Origin: a virus
Reading direction: 5' to 3' (one strand)
DNA: 39,734 nucleotides
Virus record (IMG/VR): IMGVR_UViG_3300042731_004234
Coordinates: 1-39,734 of that record
The notes under the pieces are model-generated. The model was not told where the DNA came from, ran no database searches, and saw only the letters and a program-made list of their open reading frames with translations. Both the position numbers and the translations under genes were made by a program. Positions 1-39,734 of this stretch are shown piece after piece. Each line of letters starts with the position of its first letter. Position 1 is the stretch's first letter.

Positions 1-69
1 CTCCTGGTTTTCGGATGCTGCTTTCAAAATCCATGATGCTCATTCTTACTGTCGGCTTAATTCCATTCC
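1..69. repeat. Terminal redundancy, left copy
   Basis: Bases 1-69 are identical to 39666-39734. A coding frame continues across the join, so the two ends are the same locus and the unique circle is 39,665 bp. The overlap could be an assembly overlap of a circular or circularly permuted genome, or a short true terminal repeat. The sequence alone cannot separate these. Confidence 0.95.
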
Positions 70-214
70 CCTCTTTTGCCTCCTCAAAGAAGACATTCGA
101 GTTCTTAACTTCCGTAACCCTTACTTTTGCGTTAGCTGGAATAATTAGTCTCGCTCTTTCTGAGCCTTCATATATTCCTAGTCTTCCTAATCTGTATGTT
201 TCCCCTGCCTTCAT
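1..214 (-). CDS. Small hypothetical protein, 5' part of a gene crossing the circle join
   Basis: The ATG at 214 follows a good ribosome site (AAGGAG, 221-230 region). The frame stays open to base 1 and continues through 39665 to a TGA at 39655-39657, giving a 74-residue protein on the circle. It begins MKAGETYRLGRLG and is basic and soluble with no membrane segment. I do not recognise the family. Its stop overlaps the start of the next gene (ATGA), so it is translationally coupled to the recombination operon. It lies 58 bp after the zinc protein ending at 273. Only this part of the gene lies at the left end of the window. Confidence 0.7.
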   Translation of the reverse strand, partial: MKAGETYRLGRLGIYEGSERARLIIPANAKVRVTEVKNSNVFFEEAKEGNGIKPTVRMSIMDFESSIRKPG

Positions 215-272
215 TTTGTTTCTCCTTTTGTTTGTCAATCTACTCATAGTATACCTTATGGGGAACCTCATG

Positions 273-641
273 TCAAGGGGTATTTGAAATATTTTTTTTA
301 CTCGAAATATTAGCTGTGTTTTCACACATTGGACAAGATTTAACATTGTGTTCCCTGCGACGGTTATAAGATACCAAATTAGGGCTATGATTTATTTTCT
401 CAACTGTGGTAGTTACTTTAAGTTTAGAGTCAATGCGAAATCTTTTTCCGCATCCAAAATTTTCAATAAATTGCCCACAAAAAAGCTCTTCGCATAAATG
501 ATATTCACCATCAATAAAAATATTACTTCTATCGGGTTCTTTTTCTGTAAATTTTTTTAAAGTATCAACAAGAGAAAAATCAATCACGATACTTTGAGGA
601 AGCTTACAATATGGACACATTATTTTTGTAGATATTCTCAT
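273..641 (-). CDS. Putative zinc-binding protein
   Basis: A 122-residue protein with a CPYC knuckle near residues 9-12, further cysteines (LCEELFCG, FGCGKRF) in the middle and a CPMC knuckle near residues 103-106, as expected for one or two structural zinc sites. No catalytic motif is visible. The start overlaps the stop of the Rep gene by 4 bases (ATGA), so the two are co-translated. This links it to replication or to copy control, but that is inference from position only. The family is not recognised. Confidence 0.7.
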   Translation of the reverse strand: MRISTKIMCPYCKLPQSIVIDFSLVDTLKKFTEKEPDRSNIFIDGEYHLCEELFCGQFIENFGCGKRFRIDSKLKVTTTVEKINHSPNLVSYNRRREHNVKSCPMCENTANISSKKNISNTP

Positions 642-1768
642 TTTACCTCCAGGTCATTTCTTTTTTTTATCTCAGAATTTAAACGATGATGGGCAACTGC
701 TTCTACGCTTCTAACGCTAGGATCTTTTTCCAAATCTTTAACAATTTCATCATAATTTTTTTGAGCAGCTTCGCTGTTTGGTTTGCAATAATAAACTTTC
801 CCTATTTTTTCCATAAGAGCTTCTTTGTTGCTTAACAAAGTAAAATTTCCCCCATCTTTTTTATTTCTTTCATGAATTTCAGGATTAATTAATCGTTTAT
901 TTTGATCTGCCAAATTATTTATGAGTTCTTTTTCTGTGTAAGGTCTTTTTTTACAAATTATTTTGTAATCAGAATTATCATTTGTTTTTACAAGCCTAAT
1001 CTCCGTCATTACCCCATCCAAAAATTTTGCGGATTTCAATTCTTCAATAACAGGAAGTAAAAGTTTTTTTCTATCGGATGGTTTTTTGTAATCTGCTAAT
1101 CCCAACTCTTTAAAAAGTTCTTTTGTGTTTTTGTGAAAAAATCGTGACTTATACATTTTTAAATCCAATAAGTTATAAAATAATATGGATATTTCTTTTT
1201 TTAATCTCCTGACTTCACTGAGACTTATTGGCTTGCAATAATTTTCATAAATATTTTTTTTAATTTCATCTCCAAACTTAAATTTACTAAATTCAAATTC
1301 AAGCTGTCCTTTTTCTGATTTTCCTTCAATAATGGTTAACTCTGTGATTATTGGAATTTTAACTGTTTTTGAAATACATGATGTCTCTTTCGTACTCCAA
1401 GAATTTGTAAAATAGATGTTCACATCAGATAACTTAATTATGGATTTTCGGATATCTTTTAAGTTTGTGCTTCCATGACTGTTGCGCAAAACTCTTTCAA
1501 GCCCTTTTGAAGAAAAATAAACAAAATCTTTTTTAGGGCATTTTTGCTCTCGAAACAAAATTGAAAGGCATAAATAAACTTTTAAATCAAAAGTTGTTAA
1601 AGGCTGATCAATGTTTACTTTTTGAGGAAATTCTGGTGTGTGATTTTCAAAGAAAATATCTCGCTTCCCTTTTTTTACTTTTGAAGTCGAGAAAATGCCT
1701 CTCACAAAATTCAAATCAAACCTTGCGAGCTGATATTCTTCATTGCTTCGGTTTTTTTCTTTACTCAT
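638..1768 (-). CDS. Plasmid-type replication initiator (Rep_3/RepA-like winged helix)
   Basis: A protein of 376 residues that would bind the iterons just upstream and recruit the host replisome. The layout fits the two winged-helix domains of iteron-plasmid initiators. The N-terminal half has the stretch TFDLKVYLCLSIL followed by a strand-rich segment; the C-terminal half has the segment SEVRRLKKEISILFYNLLDLK, then a basic helix and wing. The ATG at 1768 is preferred to a TTG at 1804 because it follows AAGGT at 9 bp. Directly upstream lie 22-bp iterons and DnaA boxes, which is the main support for the call. It is transcribed from the promoter at 2215-2243 after the zinc-ribbon gene. Such initiators are typical of plasmids and phage-plasmids and are unusual beside an O-like phage initiator. 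Confidence 0.75.
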   Translation of the reverse strand: MSKEKNRSNEEYQLARFDLNFVRGIFSTSKVKKGKRDIFFENHTPEFPQKVNIDQPLTTFDLKVYLCLSILFREQKCPKKDFVYFSSKGLERVLRNSHGSTNLKDIRKSIIKLSDVNIYFTNSWSTKETSCISKTVKIPIITELTIIEGKSEKGQLEFEFSKFKFGDEIKKNIYENYCKPISLSEVRRLKKEISILFYNLLDLKMYKSRFFHKNTKELFKELGLADYKKPSDRKKLLLPVIEELKSAKFLDGVMTEIRLVKTNDNSDYKIICKKRPYTEKELINNLADQNKRLINPEIHERNKKDGGNFTLLSNKEALMEKIGKVYYCKPNSEAAQKNYDEIVKDLEKDPSVRSVEAVAHHRLNSEIKKRNDLEVK

Positions 1769-1881
1769 TTTAAGATTACCTTCTAAGGTTAAAACCAATC
1801 TCAAAACCTACTTAAAACCTACTTGCAGCTCTTTATTTTTTATATAAGCTACTCATAAAATTAACCTTATAAAATTGGGTG

Positions 1882-1964
1882 GCGGTCAGAACCTCACCTT
1901 CATGCGGGTAAAACTGCACCTTCATGCGGTCAGAACCTCACCTTCATGCGGGTAAAACTGCACC
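1882..1964. repeat. Iteron array: two exact 39-bp repeats, 22-bp iteron period
   Basis: The 39-bp sequence at 1882-1920 is repeated exactly at 1926-1964. The core CACCTTCATGCGG occurs at 1895, 1917 and 1939, always 22 bp apart, and CACC recurs at 1961 on the same period. A partial copy (GTCAGAACCTCACC) lies at 1985-1998. Exact 22-bp spacing is about two helical turns and is the hallmark of initiator-binding iterons. The array lies 114-196 bp upstream of the chosen Rep start. Confidence 0.88.
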
Positions 1965-2009
1965 CGTGTGGATAACTTTTAGCAGTCAGAACCTCACCGG
2001 TGTGGATAA
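1882..2009. other. Plasmid-type origin of replication (iterons plus DnaA boxes)
   Basis: The iteron array is followed by two perfect DnaA boxes in reverse orientation (TGTGGATAA) at 1967-1975 and 2001-2009. The flanking 1805-1880 is AT-rich and could serve as the unwinding element. With the adjacent Rep gene, this matches the layout of theta-replicating iteron plasmids. The origin sits inside the early transcription unit, between the zinc-ribbon gene and rep, so transcription from 2215-2243 would cross it. Confidence 0.82.
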
Positions 2010-2011
2010 CT

Positions 2012-2185
2012 TTAGGCATCGGTTTTTCTTCTTTTGTGTTTTTTTTCATTTTTGTTTTTCTTTGGAACATCAAAAAGGGCTGTTTTGCAATTAGGACATT
2101 TTCTAACATCTCTTTTTCTAGGAATCCAGCGATGACCGCATCTTAAACAATCTATCTTTTGTAATGCTTTTTCATCAACAATCAT
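2012..2185 (-). CDS. Small zinc-ribbon protein
   Basis: A 57-residue protein with CLRCGHRW and CPNCK knuckles (residues about 14-34) and a very basic tail (KKNKNEKKHKRRK), which suggests nucleic-acid binding. It has one of the best ribosome sites in the window (AAGGAGG about 8 bp before the ATG). It is the first gene after the promoter at 2215-2243 and ends 3 bp from a DnaA box of the origin. A role in copy control or early regulation is plausible but unproven. Confidence 0.75.
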   Translation of the reverse strand: MIVDEKALQKIDCLRCGHRWIPRKRDVRKCPNCKTALFDVPKKNKNEKKHKRRKTDA

Positions 2186-2214
2186 AAAAACTACCTCCTT
2201 TTAATAACTATAAA

Positions 2215-2243
2215 AATGTACCATATAAGGTATATATTGTCAA
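2215..2243 (-). promoter_or_regulatory. Sigma70-type promoter for the early/rep operon
   Basis: On the minus strand, TTGACA (2238-2243) is followed after exactly 17 bp by TACATT (2215-2220), with a TG one base before the -10 (extended -10). Transcription would start near 2208, about 23 bp before the zinc-ribbon ATG. The spacer holds an inverted repeat, TACC-N6-GGTA (2219-2232), that could be a repressor operator. Confidence 0.8.
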
Positions 2244-2255
2244 ACCTTTTGAGGA

Positions 2256-2283
2256 ATAAAAAACCCTCCCAAAAAGGGAGGGC
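2256..2283 (-). terminator. Rho-independent terminator closing the late operon
   Basis: A perfect 7-bp GC-rich stem (CCCTCCC 2264-2270 with GGGAGGG 2276-2282) has a 5-base loop. On the minus strand it is followed by a T6 run. It lies 32 bp after the last lysis gene and just before the early promoter, so it separates the end of late transcription from the start of the early operon. Confidence 0.9.
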
Positions 2284-2314
2284 TAAAATTTAAAAATAAG
2301 GCTAGGGAAGAGAA

Positions 2315-2599
2315 CTATTTTATAAGTGCCATAACTGCGGATTCAATCGCATAATTTATTTCTCTTTCTGCAATATCAGGAAAGCTTTTTCTAACAGCTT
2401 TAAAGACTCTTTCGTATTTATCAGAGCCGCCTTCTTTTTCTGCTTTAGAAACTTCCTCTTTTACTTTATCAATAAGTGATATTGCAACATTACCAAGAAA
2501 TTCTGCAAGTATGTCTTTTGCATAATTTATAATTCTTTTTGCAAGATCAGATTTAAAAAATCCTGCGATTGCTTGCCCTATTCTCTTAAAAAAATTCAT
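2315..2599 (-). CDS. Amphipathic lysis-cassette protein, distant LLH-holin-like tail
   Basis: A protein of 94 residues. The N-terminal third (FKRIGQAIAGFFKSDLAKR) is amphipathic, and a second helix includes FLGNVAISLIDKV. The C-terminal part, KYERVFKAVRKSFP...INYAIESAV, resembles the charged tail seen in LLH-type phage holins, but the match is weak. It follows GAGGT at good spacing and is the last gene before the late terminator. A membrane role in lysis is inferred from position next to the holin-type genes. Confidence 0.6.
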   Translation of the reverse strand: MNFFKRIGQAIAGFFKSDLAKRIINYAKDILAEFLGNVAISLIDKVKEEVSKAEKEGGSDKYERVFKAVRKSFPDIAEREINYAIESAVMALIK

Positions 2600-2602
2600 A
2601 TC

Positions 2603-2785
2603 TTACCTCTTTCTTCTTTTAAAAAGTCGGTATCTTGCCATGAACCACTTTTTTGGATTTGCCATGTAACGATTTATTGCAAAGTTTTTTTCTCTATCAT
2701 GTCTTTCCATATTTTTTTTAAGAGTGTCACCTTCACTTTCTATAACCATATTTACGGTAGGTTTTTTTTCAGTTTTCGTATCCAT
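2603..2785 (-). CDS. Small basic hypothetical protein in lysis cassette
   Basis: A 60-residue, strongly basic protein ending KWFMARYRLFKRRKR, with no membrane segment. The first 34 bases overlap the end of the upstream gene in another frame, in the coupled style of this cassette. No family is recognised, and the function is open. Confidence 0.55.
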   Translation of the reverse strand: MDTKTEKKPTVNMVIESEGDTLKKNMERHDREKNFAINRYMANPKKWFMARYRLFKRRKR

Positions 2786-3018
2786 TCTTCAAGTCTCCTT
2801 GAGAGTTCAATTTTATTTTCAGAATATAAGCCTTCTAGCATTTCAAATAAAAGATTTGTAATCGGACCTCTTTGCATTTTCTCAGATACTTTTTTTCCTA
2901 GCTTTTCATCAAGGGCTTTATCTAGTTTTTCGGTAATTTCCCTACCGTCTATTTTTTTTTCAATGGCTACTGAGGAAAGAAGAATAAAATTATTTTTAAC
3001 AGCGTTTAGGAAATTCAT
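2752..3018 (-). CDS. Hypothetical helical protein in lysis cassette
   Basis: An 88-residue protein that is mostly alpha-helical by composition (EKLDKALDEKLGKKVSEKM) with a mildly hydrophobic N-terminus (FLNAVKNNFILLSSVAI). The start overlaps the holin stop (ATGA), and the end overlaps the next gene. It is not recognised; the context is the lysis cassette. Confidence 0.55.
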   Translation of the reverse strand: MNFLNAVKNNFILLSSVAIEKKIDGREITEKLDKALDEKLGKKVSEKMQRGPITNLLFEMLEGLYSENKIELSRRLEEWIRKLKKNLP

Positions 3019-3188
3019 ATCTTAGGCTCGTTTCTATTTTTTCCGAAGTAATGGGCAAGAACTACTCCACAAAGTCCTGTGAAAGCTTCGGGCGGTAAAA
3101 TTTTCATAATAGCAAGAACGCAAGATGTTACAGTAAAACTAATCGCCATCAAAAATCTGGCGGAGGTTAGCTTTTCAGAAAACTTCAT
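3015..3188 (-). CDS. Putative holin, two membrane segments
   Basis: A 57-residue protein with two hydrophobic segments (about residues 11-30 and 35-47), separated by a short turn around LPPEAF, and a charged tail (GKNRNEPK). Size, topology and position between virion genes and the late terminator fit a small two-segment phage holin, which would permeabilise the inner membrane for the transglycosylase. It starts in an ATGA overlap with the upstream coiled-coil gene and ends in the same way. It has no conserved catalytic motif, as expected for holins. Confidence 0.65.
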   Translation of the reverse strand: MKFSEKLTSARFLMAISFTVTSCVLAIMKILPPEAFTGLCGVVLAHYFGKNRNEPKI

Positions 3189-3451
3189 CCAGGGGCTTTC
3201 ATCATTTGAATCATCTCTTTCATGGATTCAATTTGTACTTCTGTTACTTTCTCTTGCAAGGTGAGTCTTGCGTCTTGTTTTTCAACAAGGTGAGTCAATT
3301 TTTTTTGTACCTTTCCCTGTTCTGCTAAAGTCTGTTCTATAGAATCAATTTTTTCTGGGGCTCCCCAAATTCGTTGAATGTTGCTGTAACCGAAAGCTGC
3401 CGCTGGAATAATTACTACTGCGATGATTATGCCTATGATTCTACTCTTCAA
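3185..3451 (-). CDS. Membrane-anchored coiled-coil protein, possibly spanin-like
   Basis: An 88-residue protein with an N-terminal membrane anchor (RIIGIIIAVVIIPAAAFGY, about residues 3-22) followed by a coiled coil (about 30-85). This single-pass, periplasm-facing design resembles an inner-membrane spanin or a holin accessory protein. The start is TTG at 3451, supported by AAAGGAG 7 bp upstream; no ATG fits. It is first in the cassette, and its 3' end overlaps the holin gene. No Rz1-like outer-membrane partner was found. Confidence 0.6.
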   Translation of the reverse strand: MKSRIIGIIIAVVIIPAAAFGYSNIQRIWGAPEKIDSIEQTLAEQGKVQKKLTHLVEKQDARLTLQEKVTEVQIESMKEMIQMMKAPG

Positions 3452-3467
3452 TTGCTGCTCCTTTTTT

Positions 3468-3496
3468 TTGTTGATTAAAGTTTAATATTGTAGTAT
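3468..3496 (+). promoter_or_regulatory. Promoter for the only plus-strand gene
   Basis: TTGTTG (3468-3473), a 17-bp spacer and TAGTAT (3491-3496) lie in the 70-bp gap between the divergent starts at 3451 and 3522. Transcription would start near 3503. Both hexamers deviate from consensus, so this would be a moderate promoter. Confidence 0.55.
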
Positions 3497-3521
3497 CTTG
3501 TTACTCACTAAGGAGATGTTT

Positions 3522-3854
3522 ATGTTCGTAAATGAGAAGAAAGTAGAAACGTTAGGCCGTTTGTTCTTAACTGTTACCATAATTTCTAGTTTTATCCTTT
3601 TATTTTCCTATGGCACTCTCGGTTTTGTTGCGCCTTATTTAGTTCTCTTTCTTGTCGGTTTGTTTCCAATGCTTATAAATCTATCCATTCTTCTTATGGT
3701 TATCTGCATCCCAATTCTGGTGATCTCCGTTCTGTATTCGTGGTTTGGGTTGTTCGGTGTTGTAATTGCTTTACTATTCATTCTCTCCTACCGCTTTAGG
3801 TTGAAGGGTGGCGAGTCTTCTTCGTCCGATAGCCGGCCCCAACCGTGTCAATAA
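3522..3854 (+). CDS. Plus-strand membrane protein of unknown function
   Basis: A protein of 110 residues with about three membrane segments (LFLTVTIISSFILLF, a long central one, and a C-terminal one around VIALLFILS), ending in a soluble Ser-rich tail. The ATG at 3522 is chosen because AAGGAG (3510-3515) lies 6 bp upstream. It is the only convincing gene on the plus strand and has its own promoter-like sequence. The last 81 bases overlap the end of the ejection-type gene tail to tail. It could be an antiholin, a superinfection-exclusion protein or a lysogeny-stage gene; none can be chosen from sequence. Confidence 0.65.
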   Translation: MFVNEKKVETLGRLFLTVTIISSFILLFSYGTLGFVAPYLVLFLVGLFPMLINLSILLMVICIPILVISVLYSWFGLFGVVIALLFILSYRFRLKGGESSSSDSRPQPCQ

Positions 3855-5312
3855 TTCATCTACCGCCGCCGTTCCCGCTCTAACTGGTAGCGTTTCGGCT
3901 GTTCTTGTTCCAAATCTAAACAACGGCCTTCCAACAGATTGAATAGCTCGCAAAGAAAAGCTAGGGGGAGGCGTTTTAAATTGTGGCGCTAAAGAGGATG
4001 CTTTCAATTCTTCCATAAAAGGCTGAAAGCTCTTTTCCTTTGAAAATGCCAACTCAGCTTCTTCTAATGCTTTTTGCTGTTTTTTTGGGAGCCTATCAAA
4101 TCTTCTCAGGAAATTTTCGCCTGTATCGGAAGTCGCTTTTTTAATATCGTCCAATGTTTCTAGTAATGTAGACCATTTATTATCTGCCGCTTCTAGCGTC
4201 TTATTTTTATGAAGTTGTTTGTTTATAATATCTCTTATTCCTTTGGCAAATTCCGTTCCTTGTTTTAATTTCCCTTTTTGTGTAAATATAATATCGTCTA
4301 ACGCCCTTCTGGTGGCTAAAGCATCACCAATATTTTCTAATTTTAAATCAGGGTTAGCTCCTGAAAAAATCTCGTTAAATTGTCTTTCAATATCATCTAT
4401 CAACCTTGCATTTTCAGCTTCTTTAAATGGCTTCTTTCTAGTTGCCTTTCTAAGATTAGTAAAATCTTCCGCAATCTCAATTCTATTGATAGGATTTTTA
4501 GAAAACTTTTGTGAAACTTCATCAAATTTATTTCCTGCCGCTTTTCTTAAAACATCAACATTACTTTCTATCTTTTGCTGAATTTGGGCAGGAAACCTTT
4601 TGTCAAAAAATTCTTTTTTAAGTATATTCCTAAAACCAATCTTTTGAGCAGATTCAATAGCTTCTGGCTCAATTCCTAAAAGAAACCCAGTTGCTTTGGT
4701 GAGTTTTTGTCCTGCTTTTTGCACAGGTTTTGCACCTTTGGCTAGTCCTGCGGTTAAAATAGTTGAAGGAAGGCCAAATGATGCAAGTAAACCTGCTGTT
4801 GCGGCAACTGGCTCAGTTGCTCCACGTTCTCTGGCAATATCTCCCAATTCAACTACTCTTTCACCTGTTAATCCTCTTTTAACTCCTTTGAGGGATTTTC
4901 CCAACGTTTGTAAAAATGTTTCACCCTCTGGTTTTGTAGGGCTTAAAAATGGCCTTACCCCACCTGCAACTGCCGCTTCTTCCCTTTGAAGTAACGCAGG
5001 AATATCTTGCATTTGTCTTTGAATATCCCCGATGCTACTTGTCATTCTCCCAATCGTAGGAATTGGAAGTGGGGTTTCTTTCAGTAAGCTTGTAATGTCG
5101 CCCGGCTTTGGTATGAGAGGACGCCTACTAAATGGTATAGCTTGCCTTTGCGAAATTTTTTGTTCGGTTGCTTCCAATGGAGTTAATGTCTGAACTTGTT
5201 GCCCCGGCGCTACTCCCGTCGCTTCGCTTCCTAACGGAACGGCTCTTGACGGGTCAAATTGGGATTGCTTTAATGAACCTAATGGAATTGCTCGTTCTAG
5301 TTGAAAGGCCAT
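3774..5312 (-). CDS. Putative internal virion/ejection protein
   Basis: A protein of 512 residues with Pro/Gln/Arg-rich N- and C-terminal parts and a helical middle with a moderately hydrophobic stretch (PVAATAGLLASFGLPSTIL, near 170-190) that could enter a membrane. It is the last and longest of three alpha-helical genes after the tail nozzle, the position held by ejection proteins in P22-like and T7-like genomes. Such proteins leave the virion with the DNA and form a conduit through the host envelope. It has a good ribosome site (AGGAG). The gene ends inside the oppositely directed gene at 3522-3854. Confidence 0.55.
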   Translation of the reverse strand: MAFQLERAIPLGSLKQSQFDPSRAVPLGSEATGVAPGQQVQTLTPLEATEQKISQRQAIPFSRRPLIPKPGDITSLLKETPLPIPTIGRMTSSIGDIQRQMQDIPALLQREEAAVAGGVRPFLSPTKPEGETFLQTLGKSLKGVKRGLTGERVVELGDIARERGATEPVAATAGLLASFGLPSTILTAGLAKGAKPVQKAGQKLTKATGFLLGIEPEAIESAQKIGFRNILKKEFFDKRFPAQIQQKIESNVDVLRKAAGNKFDEVSQKFSKNPINRIEIAEDFTNLRKATRKKPFKEAENARLIDDIERQFNEIFSGANPDLKLENIGDALATRRALDDIIFTQKGKLKQGTEFAKGIRDIINKQLHKNKTLEAADNKWSTLLETLDDIKKATSDTGENFLRRFDRLPKKQQKALEEAELAFSKEKSFQPFMEELKASSLAPQFKTPPPSFSLRAIQSVGRPLFRFGTRTAETLPVRAGTAAVDELLTRLGPAIGRRRLATLQPKAVGENE

Positions 5313-5315
5313 TTT

Positions 5316-6650
5316 TTATAACTCCTCAAAAGTACCGTCATTGTAAACTACTGCCAATGACCCCGTTTCTTGGTCTTTCATAATTTTGGAATTTCGGCCT
5401 AAGACGCCAGTTAAATAATCAGCATAAAAATCTTGGAGTCTATTAAAATTATTTTCAGCCGCTTCCCCAGAAGAAAATAAACCTACTCCAAAATTTGTAA
5501 CAGCCGCCCTTTCTTCTTCTGGTCTAACAGTAACACCTGTTTGAATAAGAACCCTTCCTCGCAAAGCAGTACTTAAAAGCGAATGTAAACGCTGTGCTTT
5601 GCTAGAAAATTCAGGGGGTATGCCAGGAAGGTCTGGTAAAACCTCTGGCGTTAATCTTCCAAGAGGTGACAACGCAGGAGGAAAAGCCGCCGCCGCTAAC
5701 CCCCTATCAAAAGAATCTTTTCTTCCTGTGGGGAATAATAATTTTTTTACTTCCTCAACATTTTTTAAGGCTTCCTTTGTTAAAGCAATACGCCCTGAAA
5801 CGTCCGAAGATTTCCCTTTAATCTCGTCTAATGCAACTGCTTCTACTCCCTTTAGCCAAGAATCATATTCAGGATTTTTTACAGTTTCCATTTCTGGAAA
5901 TGTATTACCAAATTCATCAGTTTTCATTTTAGTAACTTGAGTAAATTGGGGAGGGGCTTGCCCTGTTTTAGTTGGTGCTTGTGGTCGTTGGATTTGTCCG
6001 GGTTGAGCTTGACCCGGCTGAATTTGCCCTATCTGTGGTTGTGCTAAAGGTGGTTGTCCAACTTGAGGCTGTTCAATTGATGGTGCTAATTGTCCGGGGG
6101 CTGTTGCTTGAGCTTGGCCACCTGTAAAAATACCCTCTTGTTTTGGGGCTAAAGCACCTTGAATTTGAGTCGACTTTGGAACTGTAAAAGGTTTTGGGCC
6201 AAAAGGTTGAGCGTCTTCTTGTTGTTGCGGAGTAGGTCGCTGAATAGGCGGGGCTGTAATAGGTGAAGGTTGAGGAACAGGGCTTGGCGTTACACTATCT
6301 CTTATACCAAATTTTCTTCTTTTTTCTTCCGCTATTTGCCTTGCTTGTTCTCTTTTAAATTCCTCTTTTGCCTGCATCCCTTTTAATTGAAGTCCTACAT
6401 CAACCTCTCCCTGTGCCCTTGCTTTCTCAAGTTCTAAAGGCTGTAAAAGTTGAGCTTTCAAAAGAGAACTTGCCAAGTCATCCGTTGGGCTTGCTTGAAT
6501 TTGAGGCATTTGTGGAGTTCCTGTCGCAAGCCCTGTGCCTATCGTGGTAAGGACATTAGATAAAGCTTGCCTCTGGGGGCTAATCCCTCCTCGCCCTTGT
6601 TGTCTTTGTAAAAGCTGTTCTGTTAAAAGGTCTAAATCTGTTTGCGGCAT
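5316..6650 (-). CDS. Putative internal virion protein with Pro/Gln-rich repeats
   Basis: A protein of 444 residues. The first ~110 are helical and Gln-rich. A low-complexity stretch, roughly residues 115-235, is made of short repeats built on GQ, PQ and QP. The C-terminal ~200 residues look like a folded helical domain ending LAVVYNDGTFEEL. Position beside the other two ejection-type genes suggests an internal virion protein. The 3-base gap to the next gene and AGGAG ribosome sites show one operon. Homology was not recognised. Confidence 0.55.
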   Translation of the reverse strand: MPQTDLDLLTEQLLQRQQGRGGISPQRQALSNVLTTIGTGLATGTPQMPQIQASPTDDLASSLLKAQLLQPLELEKARAQGEVDVGLQLKGMQAKEEFKREQARQIAEEKRRKFGIRDSVTPSPVPQPSPITAPPIQRPTPQQQEDAQPFGPKPFTVPKSTQIQGALAPKQEGIFTGGQAQATAPGQLAPSIEQPQVGQPPLAQPQIGQIQPGQAQPGQIQRPQAPTKTGQAPPQFTQVTKMKTDEFGNTFPEMETVKNPEYDSWLKGVEAVALDEIKGKSSDVSGRIALTKEALKNVEEVKKLLFPTGRKDSFDRGLAAAAFPPALSPLGRLTPEVLPDLPGIPPEFSSKAQRLHSLLSTALRGRVLIQTGVTVRPEEERAAVTNFGVGLFSSGEAAENNFNRLQDFYADYLTGVLGRNSKIMKDQETGSLAVVYNDGTFEEL

Positions 6651-6662
6651 TTTCTATAACTC

Positions 6663-7343
6663 CTATCGAATTAATCCAAGCGTTTGTGCGTTTATGTTCG
6701 CCTGTCTTGTGTTAGGAAGAAGCCTACTATATTGGCTATAATCAGCACTTGGAATTTGAGCAGATAACCTAGTCCCTGTTAAGCCTGCGCCCCCACCAAA
6801 AAGCCCTGGAGTTCCAGTCAAAGCCCCTAATCCTGCAAGTCCTATACCAGCCATTTGTCTAGCAAGTGGTTGGCGTTGTTCTCTTCTTCTTTGAAGAAGC
6901 TGATCCTCAAACTGATCTCTTTGCATTTCAAAATTAGCTCTTGCCTGAGAGGCTGCCAAATCCTGCCCTGCCATTTGCTGTGTTCTTCCTGCAACATCAA
7001 AAAGCTCTTTTCTTCTTTGCTGTTCTGCAAGTAAGGCTAGATTTCCAAAGATTTCATCTTCTCTTGCTTGCTGACCTTGACGAGCGGCACTAATCTGAGC
7101 AAAACCACCACTTCCCCTTCTTCTTCCTGTGGCTGATAGCTCGCTTTGTAAATCAGGAATGGTGCCAGTCTCAAATCGACTGCGAGAAGCCCTAATTAAA
7201 GGACTTGCTGTACGAGAAGCAAAGCCAGGCGCAAATCCTACAGGCACATCCCCTGTTAGTCTCCTTACTAAAAAATCCTTTAATTCTTGACCTCCTGCTG
7301 CTCCTGTGATACTCCCTAATGGCCCTGCGCTCGCTATTGGCAT
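6663..7343 (-). CDS. Putative internal virion protein, glycine-rich C-terminus
   Basis: A protein of 226 residues with a helical centre rich in Gln, Arg and Glu (about 90-165) and a hydrophobic Gly-rich segment (MAGIGLAGLGALTGTPGLFGG, about 165-185). A small protein with a Gly/Ala hydrophobic patch placed after the nozzle resembles the smaller ejection proteins of podoviruses. The ribosome site is strong (AGGAGG). The assignment rests mainly on gene order. Confidence 0.5.
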   Translation of the reverse strand: MPIASAGPLGSITGAAGGQELKDFLVRRLTGDVPVGFAPGFASRTASPLIRASRSRFETGTIPDLQSELSATGRRRGSGGFAQISAARQGQQAREDEIFGNLALLAEQQRRKELFDVAGRTQQMAGQDLAASQARANFEMQRDQFEDQLLQRRREQRQPLARQMAGIGLAGLGALTGTPGLFGGGAGLTGTRLSAQIPSADYSQYSRLLPNTRQANINAQTLGLIR

Positions 7344-7360
7344 TTTTACAACCTCCTAAT

Positions 7361-7585
7361 TTAAGTAAATGATGTTCCTGCTACTTTCAGTCCTGTTCCA
7401 TCTGAAAATTTAAAAAAAATATTGCTTCCGTGTTTAATAAAGGTATCTGGCTTCATGCTTGCTAGAGTTGGCTCTGATTTTGCGCTGTCTACAACTTGAG
7501 CCGTACCCATAGCGCTATCCATTAATTTCTTAAAGAAATTCTGCTCATCCGGCTTTACTTGGGCTGGCATTTGCAATCTTTCCAT
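7361..7585 (-). CDS. Small hypothetical virion-region protein
   Basis: A 74-residue soluble protein ending FKFSDGTGLKVAGTSFT. It starts in an overlap with the stop of the upstream secreted fibre-like gene, so it is probably made with it. It could be a head-tail or fibre accessory protein, but no family is recognised. Confidence 0.55.
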   Translation of the reverse strand: MERLQMPAQVKPDEQNFFKKLMDSAMGTAQVVDSAKSEPTLASMKPDTFIKHGSNIFFKFSDGTGLKVAGTSFT

Positions 7586-8994
7586 TAAGAAGGAATCTCC
7601 GTAACTTTAATTGAAGAAGCGGACACGCCACCCATGTATCTTGAGCCACCAGTGCCATTAAAGGTGGTAGTTCCTCCTTCTCCTGCAATTCTTACTTTAA
7701 AGGTTGTGTAGCTTGTAGAGCCTGCGGTTAGCCTATGAGCAAAAGGAGGATAATTGACGGATGTTGCCTCACTTCTTCCCCAAGCAGCAGCAAGAGCATT
7801 AGCCGTTGAATCTTGGAATAATGCGGTTGTTAATTGATCATCTCCTGAGCTTGAAGCAACGGGAACGATTTCAATTAAAATCTTGTTATTGACATTGGTG
7901 GGCTTAAAACCAATTTGCATGAATTCATTTCCTTCTGTGTTTTGAGGAATTGAATCATCAAAAGGAATGGTTCCAGTACCTGTTTTTAAAGAACCATCTT
8001 CCAAATAAACCTGATTTATCACATCCCCATCTGCCCAATTTGAAATTGCATGGGTTTGTATAGCATCCGCCGACACATAACACCAACCAACGGCTCTGTA
8101 GTCTGTGCCGCCTGTGGTGTAGTAACGAAGCGTTCCTCCAGTTCCTGTGCCTGCTTCACTATTTACCGGATCAGCAGAGGAATATTTAAAATCAAAGGAA
8201 GTTCCTGAATCGTTATAAGCGTAAATGTAGGTTAAAAGGCCTGAGGTTAAATCACCTGAAGGCACACCCTCAATCCAGTTAGCGGCAGTAGCAATATTCT
8301 TAGAAGAAGTATCGGAAGCATTTGAATAAATGCTATTTCCTACAGAAATATACCCTGGCTCAAGGTGTACAGTTGTAGTTGTGTCTCTTACAACGTATGC
8401 CTGCTTTCTATAATGTTTTGGGAAGTTTGTTGAATTTACAGTAATTTGGATTGCTGTGGTTCTTTGGTCATCAACACTTGTTATGTTATCTGCGTCTGTG
8501 ACAACCTTTGCAAGAAGTAGAGTGTTTGAGGGTGTTGCAGGTGCTCCAGCTCCGTTTGCTACTTCTTGATAAACGTAATAGCCTCCAGAATGAATGTAAA
8601 CATAAGTGTCTTTATTTGCTGTGTAGGTATGGCTCTCAGCCGTCTTTGAGATTCTTAAGCCGTCAACATAGCTTACACCGGCTGAGATATCACTTGTTAG
8701 GTCAGCAGAAGTTGCAGGTAACATCCCACTTGTTGTTAAGTCGTTAAATGCTTCATCCCAGCGGGGAACAGAAGACACGGCATCTGACATATCACTTGTT
8801 ACGATTGTGCCATCTTTTATGTTTACACTTTCGATGTTTCCGTTGAATTCTGATTCAATAGCATTATTGTCGCTTTCGAGATTTGCGATCGTTACATCAT
8901 TGCCTGAAATATAAGTAGTAAGGCTAAGTGTTCCAGCAAAAGCGTTACTTGTTAAAAATAAACCAAGAATCAAAAACGAAAGAATTTTCTTCAT
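7585..8994 (-). CDS. Secreted fibre-like virion protein
   Basis: A protein of 469 residues with a clear Sec signal peptide (basic KK, hydrophobic core LSFLILGLFLTS, probable cleavage after NAFA near residue 20). The mature part is rich in Ser, Thr, Gly, Asn and Asp and predicted beta, and has the sequence DDQRTTAIQI common in fibre proteins. The C-terminal third looks like a jelly-roll domain. It overlaps the nozzle gene by TAATG, so it belongs to the tail operon. A signal peptide on a virion protein is unexpected; see findings. A receptor-binding or appendage role is inferred. Confidence 0.65.
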   Translation of the reverse strand: MKKILSFLILGLFLTSNAFAGTLSLTTYISGNDVTIANLESDNNAIESEFNGNIESVNIKDGTIVTSDMSDAVSSVPRWDEAFNDLTTSGMLPATSADLTSDISAGVSYVDGLRISKTAESHTYTANKDTYVYIHSGGYYVYQEVANGAGAPATPSNTLLLAKVVTDADNITSVDDQRTTAIQITVNSTNFPKHYRKQAYVVRDTTTTVHLEPGYISVGNSIYSNASDTSSKNIATAANWIEGVPSGDLTSGLLTYIYAYNDSGTSFDFKYSSADPVNSEAGTGTGGTLRYYTTGGTDYRAVGWCYVSADAIQTHAISNWADGDVINQVYLEDGSLKTGTGTIPFDDSIPQNTEGNEFMQIGFKPTNVNNKILIEIVPVASSSGDDQLTTALFQDSTANALAAAWGRSEATSVNYPPFAHRLTAGSTSYTTFKVRIAGEGGTTTFNGTGGSRYMGGVSASSIKVTEIPS

Positions 8995-10562
8995 TATTGC
9001 CCCACTAAGTTTTTGTCATATATCCTGTTTGACGTGTTGTATTTTGCAAAAATACTATAGAACTCAAAAGTTCTGTTTAGTTCTGTTTCTTCAATTAAAA
9101 ATCTTATAAGTCTTCCGCGTGATCTGTCATATTTAGGGTAAACTTTGTTTAGAAAAACATCTTGATCGGCTATTCTTATAAGACCAAGATGAATACCTTC
9201 CCCTTGCATGTTTATTGCTTCTTGCCCATAAGTTGTAATGCGACCATCGATGTAATAAGTAAGAGGAACTGTATAATCACCGCCCGGAACACCTTCCAAG
9301 TAAAAATATTCAATTCTGTTATCGCTTACAGGGTCTTTGGGGTTTATCCTGTGATATCCTGCATCAAATTTATAATGGATTGCTGTGCCATCAAAGTTGA
9401 GGGTTCTATCGTGGTAAACCAAAGCCCCTGTGTCACTTCGTCCTGTTACAAGCTCTGCCTTATCTCCTTCCCCGTCCCAAGGGGTGTAACAAGAGATATT
9501 TATTCCCTCGGTTTCACCACACCATTTCTTTTCGTTTTCGGAGTAAATAATTTCTTTTCCAAGATCAACTTCTCCATTCTTGACATAACTAAATCTGAGT
9601 AGATTTTTGTGGTATACAGCAGTCGTATCTTGGACTTTATTCGGGTTAATAAGTTTTGAGAATTCGATTTCATAGCTCAGCAATTGGGTTGAATCGGCAG
9701 TACCGCCAGACACGTAAATTTCGTTATCGGAAGTATTCACAAAAGCAAAAGCATTCGGACCAAAATTTATGATCGAACGCCTTGCTTTGCTACCAAACCC
9801 CCAGATAATGTCGCCGGGTTGTATTGCAAACGTGCTGGCGGTAAAGCCCGTTATAGGTGCAAAATAGTCCTCATGGACTAAATATAAAAATCCTCTTATC
9901 TTTACAAATCCTGTTGGAAAACCTCCATTTCCAGGTGGTACTTCAAGAAGTGCTGAATCTACCCCGTCATTAAAGCTATCAGGAGCAAGATTGGCTGAAA
10001 CCAAGATATGATTTCTGTTTTTTGTGATAACAAAAAGTCTATCCAGATATTCCATGCAATCCACAGGCTCAATGGTATTTCCATCAATGTCAGGAGAAGT
10101 GTTTGCAACCTGCCAGTTTCCAAGCTCATTGCCATCGTAATAATAGAATCTTTTTCCGTCCACGACGTAAGTGTTAACAACGCTACTAACTTTCATAGTC
10201 GTGCTTCGTGGAAAACCTGTGGATTCTATTTCTTCATCAAAGCTACTATTTATGGGCACATGATTTAAGGTTTTATCAGTATCATGTCCTTTATAAAATT
10301 TGTTGCCGATGATAGCGAATTGATTTCTGAATCTTTCATCATTTCTTATGGTGTAAATTCTTTTGGCCCACCTTGCAAAGCTTCCTGACTCACCAACGGA
10401 TGACGTGTTATAGCGTTCTGTGCCGCCAATTATTTTAAATTTTCCATCAAGCGAGAGAATATTAAGAAGTTCCCTTACTTTTTGCGTTTTCCCTTTTGCG
10501 ATTTTGTGTACTGGAAAACGCTTATTTATTCCTGCATGAGGGGCTATTTCAATTAATGGCAT
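8994..10562 (-). CDS. Putative tail nozzle protein (P22 gp10-like)
   Basis: A protein of 522 residues starting MPLIEIAPHAGINKRFP, with repeated beta-strand blocks (for example GKRFYYYDGNELGNW, GFLYLVHEDYF, FAFVNTSDNEIYVSGG) like a beta-propeller. This N-terminal style (short peptide, list of inputs, then propeller blades) is typical of podoviral tail nozzle/DNA-stabilising proteins. It has no signal peptide, unlike both neighbours. It starts and ends in TAATG overlaps. Distance from the adaptor gene is larger than in P22 because the fibre block is inserted between. Confidence 0.6.
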   Translation of the reverse strand: MPLIEIAPHAGINKRFPVHKIAKGKTQKVRELLNILSLDGKFKIIGGTERYNTSSVGESGSFARWAKRIYTIRNDERFRNQFAIIGNKFYKGHDTDKTLNHVPINSSFDEEIESTGFPRSTTMKVSSVVNTYVVDGKRFYYYDGNELGNWQVANTSPDIDGNTIEPVDCMEYLDRLFVITKNRNHILVSANLAPDSFNDGVDSALLEVPPGNGGFPTGFVKIRGFLYLVHEDYFAPITGFTASTFAIQPGDIIWGFGSKARRSIINFGPNAFAFVNTSDNEIYVSGGTADSTQLLSYEIEFSKLINPNKVQDTTAVYHKNLLRFSYVKNGEVDLGKEIIYSENEKKWCGETEGINISCYTPWDGEGDKAELVTGRSDTGALVYHDRTLNFDGTAIHYKFDAGYHRINPKDPVSDNRIEYFYLEGVPGGDYTVPLTYYIDGRITTYGQEAINMQGEGIHLGLIRIADQDVFLNKVYPKYDRSRGRLIRFLIEETELNRTFEFYSIFAKYNTSNRIYDKNLVGQ

Positions 10563-10924
10563 TAATTATTTCCCAATATTCGCCTTAAAGTTGCAAGTTC
10601 ATCGTTGTTTAAATCAAGTTTTTTAAGTAGCTCCGCCTCTTCTATAGCTTTTTCTTTTGCATCCTCTACTAAATAAGCATCATATTGATTCATAATTGCT
10701 TCAACTTGAACATCGTTTGGCTGGCCAACACCTTTGACATTCCACTGTGTCACCCTATAGGTTCCATTCGGAAGTTCCGCAGTTGAGACTTTTGCGCCTT
10801 CGAATTTACCCAAAGCACGAAGCCACCATTCCAGGGCAGCCGCAGGAGGACGAGAAGTATCGGCAAAAGCCATGCTTACAATCACAAGATTCATTAAAAC
10901 TAAAAAGCTTATAAATTTCTTCAT
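10562..10924 (-). CDS. Small secreted protein in tail operon
   Basis: A 120-residue protein with a signal peptide (MKKFISFLVLMNLVIVSMAFA, cut near residue 21), a central beta region and a helical C-terminus (KEKAIEEAELLKKLDLNND). It follows a strong AAGGAG site and overlaps the nozzle start. Family not recognised. It may be a periplasmic chaperone or a virion accessory. Confidence 0.6.
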   Translation of the reverse strand: MKKFISFLVLMNLVIVSMAFADTSRPPAAALEWWLRALGKFEGAKVSTAELPNGTYRVTQWNVKGVGQPNDVQVEAIMNQYDAYLVEDAKEKAIEEAELLKKLDLNNDELATLRRILGNN

Positions 10925-10941
10925 ACTTATCTCCTTAAAAA

Positions 10942-12351
10942 TTAATCCACCATAAAAAAGCTAGCGCCTCCACCGCTACCAGCGGCAGTGTTGTCGTCTT
11001 GGTCTACACCTATATTCCACTTATAATCACCTGTTACTCCAACTGCTGTGTCTAATTGCCACGCCGCGTCTATTGCGTTACTTCCTGAGCCAATCGTAAA
11101 ATCGCCATTGTCAGGATCAGTAAGTCCTGGATCGCCAACAACTTTATTATCTCCTGATATAACATTTATTACGTCTGTTGTATTGTCCCAAACGTTGTAA
11201 TCGACAATAAGAGCACTGGAATTTACCGCAGTCTCCCAAGACATTCCCACACGATTGCCGTCAAAAATATTATTAAAATAATTGCTGCTATAGCCATCAG
11301 TTTCAATAAACGCTACATCATTACTATAGAAAACATTCCACATAAGTGTTTGATTGTAAGTCCCAACAGAGCTAAATCCGGTATTGTTCGTATCTATAAC
11401 GCTTCTTAAGAGAGTAGCATTAAAATATTCGGACTGTATGCCAATGTCGCTATCGTGCATATAGCACGAATCTACGAACCACCTGCCATTGCCAGCATGG
11501 AAAGCCCTCCCATTAGTACAAACAGCTTCGCATAAAAAAGCCACACTGTAAGTTCCAAGCATAGCAATTGCAGTTCTACCGTCGCTAAGGCTTGCGTTTT
11601 CAACTTTTAGATTTATATGCTTAGCGTGCTGACCCAAAGCTAATCCAGCATAATCCGTTGTAGTAAATCTTAAGTTTTTGACAACTCCATAATCATCTAG
11701 CAAAGCAGTATCGTATGCACCGCCAGCTATTAAGGGCCTATTTGTGCCTGTGGGATCATCACCGCGACTTGAGTTATAACCCTCGATTGTTACGGGGTCA
11801 GACGTTGTTCCATCTAGCGTAATTAGAAGATTTTCTGTAATCGTCATCGTGCCATCATTTTTGACATAAATTGTGGCCCCTGGAGCAACAGCCGCCTCCG
11901 CACCATCAAAAAAAGAATCTAAGAAAACATCCAGCGCACCCCCCAAATCACCATTTCCACTAGAAATTCCACCAACCCCATCATCTGGCGCTCTATCCAA
12001 AGTAACGGTGTTTGTGTCGGTGTAGCCTGTAACTCTATAAAATCCAGGATCAACATTTGTCCCGCTTCTTATTTGGATATAATTTCCAACCATTGCGGCG
12101 GTAAAACCACCAGTCGCACTTGTAAGCGTTGTAACACCAGCGCCTGAAGTTGCAAGATCAGTAAGCTGAAGCTGTGCAGAATCTTGATTTGAATAATCTG
12201 TTCCTCCAGAGGCTGTATCAAACCCACCCCCTGCATTAGCCGAACCGCTCGCTGGACGAAATTCCCAAACATCGGTTGCAAGTCCAGCCGCATATAAATA
12301 GGCAGTAAAAAAACTAAAGGCTAATATTAAAGAAAGTATTTTCATGCGCAT
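10942..12351 (-). CDS. Secreted right-handed beta-helix protein, tailspike-like
   Basis: A protein of 469 residues. After a signal peptide (LSLILAFSFFTAYLYA, cleaved near residue 20) comes a Gly/Ser-rich segment and then about ten beta-helix coils rich in Asn and short hydrophobic strands (TLLRSVIDTNNTGFSSVG, SNYFNNIFDGNRVGMSW). This fold is common in tailspikes and polysaccharide-binding or -cleaving enzymes; no catalytic residues can be named. The first 38 bases overlap the upstream gene. Given the Wzy gene in the same operon, a host surface-sugar target is plausible. Confidence 0.65.
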   Translation of the reverse strand: MRMKILSLILAFSFFTAYLYAAGLATDVWEFRPASGSANAGGGFDTASGGTDYSNQDSAQLQLTDLATSGAGVTTLTSATGGFTAAMVGNYIQIRSGTNVDPGFYRVTGYTDTNTVTLDRAPDDGVGGISSGNGDLGGALDVFLDSFFDGAEAAVAPGATIYVKNDGTMTITENLLITLDGTTSDPVTIEGYNSSRGDDPTGTNRPLIAGGAYDTALLDDYGVVKNLRFTTTDYAGLALGQHAKHINLKVENASLSDGRTAIAMLGTYSVAFLCEAVCTNGRAFHAGNGRWFVDSCYMHDSDIGIQSEYFNATLLRSVIDTNNTGFSSVGTYNQTLMWNVFYSNDVAFIETDGYSSNYFNNIFDGNRVGMSWETAVNSSALIVDYNVWDNTTDVINVISGDNKVVGDPGLTDPDNGDFTIGSGSNAIDAAWQLDTAVGVTGDYKWNIGVDQDDNTAAGSGGGASFFMVD

Positions 12352-12805
12352 TTCTTTCTTCCTCTGTTATCATTGTTTTTGGAATATCTTTGGGATTAAT
12401 ACTCAATCCTACTGCAAGCCTTCTTTCTTTATCCATAGGCTCAATAGGCTTATTGTTTTCATCCAAAATCCAATCCTCACGATCGTTTTGAACAAGAATC
12501 CTTTTATTGGTACCGCCAACCACAGTATTTCCGATAGGAATCCTAACGTTATCAAGATTACATTTGATAAAAGTCACTCCCGTCATCCCAACGGGAAACA
12601 CATCTTTCATGGGGTTAATCGTTCCATAGGAACTTTCTTGATAGAAACAAGAGCCTATAATTTCCGTATTGTTGAATTCGCTAGGATCAACATCTAGGAA
12701 AGTCTTTCCTATGAAATCCTTATAGGAGTATTTCTCGTTTACATCAGCAAACGCCAAAGATGAAAACAAAATAAAAACAAATAAAAGAGGTATTATTCTA
12801 TTCAT
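12314..12805 (-). CDS. Secreted hypothetical protein
   Basis: A 163-residue protein with a signal peptide (IIPLLFVFILFSSLAFA, cut near residue 20) and a mature part with pentapeptide-like strands (FNNTEIIGSCFYQ, VTFIKCNLDNVRI). The C-terminal third is charged. It begins in a TAATG overlap with the long fibre gene, so it is probably a partner of that fibre. Family not recognised. Confidence 0.6.
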   Translation of the reverse strand: MNRIIPLLFVFILFSSLAFADVNEKYSYKDFIGKTFLDVDPSEFNNTEIIGSCFYQESSYGTINPMKDVFPVGMTGVTFIKCNLDNVRIPIGNTVVGGTNKRILVQNDREDWILDENNKPIEPMDKERRLAVGLSINPKDIPKTMITEEERNAHENTFFNISL

Positions 12806-15800
12806 TAGGACTCCGGTACTAGATAGTGCATTCTAAAGTGATAGACAGTGTTTGCATCCGTTGGATCAGCATCAAGATCGATATAGAGTGATTTTCCTGT
12901 GGGAATAGTGCCCGATCCTAGATCACTATTTGTCATATCAGTCTCAGAGCTATTTCCTGCGGTTGTATCAAGAGTATCGATTAGAGTTGCGCTTGCACCA
13001 GGAAATGCCCCGCCTGCCACAGCATCACAATACATTAGATTTGCATTAAGCTCAGTTGCGGGATCTGCTACATTACAATCGACGTACCAAGCAAGAATCA
13101 CAATTCCTGCGGGGTATCTATCAGCATGTAAATCAACAAGCCACAAGTCAGAATCCACATCCCATTGAGCGGCAAGGTCAAATGTGCCTTGGGCTATATG
13201 AGTTGAAGCGCCTCCCCTTCCTACAGGAGCGTTCACCCATGCAACACCGCTTGCCGTTGACGAATCCGCACTTAAAATTTGACCGTCAGAGCCTACTCCG
13301 AGATTCACTAAGGAATTTGAATCAAGAGCTACTAAGATGTCGCCTTTTGTGTAGGAAGTAATGCCTACAGCTCCATCGCCCACATCAAATACCCCAGAAA
13401 TGTCACTCGATTCAATGGTTGAGAAAGTAACAGTTCCAGCACCATCTGTTTCAAGGTACTGGTTAGCCGCACCATCCGAAGAAGGAATGATGTAGGCTCC
13501 TCCAATTTGGACAGAAGAAGCAGCGTCTAGGTTGAGATGGCCTTTTCCTGTAGTTATCTCCGCATTAGTTGTGTCATGCCTTAAAGACATGAATTCGGTA
13601 TTGTTTGAGTCTGGATCTGTATTTGAATGTAAATACAAAGTAGGTATGCTTGTTGCGCCATGATCATAATCTTTTCCTATGTTCGCTGAACTACCAAGTA
13701 CAAATTGCCTACCAGAAAAGACATCGACTGCCAAAACTAGCTGCCCAAGGGCAACATCCTGAGAAATAATCGTACTCCCAAAAGCAAGATTTGCACCATT
13801 CTCTAATGTCAAGCCACCAGTAGGAGTTACAGTAACTAAATCTGTCCCCGCCGAATTTTCAAGCACCAAAATATCAGCCGTTTGTCCTGCATCGGCTTGA
13901 ATAGTAGCGCCTATTTGATCTTCTCCAAGATCAATAGTGAATTTTGAACCTCCAAGCGCTGTAGCTGATCCTAAGGCCACTTCATCCGCTGAAGTTATAA
14001 GCCTTACATTATTCCCATCATCCTGCCAGCCTGCGGCACTCTCTAGGGTGCCTGTGATATCCTCTGACGGAATAGAGGAAACATTAATGGTGACATCATC
14101 CGCATTCGTTACCATCGTCACATTGTCACCTGATACGACACTACGAAAACGCAAATCAACACCCGATTTATCGCTAAACAACTGATTGCCAGTTCCTAGA
14201 TTAGATGCGGTATTAATTTCCCCAGCAGAACCAGCGGGGGCCGCAATCCAAACAAGACCTGTCGATGTGGATGAATCAGCGCTTAATATCTGTCCATCTG
14301 AACCGACTGGTAATTTGACAAGTGAATCAGCGTCTTCAGCAACGAGAATATCACCCTTTGTGTAAGTGTCTTGTCCTGTCCCACCATCTTCTACGGAAAA
14401 GACACCGCTAATATCGCTCGTTGTTACAGTAGCATCTAAGACGCCATTAGCATTTAAAGTAAGCAGAGTTCCAGCCTGAAGGTTAGTATCATCAACAATG
14501 TCAAACACACCTGTTACGTCGCTTGTAGCGACTGCGGCGTTCATTACTCCACCTGCTGTCAGAGTAAGAAGCGTTCCAGCGGTCAAATTTGTATTGGCAA
14601 TGTCTATGGTGCCCGTTACATCCTCAGAAGGAATGGAAGCGACTGCAACAGTAACATCATTAGCGCCTGTTGTGAGCGCAACATTATCCCCTGATACTAA
14701 GGTTCTAAATTGGAAATCTACTCCGACTTTGCTTTCGAAGACTTGATTTCCTGATCCTAGATTGGACGCAGTATTATCCTCACCACCATCGGCTGGAATA
14801 GCACTCCAAACAAGCCCTGTAGCAGTTGAGTCATCAGCACTCAAAATCTGACCGTTACTACCCACTGGAAGCTTTACCAAGGAGTCAGCGTCTTGCGCTA
14901 CCAAAATGTCACCCTGAGTATAGGTGTCCTGTCCCGTTCCTCCGTCTTCAGTTGAGAAAACTCCAGAAATATCGCTTGTCGTAACGGCCGCGTTCATCAC
15001 GCCACCAGCAGTCAAAGTTAACAGAGTCCCTGCGGTAAGATTGGTGTCTGCAATATCGATGGTGCCAGTGATGTCTTCCGATGGAATTGAAGAAACGTTG
15101 ACTGTGACATCGTTTGCATTTGTAACCATAGTAACGTTATCACCAGACACAAGGCTTCTGAAGCGTAGATCAACGCCTACTTTGCTCTCAAAAACCTGGT
15201 TTCCTGTTCCGAGGCTTGAGGCTGTATTGTCTTCCCCACCGTCAACAGGCGTATCAATCCATATAACGCCAGTCGAAGTAGAAGCATCAGCACTTAGTAT
15301 TTGGCCATCACTCCCCACAGGAAGTTTGACCAAAGAATCGGCATCTTCTGCGATTAAGAGGTCGCCTTTTGTATATGTATCTTGGCCTGTGCCCCCGTCT
15401 TCGGTGGAAAACACACCAGAAACATCACTTGTGGTTACAGCGGCATTCATTACCCCACCAGCGGTAAGGGTCAAAAGCGTGCCAGCAGTGAGGTTCGTAT
15501 TAGCAATATCAATCGTTCCGCTAACATCTTCTGAAGGGATGGAAGATACATTTACGGTGATGTCGTTTACATCCGTCACCATTGATACGTTATCTCCAGA
15601 TACCAAGCTCCGAAATCGAAGATCCACGCCTGACTTATCACTGAAAACTTCATTTCCAGTGCCTAAGTTTGACGCGGTGTTTGCCTCCCCTGCTCCTCCA
15701 CTAGGCGCATCAATCCACACAAGACCCGTAGCGGTAGATGAATCCGCGCTCAGTATTTGACCGTCTGAGCCGACGGCAAGCTTTACTAATGAATTTGCAT

Positions 15801-17172
15801 CCTGAGCCGCCAAAATATCGCCCTTAGTATAGGTATTTTGACCAGTCCCTCCATCGGCCACATCAAAAACACCCGAAATATCGCTTGACTCAATGGTTTG
15901 GAATGTAAGTATTCCATTGCCATCTGTTTCTAAATATTGATTGGCTGAACCATCGGCTATCGGGAATTGATAGGCTTCGTTAAAAAAGACTACGCCATCT
16001 TGGGAAATTCTGATTCTTGATGTCGGATTTCCACCGCCAGCGGGTGATGTTGAAAATATTATTTCCCCAGGCACATCATTATTTCCTGTGGGGCCGTCCA
16101 CGTTCATGTCAATTCTAGCGGCTGACTTAAAATCATTGCCATCGTAGCCAGCAATAATCCAACCAAAAAGTGCATCATTGTCTTGTACTAGAGTTGGAAC
16201 AGCGTCTGTTCCTCTTGAACGCGTAATGAAGTTCACATTTGCGATTGTCGGAAAATTAGAGGCACCCGCAACAAGGAAAGTAGGTCTCACCTGCTCATTT
16301 CTTACAAAGAAGGGTGCTGTCCAAGTAAATCCATCGATAGTTATATTAGTAGTATTATTTGCTCCGATAACAAGACTATCTACCGAATCAGAGTAAAAGA
16401 AATTGTTATTTTCTTCGCTGATAGCACCTCCAGCACCAGCATACAAAATTGATCCTTCTGTGAATGTATCAAGCGTTACGTTATCAGCCGTAATCGTGTA
16501 ATTCCCAACATCCCAGTTATCAGTTAGCTCTCTTGAACCATCAGCTAATAAATACTGGGTATGATCGTCATCAAGAAGACCGTCTAATCCTCCGTGATCT
16601 ATAGTTCCTGTTATGTCCTCAGAAGGGATAGATGAGACATTGATTGTGATATCGTTGTCGTTTGTTGCCATAGTGACATTGTCACCTGAAACTAAACTTC
16701 TAAATCTTAAATCCACTCCAAATTTGTCTCGAAATACTTGGTTTCCTGTGCCAACATTAGAGGCAGTATTATCTTGTCCCCCTCCGCCACCAGCGGGTGC
16801 ATTAACCCATATTAAACCTGTGGCTGTGGATGAGTCAGCAGATAGAATTTGACCATCAGCCCCTACAGGAAACCTTGTGTTTTCTGTTGAATAAGTCAGC
16901 AAATCGCCTTTTGTCGTAAGAGGCGATATAGTCGAAATAGAACCCGTCGCTAAATAAACTTTTGTTGGATCTGTTTCATCAACTGCAACTGTGTCATTTG
17001 ATACTATTAACACTCTGGTCGGAATTTGGGATGGAGAACCATCAAGCTCTTCCACAGTAAGTGGAGGAAAAATTGGACCGCTTGCGTTTGCGTCATTTGC
17101 TAAGAAATGACAACTAATGACAGCTAATGACAGAAATAAACAAAGTTTTTTAGAAAAATTCGACGTAGTCAA
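12805..17172 (-). CDS. Very long repetitive fibre protein with secretion signal
   Basis: A protein of 1455 residues from a TTG at 17172 (an ATG at 17220 would add 16 residues but overlap the upstream gene by 71 bases). Residues about 8-30 form a signal peptide with a possible lipobox (VISC). The body is built of repeats containing TYTKGDIL, VGSDGQILSADSS, TASNLGTGNQVF, FRSLVSGDNV and SIPSEDITGTI, with a 151-residue period in the middle. The C-terminal ~130 residues form a distinct beta domain, likely the receptor-binding tip. It is probably a trimeric tail fibre. See the repeat entry for the unusual codon pattern. Confidence 0.7.
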   Translation of the reverse strand: MTTSNFSKKLCLFLSLAVISCHFLANDANASGPIFPPLTVEELDGSPSQIPTRVLIVSNDTVAVDETDPTKVYLATGSISTISPLTTKGDLLTYSTENTRFPVGADGQILSADSSTATGLIWVNAPAGGGGGQDNTASNVGTGNQVFRDKFGVDLRFRSLVSGDNVTMATNDNDITINVSSIPSEDITGTIDHGGLDGLLDDDHTQYLLADGSRELTDNWDVGNYTITADNVTLDTFTEGSILYAGAGGAISEENNNFFYSDSVDSLVIGANNTTNITIDGFTWTAPFFVRNEQVRPTFLVAGASNFPTIANVNFITRSRGTDAVPTLVQDNDALFGWIIAGYDGNDFKSAARIDMNVDGPTGNNDVPGEIIFSTSPAGGGNPTSRIRISQDGVVFFNEAYQFPIADGSANQYLETDGNGILTFQTIESSDISGVFDVADGGTGQNTYTKGDILAAQDANSLVKLAVGSDGQILSADSSTATGLVWIDAPSGGAGEANTASNLGTGNEVFSDKSGVDLRFRSLVSGDNVSMVTDVNDITVNVSSIPSEDVSGTIDIANTNLTAGTLLTLTAGGVMNAAVTTSDVSGVFSTEDGGTGQDTYTKGDLLIAEDADSLVKLPVGSDGQILSADASTSTGVIWIDTPVDGGEDNTASSLGTGNQVFESKVGVDLRFRSLVSGDNVTMVTNANDVTVNVSSIPSEDITGTIDIADTNLTAGTLLTLTAGGVMNAAVTTSDISGVFSTEDGGTGQDTYTQGDILVAQDADSLVKLPVGSNGQILSADDSTATGLVWSAIPADGGEDNTASNLGSGNQVFESKVGVDFQFRTLVSGDNVALTTGANDVTVAVASIPSEDVTGTIDIANTNLTAGTLLTLTAGGVMNAAVATSDVTGVFDIVDDTNLQAGTLLTLNANGVLDATVTTSDISGVFSVEDGGTGQDTYTKGDILVAEDADSLVKLPVGSDGQILSADSSTSTGLVWIAAPAGSAGEINTASNLGTGNQLFSDKSGVDLRFRSVVSGDNVTMVTNADDVTINVSSIPSEDITGTLESAAGWQDDGNNVRLITSADEVALGSATALGGSKFTIDLGEDQIGATIQADAGQTADILVLENSAGTDLVTVTPTGGLTLENGANLAFGSTIISQDVALGQLVLAVDVFSGRQFVLGSSANIGKDYDHGATSIPTLYLHSNTDPDSNNTEFMSLRHDTTNAEITTGKGHLNLDAASSVQIGGAYIIPSSDGAANQYLETDGAGTVTFSTIESSDISGVFDVGDGAVGITSYTKGDILVALDSNSLVNLGVGSDGQILSADSSTASGVAWVNAPVGRGGASTHIAQGTFDLAAQWDVDSDLWLVDLHADRYPAGIVILAWYVDCNVADPATELNANLMYCDAVAGGAFPGASATLIDTLDTTAGNSSETDMTNSDLGSGTIPTGKSLYIDLDADPTDANTVYHFRMHYLVPES
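13900..15700 (-). repeat. 453-nt protein-coding repeats with scrambled synonymous codons
   Basis: Homologous 16-residue stretches encoded at 14545-14592, 14998-15045 and 15451-15498 are exactly 453 nt apart and identical in amino acids. At codon level they differ at 14 of 16 positions (second versus third), 12 of 16 (first versus second) and 11 of 16 (first versus third). Weaker repeat units continue toward 13244 and 16860. The protein is repetitive while the DNA is not. Confidence 0.85.
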
Positions 17173-17482
17173 GGTTTGTCGGGCCCCCAGAAGTTTGGTA
17201 AAAATAAATTTGAAAATCATCGCTTGGCGAATCGATTACAAGTGCTCCCTGATTAAATATCTTGACACCTGTCGTATCACTAACAGACGCACCGCCATAA
17301 TTAACCGTTCCACCTGTGTTATTAAAAAAGTGGATAGACGATACCCCAGAAGAGGGAGTAAATGGGACAGGAGTGGAATCCGCCATAGCTAATTGGCTAT
17401 CTGTGCTGGTGCCAGCTGGCCCCTTGATCATTCGGTTGTTAAATAATGGCTCAAGGGATATATGAGTTGGATCGTTTGGCAT
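17150..17482 (-). CDS. Small beta-rich virion protein
   Basis: A 110-residue soluble protein ending in beta strands (IYFYQTSGGPTNLDYVEFF). It follows AGGGGA at good spacing and overlaps the long fibre gene. The layout (small protein directly before a long fibre) suggests a fibre base, capping or adaptor protein, but no family was recognised. Confidence 0.6.
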   Translation of the reverse strand: MPNDPTHISLEPLFNNRMIKGPAGTSTDSQLAMADSTPVPFTPSSGVSSIHFFNNTGGTVNYGGASVSDTTGVKIFNQGALVIDSPSDDFQIYFYQTSGGPTNLDYVEFF

Positions 17483-17491
17483 TAATTTCCC

Positions 17492-18397
17492 CTATTTTTC
17501 TTTTAATTGTGCTTTCAAGTGATATCTTTCAATTAATTTGTCTACTTTTTGCCTCATTAGCTCAATTTTTAGCTTTTTCTCTTCCAAAGCTTCATTTTGA
17601 GCCTTAATTTCGTTCTTTTCGGCCTTGATAGTGGCTTGTAAGGCATCCACCTTTGCGATTTCTTGCTTCATTTGCCTATCAAAGTCATTTTGTTGGCCTA
17701 CTAAAGAGTCTTTTTGAGCTTTTATAGCCTGATGCTCGGTATCAAGCTTCTTTCTTTTTGCTTCAAACTCTTTTTGTTTATCGCCATAGGATTTTTCGAA
17801 CTCACGATATTTCTCAGTTTCTTCCTTCAGGTCTTTTATTTTCTCGTTTATTTTCTTTCGCTCTTTCTTAATCGCATCCTCTCTTTTTGCAATATCTTCT
17901 GTTTGATCTTTGAAATATTGCTCAAGGCGGTCTTTTTCTGTTTGATTCTCAAGCTCTTGTCGCTTCACAACTTCACTTTTTGACTTTGTTTGCTTAAGAA
18001 CAGCTTCATTTTCGGCAACAATTTTCTTGTATTCGCCGATATATTTATCTAAATCAGCCGCTTTTTTATCAATTTGGGCTAATTTCTCCTTTTCTTGTCT
18101 TTTTATCTTGTCATCCATGCCATTTAGGACATTTGTCTGATATTTGATCTCAGAATTAACATGCTCTAGTTGCTTGTTTTTATTCCTAAATTCAAGACAG
18201 ATGAGGTGATAATCTTTCTTAAGCTTTAATCTGATCTCAATAAGCTCATTTATTTCACGCCCAAGGATGGTCTTTTGGTCTATTTTTTCCTTGTAATCGT
18301 CAACAACCTCTTGGGTGTTATACAGTTCTCTATCATGCTCATGCGATAGTTCTTGAACCGTTTTAGTTTCTTTTGCAACTTTTTTGCGTCGAGCCAT
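17492..18397 (-). CDS. Long coiled-coil protein
   Basis: A 301-residue, Lys/Glu-rich protein that is almost entirely coiled coil (about residues 10-295) with no membrane or signal segment. It follows AGGAG. It sits between the Wzy-type gene and the fibre block, so it could be a fibre scaffold, assembly chaperone or internal protein. Sequence alone does not separate these. Confidence 0.6.
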   Translation of the reverse strand: MARRKKVAKETKTVQELSHEHDRELYNTQEVVDDYKEKIDQKTILGREINELIEIRLKLKKDYHLICLEFRNKNKQLEHVNSEIKYQTNVLNGMDDKIKRQEKEKLAQIDKKAADLDKYIGEYKKIVAENEAVLKQTKSKSEVVKRQELENQTEKDRLEQYFKDQTEDIAKREDAIKKERKKINEKIKDLKEETEKYREFEKSYGDKQKEFEAKRKKLDTEHQAIKAQKDSLVGQQNDFDRQMKQEIAKVDALQATIKAEKNEIKAQNEALEEKKLKIELMRQKVDKLIERYHLKAQLKEK

Positions 18398-18398
18398 T

Positions 18399-19613
18399 TT
18401 ATTCTCCTATCGTTTTTATTTCCGTTTCCTTGTAATAAATTGCCAATAGAATAGGGAAAATAAAGCCTACTCTCGCCAAGTGAAACGGAAACTGGCCTAT
18501 TGACATTATTAGCAGTGATATGAAAACCCCAGCAATACATAACACGTTGATATTACTAGAGTTAAATCGTCTCTTTATATCTCGAATTAAACCAAAAAGA
18601 ATAAGTAATCCAACTATTCCATATTCAAAGAAAACCATAATAAATTCGTTATGAGCATTATCCCAAGGGTCAACCGTATCCCCTTCCTTAAAGAAATCTT
18701 TCCTTGATCTCATTTGCCCTGGTTTATCCGTTGGATACATCTTTGCGGATTCTCTGGTTCTAACGTTCTTAAAATAATTAAACCTTTTGTACTTTGATAC
18801 ATTTCTAAAGCTATCCAGTCCCCACCCTGTTATGGGATGCTTCATGGCATCTCGTAAAACAGGCTTCCAAAGCTTAAACCGATCCTCAAACATGCCTGTT
18901 TGGTAATCTTTTGCAATATAAATGCCACCACCCAGCAAAGAAACGAGTAAAAGCCCTATAACAAGCTTTTTATGCGCAAATGAAAGGCAAAACGCATAGG
19001 CCAATAAGGCTGCTACCAAAGCGCTAGAACACTCACTCAAAGCAAGCGGGAAAAAGAGTAGAAGCGGTAAGTATTTATTGAATCTAAAGGCAATCGGCAC
19101 ACCCATTGCAAGAATCATCCCACTTGCGGCCTTTATGCCCATAATTCCCATTAAATCCTTAATTCCCTCACCTACAAACGTGCCTTGGGATTTAATTTTA
19201 TAAAGAACATCAAAATTTATAGTCTGTAACGCCATCCAAAAAACATGGAAACAAATAAGCGCAATAAAAATACCAAATACATGCTTTATCCACTTTTTAT
19301 CAACAAAGCGGTGGGTAAATTCATAAATTGCGCAAACACTCAAGGCGTTGATTAGATAACCTTGACCGTTAAAACCATAAAAGCTATACAAAAACACACT
19401 CCATAAAAGAAAAAGCGAAAGCCATAGATTTTTAAGCATAAAAGCCATAAAAACTATCGCACTCAGCTGAAAAAACTGCTCTTGGGCAATCCTCATCGCT
19501 TGGTCACCAAGATTAATCCCTGAATGATAGAAAAATGGGCACACAAATATAAAAAGCAGTAGTAATAATTTTGGTGCGTTATTAAAATTAATTTTCATAT
19601 CCACTAACTTCAC
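18399..19613 (-). CDS. O-antigen polymerase/ligase-like membrane protein (Wzy_C type)
   Basis: A 404-residue protein with about ten membrane segments. A periplasmic loop holds the family pattern: RFKLW near 245-249, GWGLDSF near 263-269, and HNEF...EYG near 321-332. Enzymes of this family polymerise O-antigen units or join O-antigen to lipid A core in the inner membrane. Here it starts by GTG in a GTGA overlap with the adaptor gene and is followed 1 base later by the coiled-coil gene. A phage copy would change host surface sugar, for example to block other phages. Polymerase and ligase cannot be separated from sequence. Confidence 0.8.
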   Translation of the reverse strand: MKLVDMKINFNNAPKLLLLLFIFVCPFFYHSGINLGDQAMRIAQEQFFQLSAIVFMAFMLKNLWLSLFLLWSVFLYSFYGFNGQGYLINALSVCAIYEFTHRFVDKKWIKHVFGIFIALICFHVFWMALQTINFDVLYKIKSQGTFVGEGIKDLMGIMGIKAASGMILAMGVPIAFRFNKYLPLLLFFPLALSECSSALVAALLAYAFCLSFAHKKLVIGLLLVSLLGGGIYIAKDYQTGMFEDRFKLWKPVLRDAMKHPITGWGLDSFRNVSKYKRFNYFKNVRTRESAKMYPTDKPGQMRSRKDFFKEGDTVDPWDNAHNEFIMVFFEYGIVGLLILFGLIRDIKRRFNSSNINVLCIAGVFISLLIMSIGQFPFHLARVGFIFPILLAIYYKETEIKTIGE

Positions 19614-20344
19614 GGTACTGGTGTCGCTTTCGTATCAAACTCCCGCAGTGGGAATTTATGCCTGTAAGATCCGAACTGATAGACCTCATCCACTTTTGTC
19701 CTAATCATCGGCAAGTATTTGCCTGCAATTCTGTCCGCCAAGGCCAATGCTGTGCTAATTCTTGGCCCGTTCTCAGGGTCAATGACCGCAAAGAACTTAG
19801 GCCGAAACATAGCATAAATTAATTCGTCATAATTTGAAGGCAATGGGCAAAACTCAGCATCAGCGCCTGCGCCATCAGCGCTAAATCTTGGATTCTTAAG
19901 GTAGTCGTACCTTAAAGCAATGACACTCCCAGGTGTAGGAAGTAAAAACAATCTAAAGGTGTTAACTCCTGCCCCGCTTAGGATCTGCTCTTCACAATAA
20001 GCCAAATCTGGGGTACCTGTATGAAGCGTTGTGTCTGGGGCAATGTTTACAAACTCATTTCGGTCAATTCTTTTAAGCTTTGTGTCTGTTTCTCTTTGAT
20101 AGACTGCTAGAACCTCTAAAATATCGGTATCCGTTAAATCTACATAGGCCTGACTTGCTACAGTATTTACCGTGTTATCAAGATCAATCCAGTACATGGA
20201 ATTTCGTGTTTCAGACTGGATCTCGCTTAAAACGTCGTTTATAACGCATCCTGCAACTTCAAGAAGCGTAGAATCACCTGAGTTATAGTGATCTGAGCGC
20301 CTTAATGCCCCTATTTTTAAATTTCCAAAAGTTGTATTTGCCAT
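19610..20344 (-). CDS. Putative head-tail adaptor/connector protein
   Basis: A protein of 244 residues, helical in the N-terminal half (EVAGCVINDVLSEIQSE) with strands around LRYDYLKNPRF. It lies after the capsid genes at the position of podoviral adaptors (P22 gp4, T7 gp11 type), which dock on the portal. No diagnostic motif is visible, so the call rests on gene order, size and fold-like pattern. The start follows AAGGGA, and its stop overlaps the Wzy gene start. Confidence 0.5.
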   Translation of the reverse strand: MANTTFGNLKIGALRRSDHYNSGDSTLLEVAGCVINDVLSEIQSETRNSMYWIDLDNTVNTVASQAYVDLTDTDILEVLAVYQRETDTKLKRIDRNEFVNIAPDTTLHTGTPDLAYCEEQILSGAGVNTFRLFLLPTPGSVIALRYDYLKNPRFSADGAGADAEFCPLPSNYDELIYAMFRPKFFAVIDPENGPRISTALALADRIAGKYLPMIRTKVDEVYQFGSYRHKFPLREFDTKATPVP

Positions 20345-20629
20345 TTAATCCCTTATATGTTTCCAAGTAAGCTCTTTAATTAAATCTAAATGTTCCATCG
20401 ATATTGGCTTATAAGTAAAAACGTAAAATTCCTGGCCTTTGTTTTGAATAAACCCGTCTGAATTCCTGTTATCGTACAAATCTAAACCTTGTTCCTTGGC
20501 GTCTTTCTTGAAATCTTCTACATAAACCGCAAACGGTATTCGTACCTCGTCTGCTTGTGAGGAAGGCATGACGCTAGCAAAGCAAACAACCACCAAGGAG
20601 AAACACACTAAAAACCTTACTAACGCCAT
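20345..20629 (-). CDS. Small secreted protein in head-tail region
   Basis: A 94-residue protein with a signal peptide (VRFLVCFSLVVVCFASVMPSS, cut after SQA near residue 26). The mature part is short and mixed alpha-beta. It follows AAAGG. The function is unknown, and its secretion signal matches the pattern of neighbouring virion genes. Confidence 0.6.
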   Translation of the reverse strand: MALVRFLVCFSLVVVCFASVMPSSQADEVRIPFAVYVEDFKKDAKEQGLDLYDNRNSDGFIQNKGQEFYVFTYKPISMEHLDLIKELTWKHIRD

Positions 20630-20644
20630 ACCAACCTTTCTTAC

Positions 20645-21214
20645 TTATCGAATGTGAACAAACGCCTCATAAGCTCCTGCGGTACTTGTATCATCAAAAG
20701 CAAATCCAGCGCTTCCACCTGCTCCATCGGGCCCAGCTGCAGTAGCCGCACCTTTTAGGAGATCAGCTCGAAAGCCTTCACCTGCATTCACGACCGACGT
20801 GTCGAAAGAAACTAAAACGGGGCCTCCGTATACGCAGATATACCCCCAGTTCCTATCTCCAATGTCGTCTCTTGCGCCATTTGCGGCAGCCGTGTTGCTT
20901 GTCGGTATACCTCCAACAACAACACCAGCGATAGCATCGGTCGAAGTTGTTATGCCAACTTTAGTGGTATAGTTGACAGTTACGCCATCATCTGAGATAA
21001 CATCCCAAACAACGACCTCCGAAGACACCATATTTCCCCAATTTGGCTCATCGTTAATCGGGTTTCTAACCAAGCGATATACATATACCGGCTCAGAAAC
21101 CGTGACCTTAGATTGTTCTTTAATTCCAGGGTCTTTTGGCTCTAACCAGGCAAACGCCACGCCACCACTCAAAAGAATGGCAAACGCAAGAAAAAATAGA
21201 ACGTATTTTCTCAT
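20645..21214 (-). CDS. Secreted capsid-decoration-like protein
   Basis: A 189-residue protein with a signal peptide (VLFFLAFAILLSGGVAFA, cut near residue 22). The mature part is beta-rich, Gly/Ala/Thr-rich and has the alternation VVVGGIPTSNTA and GPVLVSFDTSVVNAGEG typical of small decoration or cement proteins. It directly follows the major capsid gene, the usual place of such proteins. The signal peptide is odd for a capsid-binding protein. The ribosome site is strong (GGGAGGG). Confidence 0.6.
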   Translation of the reverse strand: MRKYVLFFLAFAILLSGGVAFAWLEPKDPGIKEQSKVTVSEPVYVYRLVRNPINDEPNWGNMVSSEVVVWDVISDDGVTVNYTTKVGITTSTDAIAGVVVGGIPTSNTAAANGARDDIGDRNWGYICVYGGPVLVSFDTSVVNAGEGFRADLLKGAATAAGPDGAGGSAGFAFDDTSTAGAYEAFVHIR

Positions 21215-21229
21215 TTATTTACCCTCCCT

Positions 21230-22219
21230 TTATGTGGTCGAAACGTTCGTCAACACTTTGTGTGCAGACGGAAGATTCGTGGTTAAGTTGCGGAACAGGT
21301 AGAAAATACTCGTTGAATTTAAGCTGTTCTCTTTGCGAGAGAATGGCTCAAATACAAAGTTACCTTTCCGTAGGATTTTGTAGAACAAGTGACGAGAGTT
21401 CAGGTAATAGAAATGGTCATCTGGGCAACCATCGTCATAGCCCAAAAGGGCTGTTCCGATATAGAAGTTGTCGAAACCAAGTGCTGTTACCTTCTCATCA
21501 GCCCGAACTCGACGCAAAGCATCCATAAAGCCGAAAAGACCGCCCCAAAGTTCAGGGGTTGTTACGGCGATATCTGGATTGGTCTTGGCATCTCCACCCA
21601 TTGTTGCTCTTTCTGAGTGCAGAACTGAAAGACCTGCTTCACTGCCAATATCCGCAATTGCTGTCGTATAAGCACCATTCTGGGCATAGGTATTGCCAGC
21701 ACGTGTAATGCCGCCTAAGGTTCCAGTGGTTGGTGTATCAGACACAATTGAACGGATGGATTCGGGATCAACATCAGTCGGCGAAGCTGTCCACAAATCA
21801 TCATTTAAAGTATTTGAGATTGTGGTATCGGCTTGCGTTCTTAATGTTTTCATCCATTTCTTAATCGCTGACTTGCCCTGGTTCTGTGCATCGTGCAGAG
21901 TGTTAAGCACAATAGAACCACTAAACGTCTTCGGATCGAACTTGAACTCACGAGTAGGATCTTGATGGGCTGCATCAATGTCCGTATAGTGACTTCTATT
22001 CGCAAAGTTCGTATTCTCACTGATTAAGACGGGTTCAGCAAAGTCAAGACCTCCATCAACGAGTTTTCTGGAACCTTTCTTATCCAGCATCATCATTGTG
22101 AAGTTCTTTTTTATTGCCGCATTCCCAATCTCTTCTCCGTGATTCTCGAAGATATGAGTAGCTAGGGTTTCAAGTAGCGTAGTTTCTTGCGTTTGAATCG
22201 CAATAGTTCCTGCTGCCAT
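21230..22219 (-). CDS. Major capsid protein (HK97-fold expected)
   Basis: A 329-residue protein located right after the scaffold gene. Its C-terminal third (FYIGTALLGYDDGCPDD, FYYLNSRHLFYKI, FEPFSRKENS, FLFRNL) has the pattern of podoviral major capsid proteins, where strands of the A domain alternate with conserved turns. The N-terminal MAAGTIAIQTQE and the middle helix fit the family. No protease domain is present nearby, so maturation would rely on the scaffold and not on a capsid protease. The ribosome site is GAGG at 8 bp. Confidence 0.75.
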   Translation of the reverse strand: MAAGTIAIQTQETTLLETLATHIFENHGEEIGNAAIKKNFTMMMLDKKGSRKLVDGGLDFAEPVLISENTNFANRSHYTDIDAAHQDPTREFKFDPKTFSGSIVLNTLHDAQNQGKSAIKKWMKTLRTQADTTISNTLNDDLWTASPTDVDPESIRSIVSDTPTTGTLGGITRAGNTYAQNGAYTTAIADIGSEAGLSVLHSERATMGGDAKTNPDIAVTTPELWGGLFGFMDALRRVRADEKVTALGFDNFYIGTALLGYDDGCPDDHFYYLNSRHLFYKILRKGNFVFEPFSRKENSLNSTSIFYLFRNLTTNLPSAHKVLTNVSTT

Positions 22220-22239
22220 TTGAAATTACCTCGTTTTCT

Positions 22240-23253
22240 TTATAAACCAGCTTGGCTGTAAAACTTGTCTACAGCAGAATCGATATCACTATCAACCTCT
22301 TGAGGTGTCCGAGGAGTAGCTCTATCTTTTCTTTTCTGACTGGCCGGAACGCTCTGGGACAAGGGCTTGGCATTAGCTTTCTTTGCATCCCTCGCCTCTT
22401 GAAGACCTTTAGTCTTTTGTCTTTCAAGTAACAGGCGGCTTACAAAAGCGTTGTAGAGATTAACGGCATCTGGGGGTTGTTTTGCGCCAGGATTTCGCTT
22501 GTAAAAACTATCAAGCTCTAATTTCATCCCAGGTAAAACTTCCTTGTCATAGTCAAAGCCATGCTCTTTTGATAGCCTTTCAACCTCGTCTAACTGCCTA
22601 TTGACCGCTTGTTGCCTTTGTTGTTGCTCGAATTGACCTTGAATAGGCTGTAACGTAGAGCCAATTTGACGCTTGTTTGCAACTTCAATAATCTTTACAA
22701 GTTGCTTTAGTGTCTGCTTGTCCTCTGGTGTCATAGCATCAAGATCATCCCCATAAAGCTCACGAGCGACATCTTGATAAAGCGAGGACTTAGCCTTTTC
22801 TTCTTGGACAGGGAAACCGCGCATCTGCATCTCTCTGTCAACTTCGGCCTTCGTAAATCCTTGCCTTATTAGGTATCGCCTGTAAATTTCAGGGTCATTC
22901 AAGAGGGAGGTATACCCTTCAAGCTGTCTTTGGGTTTCCTCCGCTTGTCTTTGAGCTTCCTTTAGTTTATTTTCACGTTCTATCCAAGCAGGATGTTTGG
23001 CGAAACCGCCTTCGACCCCCTTGAAGTCCTCAGGCTGCTCTTGGGTGCCTTGCGTTTTTTGCGAGTCGCTCTCGCCTTCCCCTTGAGTTTCCTGTGCAGA
23101 TTCTACGGTAGAGCTATCCGATGCCTCTTGCTGTGGCGCGTCTTGAAGTGGCGCTTGTTCACTCGGCTTGTTCAGTTCTTCCATCTTCTGGTCAATCGAG
23201 TTGTCAATCGCCTCATCCACGCTTTGTTTAGGCTCTGTTACTGTATCTGGCAT
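22240..23253 (-). CDS. Capsid scaffolding protein
   Basis: A 337-residue protein, Gln/Glu-rich and mostly helical. The N-terminal 95 residues are disordered and acidic; a coiled coil spans roughly 90-290; a short basic C-terminus (AKPLSQSVPASQKRKDR) would bind the capsid interior. Placement between portal and major capsid protein with this composition is diagnostic for a scaffold. Its leader contains several hairpins (23275-23433) and follows a terminator, suggesting separate control of capsid genes. Confidence 0.7.
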   Translation of the reverse strand: MPDTVTEPKQSVDEAIDNSIDQKMEELNKPSEQAPLQDAPQQEASDSSTVESAQETQGEGESDSQKTQGTQEQPEDFKGVEGGFAKHPAWIERENKLKEAQRQAEETQRQLEGYTSLLNDPEIYRRYLIRQGFTKAEVDREMQMRGFPVQEEKAKSSLYQDVARELYGDDLDAMTPEDKQTLKQLVKIIEVANKRQIGSTLQPIQGQFEQQQRQQAVNRQLDEVERLSKEHGFDYDKEVLPGMKLELDSFYKRNPGAKQPPDAVNLYNAFVSRLLLERQKTKGLQEARDAKKANAKPLSQSVPASQKRKDRATPRTPQEVDSDIDSAVDKFYSQAGL

Positions 23254-23274
23254 TTCTAACCTTCTTTCTTTAGG

Positions 23275-23317
23275 CTCTTAACGTTTAGAGCGGTCGTTTA
23301 AGGCGTTTTGCCTTAAA
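23275..23317 (-). promoter_or_regulatory. Hairpins in the leader of the scaffold-capsid genes
   Basis: Two inverted repeats lie just before the scaffold ribosome site: GCTCT...AGAGC (23275-23292) and a perfect 8-bp stem TTTAAGGC/GCCTTAAA with a 5-base loop (23297-23317). Neither has a U-tract on the minus strand, so they are not simple terminators. They could stabilise the message or control scaffold translation. Confidence 0.5.
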
Positions 23318-23323
23318 ATTAGC

Positions 23324-23408
23324 CCCGACAAGCAAATAAAAAAGGCACTAGAGAATTTTTAAGTTCTCTAATGCCTTAGCTAAGGTCTTGCTTTATTTAA
23401 TTGTCGGG
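23324..23408 (-). terminator. Long hairpin with inner terminator before the scaffold gene
   Basis: An inner stem (AAGGCACTAGAGAA with TTCTCTAATGCCTT, 23342-23376) is followed on the minus strand by TTTTTTATTTG, as in a Rho-independent terminator. An outer stem encloses it: CCCGACAA (23324-23331) with TTGTCGGG (23401-23408) and AAATAAA (23334-23340) with TTTATTT (23392-23398). Outer pairing would hide the U-tract, so the two pairings may compete as attenuator and antiterminator. A 12-base palindrome (CCTTAGCTAAGG) lies at 23374-23385. Confidence 0.6.
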
Positions 23409-23433
23409 AGTCTTAAGGGATCAGCTTAAGACT
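23409..23433. other. Perfect 9-bp inverted repeat
   Basis: AGTCTTAAG and CTTAAGACT are separated by 7 bases. It adjoins the long hairpin at 23324-23408. The T-run lies upstream of it on the minus strand, so it is not a classical terminator; it could be a protein-binding operator or an RNA hairpin. The remaining gap to 23542 contains only a short membrane-like open frame without a ribosome site. Confidence 0.5.
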
Positions 23434-23542
23434 TAAAAAAATAACATTCTAAAAATTACTATCGTTAATGTGATTATCGCTACTATTAAAACCATCGGAA
23501 GCGACAAATAATCATTTCTGATGCGTTTCTTGTATCGAATAA

Positions 23543-23740
23543 CTATCCTCTTGCTCCTGAAACATTAAGTAAACGCACTTCAAAATTACTTCTTGCCAGC
23601 GACTTCTTCTTTTTCCTCCTACTCCCTCCTAACTTTTCAGGGAGTGACTTAACGTCTTCTGTCTTTGAAGCAAACTCTTTTGCAACTTTCGGTTCATTAG
23701 CAAATAAAAATCGTGCTTGAGCTTTACTTTTAAACGGCAT
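23543..23740 (-). CDS. Small basic conserved protein (MPFKSKAQARF type)
   Basis: A 65-residue basic protein beginning MPFKSKAQARFLFAN and ending in a Lys/Arg-rich tail. This N-terminal motif is seen in many small phage and bacterial proteins of unknown function (DUF3008-like). Position between portal and scaffold suggests a minor head or assembly role. The start overlaps the zinc-ribbon gene by 11 bases. Confidence 0.6.
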   Translation of the reverse strand: MPFKSKAQARFLFANEPKVAKEFASKTEDVKSLPEKLGGSRRKKKKSLARSNFEVRLLNVSGARG

Positions 23741-24068
23741 AGCTTTTTGTTTTCCCTGCTTTCCAACGAGCTTTTTTTATCTGTTCCTTGTACTTTTTCT
23801 TAAAAGGTGCATCGTTTGCATTTATATGACCATGCTCCTTCATCAATCGGCTCTCCTGTTTTGCCGAAGTAATGTGGCATTCATACGTGGGGTCATAGAA
23901 CGACTCAAAGACTTGCGCTTTTGGGGCGGCAAATACCCTCCGAAGATCTTTGCCACAATCGGCACACACCTCTCGGCTTTGGCACTTTTCCATAGGCTTG
24001 CAAATGTCCAATCTCTTCTGGTTACCTTGTGCGTCTTTGCATTGTGGGCATTCGTACTCATAAATCAA
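23730..24068 (-). CDS. FmdB-like zinc-ribbon protein
   Basis: A 112-residue protein with YEYECPQC at the start and a second knuckle (CADCG) followed by RRVF, as in FmdB-type putative regulators. A basic helical tail follows (KKKYKEQIKKARWKAGK). The start is TTG at 24068 because GGAGGA lies 7 bp upstream; an upstream ATG would add ten residues inside the portal gene. It lies between portal and scaffold, where a zinc-ribbon gene is seen in some phages, but its role is not known. Confidence 0.65.
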   Translation of the reverse strand: MIYEYECPQCKDAQGNQKRLDICKPMEKCQSREVCADCGKDLRRVFAAPKAQVFESFYDPTYECHITSAKQESRLMKEHGHINANDAPFKKKYKEQIKKARWKAGKTKSYAV

Positions 24069-24069
24069 C

Positions 24070-26082
24070 CTAAATTCCTCCTCCAATAGGCACCGCACCA
24101 GCTGGACCTTCTGTGACTGGTTCTAGAGGAACTTCATTCGTTCCTTCTACTGGTTGGGGTACTTGTCCTTCGGCTGGCACGGCTCCGACTGGCTGACCCG
24201 TTAGTGGGTCAATTTCTGGAACTGGTTCGGGTTGTGGCAAATCCCGAAGTATAAGATCAGGATTCTTGTTATAGCTCTTAATAGTTTCTGTGATAACCGA
24301 TACATCCACCATCTTGCCTTGTGAGGCTAAAAACTGCTGAACCACTGGCAAAAGAAGGAAATTAGCAAGCTCTGTGTTATCCATCCTCTGTTTCATGGGA
24401 TTTGGTCTCTCTGCTGTCGTAATATCAGCCTCAACCAGGTAATCCCCTTCTAAGATGTCTGACAGTCTCCCAAGCTCTGGCCTATACCAGAAATCTCCAC
24501 CTTCCAAGCCTGTAACTTTAAAGAAGTCATCCCCATCCCAAAGCTGTTGGATAATATCTTTGTAAGTGTTTAAAACCTCTCGTATTACGTCACCTAAAGC
24601 ATCTCTTATGTGATTTGTGTTAGCACCAAAGGCTTGGTTTTGGATAGCATCTTGTGTAGCAAAACGAGCATCTGAGTCGCCACTTTTTGCAAGCTCATTT
24701 GAGCCGATGTTCTTATTGATTGCCTCAACCATTTGTAATTGTAGGTCTTTATTCTCTGGCGCTACTCCTCCAACTGGTAAAGCCTCAAATACTGGTCCTG
24801 GGTTCTTTTTGTTTATAACAGCGTATGGATCACCGCTTTTTAGGGCTTGTTTACCATCATCCGTTAAACCACCTTCCCAAACAGCAACTTTCCTCAATGC
24901 TCTGTCTGCATGCTCCATTTGTATTGTGATGTAGTGATTTAAATCATCCTGAGGCTTTATAGCGCGACGGATCTTAGAAACTGGGTACAAACGTCCATAT
25001 TTGTCAATACAGCCATATTTAAGCGTAAAATCATTGGTTCTAAAGGGTAGTTCGTAATGGTCTAAGGCTTCTGGAATGCCGCATGTTAGATTTAGAACTC
25101 TAACGCCACCTTGTTTATTTCTTATTTGAATCTCATAGACTAAAATCTCGCGTTTGTTGTCTTCTTTTACGTGTCCTTGAGTAAAATCAACCATTGTTTG
25201 AGTATCATCTGTGCTAGTTGGAATCTTGTCTTTAAAGTCAGGGTATTTGTCTTTAAACTCAGCCCTTGTCATTCTTACTTTTTTGACAACGTAGCGGCTT
25301 TTTTTAAAGGTAGTGGCTCTGTAGTCAAAGAGTATGTCCAGCGGGTTCCATCTTTCGATATAAGTAGAATCGAATATGTAGTCTTTACCCTCCGTATCAA
25401 CTTCCGCCGCGATCCTTTCTTCGACTTCCGACCTTGTCTCTTGCGTGCTGTTTTCGCCATTTTCACGTCCTGTAAGCTTGTTAAATAAACTTTTTGCCCC
25501 ATTTATTATTCCGTCAGCGGCTTTGTCTGTTATGTTTCTTGCGTCTTCTGGGGCTTCTTGACCAACAAAAGGCTGCGCTTGTTCTGTAATATGATTTGCT
25601 TCGATGACACAATAACCAGCGGCTAGGAGATCAAATAAGGCTAGCTTTGCCTCAGCTTTCAGGTCATTCTTCTCAATCCCATACTTTAAGGCTCCTTGCA
25701 TAAGCTCATTTAAAGGCACTTGTGGGAATGCCGTTGGGTCTTCCCCTCTTGCCATCATCTGAAGTTGTGCTTCAAAGGGTAGCTGTACTGGCTCTTCTGC
25801 AGAAGGGTGCTTTGCCTTAACTGTGACTGTGGGATTCTGATAGTAAGTGCCGCTTATGATGGATGAGATGCCAGGATAGATTTCGTCGATAATAGCCATC
25901 TGGTGAGGGTTCTGGATTTCATTGTGTTGCAAGCCTTCATAGTATTGAAGAACCTTCTCATAGCCTAAGCGATTAATGAATTGACTTCGCTGGAAGTCCT
26001 CACTTGCTTTAATCTCAGCTTGCCAGAAGCCTACTTCTTCTTTCTCAATGGGTAATTTTTGCGTTGGTATGGGTTGTAGCAT
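24070..26082 (-). CDS. Portal protein
   Basis: A 670-residue protein that would form the dodecameric ring for DNA passage. The N-terminal part (NRLGYEKVLQYYEGLQ, IDEIYPGISSIISGTYYQNP) and the long helical stem near residues 370-480 match large podoviral portals. The C-terminal ~60 residues are Pro/Gly-rich and disordered. It lies next to the terminase genes and before the scaffold, the standard order. It follows AAGGA. No frameshift or truncation is seen. Confidence 0.75.
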   Translation of the reverse strand: MLQPIPTQKLPIEKEEVGFWQAEIKASEDFQRSQFINRLGYEKVLQYYEGLQHNEIQNPHQMAIIDEIYPGISSIISGTYYQNPTVTVKAKHPSAEEPVQLPFEAQLQMMARGEDPTAFPQVPLNELMQGALKYGIEKNDLKAEAKLALFDLLAAGYCVIEANHITEQAQPFVGQEAPEDARNITDKAADGIINGAKSLFNKLTGRENGENSTQETRSEVEERIAAEVDTEGKDYIFDSTYIERWNPLDILFDYRATTFKKSRYVVKKVRMTRAEFKDKYPDFKDKIPTSTDDTQTMVDFTQGHVKEDNKREILVYEIQIRNKQGGVRVLNLTCGIPEALDHYELPFRTNDFTLKYGCIDKYGRLYPVSKIRRAIKPQDDLNHYITIQMEHADRALRKVAVWEGGLTDDGKQALKSGDPYAVINKKNPGPVFEALPVGGVAPENKDLQLQMVEAINKNIGSNELAKSGDSDARFATQDAIQNQAFGANTNHIRDALGDVIREVLNTYKDIIQQLWDGDDFFKVTGLEGGDFWYRPELGRLSDILEGDYLVEADITTAERPNPMKQRMDNTELANFLLLPVVQQFLASQGKMVDVSVITETIKSYNKNPDLILRDLPQPEPVPEIDPLTGQPVGAVPAEGQVPQPVEGTNEVPLEPVTEGPAGAVPIGGGI

Positions 26083-26094
26083 TAGATTCCTTTT

Positions 26095-26337
26095 TTATTC
26101 GTCTATTAAGCTCTTAACAGCAATTAAAAGCTTGCCTACTCTGTCTCTTTTGTCCCAATTCAAAGTCATATCGTTGTAAAGCGTCTCAAGCAGATTGACA
26201 GATTCCTGTAAAACAGCGACGTATTTGGCTAACTCTTCATCAAAGCCATAAATGCGTTCTCTAAGCTTGTTATTTTCTTTAACTAAAAGATCGTCAGTTT
26301 TTTGGTTAAAGTCGTCTATTCCCATGTTAAAGGCCAT
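26095..26337 (-). CDS. Small helical hypothetical protein
   Basis: An 80-residue acidic protein that is mostly coiled-coil-like (residues about 10-70). It overlaps the preceding small gene by TAATG and is followed 12 bp later by the portal gene. Function unknown; position suggests an assembly role. Confidence 0.55.
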   Translation of the reverse strand: MAFNMGIDDFNQKTDDLLVKENNKLRERIYGFDEELAKYVAVLQESVNLLETLYNDMTLNWDKRDRVGKLLIAVKSLIDE

Positions 26338-26492
26338 TAGTTGCTAACCATGTCTTTTATTTGCTCGATTCTTTTAATTTCCTTATCTGAAATCCAATGA
26401 GTTGTCATAATCGAATGAGTTTCCAAGAGCCTTAGTAAATCCTTAACGGCTGCTCTCAACGCTTGTTTCATTGGTATTTCAACGCTTCCCAC
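26337..26492 (-). CDS. Small hypothetical protein between terminase and portal
   Basis: A 51-residue protein from GTG at 26492 (AAAGGA 4 bp upstream), or 44 residues from ATG at 26471. It is helical with MKQALRAAVKDLLRLLE and ends by TAATG overlap with the next gene. Not recognised. Confidence 0.5.
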   Translation of the reverse strand: MGSVEIPMKQALRAAVKDLLRLLETHSIMTTHWISDKEIKRIEQIKDMVSN

Positions 26493-26634
26493 ATAATCCT
26501 TTAGTTTGGCCGTTAAAATCCCCTCGCTTTTTCATCTCCCATTCCCATAAAAGATAAAAAATTGCATATACTCCGATAGCTATGACAAAAGTAAATGTCA
26601 TAAAAATCCAGTAAAAAATCTGATAATTGATCAA
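26479..26634 (-). CDS. Tiny membrane protein overlapping the terminase end
   Basis: A 51-residue frame starting at TTG 26634 in a TTGA overlap with the terminase stop, after GAGGGG. One membrane segment (FMTFTFVIAIGVYAIFYLLW) precedes a basic tail. An ATG at 26601 is an alternative start. The function is unknown and coding status is moderate. Confidence 0.4.
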   Translation of the reverse strand: MINYQIFYWIFMTFTFVIAIGVYAIFYLLWEWEMKKRGDFNGQTKGLCGKR

Positions 26635-27920
26635 AATCCCCTCGATGAGTAAGAACGCCTGCTAGCTGTCTCTTTCTGCTCCATATACCAAGCGGCAGTA
26701 AAACGATTTGCTTTCTTCTCCTCTTTCTTCGCAGGCAAAAGGCGTGATGCCACAGCGTATTTAATACAGTCACAAGCATGGTTATCTTTGTCTTCTGGCA
26801 CCTCGGGCAGGTTTCCTCCATACCCCGGTCGGACCGCTTTCCATTTCCAATTGTTTATTTCGCGAATAGTATTCACACAATTACGGAAAATCTTAATCTT
26901 GTCGTGCTTAAAGGCTTCGTTTACACGGGCTATTGTGGCTTCTTCGGCTGAGCGGATGGCAGGTATAAGCGTGATCCCTAGTTCGGCATATTCATCGGCT
27001 ATAGAGCACACATAGCCGGCTTTCTGCTGTGTTTTTGCGAACATAGAGGGATCGCTTATACCTGTGTAGCCGTGCTCAATTCTTTCTTTTATTTTTTCAG
27101 CATGATGGGAAATGGGCTGTTCTTTCTCGTAATGCTCATCAAAAAATATGAGATTACCGTCAAAATCGACTGCATACCAGAGTACAGCAGTAGGGTTTCT
27201 AAAGCCGTGGTCAATGATAAAACCTGTCTCCCAGCCTTCTGGTATGTCGTAGGGATGAATAACGTGTTTTGATTCTATAAATTCGTCGTAAACCAGACCC
27301 TCTGACTCCTCCCACGAATTCAACACATACCTACGATATAGTTTCTTAGGTAGCGTCTGTAGGTTATCTATGTAATCAGAGGGCAAAACGTCTTGGAAGT
27401 CTATTGTTGTGGCTTCCATGAGGGCATGATTTGGAGGGCAACCGTTCTTTTTCCAGATATCATATATCCAATTATGACCGTTGGTATTTGCTATTAATGC
27501 TCCTGTCCTAAACTTCACTTGTCGGCGCAGTCTCATCTTCAGGAATTGCCATGTGGTATCATCTGGGAATTCTTCGGCTTGCTCCATCATAAAAAATCCC
27601 AAATTAATATTCTTGAGGGTTGGCAATTCGTCACCATGGCGAAACATAATAAGAGAACCATTTGGAAGCTTATCTTCTTTGTTTGATTCGTTGATCTTTC
27701 TTCCTGTGTAGTTCTCATAGTCTTTTATGGTGGAGTCTCTTAAATCTGTGTAGTTCTTTCTAACGATTAGTCCCAGGTTGTTTGGTGTCTCTTGTGAATG
27801 AAATAAAGCTTTAGCAATAAGAGATGTTGATTTGCCTGTCCCAACTCCTGCTACATAGGCTGGGAATTGTTCACAAGCACCTATAAAATCATATTGAGTG
27901 GGCTTAAGATTGAATTTCAT
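26631..27920 (-). CDS. terL: Terminase large subunit
   Basis: A 429-residue protein that drives DNA packaging. The ATPase has a Walker A GVGTGKST (residues 25-32) and an EQAEEF segment near 113-118 in the Walker B/catalytic position. The nuclease domain has acidic residues in FIIDHGF (near 237), TGISDPS (near 290) and DNHACDCIKYA near the end, as expected for an RNase-H-like fold. The start overlaps the preceding small gene (ATGA). It ends just before the tiny genes leading to the portal. The packaging type (headful or fixed end) is not clear from sequence. Confidence 0.88.
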   Translation of the reverse strand: MKFNLKPTQYDFIGACEQFPAYVAGVGTGKSTSLIAKALFHSQETPNNLGLIVRKNYTDLRDSTIKDYENYTGRKINESNKEDKLPNGSLIMFRHGDELPTLKNINLGFFMMEQAEEFPDDTTWQFLKMRLRRQVKFRTGALIANTNGHNWIYDIWKKNGCPPNHALMEATTIDFQDVLPSDYIDNLQTLPKKLYRRYVLNSWEESEGLVYDEFIESKHVIHPYDIPEGWETGFIIDHGFRNPTAVLWYAVDFDGNLIFFDEHYEKEQPISHHAEKIKERIEHGYTGISDPSMFAKTQQKAGYVCSIADEYAELGITLIPAIRSAEEATIARVNEAFKHDKIKIFRNCVNTIREINNWKWKAVRPGYGGNLPEVPEDKDNHACDCIKYAVASRLLPAKKEEKKANRFTAAWYMEQKETASRRSYSSRGF

Positions 27921-28075
27921 AATTTCTCTTGTTTACCTCGAATCAACCCATTTACATATTTTGGATTTAAAAGATAAACCGTATCTTTTGGAGGCTCTGG
28001 AAATAAGGCCTTCATTATCGCCTCATCCATAAAATTAATTCCAGATTCAGCTTTGCTTTCTTCGGACTTATCCAT
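27917..28075 (-). CDS. Small hypothetical protein between terminase subunits
   Basis: A 52-residue acidic-then-basic protein (MDKSEESKAESGINFMDE...). It overlaps the small terminase end by 8 bases and the large terminase start by ATGA, so all three are coupled. GGAG precedes its ATG closely. Not recognised; it may assist packaging. Confidence 0.5.
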   Translation of the reverse strand: MDKSEESKAESGINFMDEAIMKALFPEPPKDTVYLLNPKYVNGLIRGKQEKL

Positions 28076-28553
28076 TTGCTCCATTCGTCCCATTGGTATT
28101 CGCTGTTATTGGGACTCCATTAGCCTGAGCTAATCTATTGGGCTTTCCGTTACTTGCCACATTTGGAGGAACAACAAGCATTAACACTTGATTTGCTACG
28201 CCTTCGCCTTTCAAATGCTGTTCATCTCTCCAACCACAGATATTCTTCATGGCAAACTTTGTGAAGCTAGAATCAAACTTGCCTGTCATAGCTCCAACTG
28301 CAAATTGCCTCTCTTGCATTTTCTTAAAAACTTTATAGGCTTGGAAAAAATCCTCATTAAAGTAAGAATGATCCTTATTAGCCATCTTGCTAAATACATC
28401 TGGCGGAACATCTTGTGAGATTGCATACTCTTCTGCAAACATAGGTGCATCGTTTGCTTGACACTTATGAGCAAAGGCGATTAAGCCTTCTGCTAATTCT
28501 TTTTTGTATTCCGGAGTATATCTTGATGGGCCTTTAGGACCTCTCTTAGCCAT
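28068..28553 (-). CDS. terS: Terminase small subunit
   Basis: A 161-residue protein. The N-terminal half holds RYTPEYKKELAEGLIAFA and a helix-turn-helix-like segment; the middle carries the typical small-terminase stretch DSSFTKFAMKNICGWRDEQ (near residues 100-118), and the tail is Asn/Gly-rich. It recognises the packaging site and feeds DNA to the large subunit. The ATG at 28553 is preferred over one at 28586 because of GAGGGG upstream. Its 5' side adjoins a structured RNA candidate. Confidence 0.78.
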   Translation of the reverse strand: MAKRGPKGPSRYTPEYKKELAEGLIAFAHKCQANDAPMFAEEYAISQDVPPDVFSKMANKDHSYFNEDFFQAYKVFKKMQERQFAVGAMTGKFDSSFTKFAMKNICGWRDEQHLKGEGVANQVLMLVVPPNVASNGKPNRLAQANGVPITANTNGTNGANG

Positions 28554-28638
28554 AGTTTCCCCTCTATATAAAGAAAAAAGTGACATTTTTTGTTGTAAGT
28601 CTTTGGTGGGATTAAAGATAAGTGTGCAAAATTAATAT

Positions 28639-28809
28639 AATGCCGGCAGGGATTTGCCGAGTTATAAAACATCAAGCACGAAGCTTGGTATTACTCGTAT
28701 AGTCACCCTGCATAGCTATGGACTCAGCCTGCGCCGAGACAGCAACCTCAGGCTCCCTCTTGCCCATATAGCCTACTGTTATAGCGTCTACCTATTCCGC
28801 CACGGCATT
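28639..28809 (-). ncRNA. Structured RNA with tRNA-Leu-like 5' half
   Basis: On the minus strand AATGCCG (28803-28809) pairs with CGGCATT (28639-28645) as a 7-bp acceptor-like stem followed by A. Directly after it comes TGGCGGAATAGGTAGACGC, the D-arm of leucine tRNAs, then AGTAGGC with a possible UAG anticodon. The T-arm and anticodon stem are not canonical, and about 85 extra bases are present with several hairpins (AGGCT/AGCCT, CAAGC/GCTTG). It begins 4 bases after a stop codon and ends upstream of the small terminase. It is not a standard tRNA; class unknown. Confidence 0.55.
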
Positions 28810-28813
28810 AATA

Positions 28814-28999
28814 TCAAATATCAGTGAGTTTTTTTATTGTTTCCTGTAGGGAGTAATCGGACCAAATTTTGTCACCCCCATCAAATCTTACTAGGCTCTT
28901 TTCTTCCTCAAAGGGAACCTTCTGAGTAGAAGATGTTTCAACGCTTAACACTTTTTGAGGGTTTACATATATATTTTCACGTATCTTAACTAATTTCAT
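28814..28999 (-). CDS. Small hypothetical protein (FlbD-like size and pattern)
   Basis: A 61-residue protein beginning MKLVKIRENIYVNPQKVLSVE, with a small beta fold pattern. It faintly resembles FlbD-type proteins, but a function cannot be assigned. It follows AGAGGA and is the last gene before the structured RNA. Confidence 0.55.
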   Translation of the reverse strand: MKLVKIRENIYVNPQKVLSVETSSTQKVPFEEEKSLVRFDGGDKIWSDYSLQETIKKLTDI

Positions 29000-29061
29000 T
29001 TTTTTCCTCTAGCAAAGTTCTGCTTTATCCATTTTTTCATCTTTATTAAATAATTTCATTT

Positions 29062-29325
29062 CTAATCCTCATCGTCTTCGTCTTCATCATCAAAGTCTGA
29101 AGGTGTTAAACGTGTTACTGGGAATGGAACATCTAAGTCATACATAGCATCCATGATGCCACCAAAAGCTGGGTTTTGCTTAATCAGCTTTAAAGTATCT
29201 TCTATTCTATCCCTTCTTCTTTTAAAGGCTCTTTGTTCGGCCATCGTTTGCTTTAAGTCTTTTAGTAGCCTTTCCTCTAACTCTCCTAATGAAATGTTTT
29301 TCTTCTTCTTTAATCTTCTCTTCAT
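29062..29325 (-). CDS. Small charged hypothetical protein
   Basis: An 87-residue protein with a basic, coiled N-terminal two thirds and a very acidic end (DDEDEDDED). It follows AAGGAG, which lies about 20 bases after the end of the RNA structure at 29348-29449. A nucleic-acid or chaperone role is possible. Not recognised. Confidence 0.6.
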   Translation of the reverse strand: MKRRLKKKKNISLGELEERLLKDLKQTMAEQRAFKRRRDRIEDTLKLIKQNPAFGGIMDAMYDLDVPFPVTRLTPSDFDDEDEDDED

Positions 29326-29347
29326 GTGTTTCTCCTTTTTTTAAGAA

Positions 29348-29449
29348 CCAACCAAAGTGGGATTACCATACCCACCGTTGTCAGGTGATATAAGTTTCGG
29401 TACGAACGGTTACTATATCATTTGCCTCGCCTAGACTGGGTTTGGTTGG
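29348..29449 (-). ncRNA. Structured intergenic RNA with closing stem, hairpins and possible pseudoknot
   Basis: A perfect 9-bp stem (CCAACCAAA 29348-29356 with TTTGGTTGG 29441-29449) closes the region. Inside are GTGGG/CCCAC (29357-29375) and TGATATA/TATATCA (29386-29420) with an inner TTCG/CGAA. ACCGTT (29374-29379) can pair with AACGGT (29405-29410) as a pseudoknot. It fills the gap between the methyltransferase stop and the ribosome site of the next gene, as a leader or riboswitch would. Confidence 0.55.
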
Positions 29450-29457
29450 CCTTTTAT

Positions 29458-30087
29458 TTAAAATAAACTTCCTGTTGTGTTTTTAAGCCGATTTTTTGCG
29501 ATTTCACAATACTTTTCGTTTATCTCAATTCCTATGCCGTTTCGGTTTAGTTCTTTACAAGCAACAAGCGTTGTGCCTGAACCTAAAAAAGGATCTAACA
29601 ACAATTCACCTTTATTAGAATAATGTGCAAGCATTTTCATAATTGCCATTTTTGGTTTTGGACATGGATGATTTATGTTCTCTTTTGTTGATACATCAAA
29701 CTTGATTAAATTTGGTCTTTGCTCAAACGTCCAGTTACCTGCCACTATCACTGGTATCCAGTTTCCATATCCAACTCTTGAAAATGTCATTCCATTGGTA
29801 GAATTAAGCACTAAACAATCTTTGTAATCTTTAAAACAAGAACCAGCTTTGATTAATGCTGTATTTCCTGTCATAACTAAATATTTATCGGATATGTTTC
29901 TTGATTTTACAATCCACTCTATTGGAAATTCCTTATCCCAATCTGCTTTATTCACACCATACGGAGGATCAGTTACAATTAAATCTACTTTTGGAAGCAA
30001 AGGCATTATCTCCAAACAATCTCCACAATAAATCTTTAAATCAGGATTTTTTTCCTCGTAATACAAATAATCTTCTAATTTTTTCAC
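29458..30087 (-). CDS. DNA methyltransferase (N6-adenine or N4-cytosine, beta class)
   Basis: A 209-residue enzyme with the catalytic DPPYG (residues 40-44) before the S-adenosylmethionine motif DPFLGSGTT (165-173), the order of beta-class methyltransferases. It would modify phage DNA against host restriction or alter gene control. No restriction endonuclease is adjacent, so it is an orphan. The start is GTG in a GTGA overlap with the upstream HTH gene. The target sequence cannot be read. Confidence 0.85.
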   Translation of the reverse strand: MKKLEDYLYYEEKNPDLKIYCGDCLEIMPLLPKVDLIVTDPPYGVNKADWDKEFPIEWIVKSRNISDKYLVMTGNTALIKAGSCFKDYKDCLVLNSTNGMTFSRVGYGNWIPVIVAGNWTFEQRPNLIKFDVSTKENINHPCPKPKMAIMKMLAHYSNKGELLLDPFLGSGTTLVACKELNRNGIGIEINEKYCEIAKNRLKNTTGSLF

Positions 30088-30392
30088 TGGCTTGCAAGCG
30101 TTCTCCTATACATACTTAAAATTGTTCTCCTGTCTTTGTTCATTATTCTTGCTATCTCTTTTATTGTGAATGCTCTAGAGATCATGAGGATATAGATTGC
30201 TCGCTCAAATGTGTCCTGTATGTCCTGAAATGGCTTTTTGGTGGTTTGTATGATGTGTTTTGGTATTTTGTCTTTGTGGCTTAAATCCCAGAAGTGGTCT
30301 TGTAGTAGCTTTTCTTTCTCCTGACGTTTTTTTAGGTTGTCCTGGAGGGTTATAAATTGCTTTCTTAGGTGTTCTAGGGTTACGTCAATCAT
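30084..30392 (-). CDS. Helix-turn-helix protein, sigma region 4-like
   Basis: A 102-residue protein. The N-terminal half is coiled; the C-terminal third contains a helix-turn-helix (FTIKEIARIMNKDRRTILSMY, residues about 75-95) like sigma factor region 4 or small transcription regulators. It overlaps YopX-like and methyltransferase genes, so it is part of a middle operon just before the packaging genes. It could activate late genes, but this is inference. Confidence 0.6.
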   Translation of the reverse strand: MIDVTLEHLRKQFITLQDNLKKRQEKEKLLQDHFWDLSHKDKIPKHIIQTTKKPFQDIQDTFERAIYILMISRAFTIKEIARIMNKDRRTILSMYRRTLASQ

Positions 30393-30765
30393 TTTTTAAA
30401 AGCTCTGGGTTTTCGTAGATGTTGCCTATTACTTCAACAGTTCCATTCTCAATATCTCCCCCACAGTCATAACCTAACCACGGATAGGAACATTCAGTAA
30501 ATGGAAAAAATCCCGTGTTCTCATCCCATTCAACTACCTGGATGCGAGTTTTATTCTCTGCTGCGCTTAAACAAATAAATTTAATAATATCCCCTTCATA
30601 AATCTCTTTTCCGTTCTTGTCTTTTAGTCCTGTGTATTGCATTACAATGAGGTCTTCTGGGTTCACCCACAACAATTTCTCTTCAAACATACAACTCCAC
30701 AAATCAAAAATCCTCGACATAACTTTTTTATCTTTATTCCAAGCCCTAAACTTAATCTCTCTCAT
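30385..30765 (-). CDS. YopX-family protein
   Basis: A 126-residue protein beginning MREIKFRAWNKDKKVM and containing YTGLKDKNGKEIYEGDI and NIYENPELL near the end, the signature of the YopX family widespread in phages. The function of the family is unknown. The start overlaps the upstream tiny membrane gene by ATGA, and AAAGGA lies upstream. Confidence 0.85.
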   Translation of the reverse strand: MREIKFRAWNKDKKVMSRIFDLWSCMFEEKLLWVNPEDLIVMQYTGLKDKNGKEIYEGDIIKFICLSAAENKTRIQVVEWDENTGFFPFTECSYPWLGYDCGGDIENGTVEVIGNIYENPELLKND

Positions 30766-30878
30766 TTCTTTTTAATCCTTTCCTTTACCTGTTCAAAAAT
30801 TGTAAAAATTGCAAAAAGAGAGGTTAAGACCAATATCATAATGACGACTAAATCCGTTAGCATTTTCTCAAAAGTCAT
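30762..30878 (-). CDS. Tiny membrane protein, 38 residues
   Basis: One membrane segment (LVVIMILVLTSLFAIFTIF) and a basic tail (VKERIKKK). GAGGAGG lies just upstream, and both ends form ATGA overlaps with neighbours. This is the seventh of a run of small coupled genes (31736-30762). Confidence 0.55.
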   Translation of the reverse strand: MTFEKMLTDLVVIMILVLTSLFAIFTIFEQVKERIKKK

Positions 30879-30967
30879 TTAAACCCCTCCTCTCCACTAC
30901 ACCAGCTACCGATACGCCAAACGATGAACATGATGCAGAATACTGGGAAGATTAGTAGTCTTTTCAT
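30875..30967 (-). CDS. Tiny membrane protein, 30 residues
   Basis: Basic start (MKRLL), one hydrophobic segment (IFPVFCIMFIVWRIG) and a short acidic tail. It overlaps both neighbours by ATGA. Too short for any family assignment. Confidence 0.45.
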   Translation of the reverse strand: MKRLLIFPVFCIMFIVWRIGSWCSGEEGFK

Positions 30968-31125
30968 TGCTTTCTTAATAGGATATTTCTTATCTTCAGT
31001 ACTTCTTTTGTGTCCTGTGCAAGGCAAAATATAGCCCCTATGTGCCACAACAAAAGAGCATAAATACTAAAGCCCATGAAAACATCGATGTATTCAGCTA
31101 TTAGGAGGGCTATTATTATTCTCAT
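30964..31125 (-). CDS. Small membrane protein, 53 residues
   Basis: The ATG at 31125 follows AGGAG at 4 bp; a longer frame from 31194 lacks a ribosome site. Two hydrophobic segments (IIIALLIAEYIDVFMGF and YALLLWHIGAIFCLA) precede a basic C-terminus. Coupled to both neighbours. Function unknown. Confidence 0.55.
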   Translation of the reverse strand: MRIIIALLIAEYIDVFMGFSIYALLLWHIGAIFCLAQDTKEVLKIRNILLRKQ

Positions 31126-31295
31126 CTTTCTCCTGTGTAATTCCAAAACACACAAAATGTTGAGATTAATGCAAGGATCGATCCTATTAACCAATCATAC
31201 GAAAAGTCAAAGATTCCGTTACTGCGCAAAATTGTAAACGTGAAGGGCGACATTATCCAGAAGGCATTAATAATTACGAAGGCTATTTTGATCAC
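31122..31295 (-). CDS. Small membrane protein, 57 residues
   Basis: A GTG start at 31295 overlaps the preceding stop (GTGA) and follows AGGAG. Two membrane segments (about residues 2-22 and 36-52) with a polar link. The frame ends in an ATGA overlap with the next gene. Confidence 0.5.
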   Translation of the reverse strand: MIKIAFVIINAFWIMSPFTFTILRSNGIFDFSYDWLIGSILALISTFCVFWNYTGER

Positions 31296-31474
31296 TTATT
31301 GATTTCTCCTGTTGAGTTGAAAGGATCGTGAATACTAATCGGAGTTCCTTTGAATTCTAACTGTTCGGATTTCTTAGGTTCCTCAACAAATATGGCGGCT
31401 AAGATTAAGATCATAGCCGCTAAAAATATTAAGATCTCACCAAAAGTATAAGTTTTTTTATGGCCCAAAACCAA
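31292..31474 (-). CDS. Small membrane protein, 60 residues
   Basis: A TTG start at 31474 follows GGAG at 4 bp. One membrane segment (ILIFLAAMILILAAIFV) is followed by a soluble tail ending PFNSTGEINK. The open frame extends to 31633, but that part overlaps two better-supported frames. The start is uncertain; ATG 31414 would leave 40 residues. Confidence 0.5.
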   Translation of the reverse strand: MVLGHKKTYTFGEILIFLAAMILILAAIFVEEPKKSEQLEFKGTPISIHDPFNSTGEINK

Positions 31475-31554
31475 AAGACTCCGGCGGTCAAAGCGACTGC
31501 GACCCCTAAAATGACGTTCGTTAATACGTCTAAGACCTTTCCTAGGGTTACCAT
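31429..31554 (-). CDS. Tiny membrane protein, 41 residues
   Basis: The ATG at 31554 overlaps the stop of the 62-residue gene. One membrane segment (VLTNVILGVAVALTAGVFWFW) and a basic end. It overlaps the following gene by 46 bases in another frame. Confidence 0.5.
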   Translation of the reverse strand: MVTLGKVLDVLTNVILGVAVALTAGVFWFWAIKKLILLVRS

Positions 31555-31736
31555 TTTTCACATTGGACATCGGTGCTTGCTTTTCCAAAATTGCATTCCC
31601 TGCCGCATTTATACCAATCAGTCCAGATGCCACCGATTATTCGTCTTTCCCAATGGCCACCTACTTTTTTCCTGAACCATCTAAATTGTGCCATAAAATT
31701 TGCTATGGATTTAAGCCAGTTTGGATATTTTTTCAT
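31548..31736 (-). CDS. Small Trp-rich hypothetical protein
   Basis: A 62-residue basic protein starting MKKYPNWLKSIANFMAQFRWFR, with two Cys pairs near the end (CGREC, VQCEKW). It follows AAGGAG at 8 bp and is the first gene after the hairpin leader at 31759-31860 and the promoter at 31902-31930. Unlike the next six genes it has no clear membrane segment. Confidence 0.6.
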   Translation of the reverse strand: MKKYPNWLKSIANFMAQFRWFRKKVGGHWERRIIGGIWTDWYKCGRECNFGKASTDVQCEKW

Positions 31737-31758
31737 TGGAAGGCTCCTTAAATGGAAA

Positions 31759-31860
31759 GAGCGTGTGCAAGGATTAGCAGAGTTTCCTCACACACGCTCG
31801 TGAATCGACGTCGCCAAACGCCTTAACCATAGAGTAAACCTCTCGTTAGTGTTTGGCGAC
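31759..31860 (-). ncRNA. Two-hairpin leader RNA of the micro-protein operon
   Basis: Two long stems lie side by side. The first is GAGCGTGTG/CACACGCTC (31759-31767 with 31791-31799) with an inner AGGA/TCCT. The second is GTCGCCAAAC/GTTTGGCGAC (31810-31819 with 31851-31860) with inner TAAC/GTTA and AGAG/CTCT. The region lies between the promoter at 31902-31930 and the first gene, forming most of a ~160-base leader. No U-tract follows, so it is not a plain terminator. It could be a riboswitch-like control or a separate small RNA. Confidence 0.55.
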
Positions 31861-31901
31861 ATTACCTAGGAGAAACATGAGATGCGATGTATCTTAAATA
31901 T

Positions 31902-31930
31902 ATTTTAAAAAAGTTTTTTAAGAATGTCAA
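31902..31930 (-). promoter_or_regulatory. Consensus sigma70-type promoter
   Basis: On the minus strand TTGACA (31925-31930) is followed after 17 bp by TAAAAT (31902-31907). Transcription would start near 31895 and first make the hairpin leader and then the micro-protein genes. It is the best consensus promoter seen in the window. Confidence 0.8.
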
Positions 31931-31949
31931 GATTAAAAATTATTTTTAT

Positions 31950-32222
31950 TTATTCGGGTCTTTTTGCTCCGCACATAGGGCAGTGATCAAAGCTTTTTGA
32001 GCCTTTGTACATCGGAAAAGAGCGACCATCTTCATATTCAAACATCCAATATTCACCATCAAACACAATGTGTTCACACCAAAATTTTTCTTTTTCTTCT
32101 TCAACTGTAGGGACATCTACCCACATGTGCTCTCCAGTTCCCTTTCTAACTAATTTTTGCTGGAGCTTAAATTTTCCATGAAGCCAATCTTTACTGGCTT
32201 CTATCCACCTTAGTTCCGTCAT
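31950..32222 (-). CDS. Zinc-ribbon hypothetical protein
   Basis: A 90-residue protein with several Trp residues (LRWIEASKDWLHG, EYWMFEYEDG) and a C-terminal CPMCGAKRPE knuckle; an upstream Cys-His pair (WCEH) may complete a zinc site. This pattern occurs in small phage proteins of unknown function. Last gene before the promoter at 31902-31930. Confidence 0.65.
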   Translation of the reverse strand: MTELRWIEASKDWLHGKFKLQQKLVRKGTGEHMWVDVPTVEEEKEKFWCEHIVFDGEYWMFEYEDGRSFPMYKGSKSFDHCPMCGAKRPE

Positions 32223-32227
32223 CGTTT

Positions 32228-32491
32228 TTACTCCTTAAACGTCTTAATGTAATGCTTTTTCCCGAATTGTTTTTGGTTGAAAAGTTTCTCCTGGACTTTC
32301 CTGCTTAAAGCGTATTTTGCTCCATTTACTTCTTTTACCACCCAGACGCTATACTTACCTTCCGAATCAGCAAGCCTTGCAACAAGAAGCCTTACTCCGT
32401 AATAGCCATTCTCAATTAATCTACAGTACAGCCATTTTGCTATTGCTTCACAGTCATTTTGATTTTGTTTTATCCTGTTTTTCGGCTTCAA
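32228..32491 (-). CDS. Small hypothetical protein
   Basis: An 87-residue basic protein, mixed alpha-beta (YYGVRLLVARLADSEGKYSVWVV). The start is TTG at 32491; no ATG fits the frame. It overlaps the end of the previous gene by 38 bases. Not recognised. Confidence 0.55.
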   Translation of the reverse strand: MKPKNRIKQNQNDCEAIAKWLYCRLIENGYYGVRLLVARLADSEGKYSVWVVKEVNGAKYALSRKVQEKLFNQKQFGKKHYIKTFKE

Positions 32492-32603
32492 TTTCTCTCA
32501 CCACCTTTCTTATTTTTTCTCTCACGCGTTTTAGGTCGTAATGTTTTTTGTTTTTTCCTGTAAACAATTGCTCCATGAGTTCATTTACTCTTTTTTCAGT
32601 CAC
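32454..32603 (-). CDS. Small basic hypothetical protein
   Basis: A 49-residue, strongly basic helical protein (RVREKIRKVVREIEAEK). GTG start at 32603 overlaps the end of the membrane-protein gene ending at 32596. No strong ribosome site, so translation would depend on coupling. Confidence 0.4.
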   Translation of the reverse strand: MTEKRVNELMEQLFTGKNKKHYDLKRVREKIRKVVREIEAEKQDKTKSK

Positions 32604-32793
32604 TTGATACTATGTCTCCCGAAGTAACCTTTCCTTGCGACACTTCATTTACTGAATAGTCAGTTGTAAGTTTGTGTAGTTCGTTTTCCTGCAGAAAATA
32701 AAAAACGGTTAGGACTAGGCTCATTACTACTAAGCCAATTATCAGAAGTTGATTTTCAAATTTTTTTTCCTGTGCGTTTTTTGCGTTTTTCAT
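32596..32793 (-). CDS. Small single-pass membrane protein
   Basis: A 65-residue protein with one membrane segment (LLIIGLVVMSLVLTVFYFL, residues about 16-34) and a soluble outer part. It overlaps the Fic gene stop by ATGA, so the two are probably made together. It could anchor or regulate Fic, but no evidence beyond position is available. Confidence 0.55.
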   Translation of the reverse strand: MKNAKNAQEKKFENQLLIIGLVVMSLVLTVFYFLQENELHKLTTDYSVNEVSQGKVTSGDIVSSD

Positions 32794-33272
32794 TTGAATA
32801 ATCCGTAATATCCTCTTTTGTCCCTACTCCTAAAAATCAAAGGATGCACCCCTGCTCTCTTACAATGCCAAAGATAGATTAGGCGTCCTGTTCTTCCGTT
32901 TCCATCTTCAAAAGGATGAATGTTCTCAAAGTTTCTGTGCCATGCTAGGGCGTAAACTGCATCTTTTGGTAAGGGTTGTGCTATTAAATGTTCTAGGTCA
33001 TGCTTTATGTCTTTGTGGTCTGGGCAAATATAGGTTCCCACTCTGACGTTGCACTTTCTTAGTTTTCCTGCAATTCTTGGGTCTATATGATGAATAATGA
33101 GCTTATGTAGTTTTAGGATTTCTTTCATGCGTAGATCTTTTTGTCCTACTAGCCAATACCATGCTTCAATAGATTCGTGCTCTGCTGCAGGACAATCAAT
33201 GCCTTCTATGAGATTTGATTCTCTGACAAATTCAGCTATGCTAAAACTCCACTCAAGCCAGTGTGTTTTCAT
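32790..33272 (-). CDS. Fic-domain AMP-transferase with inhibitory helix
   Basis: A 160-residue protein with the complete Fic motif HPFEDGNGRTGR (residues 119-130), whose His is catalytic for transfer of AMP or similar groups to proteins. Near the N-terminus SNLIEG (19-24) fits the inhibitory pattern (S/T)xxxE(G/N), so it would be a self-restrained class II-type Fic. Possible roles are host modification, superinfection exclusion or an addiction function like Doc of phage-plasmid P1, but no clear antitoxin is adjacent. It overlaps both neighbours. Confidence 0.85.
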   Translation of the reverse strand: MKTHWLEWSFSIAEFVRESNLIEGIDCPAAEHESIEAWYWLVGQKDLRMKEILKLHKLIIHHIDPRIAGKLRKCNVRVGTYICPDHKDIKHDLEHLIAQPLPKDAVYALAWHRNFENIHPFEDGNGRTGRLIYLWHCKRAGVHPLIFRSRDKRGYYGLFK

Positions 33273-33582
33273 TTTTTTCCTTTCTTTTTTGATCCAAAAG
33301 CATTTTTACTACATCCTCATTATCCCCAGTTTCTTCTATGTGCAAATTGTTTATCTCTTCTTCTTTTAAAACCAAAAGCTTTGTTCCATCGATAAATAAA
33401 CACGAATCAATGAGAGATTCCCCATCTCTAATTACGACTTCTTTTGGCTTAAAAACACAGTTAATAGCCACAGATGATTTTCCAGCAAGTGACTTTATAA
33501 ACCAATATCTTAAATCTGCATGGTGATATATTGCTGTTAACAGAACACCCCCAACAATACCCACGATTATTTCTTTTTTCAT
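33253..33582 (-). CDS. Membrane-anchored hypothetical protein upstream of Fic
   Basis: A 109-residue protein with a short hydrophobic N-terminus (IIVGIVGGVLLTAIY) that is an anchor or uncleaved signal, then a small beta domain and a charged helical tail. It overlaps Fic by 20 bases. It could be a partner of Fic, but it does not look like the usual AntF/Phd-type antitoxins. Confidence 0.55.
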   Translation of the reverse strand: MKKEIIVGIVGGVLLTAIYHHADLRYWFIKSLAGKSSVAINCVFKPKEVVIRDGESLIDSCLFIDGTKLLVLKEEEINNLHIEETGDNEDVVKMLLDQKRKEKNENTLA

Positions 33583-33758
33583 TTCTTCCCTTTCTTCTTA
33601 GGTTCGTAGTTTTTCATCGAAAAAATATCATCTTCTCTGTAGCGCCATCTACCCCCTATTCTTACTCCTGGGATAGTTCCTAATTTTACCCATCTAAAAA
33701 CTGTCATTGGGTGAACATTTAGAATTTGTGCTACCTCACTTGTCGTGATATATCTCAT
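33579..33758 (-). CDS. MerR/excisionase-type helix-turn-helix protein
   Basis: A 59-residue DNA-binding protein with TTSEVAQILNVHPMTVFRWV and a wing ending GGRWRYREDDI, the HTH_17 excisionase pattern. In phages these act as excisionases or small regulators. No integrase is present, so regulation is more likely here. The ATG at 33758 is chosen because AAGGAG lies 8 bp upstream. Confidence 0.8.
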   Translation of the reverse strand: MRYITTSEVAQILNVHPMTVFRWVKLGTIPGVRIGGRWRYREDDIFSMKNYEPKKKGKK

Positions 33759-33762
33759 TTTT

Positions 33763-34086
33763 TCACTCCTTTTCATTTTGAAACCTCTTTGGAAGTAGTT
33801 TTTTCATAGTAGAGTTTCTAAGTTCACCAGAGCCTAGATTTTTCTCGTCAAAAAACTCTAAAAGCTCTATTAGTGAGGCAAGCCTTACAAGCTCCCAGTT
33901 ATTCATTTCAAGCAAATCTTCTTCTGTTATTGGCTTTGTTGTTTTTCCTGTGGAAGCGTCCATAAATTGAAGCCAGTGTTTTTGGAGATTTTCTTCTTCT
34001 ATCGGCTTGTCTCTTCTTCCGTAAAAAGCAAAGGATGTTTGGCAAATTAAAAATAATAAAAAGCAAATGATAATTGTTTTTTTCAC
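33763..34086 (-). CDS. Secreted hypothetical protein
   Basis: A 107-residue protein with a signal peptide (TIIICFLLFLICQTSFA, cut near residue 20). The mature part is helical and acidic. It overlaps the HNH gene by ATGA. Unknown role in the periplasm. Confidence 0.6.
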   Translation of the reverse strand: MKKTIIICFLLFLICQTSFAFYGRRDKPIEEENLQKHWLQFMDASTGKTTKPITEEDLLEMNNWELVRLASLIELLEFFDEKNLGSGELRNSTMKKLLPKRFQNEKE

Positions 34087-34580
34087 TTCTTTCCCTTCTT
34101 TTCTTTGTTATACTCAGCTAAATTTTTCTTACTAAGATTGTTTCCCAAAATCCACAAACGCCTTGACGGAACAGCGTAATCCAGTGTTTTAAACATATAC
34201 TCTTGCTTAAGTTTATCAGTTAACCCTTTGTATTTATACTCAAAACTTACTTTCTTTGATTTATACCTCAACATGTCGTAATGCTTGATATTTTTCTTGC
34301 ACCATTTATACCATTTTTCTTTGTTGAATGAGTAGTATTCGTGACATTTTTTGCATCCTGCAATGGCGTTTTTTTCGTTGCATCTTGTGGATTTATTCCC
34401 TCTTTCAATTATGTGCATACACTCAATAATTGAAGCGCCTTTTTTTAAAATCCAGGGCTTATTATCACGCCGTCCTATGTCTGCTGAACCGCAGATTTGA
34501 CATGTCCAGTTATCTCTAAATCTTATGAAAAAACTGAACCAAACGTCATAAGGTTTTCGTTTCATTTTGTAGAAGGTCAT
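34083..34580 (-). CDS. NinG/Rap-like HNH recombination nuclease
   Basis: A 165-residue basic protein with FFIRFRDNW...CQICGS, then ECMHIIERGNKSTRC and CKKCHEYY. These match the NinG (Rap) layout: an FS-x-IR-x-RD start, two zinc-binding CxxC pairs and an HNH-like core. NinG proteins resolve recombination junctions with phage annealing proteins such as the RecT in this genome. The overlap with the next gene keeps it in the early operon. Confidence 0.7.
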   Translation of the reverse strand: MTFYKMKRKPYDVWFSFFIRFRDNWTCQICGSADIGRRDNKPWILKKGASIIECMHIIERGNKSTRCNEKNAIAGCKKCHEYYSFNKEKWYKWCKKNIKHYDMLRYKSKKVSFEYKYKGLTDKLKQEYMFKTLDYAVPSRRLWILGNNLSKKNLAEYNKEKKGKK

Positions 34581-34585
34581 TTATT

Positions 34586-34921
34586 TTACTGTTTTAATTT
34601 TTCTATCTTTGCTTTTTGGAGTTGTTTGTAATTTCTAAAATCTTTTCGTAATCTTTTGATAGTTTTTTTATTTTTAAAAGCCATCTCTTGAAAAAAAACC
34701 TTTCTTATTTTCTCTTCCTCCAAATTTTTTTTAAGTTCTTCAAATTTCTCTTCAAAGCAAGCTTCAATTTGATGCTTCGCTTCAAGAGTGCTTAATCCTC
34801 CACTAGTAAAACTACGTCCAACCCGTAATAAAACATTAGTAATTTTTTCATCTACTGACATTTTCATTTCTTCCTCGCTTTCTCCGATGTTACTTTTTTC
34901 TTGGCATTTCTTTTTTTTCAT
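34586..34921 (-). CDS. Helical hypothetical protein
   Basis: A 111-residue protein, Lys/Glu-rich and coiled in its C-terminal half (KKNLEEEKIRKVFFQEM). ATG 34921 overlaps the transglycosylase stop by ATGA; an internal ATG at 34867 has a better ribosome site (GAGG). Not recognised. Confidence 0.5.
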   Translation of the reverse strand: MKKKKCQEKSNIGESEEEMKMSVDEKITNVLLRVGRSFTSGGLSTLEAKHQIEACFEEKFEELKKNLEEEKIRKVFFQEMAFKNKKTIKRLRKDFRNYKQLQKAKIEKLKQ

Positions 34922-35463
34922 TTTTTCGTCATCCTGTTGTATTTTTGAATATACCCTCTTGTCTCTTGTGGTAATTTCTTTTTGCCCTTCGTGTAAGTCC
35001 ATCCTGCATTATAAGAAATCAACAAATTTTCTACATTAACAGGTATTCTGTTTGCCCTTAGAATTTCTGGTATTCTTTCTGACAAATACCAACTTGCAAT
35101 TTTTTCATTGATCTCATGGATGAATAAATCCTGTCCTGTGTATTTTTCTTTTGGGTGTCTTTGGTTCCAACTCTTCAAAACGATAGGGGTTATCTGATAA
35201 CTTCCTCTTGCTTGGCTTTTTTTGTTGTAAGCTACAACCACGCCACTTGACTCGATTTCTCGGATAGCGTCCAAGTTAATTTTAATTTTCAGGGCATCCC
35301 CTTTCGACTCCCCAAGAGTCTGCATCTTTCTTGGCTTTTGATTGATTAACAGATAACCTTGTTTCGGTGAGGCATTTGTGTCTTGTGCCATCAGGATTAT
35401 GAGGCTTGTAACAACCAAAACTGATAAACCAATGGATCGGTTTTTTACAAAATTTGCATACAT
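34918..35463 (-). CDS. Lytic transglycosylase/endolysin with N-terminal signal or anchor
   Basis: A 181-residue protein. Residues 10-31 form a signal or signal-anchor (IGLSVLVVTSLIILMAQDTNA). The catalytic domain has the glutamate of IREIESSG (near E71), a GSYQIT segment (87-92) and SYNAGW near 150, the lysozyme-like SLT pattern. It would cut peptidoglycan glycan strands. It lies in the early replication region and not in the lysis cassette, so it could act in entry or release. Its first 180 bases overlap another frame that encodes a zinc protein. Confidence 0.75.
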   Translation of the reverse strand: MYANFVKNRSIGLSVLVVTSLIILMAQDTNASPKQGYLLINQKPRKMQTLGESKGDALKIKINLDAIREIESSGVVVAYNKKSQARGSYQITPIVLKSWNQRHPKEKYTGQDLFIHEINEKIASWYLSERIPEILRANRIPVNVENLLISYNAGWTYTKGKKKLPQETRGYIQKYNRMTKK

Positions 35464-35473
35464 TTTTTTTCAT
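35282..35473 (-). CDS. Small zinc-binding protein overlapping the transglycosylase start
   Basis: A 63-residue frame from ATG 35473 with CKFCKKPIHW and GTRHKC, a pattern common in phage zinc-binding proteins. It overlaps the transglycosylase gene for 182 bases in another frame. AGGCAA precedes it weakly. Either both are translated or the transglycosylase begins farther in; the Cys/His pattern is too regular to dismiss. Confidence 0.5.
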   Translation of the reverse strand: MKKNVCKFCKKPIHWFISFGCYKPHNPDGTRHKCLTETRLSVNQSKAKKDADSWGVERGCPEN

Positions 35474-35593
35474 TTGCCTATTTTTGGGTTTAAACCAAAG
35501 TTTATAAAGCCCGAAATTCGTCCAGAATTGGGCCGTAATTGAAAGATATCCCCCAAATCCATACATCGGGCCGAATTTTCACTAAAAACTGTC

Positions 35594-35803
35594 TTAAAAC
35601 GCAAAATAAGCCCCTTTTTTTGAATAACCTGTGGAAAACTCTTTGTATCTTTTTCGTTTTCGAAATTTTTTGCATTTACAGGCATAAGTAATTTTTCCAT
35701 ACTCTGCGATTGGGTAACACCCAACTCCCTCGTGATGGAGATATGACTCATGCCCGCAAACACATTTGTGTGAATCGTAATTTTTGTTGTTAAATCTATT
35801 CAT
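35594..35803 (-). CDS. Small zinc-binding protein
   Basis: A 69-residue basic protein with CVCGHESYLHHEG, then CYPI and CKCKKF, giving two Cys clusters and several His residues. The ATG at 35803 overlaps the end of the initiator gene. Such proteins are frequent in phage replication regions. The 120 bases downstream (35474-35593) hold one hairpin (35511-35533) and a GGTTTAAACC palindrome but no gene. Confidence 0.6.
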   Translation of the reverse strand: MNRFNNKNYDSHKCVCGHESYLHHEGVGCYPIAEYGKITYACKCKKFRKRKRYKEFSTGYSKKGAYFAF

Positions 35804-36440
35804 TTTCTCTCGGTAACTTGTCAATCAAACTAATTCCATAAGCAACTAAGTTTTTAACGTTTTTAGAGTGTTTTATTCTCAAAACAATCTTTCTAAAAAT
35901 TTCGTTATTTTCCCTGCTTCCAACTGGTAATTTGTGTACGTTTTCAATGACTTGTTTTAGTTCTTTGAGCTGTGTTTCTGTTAGGAAAAGCTCTTCTTTT
36001 TCTGAGTTATCCACAGTATCCACAGGCTCTACTATTAAATTTTCTTTTCTTTTACGTACGTTACGTACGTTACGTTCGTACGTCTTGATATCTTGATTAT
36101 AGTCAGTATATATACTAGGCTTGGGTCTAATAACTTTTAAAAAAGGTTCACAAAGGTATAGCACGTTGTCGCTATTTAGCAATCCAGCTTCTTTAAAAGC
36201 TTTACAAAGGTGGTCAGGACTGTTGTTTTCATCCGAGATTAGTTGAAAGGCGACTTTTGGTTTTTTTAATTTTAGCTCACCGTTGTACCTGACCGCCCAA
36301 AGGTAAAGCCTGATAATTTTTCCCAAAACTTCTTCTTTGCTCCATCTTGTTAACCCTACTATTTCCAAGACGATAGGATGATTATCAAAGTCAATGCCGA
36401 TTTCAACCGATGCAGAACTTACTGCGGGTTTTTCGCTCAT
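35796..36440 (-). CDS. O-like phage replication initiator
   Basis: A 214-residue protein. The N-terminal 110 residues have the winged-helix style of phage initiators (LTRWSKEEVLGKIIRLYLWAV, then FKEAGLL). The middle, NVRNVRKRKEN, is encoded by tandem DNA repeats, and DnaA boxes encode VDTVDN next to it. Having the origin inside the initiator gene is known from lambda O. The C-terminal helical part could bind the helicase loader. GAGGT precedes the ATG, and an inverted repeat (36457-36476) lies upstream as a possible operator. Confidence 0.65.
   Translation of the reverse strand: MSEKPAVSSASVEIGIDFDNHPIVLEIVGLTRWSKEEVLGKIIRLYLWAVRYNGELKLKKPKVAFQLISDENNSPDHLCKAFKEAGLLNSDNVLYLCEPFLKVIRPKPSIYTDYNQDIKTYERNVRNVRKRKENLIVEPVDTVDNSEKEELFLTETQLKELKQVIENVHKLPVGSRENNEIFRKIVLRIKHSKNVKNLVAYGISLIDKLPRENE
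36007..36116. other. Second origin-like array inside the O-like gene
   Basis: A perfect DnaA box TTATCCACA (36007-36015) is followed directly by GTATCCACA (36016-36024, one mismatch). Then TTACGTACG occurs at 36052 and 36061 and TTACGTTCG at 36070, as 9-bp tandem repeats. An AT-rich tract and a 12-base palindrome AGTATATATACT (36105-36116) follow. The order box, iterons, AT-rich is typical of an origin. A further DnaA-type box (TGTGGAAAA) lies at 35630-35638. Confidence 0.65.
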
Positions 36441-36456
36441 TTTAGACCTCTGATTG

Positions 36457-36476
36457 TCAAATAACGTTTTATTTGA
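36457..36476. promoter_or_regulatory. Inverted repeat before the O-like gene
   Basis: TCAAATAA and TTATTTGA form a perfect 8-bp inverted repeat with a 4-base centre, 17 bases before the initiator ATG. It may be an operator or an RNA hairpin. A weak stem (AAAGGT/ACCTTT) followed by T-rich sequence lies farther upstream at about 36500-36520 and could be a terminator. Confidence 0.45.
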
Positions 36477-36516
36477 AACCTTTTTAAAAAATTAAACAAA
36501 GGTACCCCCCACCTTT

Positions 36517-36825
36517 TTACGTTTTTTTAGAAAGGTATCTTAATTCACGCACCATCTCATCATGTCCAACCAAGGCTTTTTCATCATTTTTATAAAGCCT
36601 GCAATCAATATCAGCTTCTTTAGAATCTTTAAAAACCATAGTTGAAATAATAAGTGGTGATCCATCTTTATCCTTATGACCAACCCCAAACCACAAAGTA
36701 CAAACAAATAGACCACCTTCTAGAGTGTCAGCCTTGATGGTTCTGTAATCTTTGTCATCTAACAGGACTGTCCATTCCATTAGGGATATTGGTTCGCCTT
36801 TGCGGTTGTAGTAGCGTTTTGTCAT
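36517..36825 (-). CDS. Small hypothetical protein
   Basis: A 102-residue alpha-beta protein (MTKRYYNRKGEPISLMEW, VCTLWFGVGHKDKDGSPL, FKDSKEADIDC). This resembles small phage proteins of unknown function. It overlaps the next upstream gene by one base. Confidence 0.6.
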   Translation of the reverse strand: MTKRYYNRKGEPISLMEWTVLLDDKDYRTIKADTLEGGLFVCTLWFGVGHKDKDGSPLIISTMVFKDSKEADIDCRLYKNDEKALVGHDEMVRELRYLSKKT

Positions 36826-37046
36826 TAGTATCCTAAAATGTCTAATTCAGAAAGCCATTCAGTAGTTACTTCTTTTGGAAATTCATTGCAAAATTTATGT
36901 ATTTTTGAAACTACAAAATCGAGAGTTTTTCTGTCTGGTTCAGTTATGATTTTTATATAATGAACCGATTTATCTTTTTCCATTTTTAATAACCTGCTCG
37001 CTAGCTCTCTACGGTTAAGAAAAGTCACAGCTTCTTTCTTCTTCAC
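36825..37046 (-). CDS. Small hypothetical protein
   Basis: A 73-residue protein (MKKKEAVTFLNRRELASRLL), helical at the start and mixed later. It overlaps the coiled-coil gene by ATGA. Not recognised. Confidence 0.55.
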   Translation of the reverse strand: MKKKEAVTFLNRRELASRLLKMEKDKSVHYIKIITEPDRKTLDFVVSKIHKFCNEFPKEVTTEWLSELDILGY

Positions 37047-37738
37047 TTCACCACCTCCGTAACATTCTCATAAAACCGAACCCCATTAACAGAGTGAGTG
37101 CCTTGGGTTGTCCTTGCAAACGCATTTAAAGCTTGCTGATCCGCTTGCAAGAACAAGGGGGAGGCCTCACCATTAGCCACTGCTTTGACTAAATCCATGA
37201 AATTTGTCACTTCTGCTCTCCAGCTTTTGCGTTTTGATATGCCGTTTCCGTTCTGGAGAGGTAAATCAACGGTTGCTGTGGGTACAAATACTTGTTGTTT
37301 CATCAAGCGGTATTCTTTGGCTTTTTCAATATCTCCCTTTTCTTCCGCTTCTTTTGCTTTATCTTCAAACTCCTGTAAAAGCTTTTCTTCCTTCTGCTTT
37401 GATTCTTCGTTTACCTTCTCTTGTTCCTTGGCTTTCATGACGTTTCTTTGGTCTTCGTAGGCGATTCTTGCCTGTTTCACGAAGTTTTCAGCCATTTTTA
37501 AGGGATCAAGTAGAGATTTCTTTTTTGAAGTAAGTGACTTGTGAAGCTCATTGGCCTTTTTTATGTCATCGTTAAAGAACTCATCAATCATGCTTTTGCG
37601 CTTTTTGATCTCAAAGAGAAATTCGGCGCTATCTTTGTAATCCAAGTCGTTTTTTATATTTACGACAGCGACTTTCTCGTTTATTTCTGAAACACTAGAC
37701 TCTATAACTGCTAATGAGCTAATTTCTTTATTTTCCAT
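37043..37738 (-). CDS. Coiled-coil protein of the recombination operon
   Basis: A 231-residue protein with a long coiled coil (about residues 35-155) and a C-terminal folded part (PLFLQADQQALNAF, VNGVRFYENV). This C-terminal pattern occurs in unnamed phage proteins near RecT genes. The overlap with the exonuclease gene suggests it serves that pair, possibly as a nuclease inhibitor or partner. Confidence 0.6.
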   Translation of the reverse strand: MENKEISSLAVIESSVSEINEKVAVVNIKNDLDYKDSAEFLFEIKKRKSMIDEFFNDDIKKANELHKSLTSKKKSLLDPLKMAENFVKQARIAYEDQRNVMKAKEQEKVNEESKQKEEKLLQEFEDKAKEAEEKGDIEKAKEYRLMKQQVFVPTATVDLPLQNGNGISKRKSWRAEVTNFMDLVKAVANGEASPLFLQADQQALNAFARTTQGTHSVNGVRFYENVTEVVK

Positions 37739-38390
37739 TGTCTATCTCCTCTGCTTTAAATAGACCGTGTTTAACTCTCCAGTTGTGGATATTTACACAT
37801 GATAGGAATACATTTCTGTCATTTGGATCGTCTAACAAGTGTACCTCGTAATTACCGTTTTCTTTAAGTTGTAAGGCAAAGCGTTTATCGATCTTTATAT
37901 CGTGGTGATTCTCTTCAAATGCGATCTTATGAGAGGCAATTTGTGGGCCAACTGAGTCGTAAATGCTCCAAGTGCATTTTAGGTCAATAATTGCCTCGAT
38001 TTCCTTGTTTTCCCACACAAACTTGCCTTGCCTATCAAGCGTCGTTGCAAAATTCCATGCTGCCGAATATAGGGGTATTTCAGAGAATCTGGGCTCAAAG
38101 CCTGTTACTTCACGGAATTTCATGTAGGCATCTACATAAGGTTTAATTTCTTGTGGTAATTCGCTAGTAGGAAATTTCCCCTCGTCTATATATTCAGTTG
38201 CTTTATGAACCGCTATTCCGATTTCTCGTTTTTCTGCGAGCCTTCTTAAAGGAATGCCTGACATATCAGATATCCCATACTTTTGAAGAAGCCAACTTGT
38301 ATTTGGAACCCAGACCCCGTCAAAGTAGTATTTATGCTCTTTTGGATCAAACGTGAATCTGGGTTTCTCTTGTTTTGTCATTTTAAGCAT
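37728..38390 (-). CDS. RecB/Cas4-like PD-(D/E)XK exonuclease
   Basis: A 220-residue nuclease. IGIAVHKATEYID (residues 57-69) carries the family GxxxH. Metal-binding residues fit FSE (near 104), D119 in LDRQG, and IDLK (D136, K138), with QIASHKIAFE as the conserved Q/Y-type motif. It would chew one DNA strand to expose the other for RecT. It lies two genes after RecT in the operon. Confidence 0.78.
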   Translation of the reverse strand: MLKMTKQEKPRFTFDPKEHKYYFDGVWVPNTSWLLQKYGISDMSGIPLRRLAEKREIGIAVHKATEYIDEGKFPTSELPQEIKPYVDAYMKFREVTGFEPRFSEIPLYSAAWNFATTLDRQGKFVWENKEIEAIIDLKCTWSIYDSVGPQIASHKIAFEENHHDIKIDKRFALQLKENGNYEVHLLDDPNDRNVFLSCVNIHNWRVKHGLFKAEEIDNGK

Positions 38391-38568
38391 ACCACCTAGA
38401 CATATGTGATTTGTTATAGTAATCGTTCATCCACTTCATCCATTCTGGATCAAATTCCATAAGTTTTTTTTCCACTGCATCATCAAATTCACAATGAAAC
38501 AGCTCACTATCTCCATTCAATTCAGCTTCTTTCAATTTTTCTAATTCTTTTTCAGTTGGAATGCTCAT
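38383..38568 (-). CDS. Small acidic hypothetical protein
   Basis: A 61-residue acidic protein (MSIPTEKELEKLKEAELNGD), with overlaps at both ends to RecT and the exonuclease, so it is coupled to both. It may adjust the activity of the pair; no family is recognised. Confidence 0.55.
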   Translation of the reverse strand: MSIPTEKELEKLKEAELNGDSELFHCEFDDAVEKKLMEFDPEWMKWMNDYYNKSHMSRWYA

Positions 38569-39314
38569 TTCTCCTCCTTTTCTTTGAACTCAGGTAAAAC
38601 GATTGGTTTTACATCAACAACATCTTTTACAAGATCCTTAGGCACGTCATAATCCTTCTCTACAGCCTCCTGAAACTCAGAAGACAAAGGAAGCCACTTA
38701 GAATGACGACGAAATACGGTCTTTTTTGCCATCTCAGCCCAATCGGTAACCCATGGACCACTCTTAGAAGCTTTGCTTCGCTCTCTTATGGCGTTTATCT
38801 CGTCAACATTCATGACAGTGAAATCCTCAGAACCATCCTTTAATTTGACGAAAGAATAGGCTCTTGTAGTCTTTCCCCTGTCTTTGGTTGCTGGGGTGTG
38901 CTTAAGAAAGGCTTCACTACCATAAGCATAGGAGAAATCATCATTCTCACAGACCACATCAGCATGGATATAGGAAATATCCCCGGTACGCCTTGCAAGG
39001 TCAACTAGCCCCTTATAGTCGATAATAAGCTGGCACTGAGTGCCATAAGGGATTAGATGAGCTTTTCTGCCATCTGGCTCCAAGCCAATTTGCGAACAAT
39101 CAAGAAGGCACGCTAAAAGACTTGATTGGGTGCAATCAGCAAGCTTTGGAGTCTTGTTTAAGGCTGTCAAAGCGACCCTTACAAAGCGATCGGGGGTCAT
39201 ATGCTTAGGAAGCGCTAGAGCAAATTGCTTTTTTGCCGCATCGCTCATCAGCAGTTCCTTTATATTCTTTGGTTTATCCTCCTGTTTTGCAGGAGTTGTT
39301 GTTTGTGTAGTCAT
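38565..39314 (-). CDS. recT: RecT-family single-strand annealing protein
   Basis: A 249-residue protein with the RecT core: FVRVALTALNKTP, LLACLLDCSQIGLEPDGRKAHLIPYG, CQLIIDYKGLVDLARR and the WAEMAKKTVFRRHSKWLP end. It anneals single strands for recombination and probably for concatemer formation. The ATG at 39314 has GGAGG 7 bp upstream; a longer start at 39356 would overlap the previous gene by ATGA but has no ribosome site. Works with the RecB-like exonuclease downstream. Confidence 0.88.
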   Translation of the reverse strand: MTTQTTTPAKQEDKPKNIKELLMSDAAKKQFALALPKHMTPDRFVRVALTALNKTPKLADCTQSSLLACLLDCSQIGLEPDGRKAHLIPYGTQCQLIIDYKGLVDLARRTGDISYIHADVVCENDDFSYAYGSEAFLKHTPATKDRGKTTRAYSFVKLKDGSEDFTVMNVDEINAIRERSKASKSGPWVTDWAEMAKKTVFRRHSKWLPLSSEFQEAVEKDYDVPKDLVKDVVDVKPIVLPEFKEKEEK

Positions 39315-39352
39315 CTTCTTACCTCCGTTTGGCGACATCGATTCATCCTTAG

Positions 39353-39658
39353 TCATGCTGCTTTAAACATCCTTTCCTCGAAGAAATAGGTGTCATAAAC
39401 GTAATCTAGGAAGTCCTCAAAACAAGGCTGATCTTCAGCCCAGATAAGAACCTTTTCCCATTCTTCTATAGTTACGTTCTGAACCAATATTCCCAGAGGG
39501 GTAAAATCATCCTCATCATCTCTACCCATAGCCATGAGATAATCGTCATAGACCTCTGGAGCATGGGTTATTACCCAATCTGCGAATATTTGAGGGTCTT
39601 CTGCAAGTTCTAAGACCTTGTTTCTATATTTATGGTAATCCACTAAAGAAACTGTCAT
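39353..39658 (-). CDS. Acidic hypothetical protein
   Basis: A 101-residue acidic protein rich in Asp, Glu, Tyr and Trp (EDPQIFADWVITHAPEVYDD). It starts in an ATGA overlap with the join-crossing gene. Not recognised; the acidic surface could mimic DNA, but that is a guess. Confidence 0.6.
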   Translation of the reverse strand: MTVSLVDYHKYRNKVLELAEDPQIFADWVITHAPEVYDDYLMAMGRDDEDDFTPLGILVQNVTIEEWEKVLIWAEDQPCFEDFLDYVYDTYFFEERMFKAA

Positions 39659-39734
39659 TTTGCACCTCCTGGTTTTCGGATGCTGCTTTCAAAATCCATG
39701 ATGCTCATTCTTACTGTCGGCTTAATTCCATTCC
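39655..39734 (-). CDS. 3' part of the gene crossing the circle join
   Basis: This is the end of the 74-residue protein whose start lies at 214. The frame enters through the repeated 69 bases and ends at TGA 39655-39657, overlapping the next ATG. The match of frame across the join is the best evidence that the genome is circular or permuted. Confidence 0.7.
   Translation of the reverse strand, partial: NGIKPTVRMSIMDFESSIRKPGGAK
39666..39734. repeat. Terminal redundancy, right copy
   Basis: Identical to bases 1-69; see the left copy. Confidence 0.95.

Follow-up and report, generated by a model that had tools for sequence, protein, structure and literature searches.

A phage genome with a plasmid-type Rep and iteron origin in the slot of its relative's integrase: a probable phage-plasmid

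Introduction

In iteron plasmids, Rep monomers bind the iterons and DnaA binds its boxes, an AT-rich region opens and the host helicase is loaded; copy number is kept down by excess Rep, which pairs origins. Initiators of the RPA type (PF10134) are encoded by plasmids 2 and 3 of Rubrobacter radiotolerans, by Frigoriglobus pPL17-1 and by megaplasmids of Thermus and Deinococcus; the Rubrobacter plasmids carry iterons of 22-23 bp upstream of rep and the Frigoriglobus plasmids have iterons too. Replicons of this type also occur in phages, since the Rhodobacter phages RcCronus, RcRhea and RcSaxon are tailed, ~36 kb in size and encode a RepA of the RPA type whose gene is immediately preceded by 22-bp iterons. 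RcCronus encodes a partition protein in addition to RepA, and an extrachromosomal prophage has been proposed for it (PMC4882933). In the mycobacteriophages of cluster A, parABS and integration cassettes are collinear, and deletion of repA from phage Miko yielded normal plaques and unstable lysogens, repA being needed for stable lysogeny and not for lytic growth (PMC7157519).

Results

The DNA analysed here, called the window, is the entire virus record IMGVR_UViG_3300042731_004234 of 39,734 bases, a single environmental record. Positions 1-69 are identical to 39666-39734, and this 69-bp direct terminal repeat gives a circle of 39,665 bp; the window is thus confirmed as a complete phage genome that closes circularly. 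A preliminary sequence-only reading had taken the DNA for a phage, which agrees with the packaging and virion genes that we found: the terminase large subunit (26631-27920, minus strand, in a phage context), the portal, the major head protein (21230-22219, minus strand) and a DNA-packaging gp3-like TerS. RecT and exonucleases are encoded among the early genes. The minus strand carries nearly all genes, and for this reason no switch in GC skew is visible along the window. No divergent lysogeny switch was seen, the assigned genes all sharing one strand, and the window contains no Rfam family and no tRNA that could serve as an att target.

Three further genes were noted. Inside the virion operon, 18399-19613 (minus strand) encodes a 404-aa membrane protein with nine hydrophobic segments and an O-antigen ligase/polymerase domain (PF04932, E=3.4e-12); this Wzy-like product possibly alters the receptor (serotype conversion), and the gene suggests a host with an outer membrane. 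A short Fic-domain protein (32790-33272, minus strand, E=4.2e-17) contains HPFEDGNGRTGR, an upstream SNLIEG stretch resembles the Fic inhibitory motif, and the gene was not counted as an addiction module. Despite the absence of an integrase, 33579-33776 (minus strand) encodes an excisionase/MerR-like helix-turn-helix protein (TIGR01764, E=2.3e-11), which may be a regulator.

The rep gene (638-1768, minus strand, ATG at 1768) encodes a protein of 376 aa. Compared directly with Pfam, PHROGs, NCBIfam and PDB sequences, the protein has no match, and PF10134 is missed by both a protein scan and a six-frame search, which marks it as a relative of that curated family and not a member. The sole match in the phage collection was a capsid gene and was judged to be due to chance. 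By tblastn against 72,556 plasmids, 39 records were obtained at E<=10, all of them in replicon regions; the annotation names replication initiator protein A or TrfA in 37, a plasmid replication protein in one and a hypothetical protein in the last, and the source plasmids belong to Rubrobacter, Frigoriglobus, Thermus, Deinococcus and Azospirillum. We built a profile from six plasmid Reps, leaving out the window Rep, to which hmmsearch assigned the window Rep 75 bits, while other window proteins and 200 shuffles reached at most 3 bits; hhalign against the same profile gave 97.8% (E=1.3e-12), with 40 shuffles at or below 0.3%. The three best-matching plasmid Reps match PF10134 themselves. The AlphaFold model of Rep, a single-sequence prediction, is poor (mean pLDDT 38.5); among PDB folds it comes closest to two initiators of the iteron type, RctB (E=1.9e-3) and RepE (E=0.06), and its order of secondary structure fits two winged-helix domains, which would lend supporting but weak evidence to an initiator. 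Judged by homology, Rep is demonstrably a plasmid-type initiator from a divergent PF10134-like (RPA) branch. The sequence-only reading had placed a plasmid Rep-type gene here, and the profile, hhalign and the relatives described below bear it out; its guess at TrfA or RepA came close, the family being the PF10134-like (RPA) one, in a divergent branch that falls short of a PF10134 match, and the profile comparison that it had proposed fails with curated Pfam models but succeeds with the plasmid-Rep profile.

The closest Rep relatives came from a sample of 396 genomes, drawn from one GTDB phylum, that of an Acidobacteriota MAG, which had been reached through a RecT scan of genomes (two unrelated carriers). 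Rep matches at E<=1e-3 are present in 9/396 genomes. One of these, G054, encodes four Reps with 27-33% identity to the window Rep (best E=2.6e-25), and an HMM of the four assigns the window Rep 137 bits. Because one G054 Rep scores 26.2 bits on PF10134, just below the cut-off of 27, it bridges the window Rep to that family. Exact 22-bp iteron arrays lie upstream of rep in all four G054 loci, in the same reading sense as in the window, and a GGTG...ACC motif stands inside the iteron unit (rep sense) in three of the four, as in GGTGAGGTTCTGACC and GGTGCAGTTTTACCC of the window; unlike the window, the loci have iteron sequences of their own, and no DnaA box was found upstream of these reps with the TTATNCACA pattern. 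These nearest relatives look plasmid-borne, because the parts of the G054 contigs that were read (contigs of 19-72 kb) hold no homologues of the window's probe virion genes and one contig (C36) carries ParA and ParB. The four Reps sit on separate contigs (C177, C160, C36 and C111; loci L023-L026), each with its own 22-bp iteron sequence, which suggests that one cell contains several plasmids compatible with one another, or several secondary replicons. The link of Rep to the Acidobacteriota group hints at a host group and reflects the choice of sample as well as the finding.

Directly repeated iterons adjoin rep, with a unit inside the 17-23 bp range of iteron plasmid origins. The array at 1884-1966 alternates two types, A (1884-1905), B (1906-1927), A (1928-1949) and a shortened B (1950-1966), which read GGTGAGGTTCTGACCGCATGAA and GGTGCAGTTTTACCCGCATGAA in the rep sense. 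In the plus-strand reading, type A (GGTCAGAACCTCACCTTCATGC) is present as exact copies at 1884 and 1928, with no mismatch, and type B at 1906 is GGGTAAAACTGCACCTTCATGC (GGGTAAAACTGCACC...); the spacing is 22, 22 and 22, and a fifth core, of type A, lies at 1985-1998. Since a 39-base exact run, the longest tandem run of the genome (10-13 in five shuffles), has a period of 44, the precise repeat is the 44-bp pair of A and B, and 22 bp is its half-period. In the fourth iteron, a perfect DnaA box (TTATCCACA) at 1967-1975 (minus strand) stands in place of the TTCATGCGG tail, a second perfect box of the same sequence at 2001-2009 (minus strand) adjoins the fifth core, and each box thus directly follows an iteron core. 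Two perfect DnaA boxes within 50 bp were found in 0/300 shuffles, and iterons together with both boxes are far above chance. The origin also has an AT-rich region between iterons and rep (1770-1880, 64-76% AT), which is probably a melting region and the rep leader. DNA folding as an explanation of the origin was dropped, folding being no better than in shuffles (z 0.01). Three claims of the sequence-only reading are upheld here: exact iterons at 22-bp spacing, now refined to the 44-bp pair, two perfect DnaA boxes, and the standard layout of iteron plasmids, which is that of the plasmid relatives of Rep, with iterons upstream of the gene.

The cassette spans 2243-273; the order along the minus strand is terminator, promoter, zinc-ribbon ORF, origin, rep, Cys-rich ORF and early promoter. 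An intrinsic terminator (2262-2284, minus strand), a nine-pair GC-rich stem followed by a T-run, ends the late operon and marks the border of the cassette. Directly behind this strong terminator, a consensus scan placed a TG-extended sigma70-like promoter, TTGACA-17-TACATT (2215-2243, minus strand), with TATACCTTATATGGTAC in its spacer. The strong promoter that had been claimed here holds as a consensus match (10/12) behind a terminator, but not as an enrichment, the regional density (1 found vs 1.1 expected) being no higher than chance. The first cassette gene is a small zinc-ribbon ORF (CxxC...CxxC; 2012-2185, minus strand, stop position from sequence) with weak Pfam zinc-ribbon matches in its first 50 residues; a small Cys-rich, CPXCG-like protein (273-641, minus strand), also on a weak Pfam basis, overlaps the end of rep. 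The early operon starts at a sigma70-like promoter, TTGACA-17-TATACT (248-276, minus strand), the strongest match in the first 20 kb, which contains the TATACCTTAT motif in inverted form. Inverted copies of the 17-bp motif TATACCTTATxxGGxAC, alike at 14/17 positions, lie at 2218-2234 and 250-266, in the spacers of both best minus-strand promoters around the cassette, and a 10-mer of it is exact at just these two sites in the genome. The motif may be an operator shared by the two promoters, a candidate for which one exact pair of 10-mers in 40 kb, taken by itself, is weak evidence.

A third perfect DnaA box (36007-36015) lies far from the cassette, inside an ORF at 35796-36440 (minus strand) that matches phrog_9474, 'replication initiation protein', at E=0.018. 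On the thin evidence of this match and one DnaA box, the ORF may encode a separate, O-like lytic initiator; a poor single-sequence structure prediction and a fold search were uninformative. Beside the box, 36007-36085 also contains a second near-match (GTATCCACA) and tandem TACGTACGT repeats, and this segment is a possible second, lytic origin.

The only close relative of the window that we found, IMGVR_UViG_3300020215_000038, has 41,272 b, a 127-bp terminal repeat and a GC content of 56%. It was retrieved from IMG/VR with the capsid, the only single-protein scan to yield a relative; scans with the single Rep, TerL, portal, the 35796-36440 ORF or the iteron pattern gave none, a two-sequence capsid alignment gave no further one and a four-Rep alignment gave nothing. 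Both genomes have a collinear virion module, the Wzy-like gene, a methyltransferase and a lytic transglycosylase, with identities of 77% for the capsid (major head protein), 49% for the portal, 42% for TerL and 43% for the Wzy-like protein. The relative differs from the window in having a tyrosine integrase in place of Rep and iterons, and ERF/YqaJ in place of RecT. The integrase matches PF00589 at E=6.2e-24, and its R...HxxR...H...Y residues are visible in the translation; tblastn, PF10134 and the plasmid-Rep profile all failed to detect a Rep in the relative, which also lacks exact tandem runs of at least 14 bases at periods 15-49. The late genes of the relative are followed by a strong terminator (22659-22689), the integrase (23179-24096), a promoter TTGACA-17-TATATT (24107-24135) and early recombination genes; those of the window are followed by the terminator (2284-2262), the Rep cassette (2243-273), the promoter TTGACA-17-TATACT (276-248) and early recombination genes. 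Because this frame of terminator, cassette and promoter is common to both genomes, we read the Rep cassette and the integrase module as filling the same slot, from late terminator to early promoter, in a comparison with one relative that implies no direction of change. After the integrase, the relative has a small ribbon-helix-helix-like ORF (L016:4142-4291, with the integrase at L016:3179-4096), a candidate that could encode its repressor.

In six-frame searches of the window with Pfam models, which match in 11-14 of 14 control genomes, neither a tyrosine integrase (PF00589) nor a serine recombinase (PF00239) was detected, and ParA-type AAA_31, ParB_N and HTH_3 (the CI/Cro-type repressor) were absent as well. 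That no integrase, ParA or ParB was recognised in the sequence-only reading is thereby corroborated.

Discussion

The genome combines virion and packaging genes with a plasmid replication module and no integration module, and we regard it as probably a phage-plasmid in which a replicon cassette stands in place of an integration module and the prophage would be a plasmid. Episomal persistence is the most likely state because Rep and its origin lie exactly where the nearest relative has its integrase; an episomal prophage had been proposed in the sequence-only reading, and Rep homology, the iteron layout and the integrase at the same position now support it as an inference. In such a prophage, the 22-bp iterons would be occupied by Rep monomers and the two adjoining boxes by DnaA, and the joint action of both proteins would melt the AT-rich stretch next to rep; the host replisome would then be loaded and the circular phage genome would replicate as a plasmid, with surplus Rep presumably pairing iterons and so limiting copy number, as in other iteron plasmids. 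Several points count against this reading, namely the lack of a recognised partition ATPase, ParB or CI/Cro-type repressor, the single strand of the assigned genes, the one close relative, the poor AlphaFold model (pLDDT 38.5) and the missing PF10134 match. A partition or addiction system is common in phage-plasmids but not a requirement; partition may be dispensable at a higher copy number, unrecognisable, or missing.

A further point, the position of Rep upstream of the early operon, makes a lytic role conceivable. The Rep/iteron origin could then be an ordinary lytic origin of a virulent or weakly temperate phage, its plasmid likeness telling only of the source of the gene. Rep is indeed co-directional with the early genes (RecT, exonuclease), and neither repressor nor par genes were recognised. 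However, the cassette comes with a terminator and a promoter of its own and the early promoter stands behind it, and the collinear relative, apparently temperate because it has an integrase, manages without Rep. The window moreover has another candidate initiator gene, which contains a DnaA box, and both genomes retain a Wzy-type gene such as temperate phages employ for conversion; hence we consider a purely lytic origin unlikely. A dual use is also conceivable: one iteron origin would serve prophage maintenance and the lytic start, Rep would be made just ahead of the early operon with a TATACCTTAT-type operator at both promoters, and iteron titration and copy control, instead of a CI-type repressor, would decide between the two states in a phage without a partition system. 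We put this forward as a decidedly doubtful idea.

That rep is a decayed or captive plasmid remnant, a recombination scar with no remaining function in phage replication, appears very improbable. The cassette is AT-richer than most of the genome (GC3 of rep 0.23 vs 0.3-0.4 for most genes), suggesting a separate origin, but the ORF is intact and keeps the columns conserved with the Acidobacteriota-group and plasmid Reps, the iterons are exact and the DnaA boxes perfect, and a prophage with neither an integrase nor a working Rep would have no route of inheritance. An assembly chimera of phage and plasmid contigs, for which the GC difference between cassette and late genes and the single environmental record might speak, is scarcely credible, given the exact closure by the 69-bp repeat, the single orientation of a cassette flanked by the late terminator and the early genes of a phage, the 17-bp motif common to the flanking early promoter and the cassette promoter, and a flanking gene (2315-2599) as AT-rich as the cassette.

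The phage-plasmid reading raises the question of how prophages lacking recognisable partition genes are inherited, and the difference between the two genomes offers a direct route to testing which lifestyle gene suffices for stable lysogeny. A phage Rep is moreover connected here with a branch of plasmid Reps that is present in an Acidobacteriota-group genome. Compared with the known RPA-type plasmid Reps, whose core is homologous to residues ~59-253 of the window Rep, the latter has ~20% identity, is shorter, has no C-terminal extension and stays below Pfam detection, and it is encoded in a phage genome without recognised par genes. The RcCronus-type phages resemble the window in their replicon, but they have a partition protein and a rep divergent from the late genes, their RepA is just 12% identical to the window Rep and no virion relationship was detected. 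In the cluster A phages with parABS and RepA (Miko, Jeeves), the maintenance cassette lies where sister phages have their integrase, as in the window; they differ in their Rep family, parABS, an identified repressor and no recognised iterons. The window phage is thus of the same kind as the RcCronus-type and cluster A phages; its virion lineage is another, its Rep belongs to a divergent branch and par genes were not recognised. Integrase and plasmid replicon appear to be interchangeable in one slot in a lineage outside the actinobacteriophages, where this was described.
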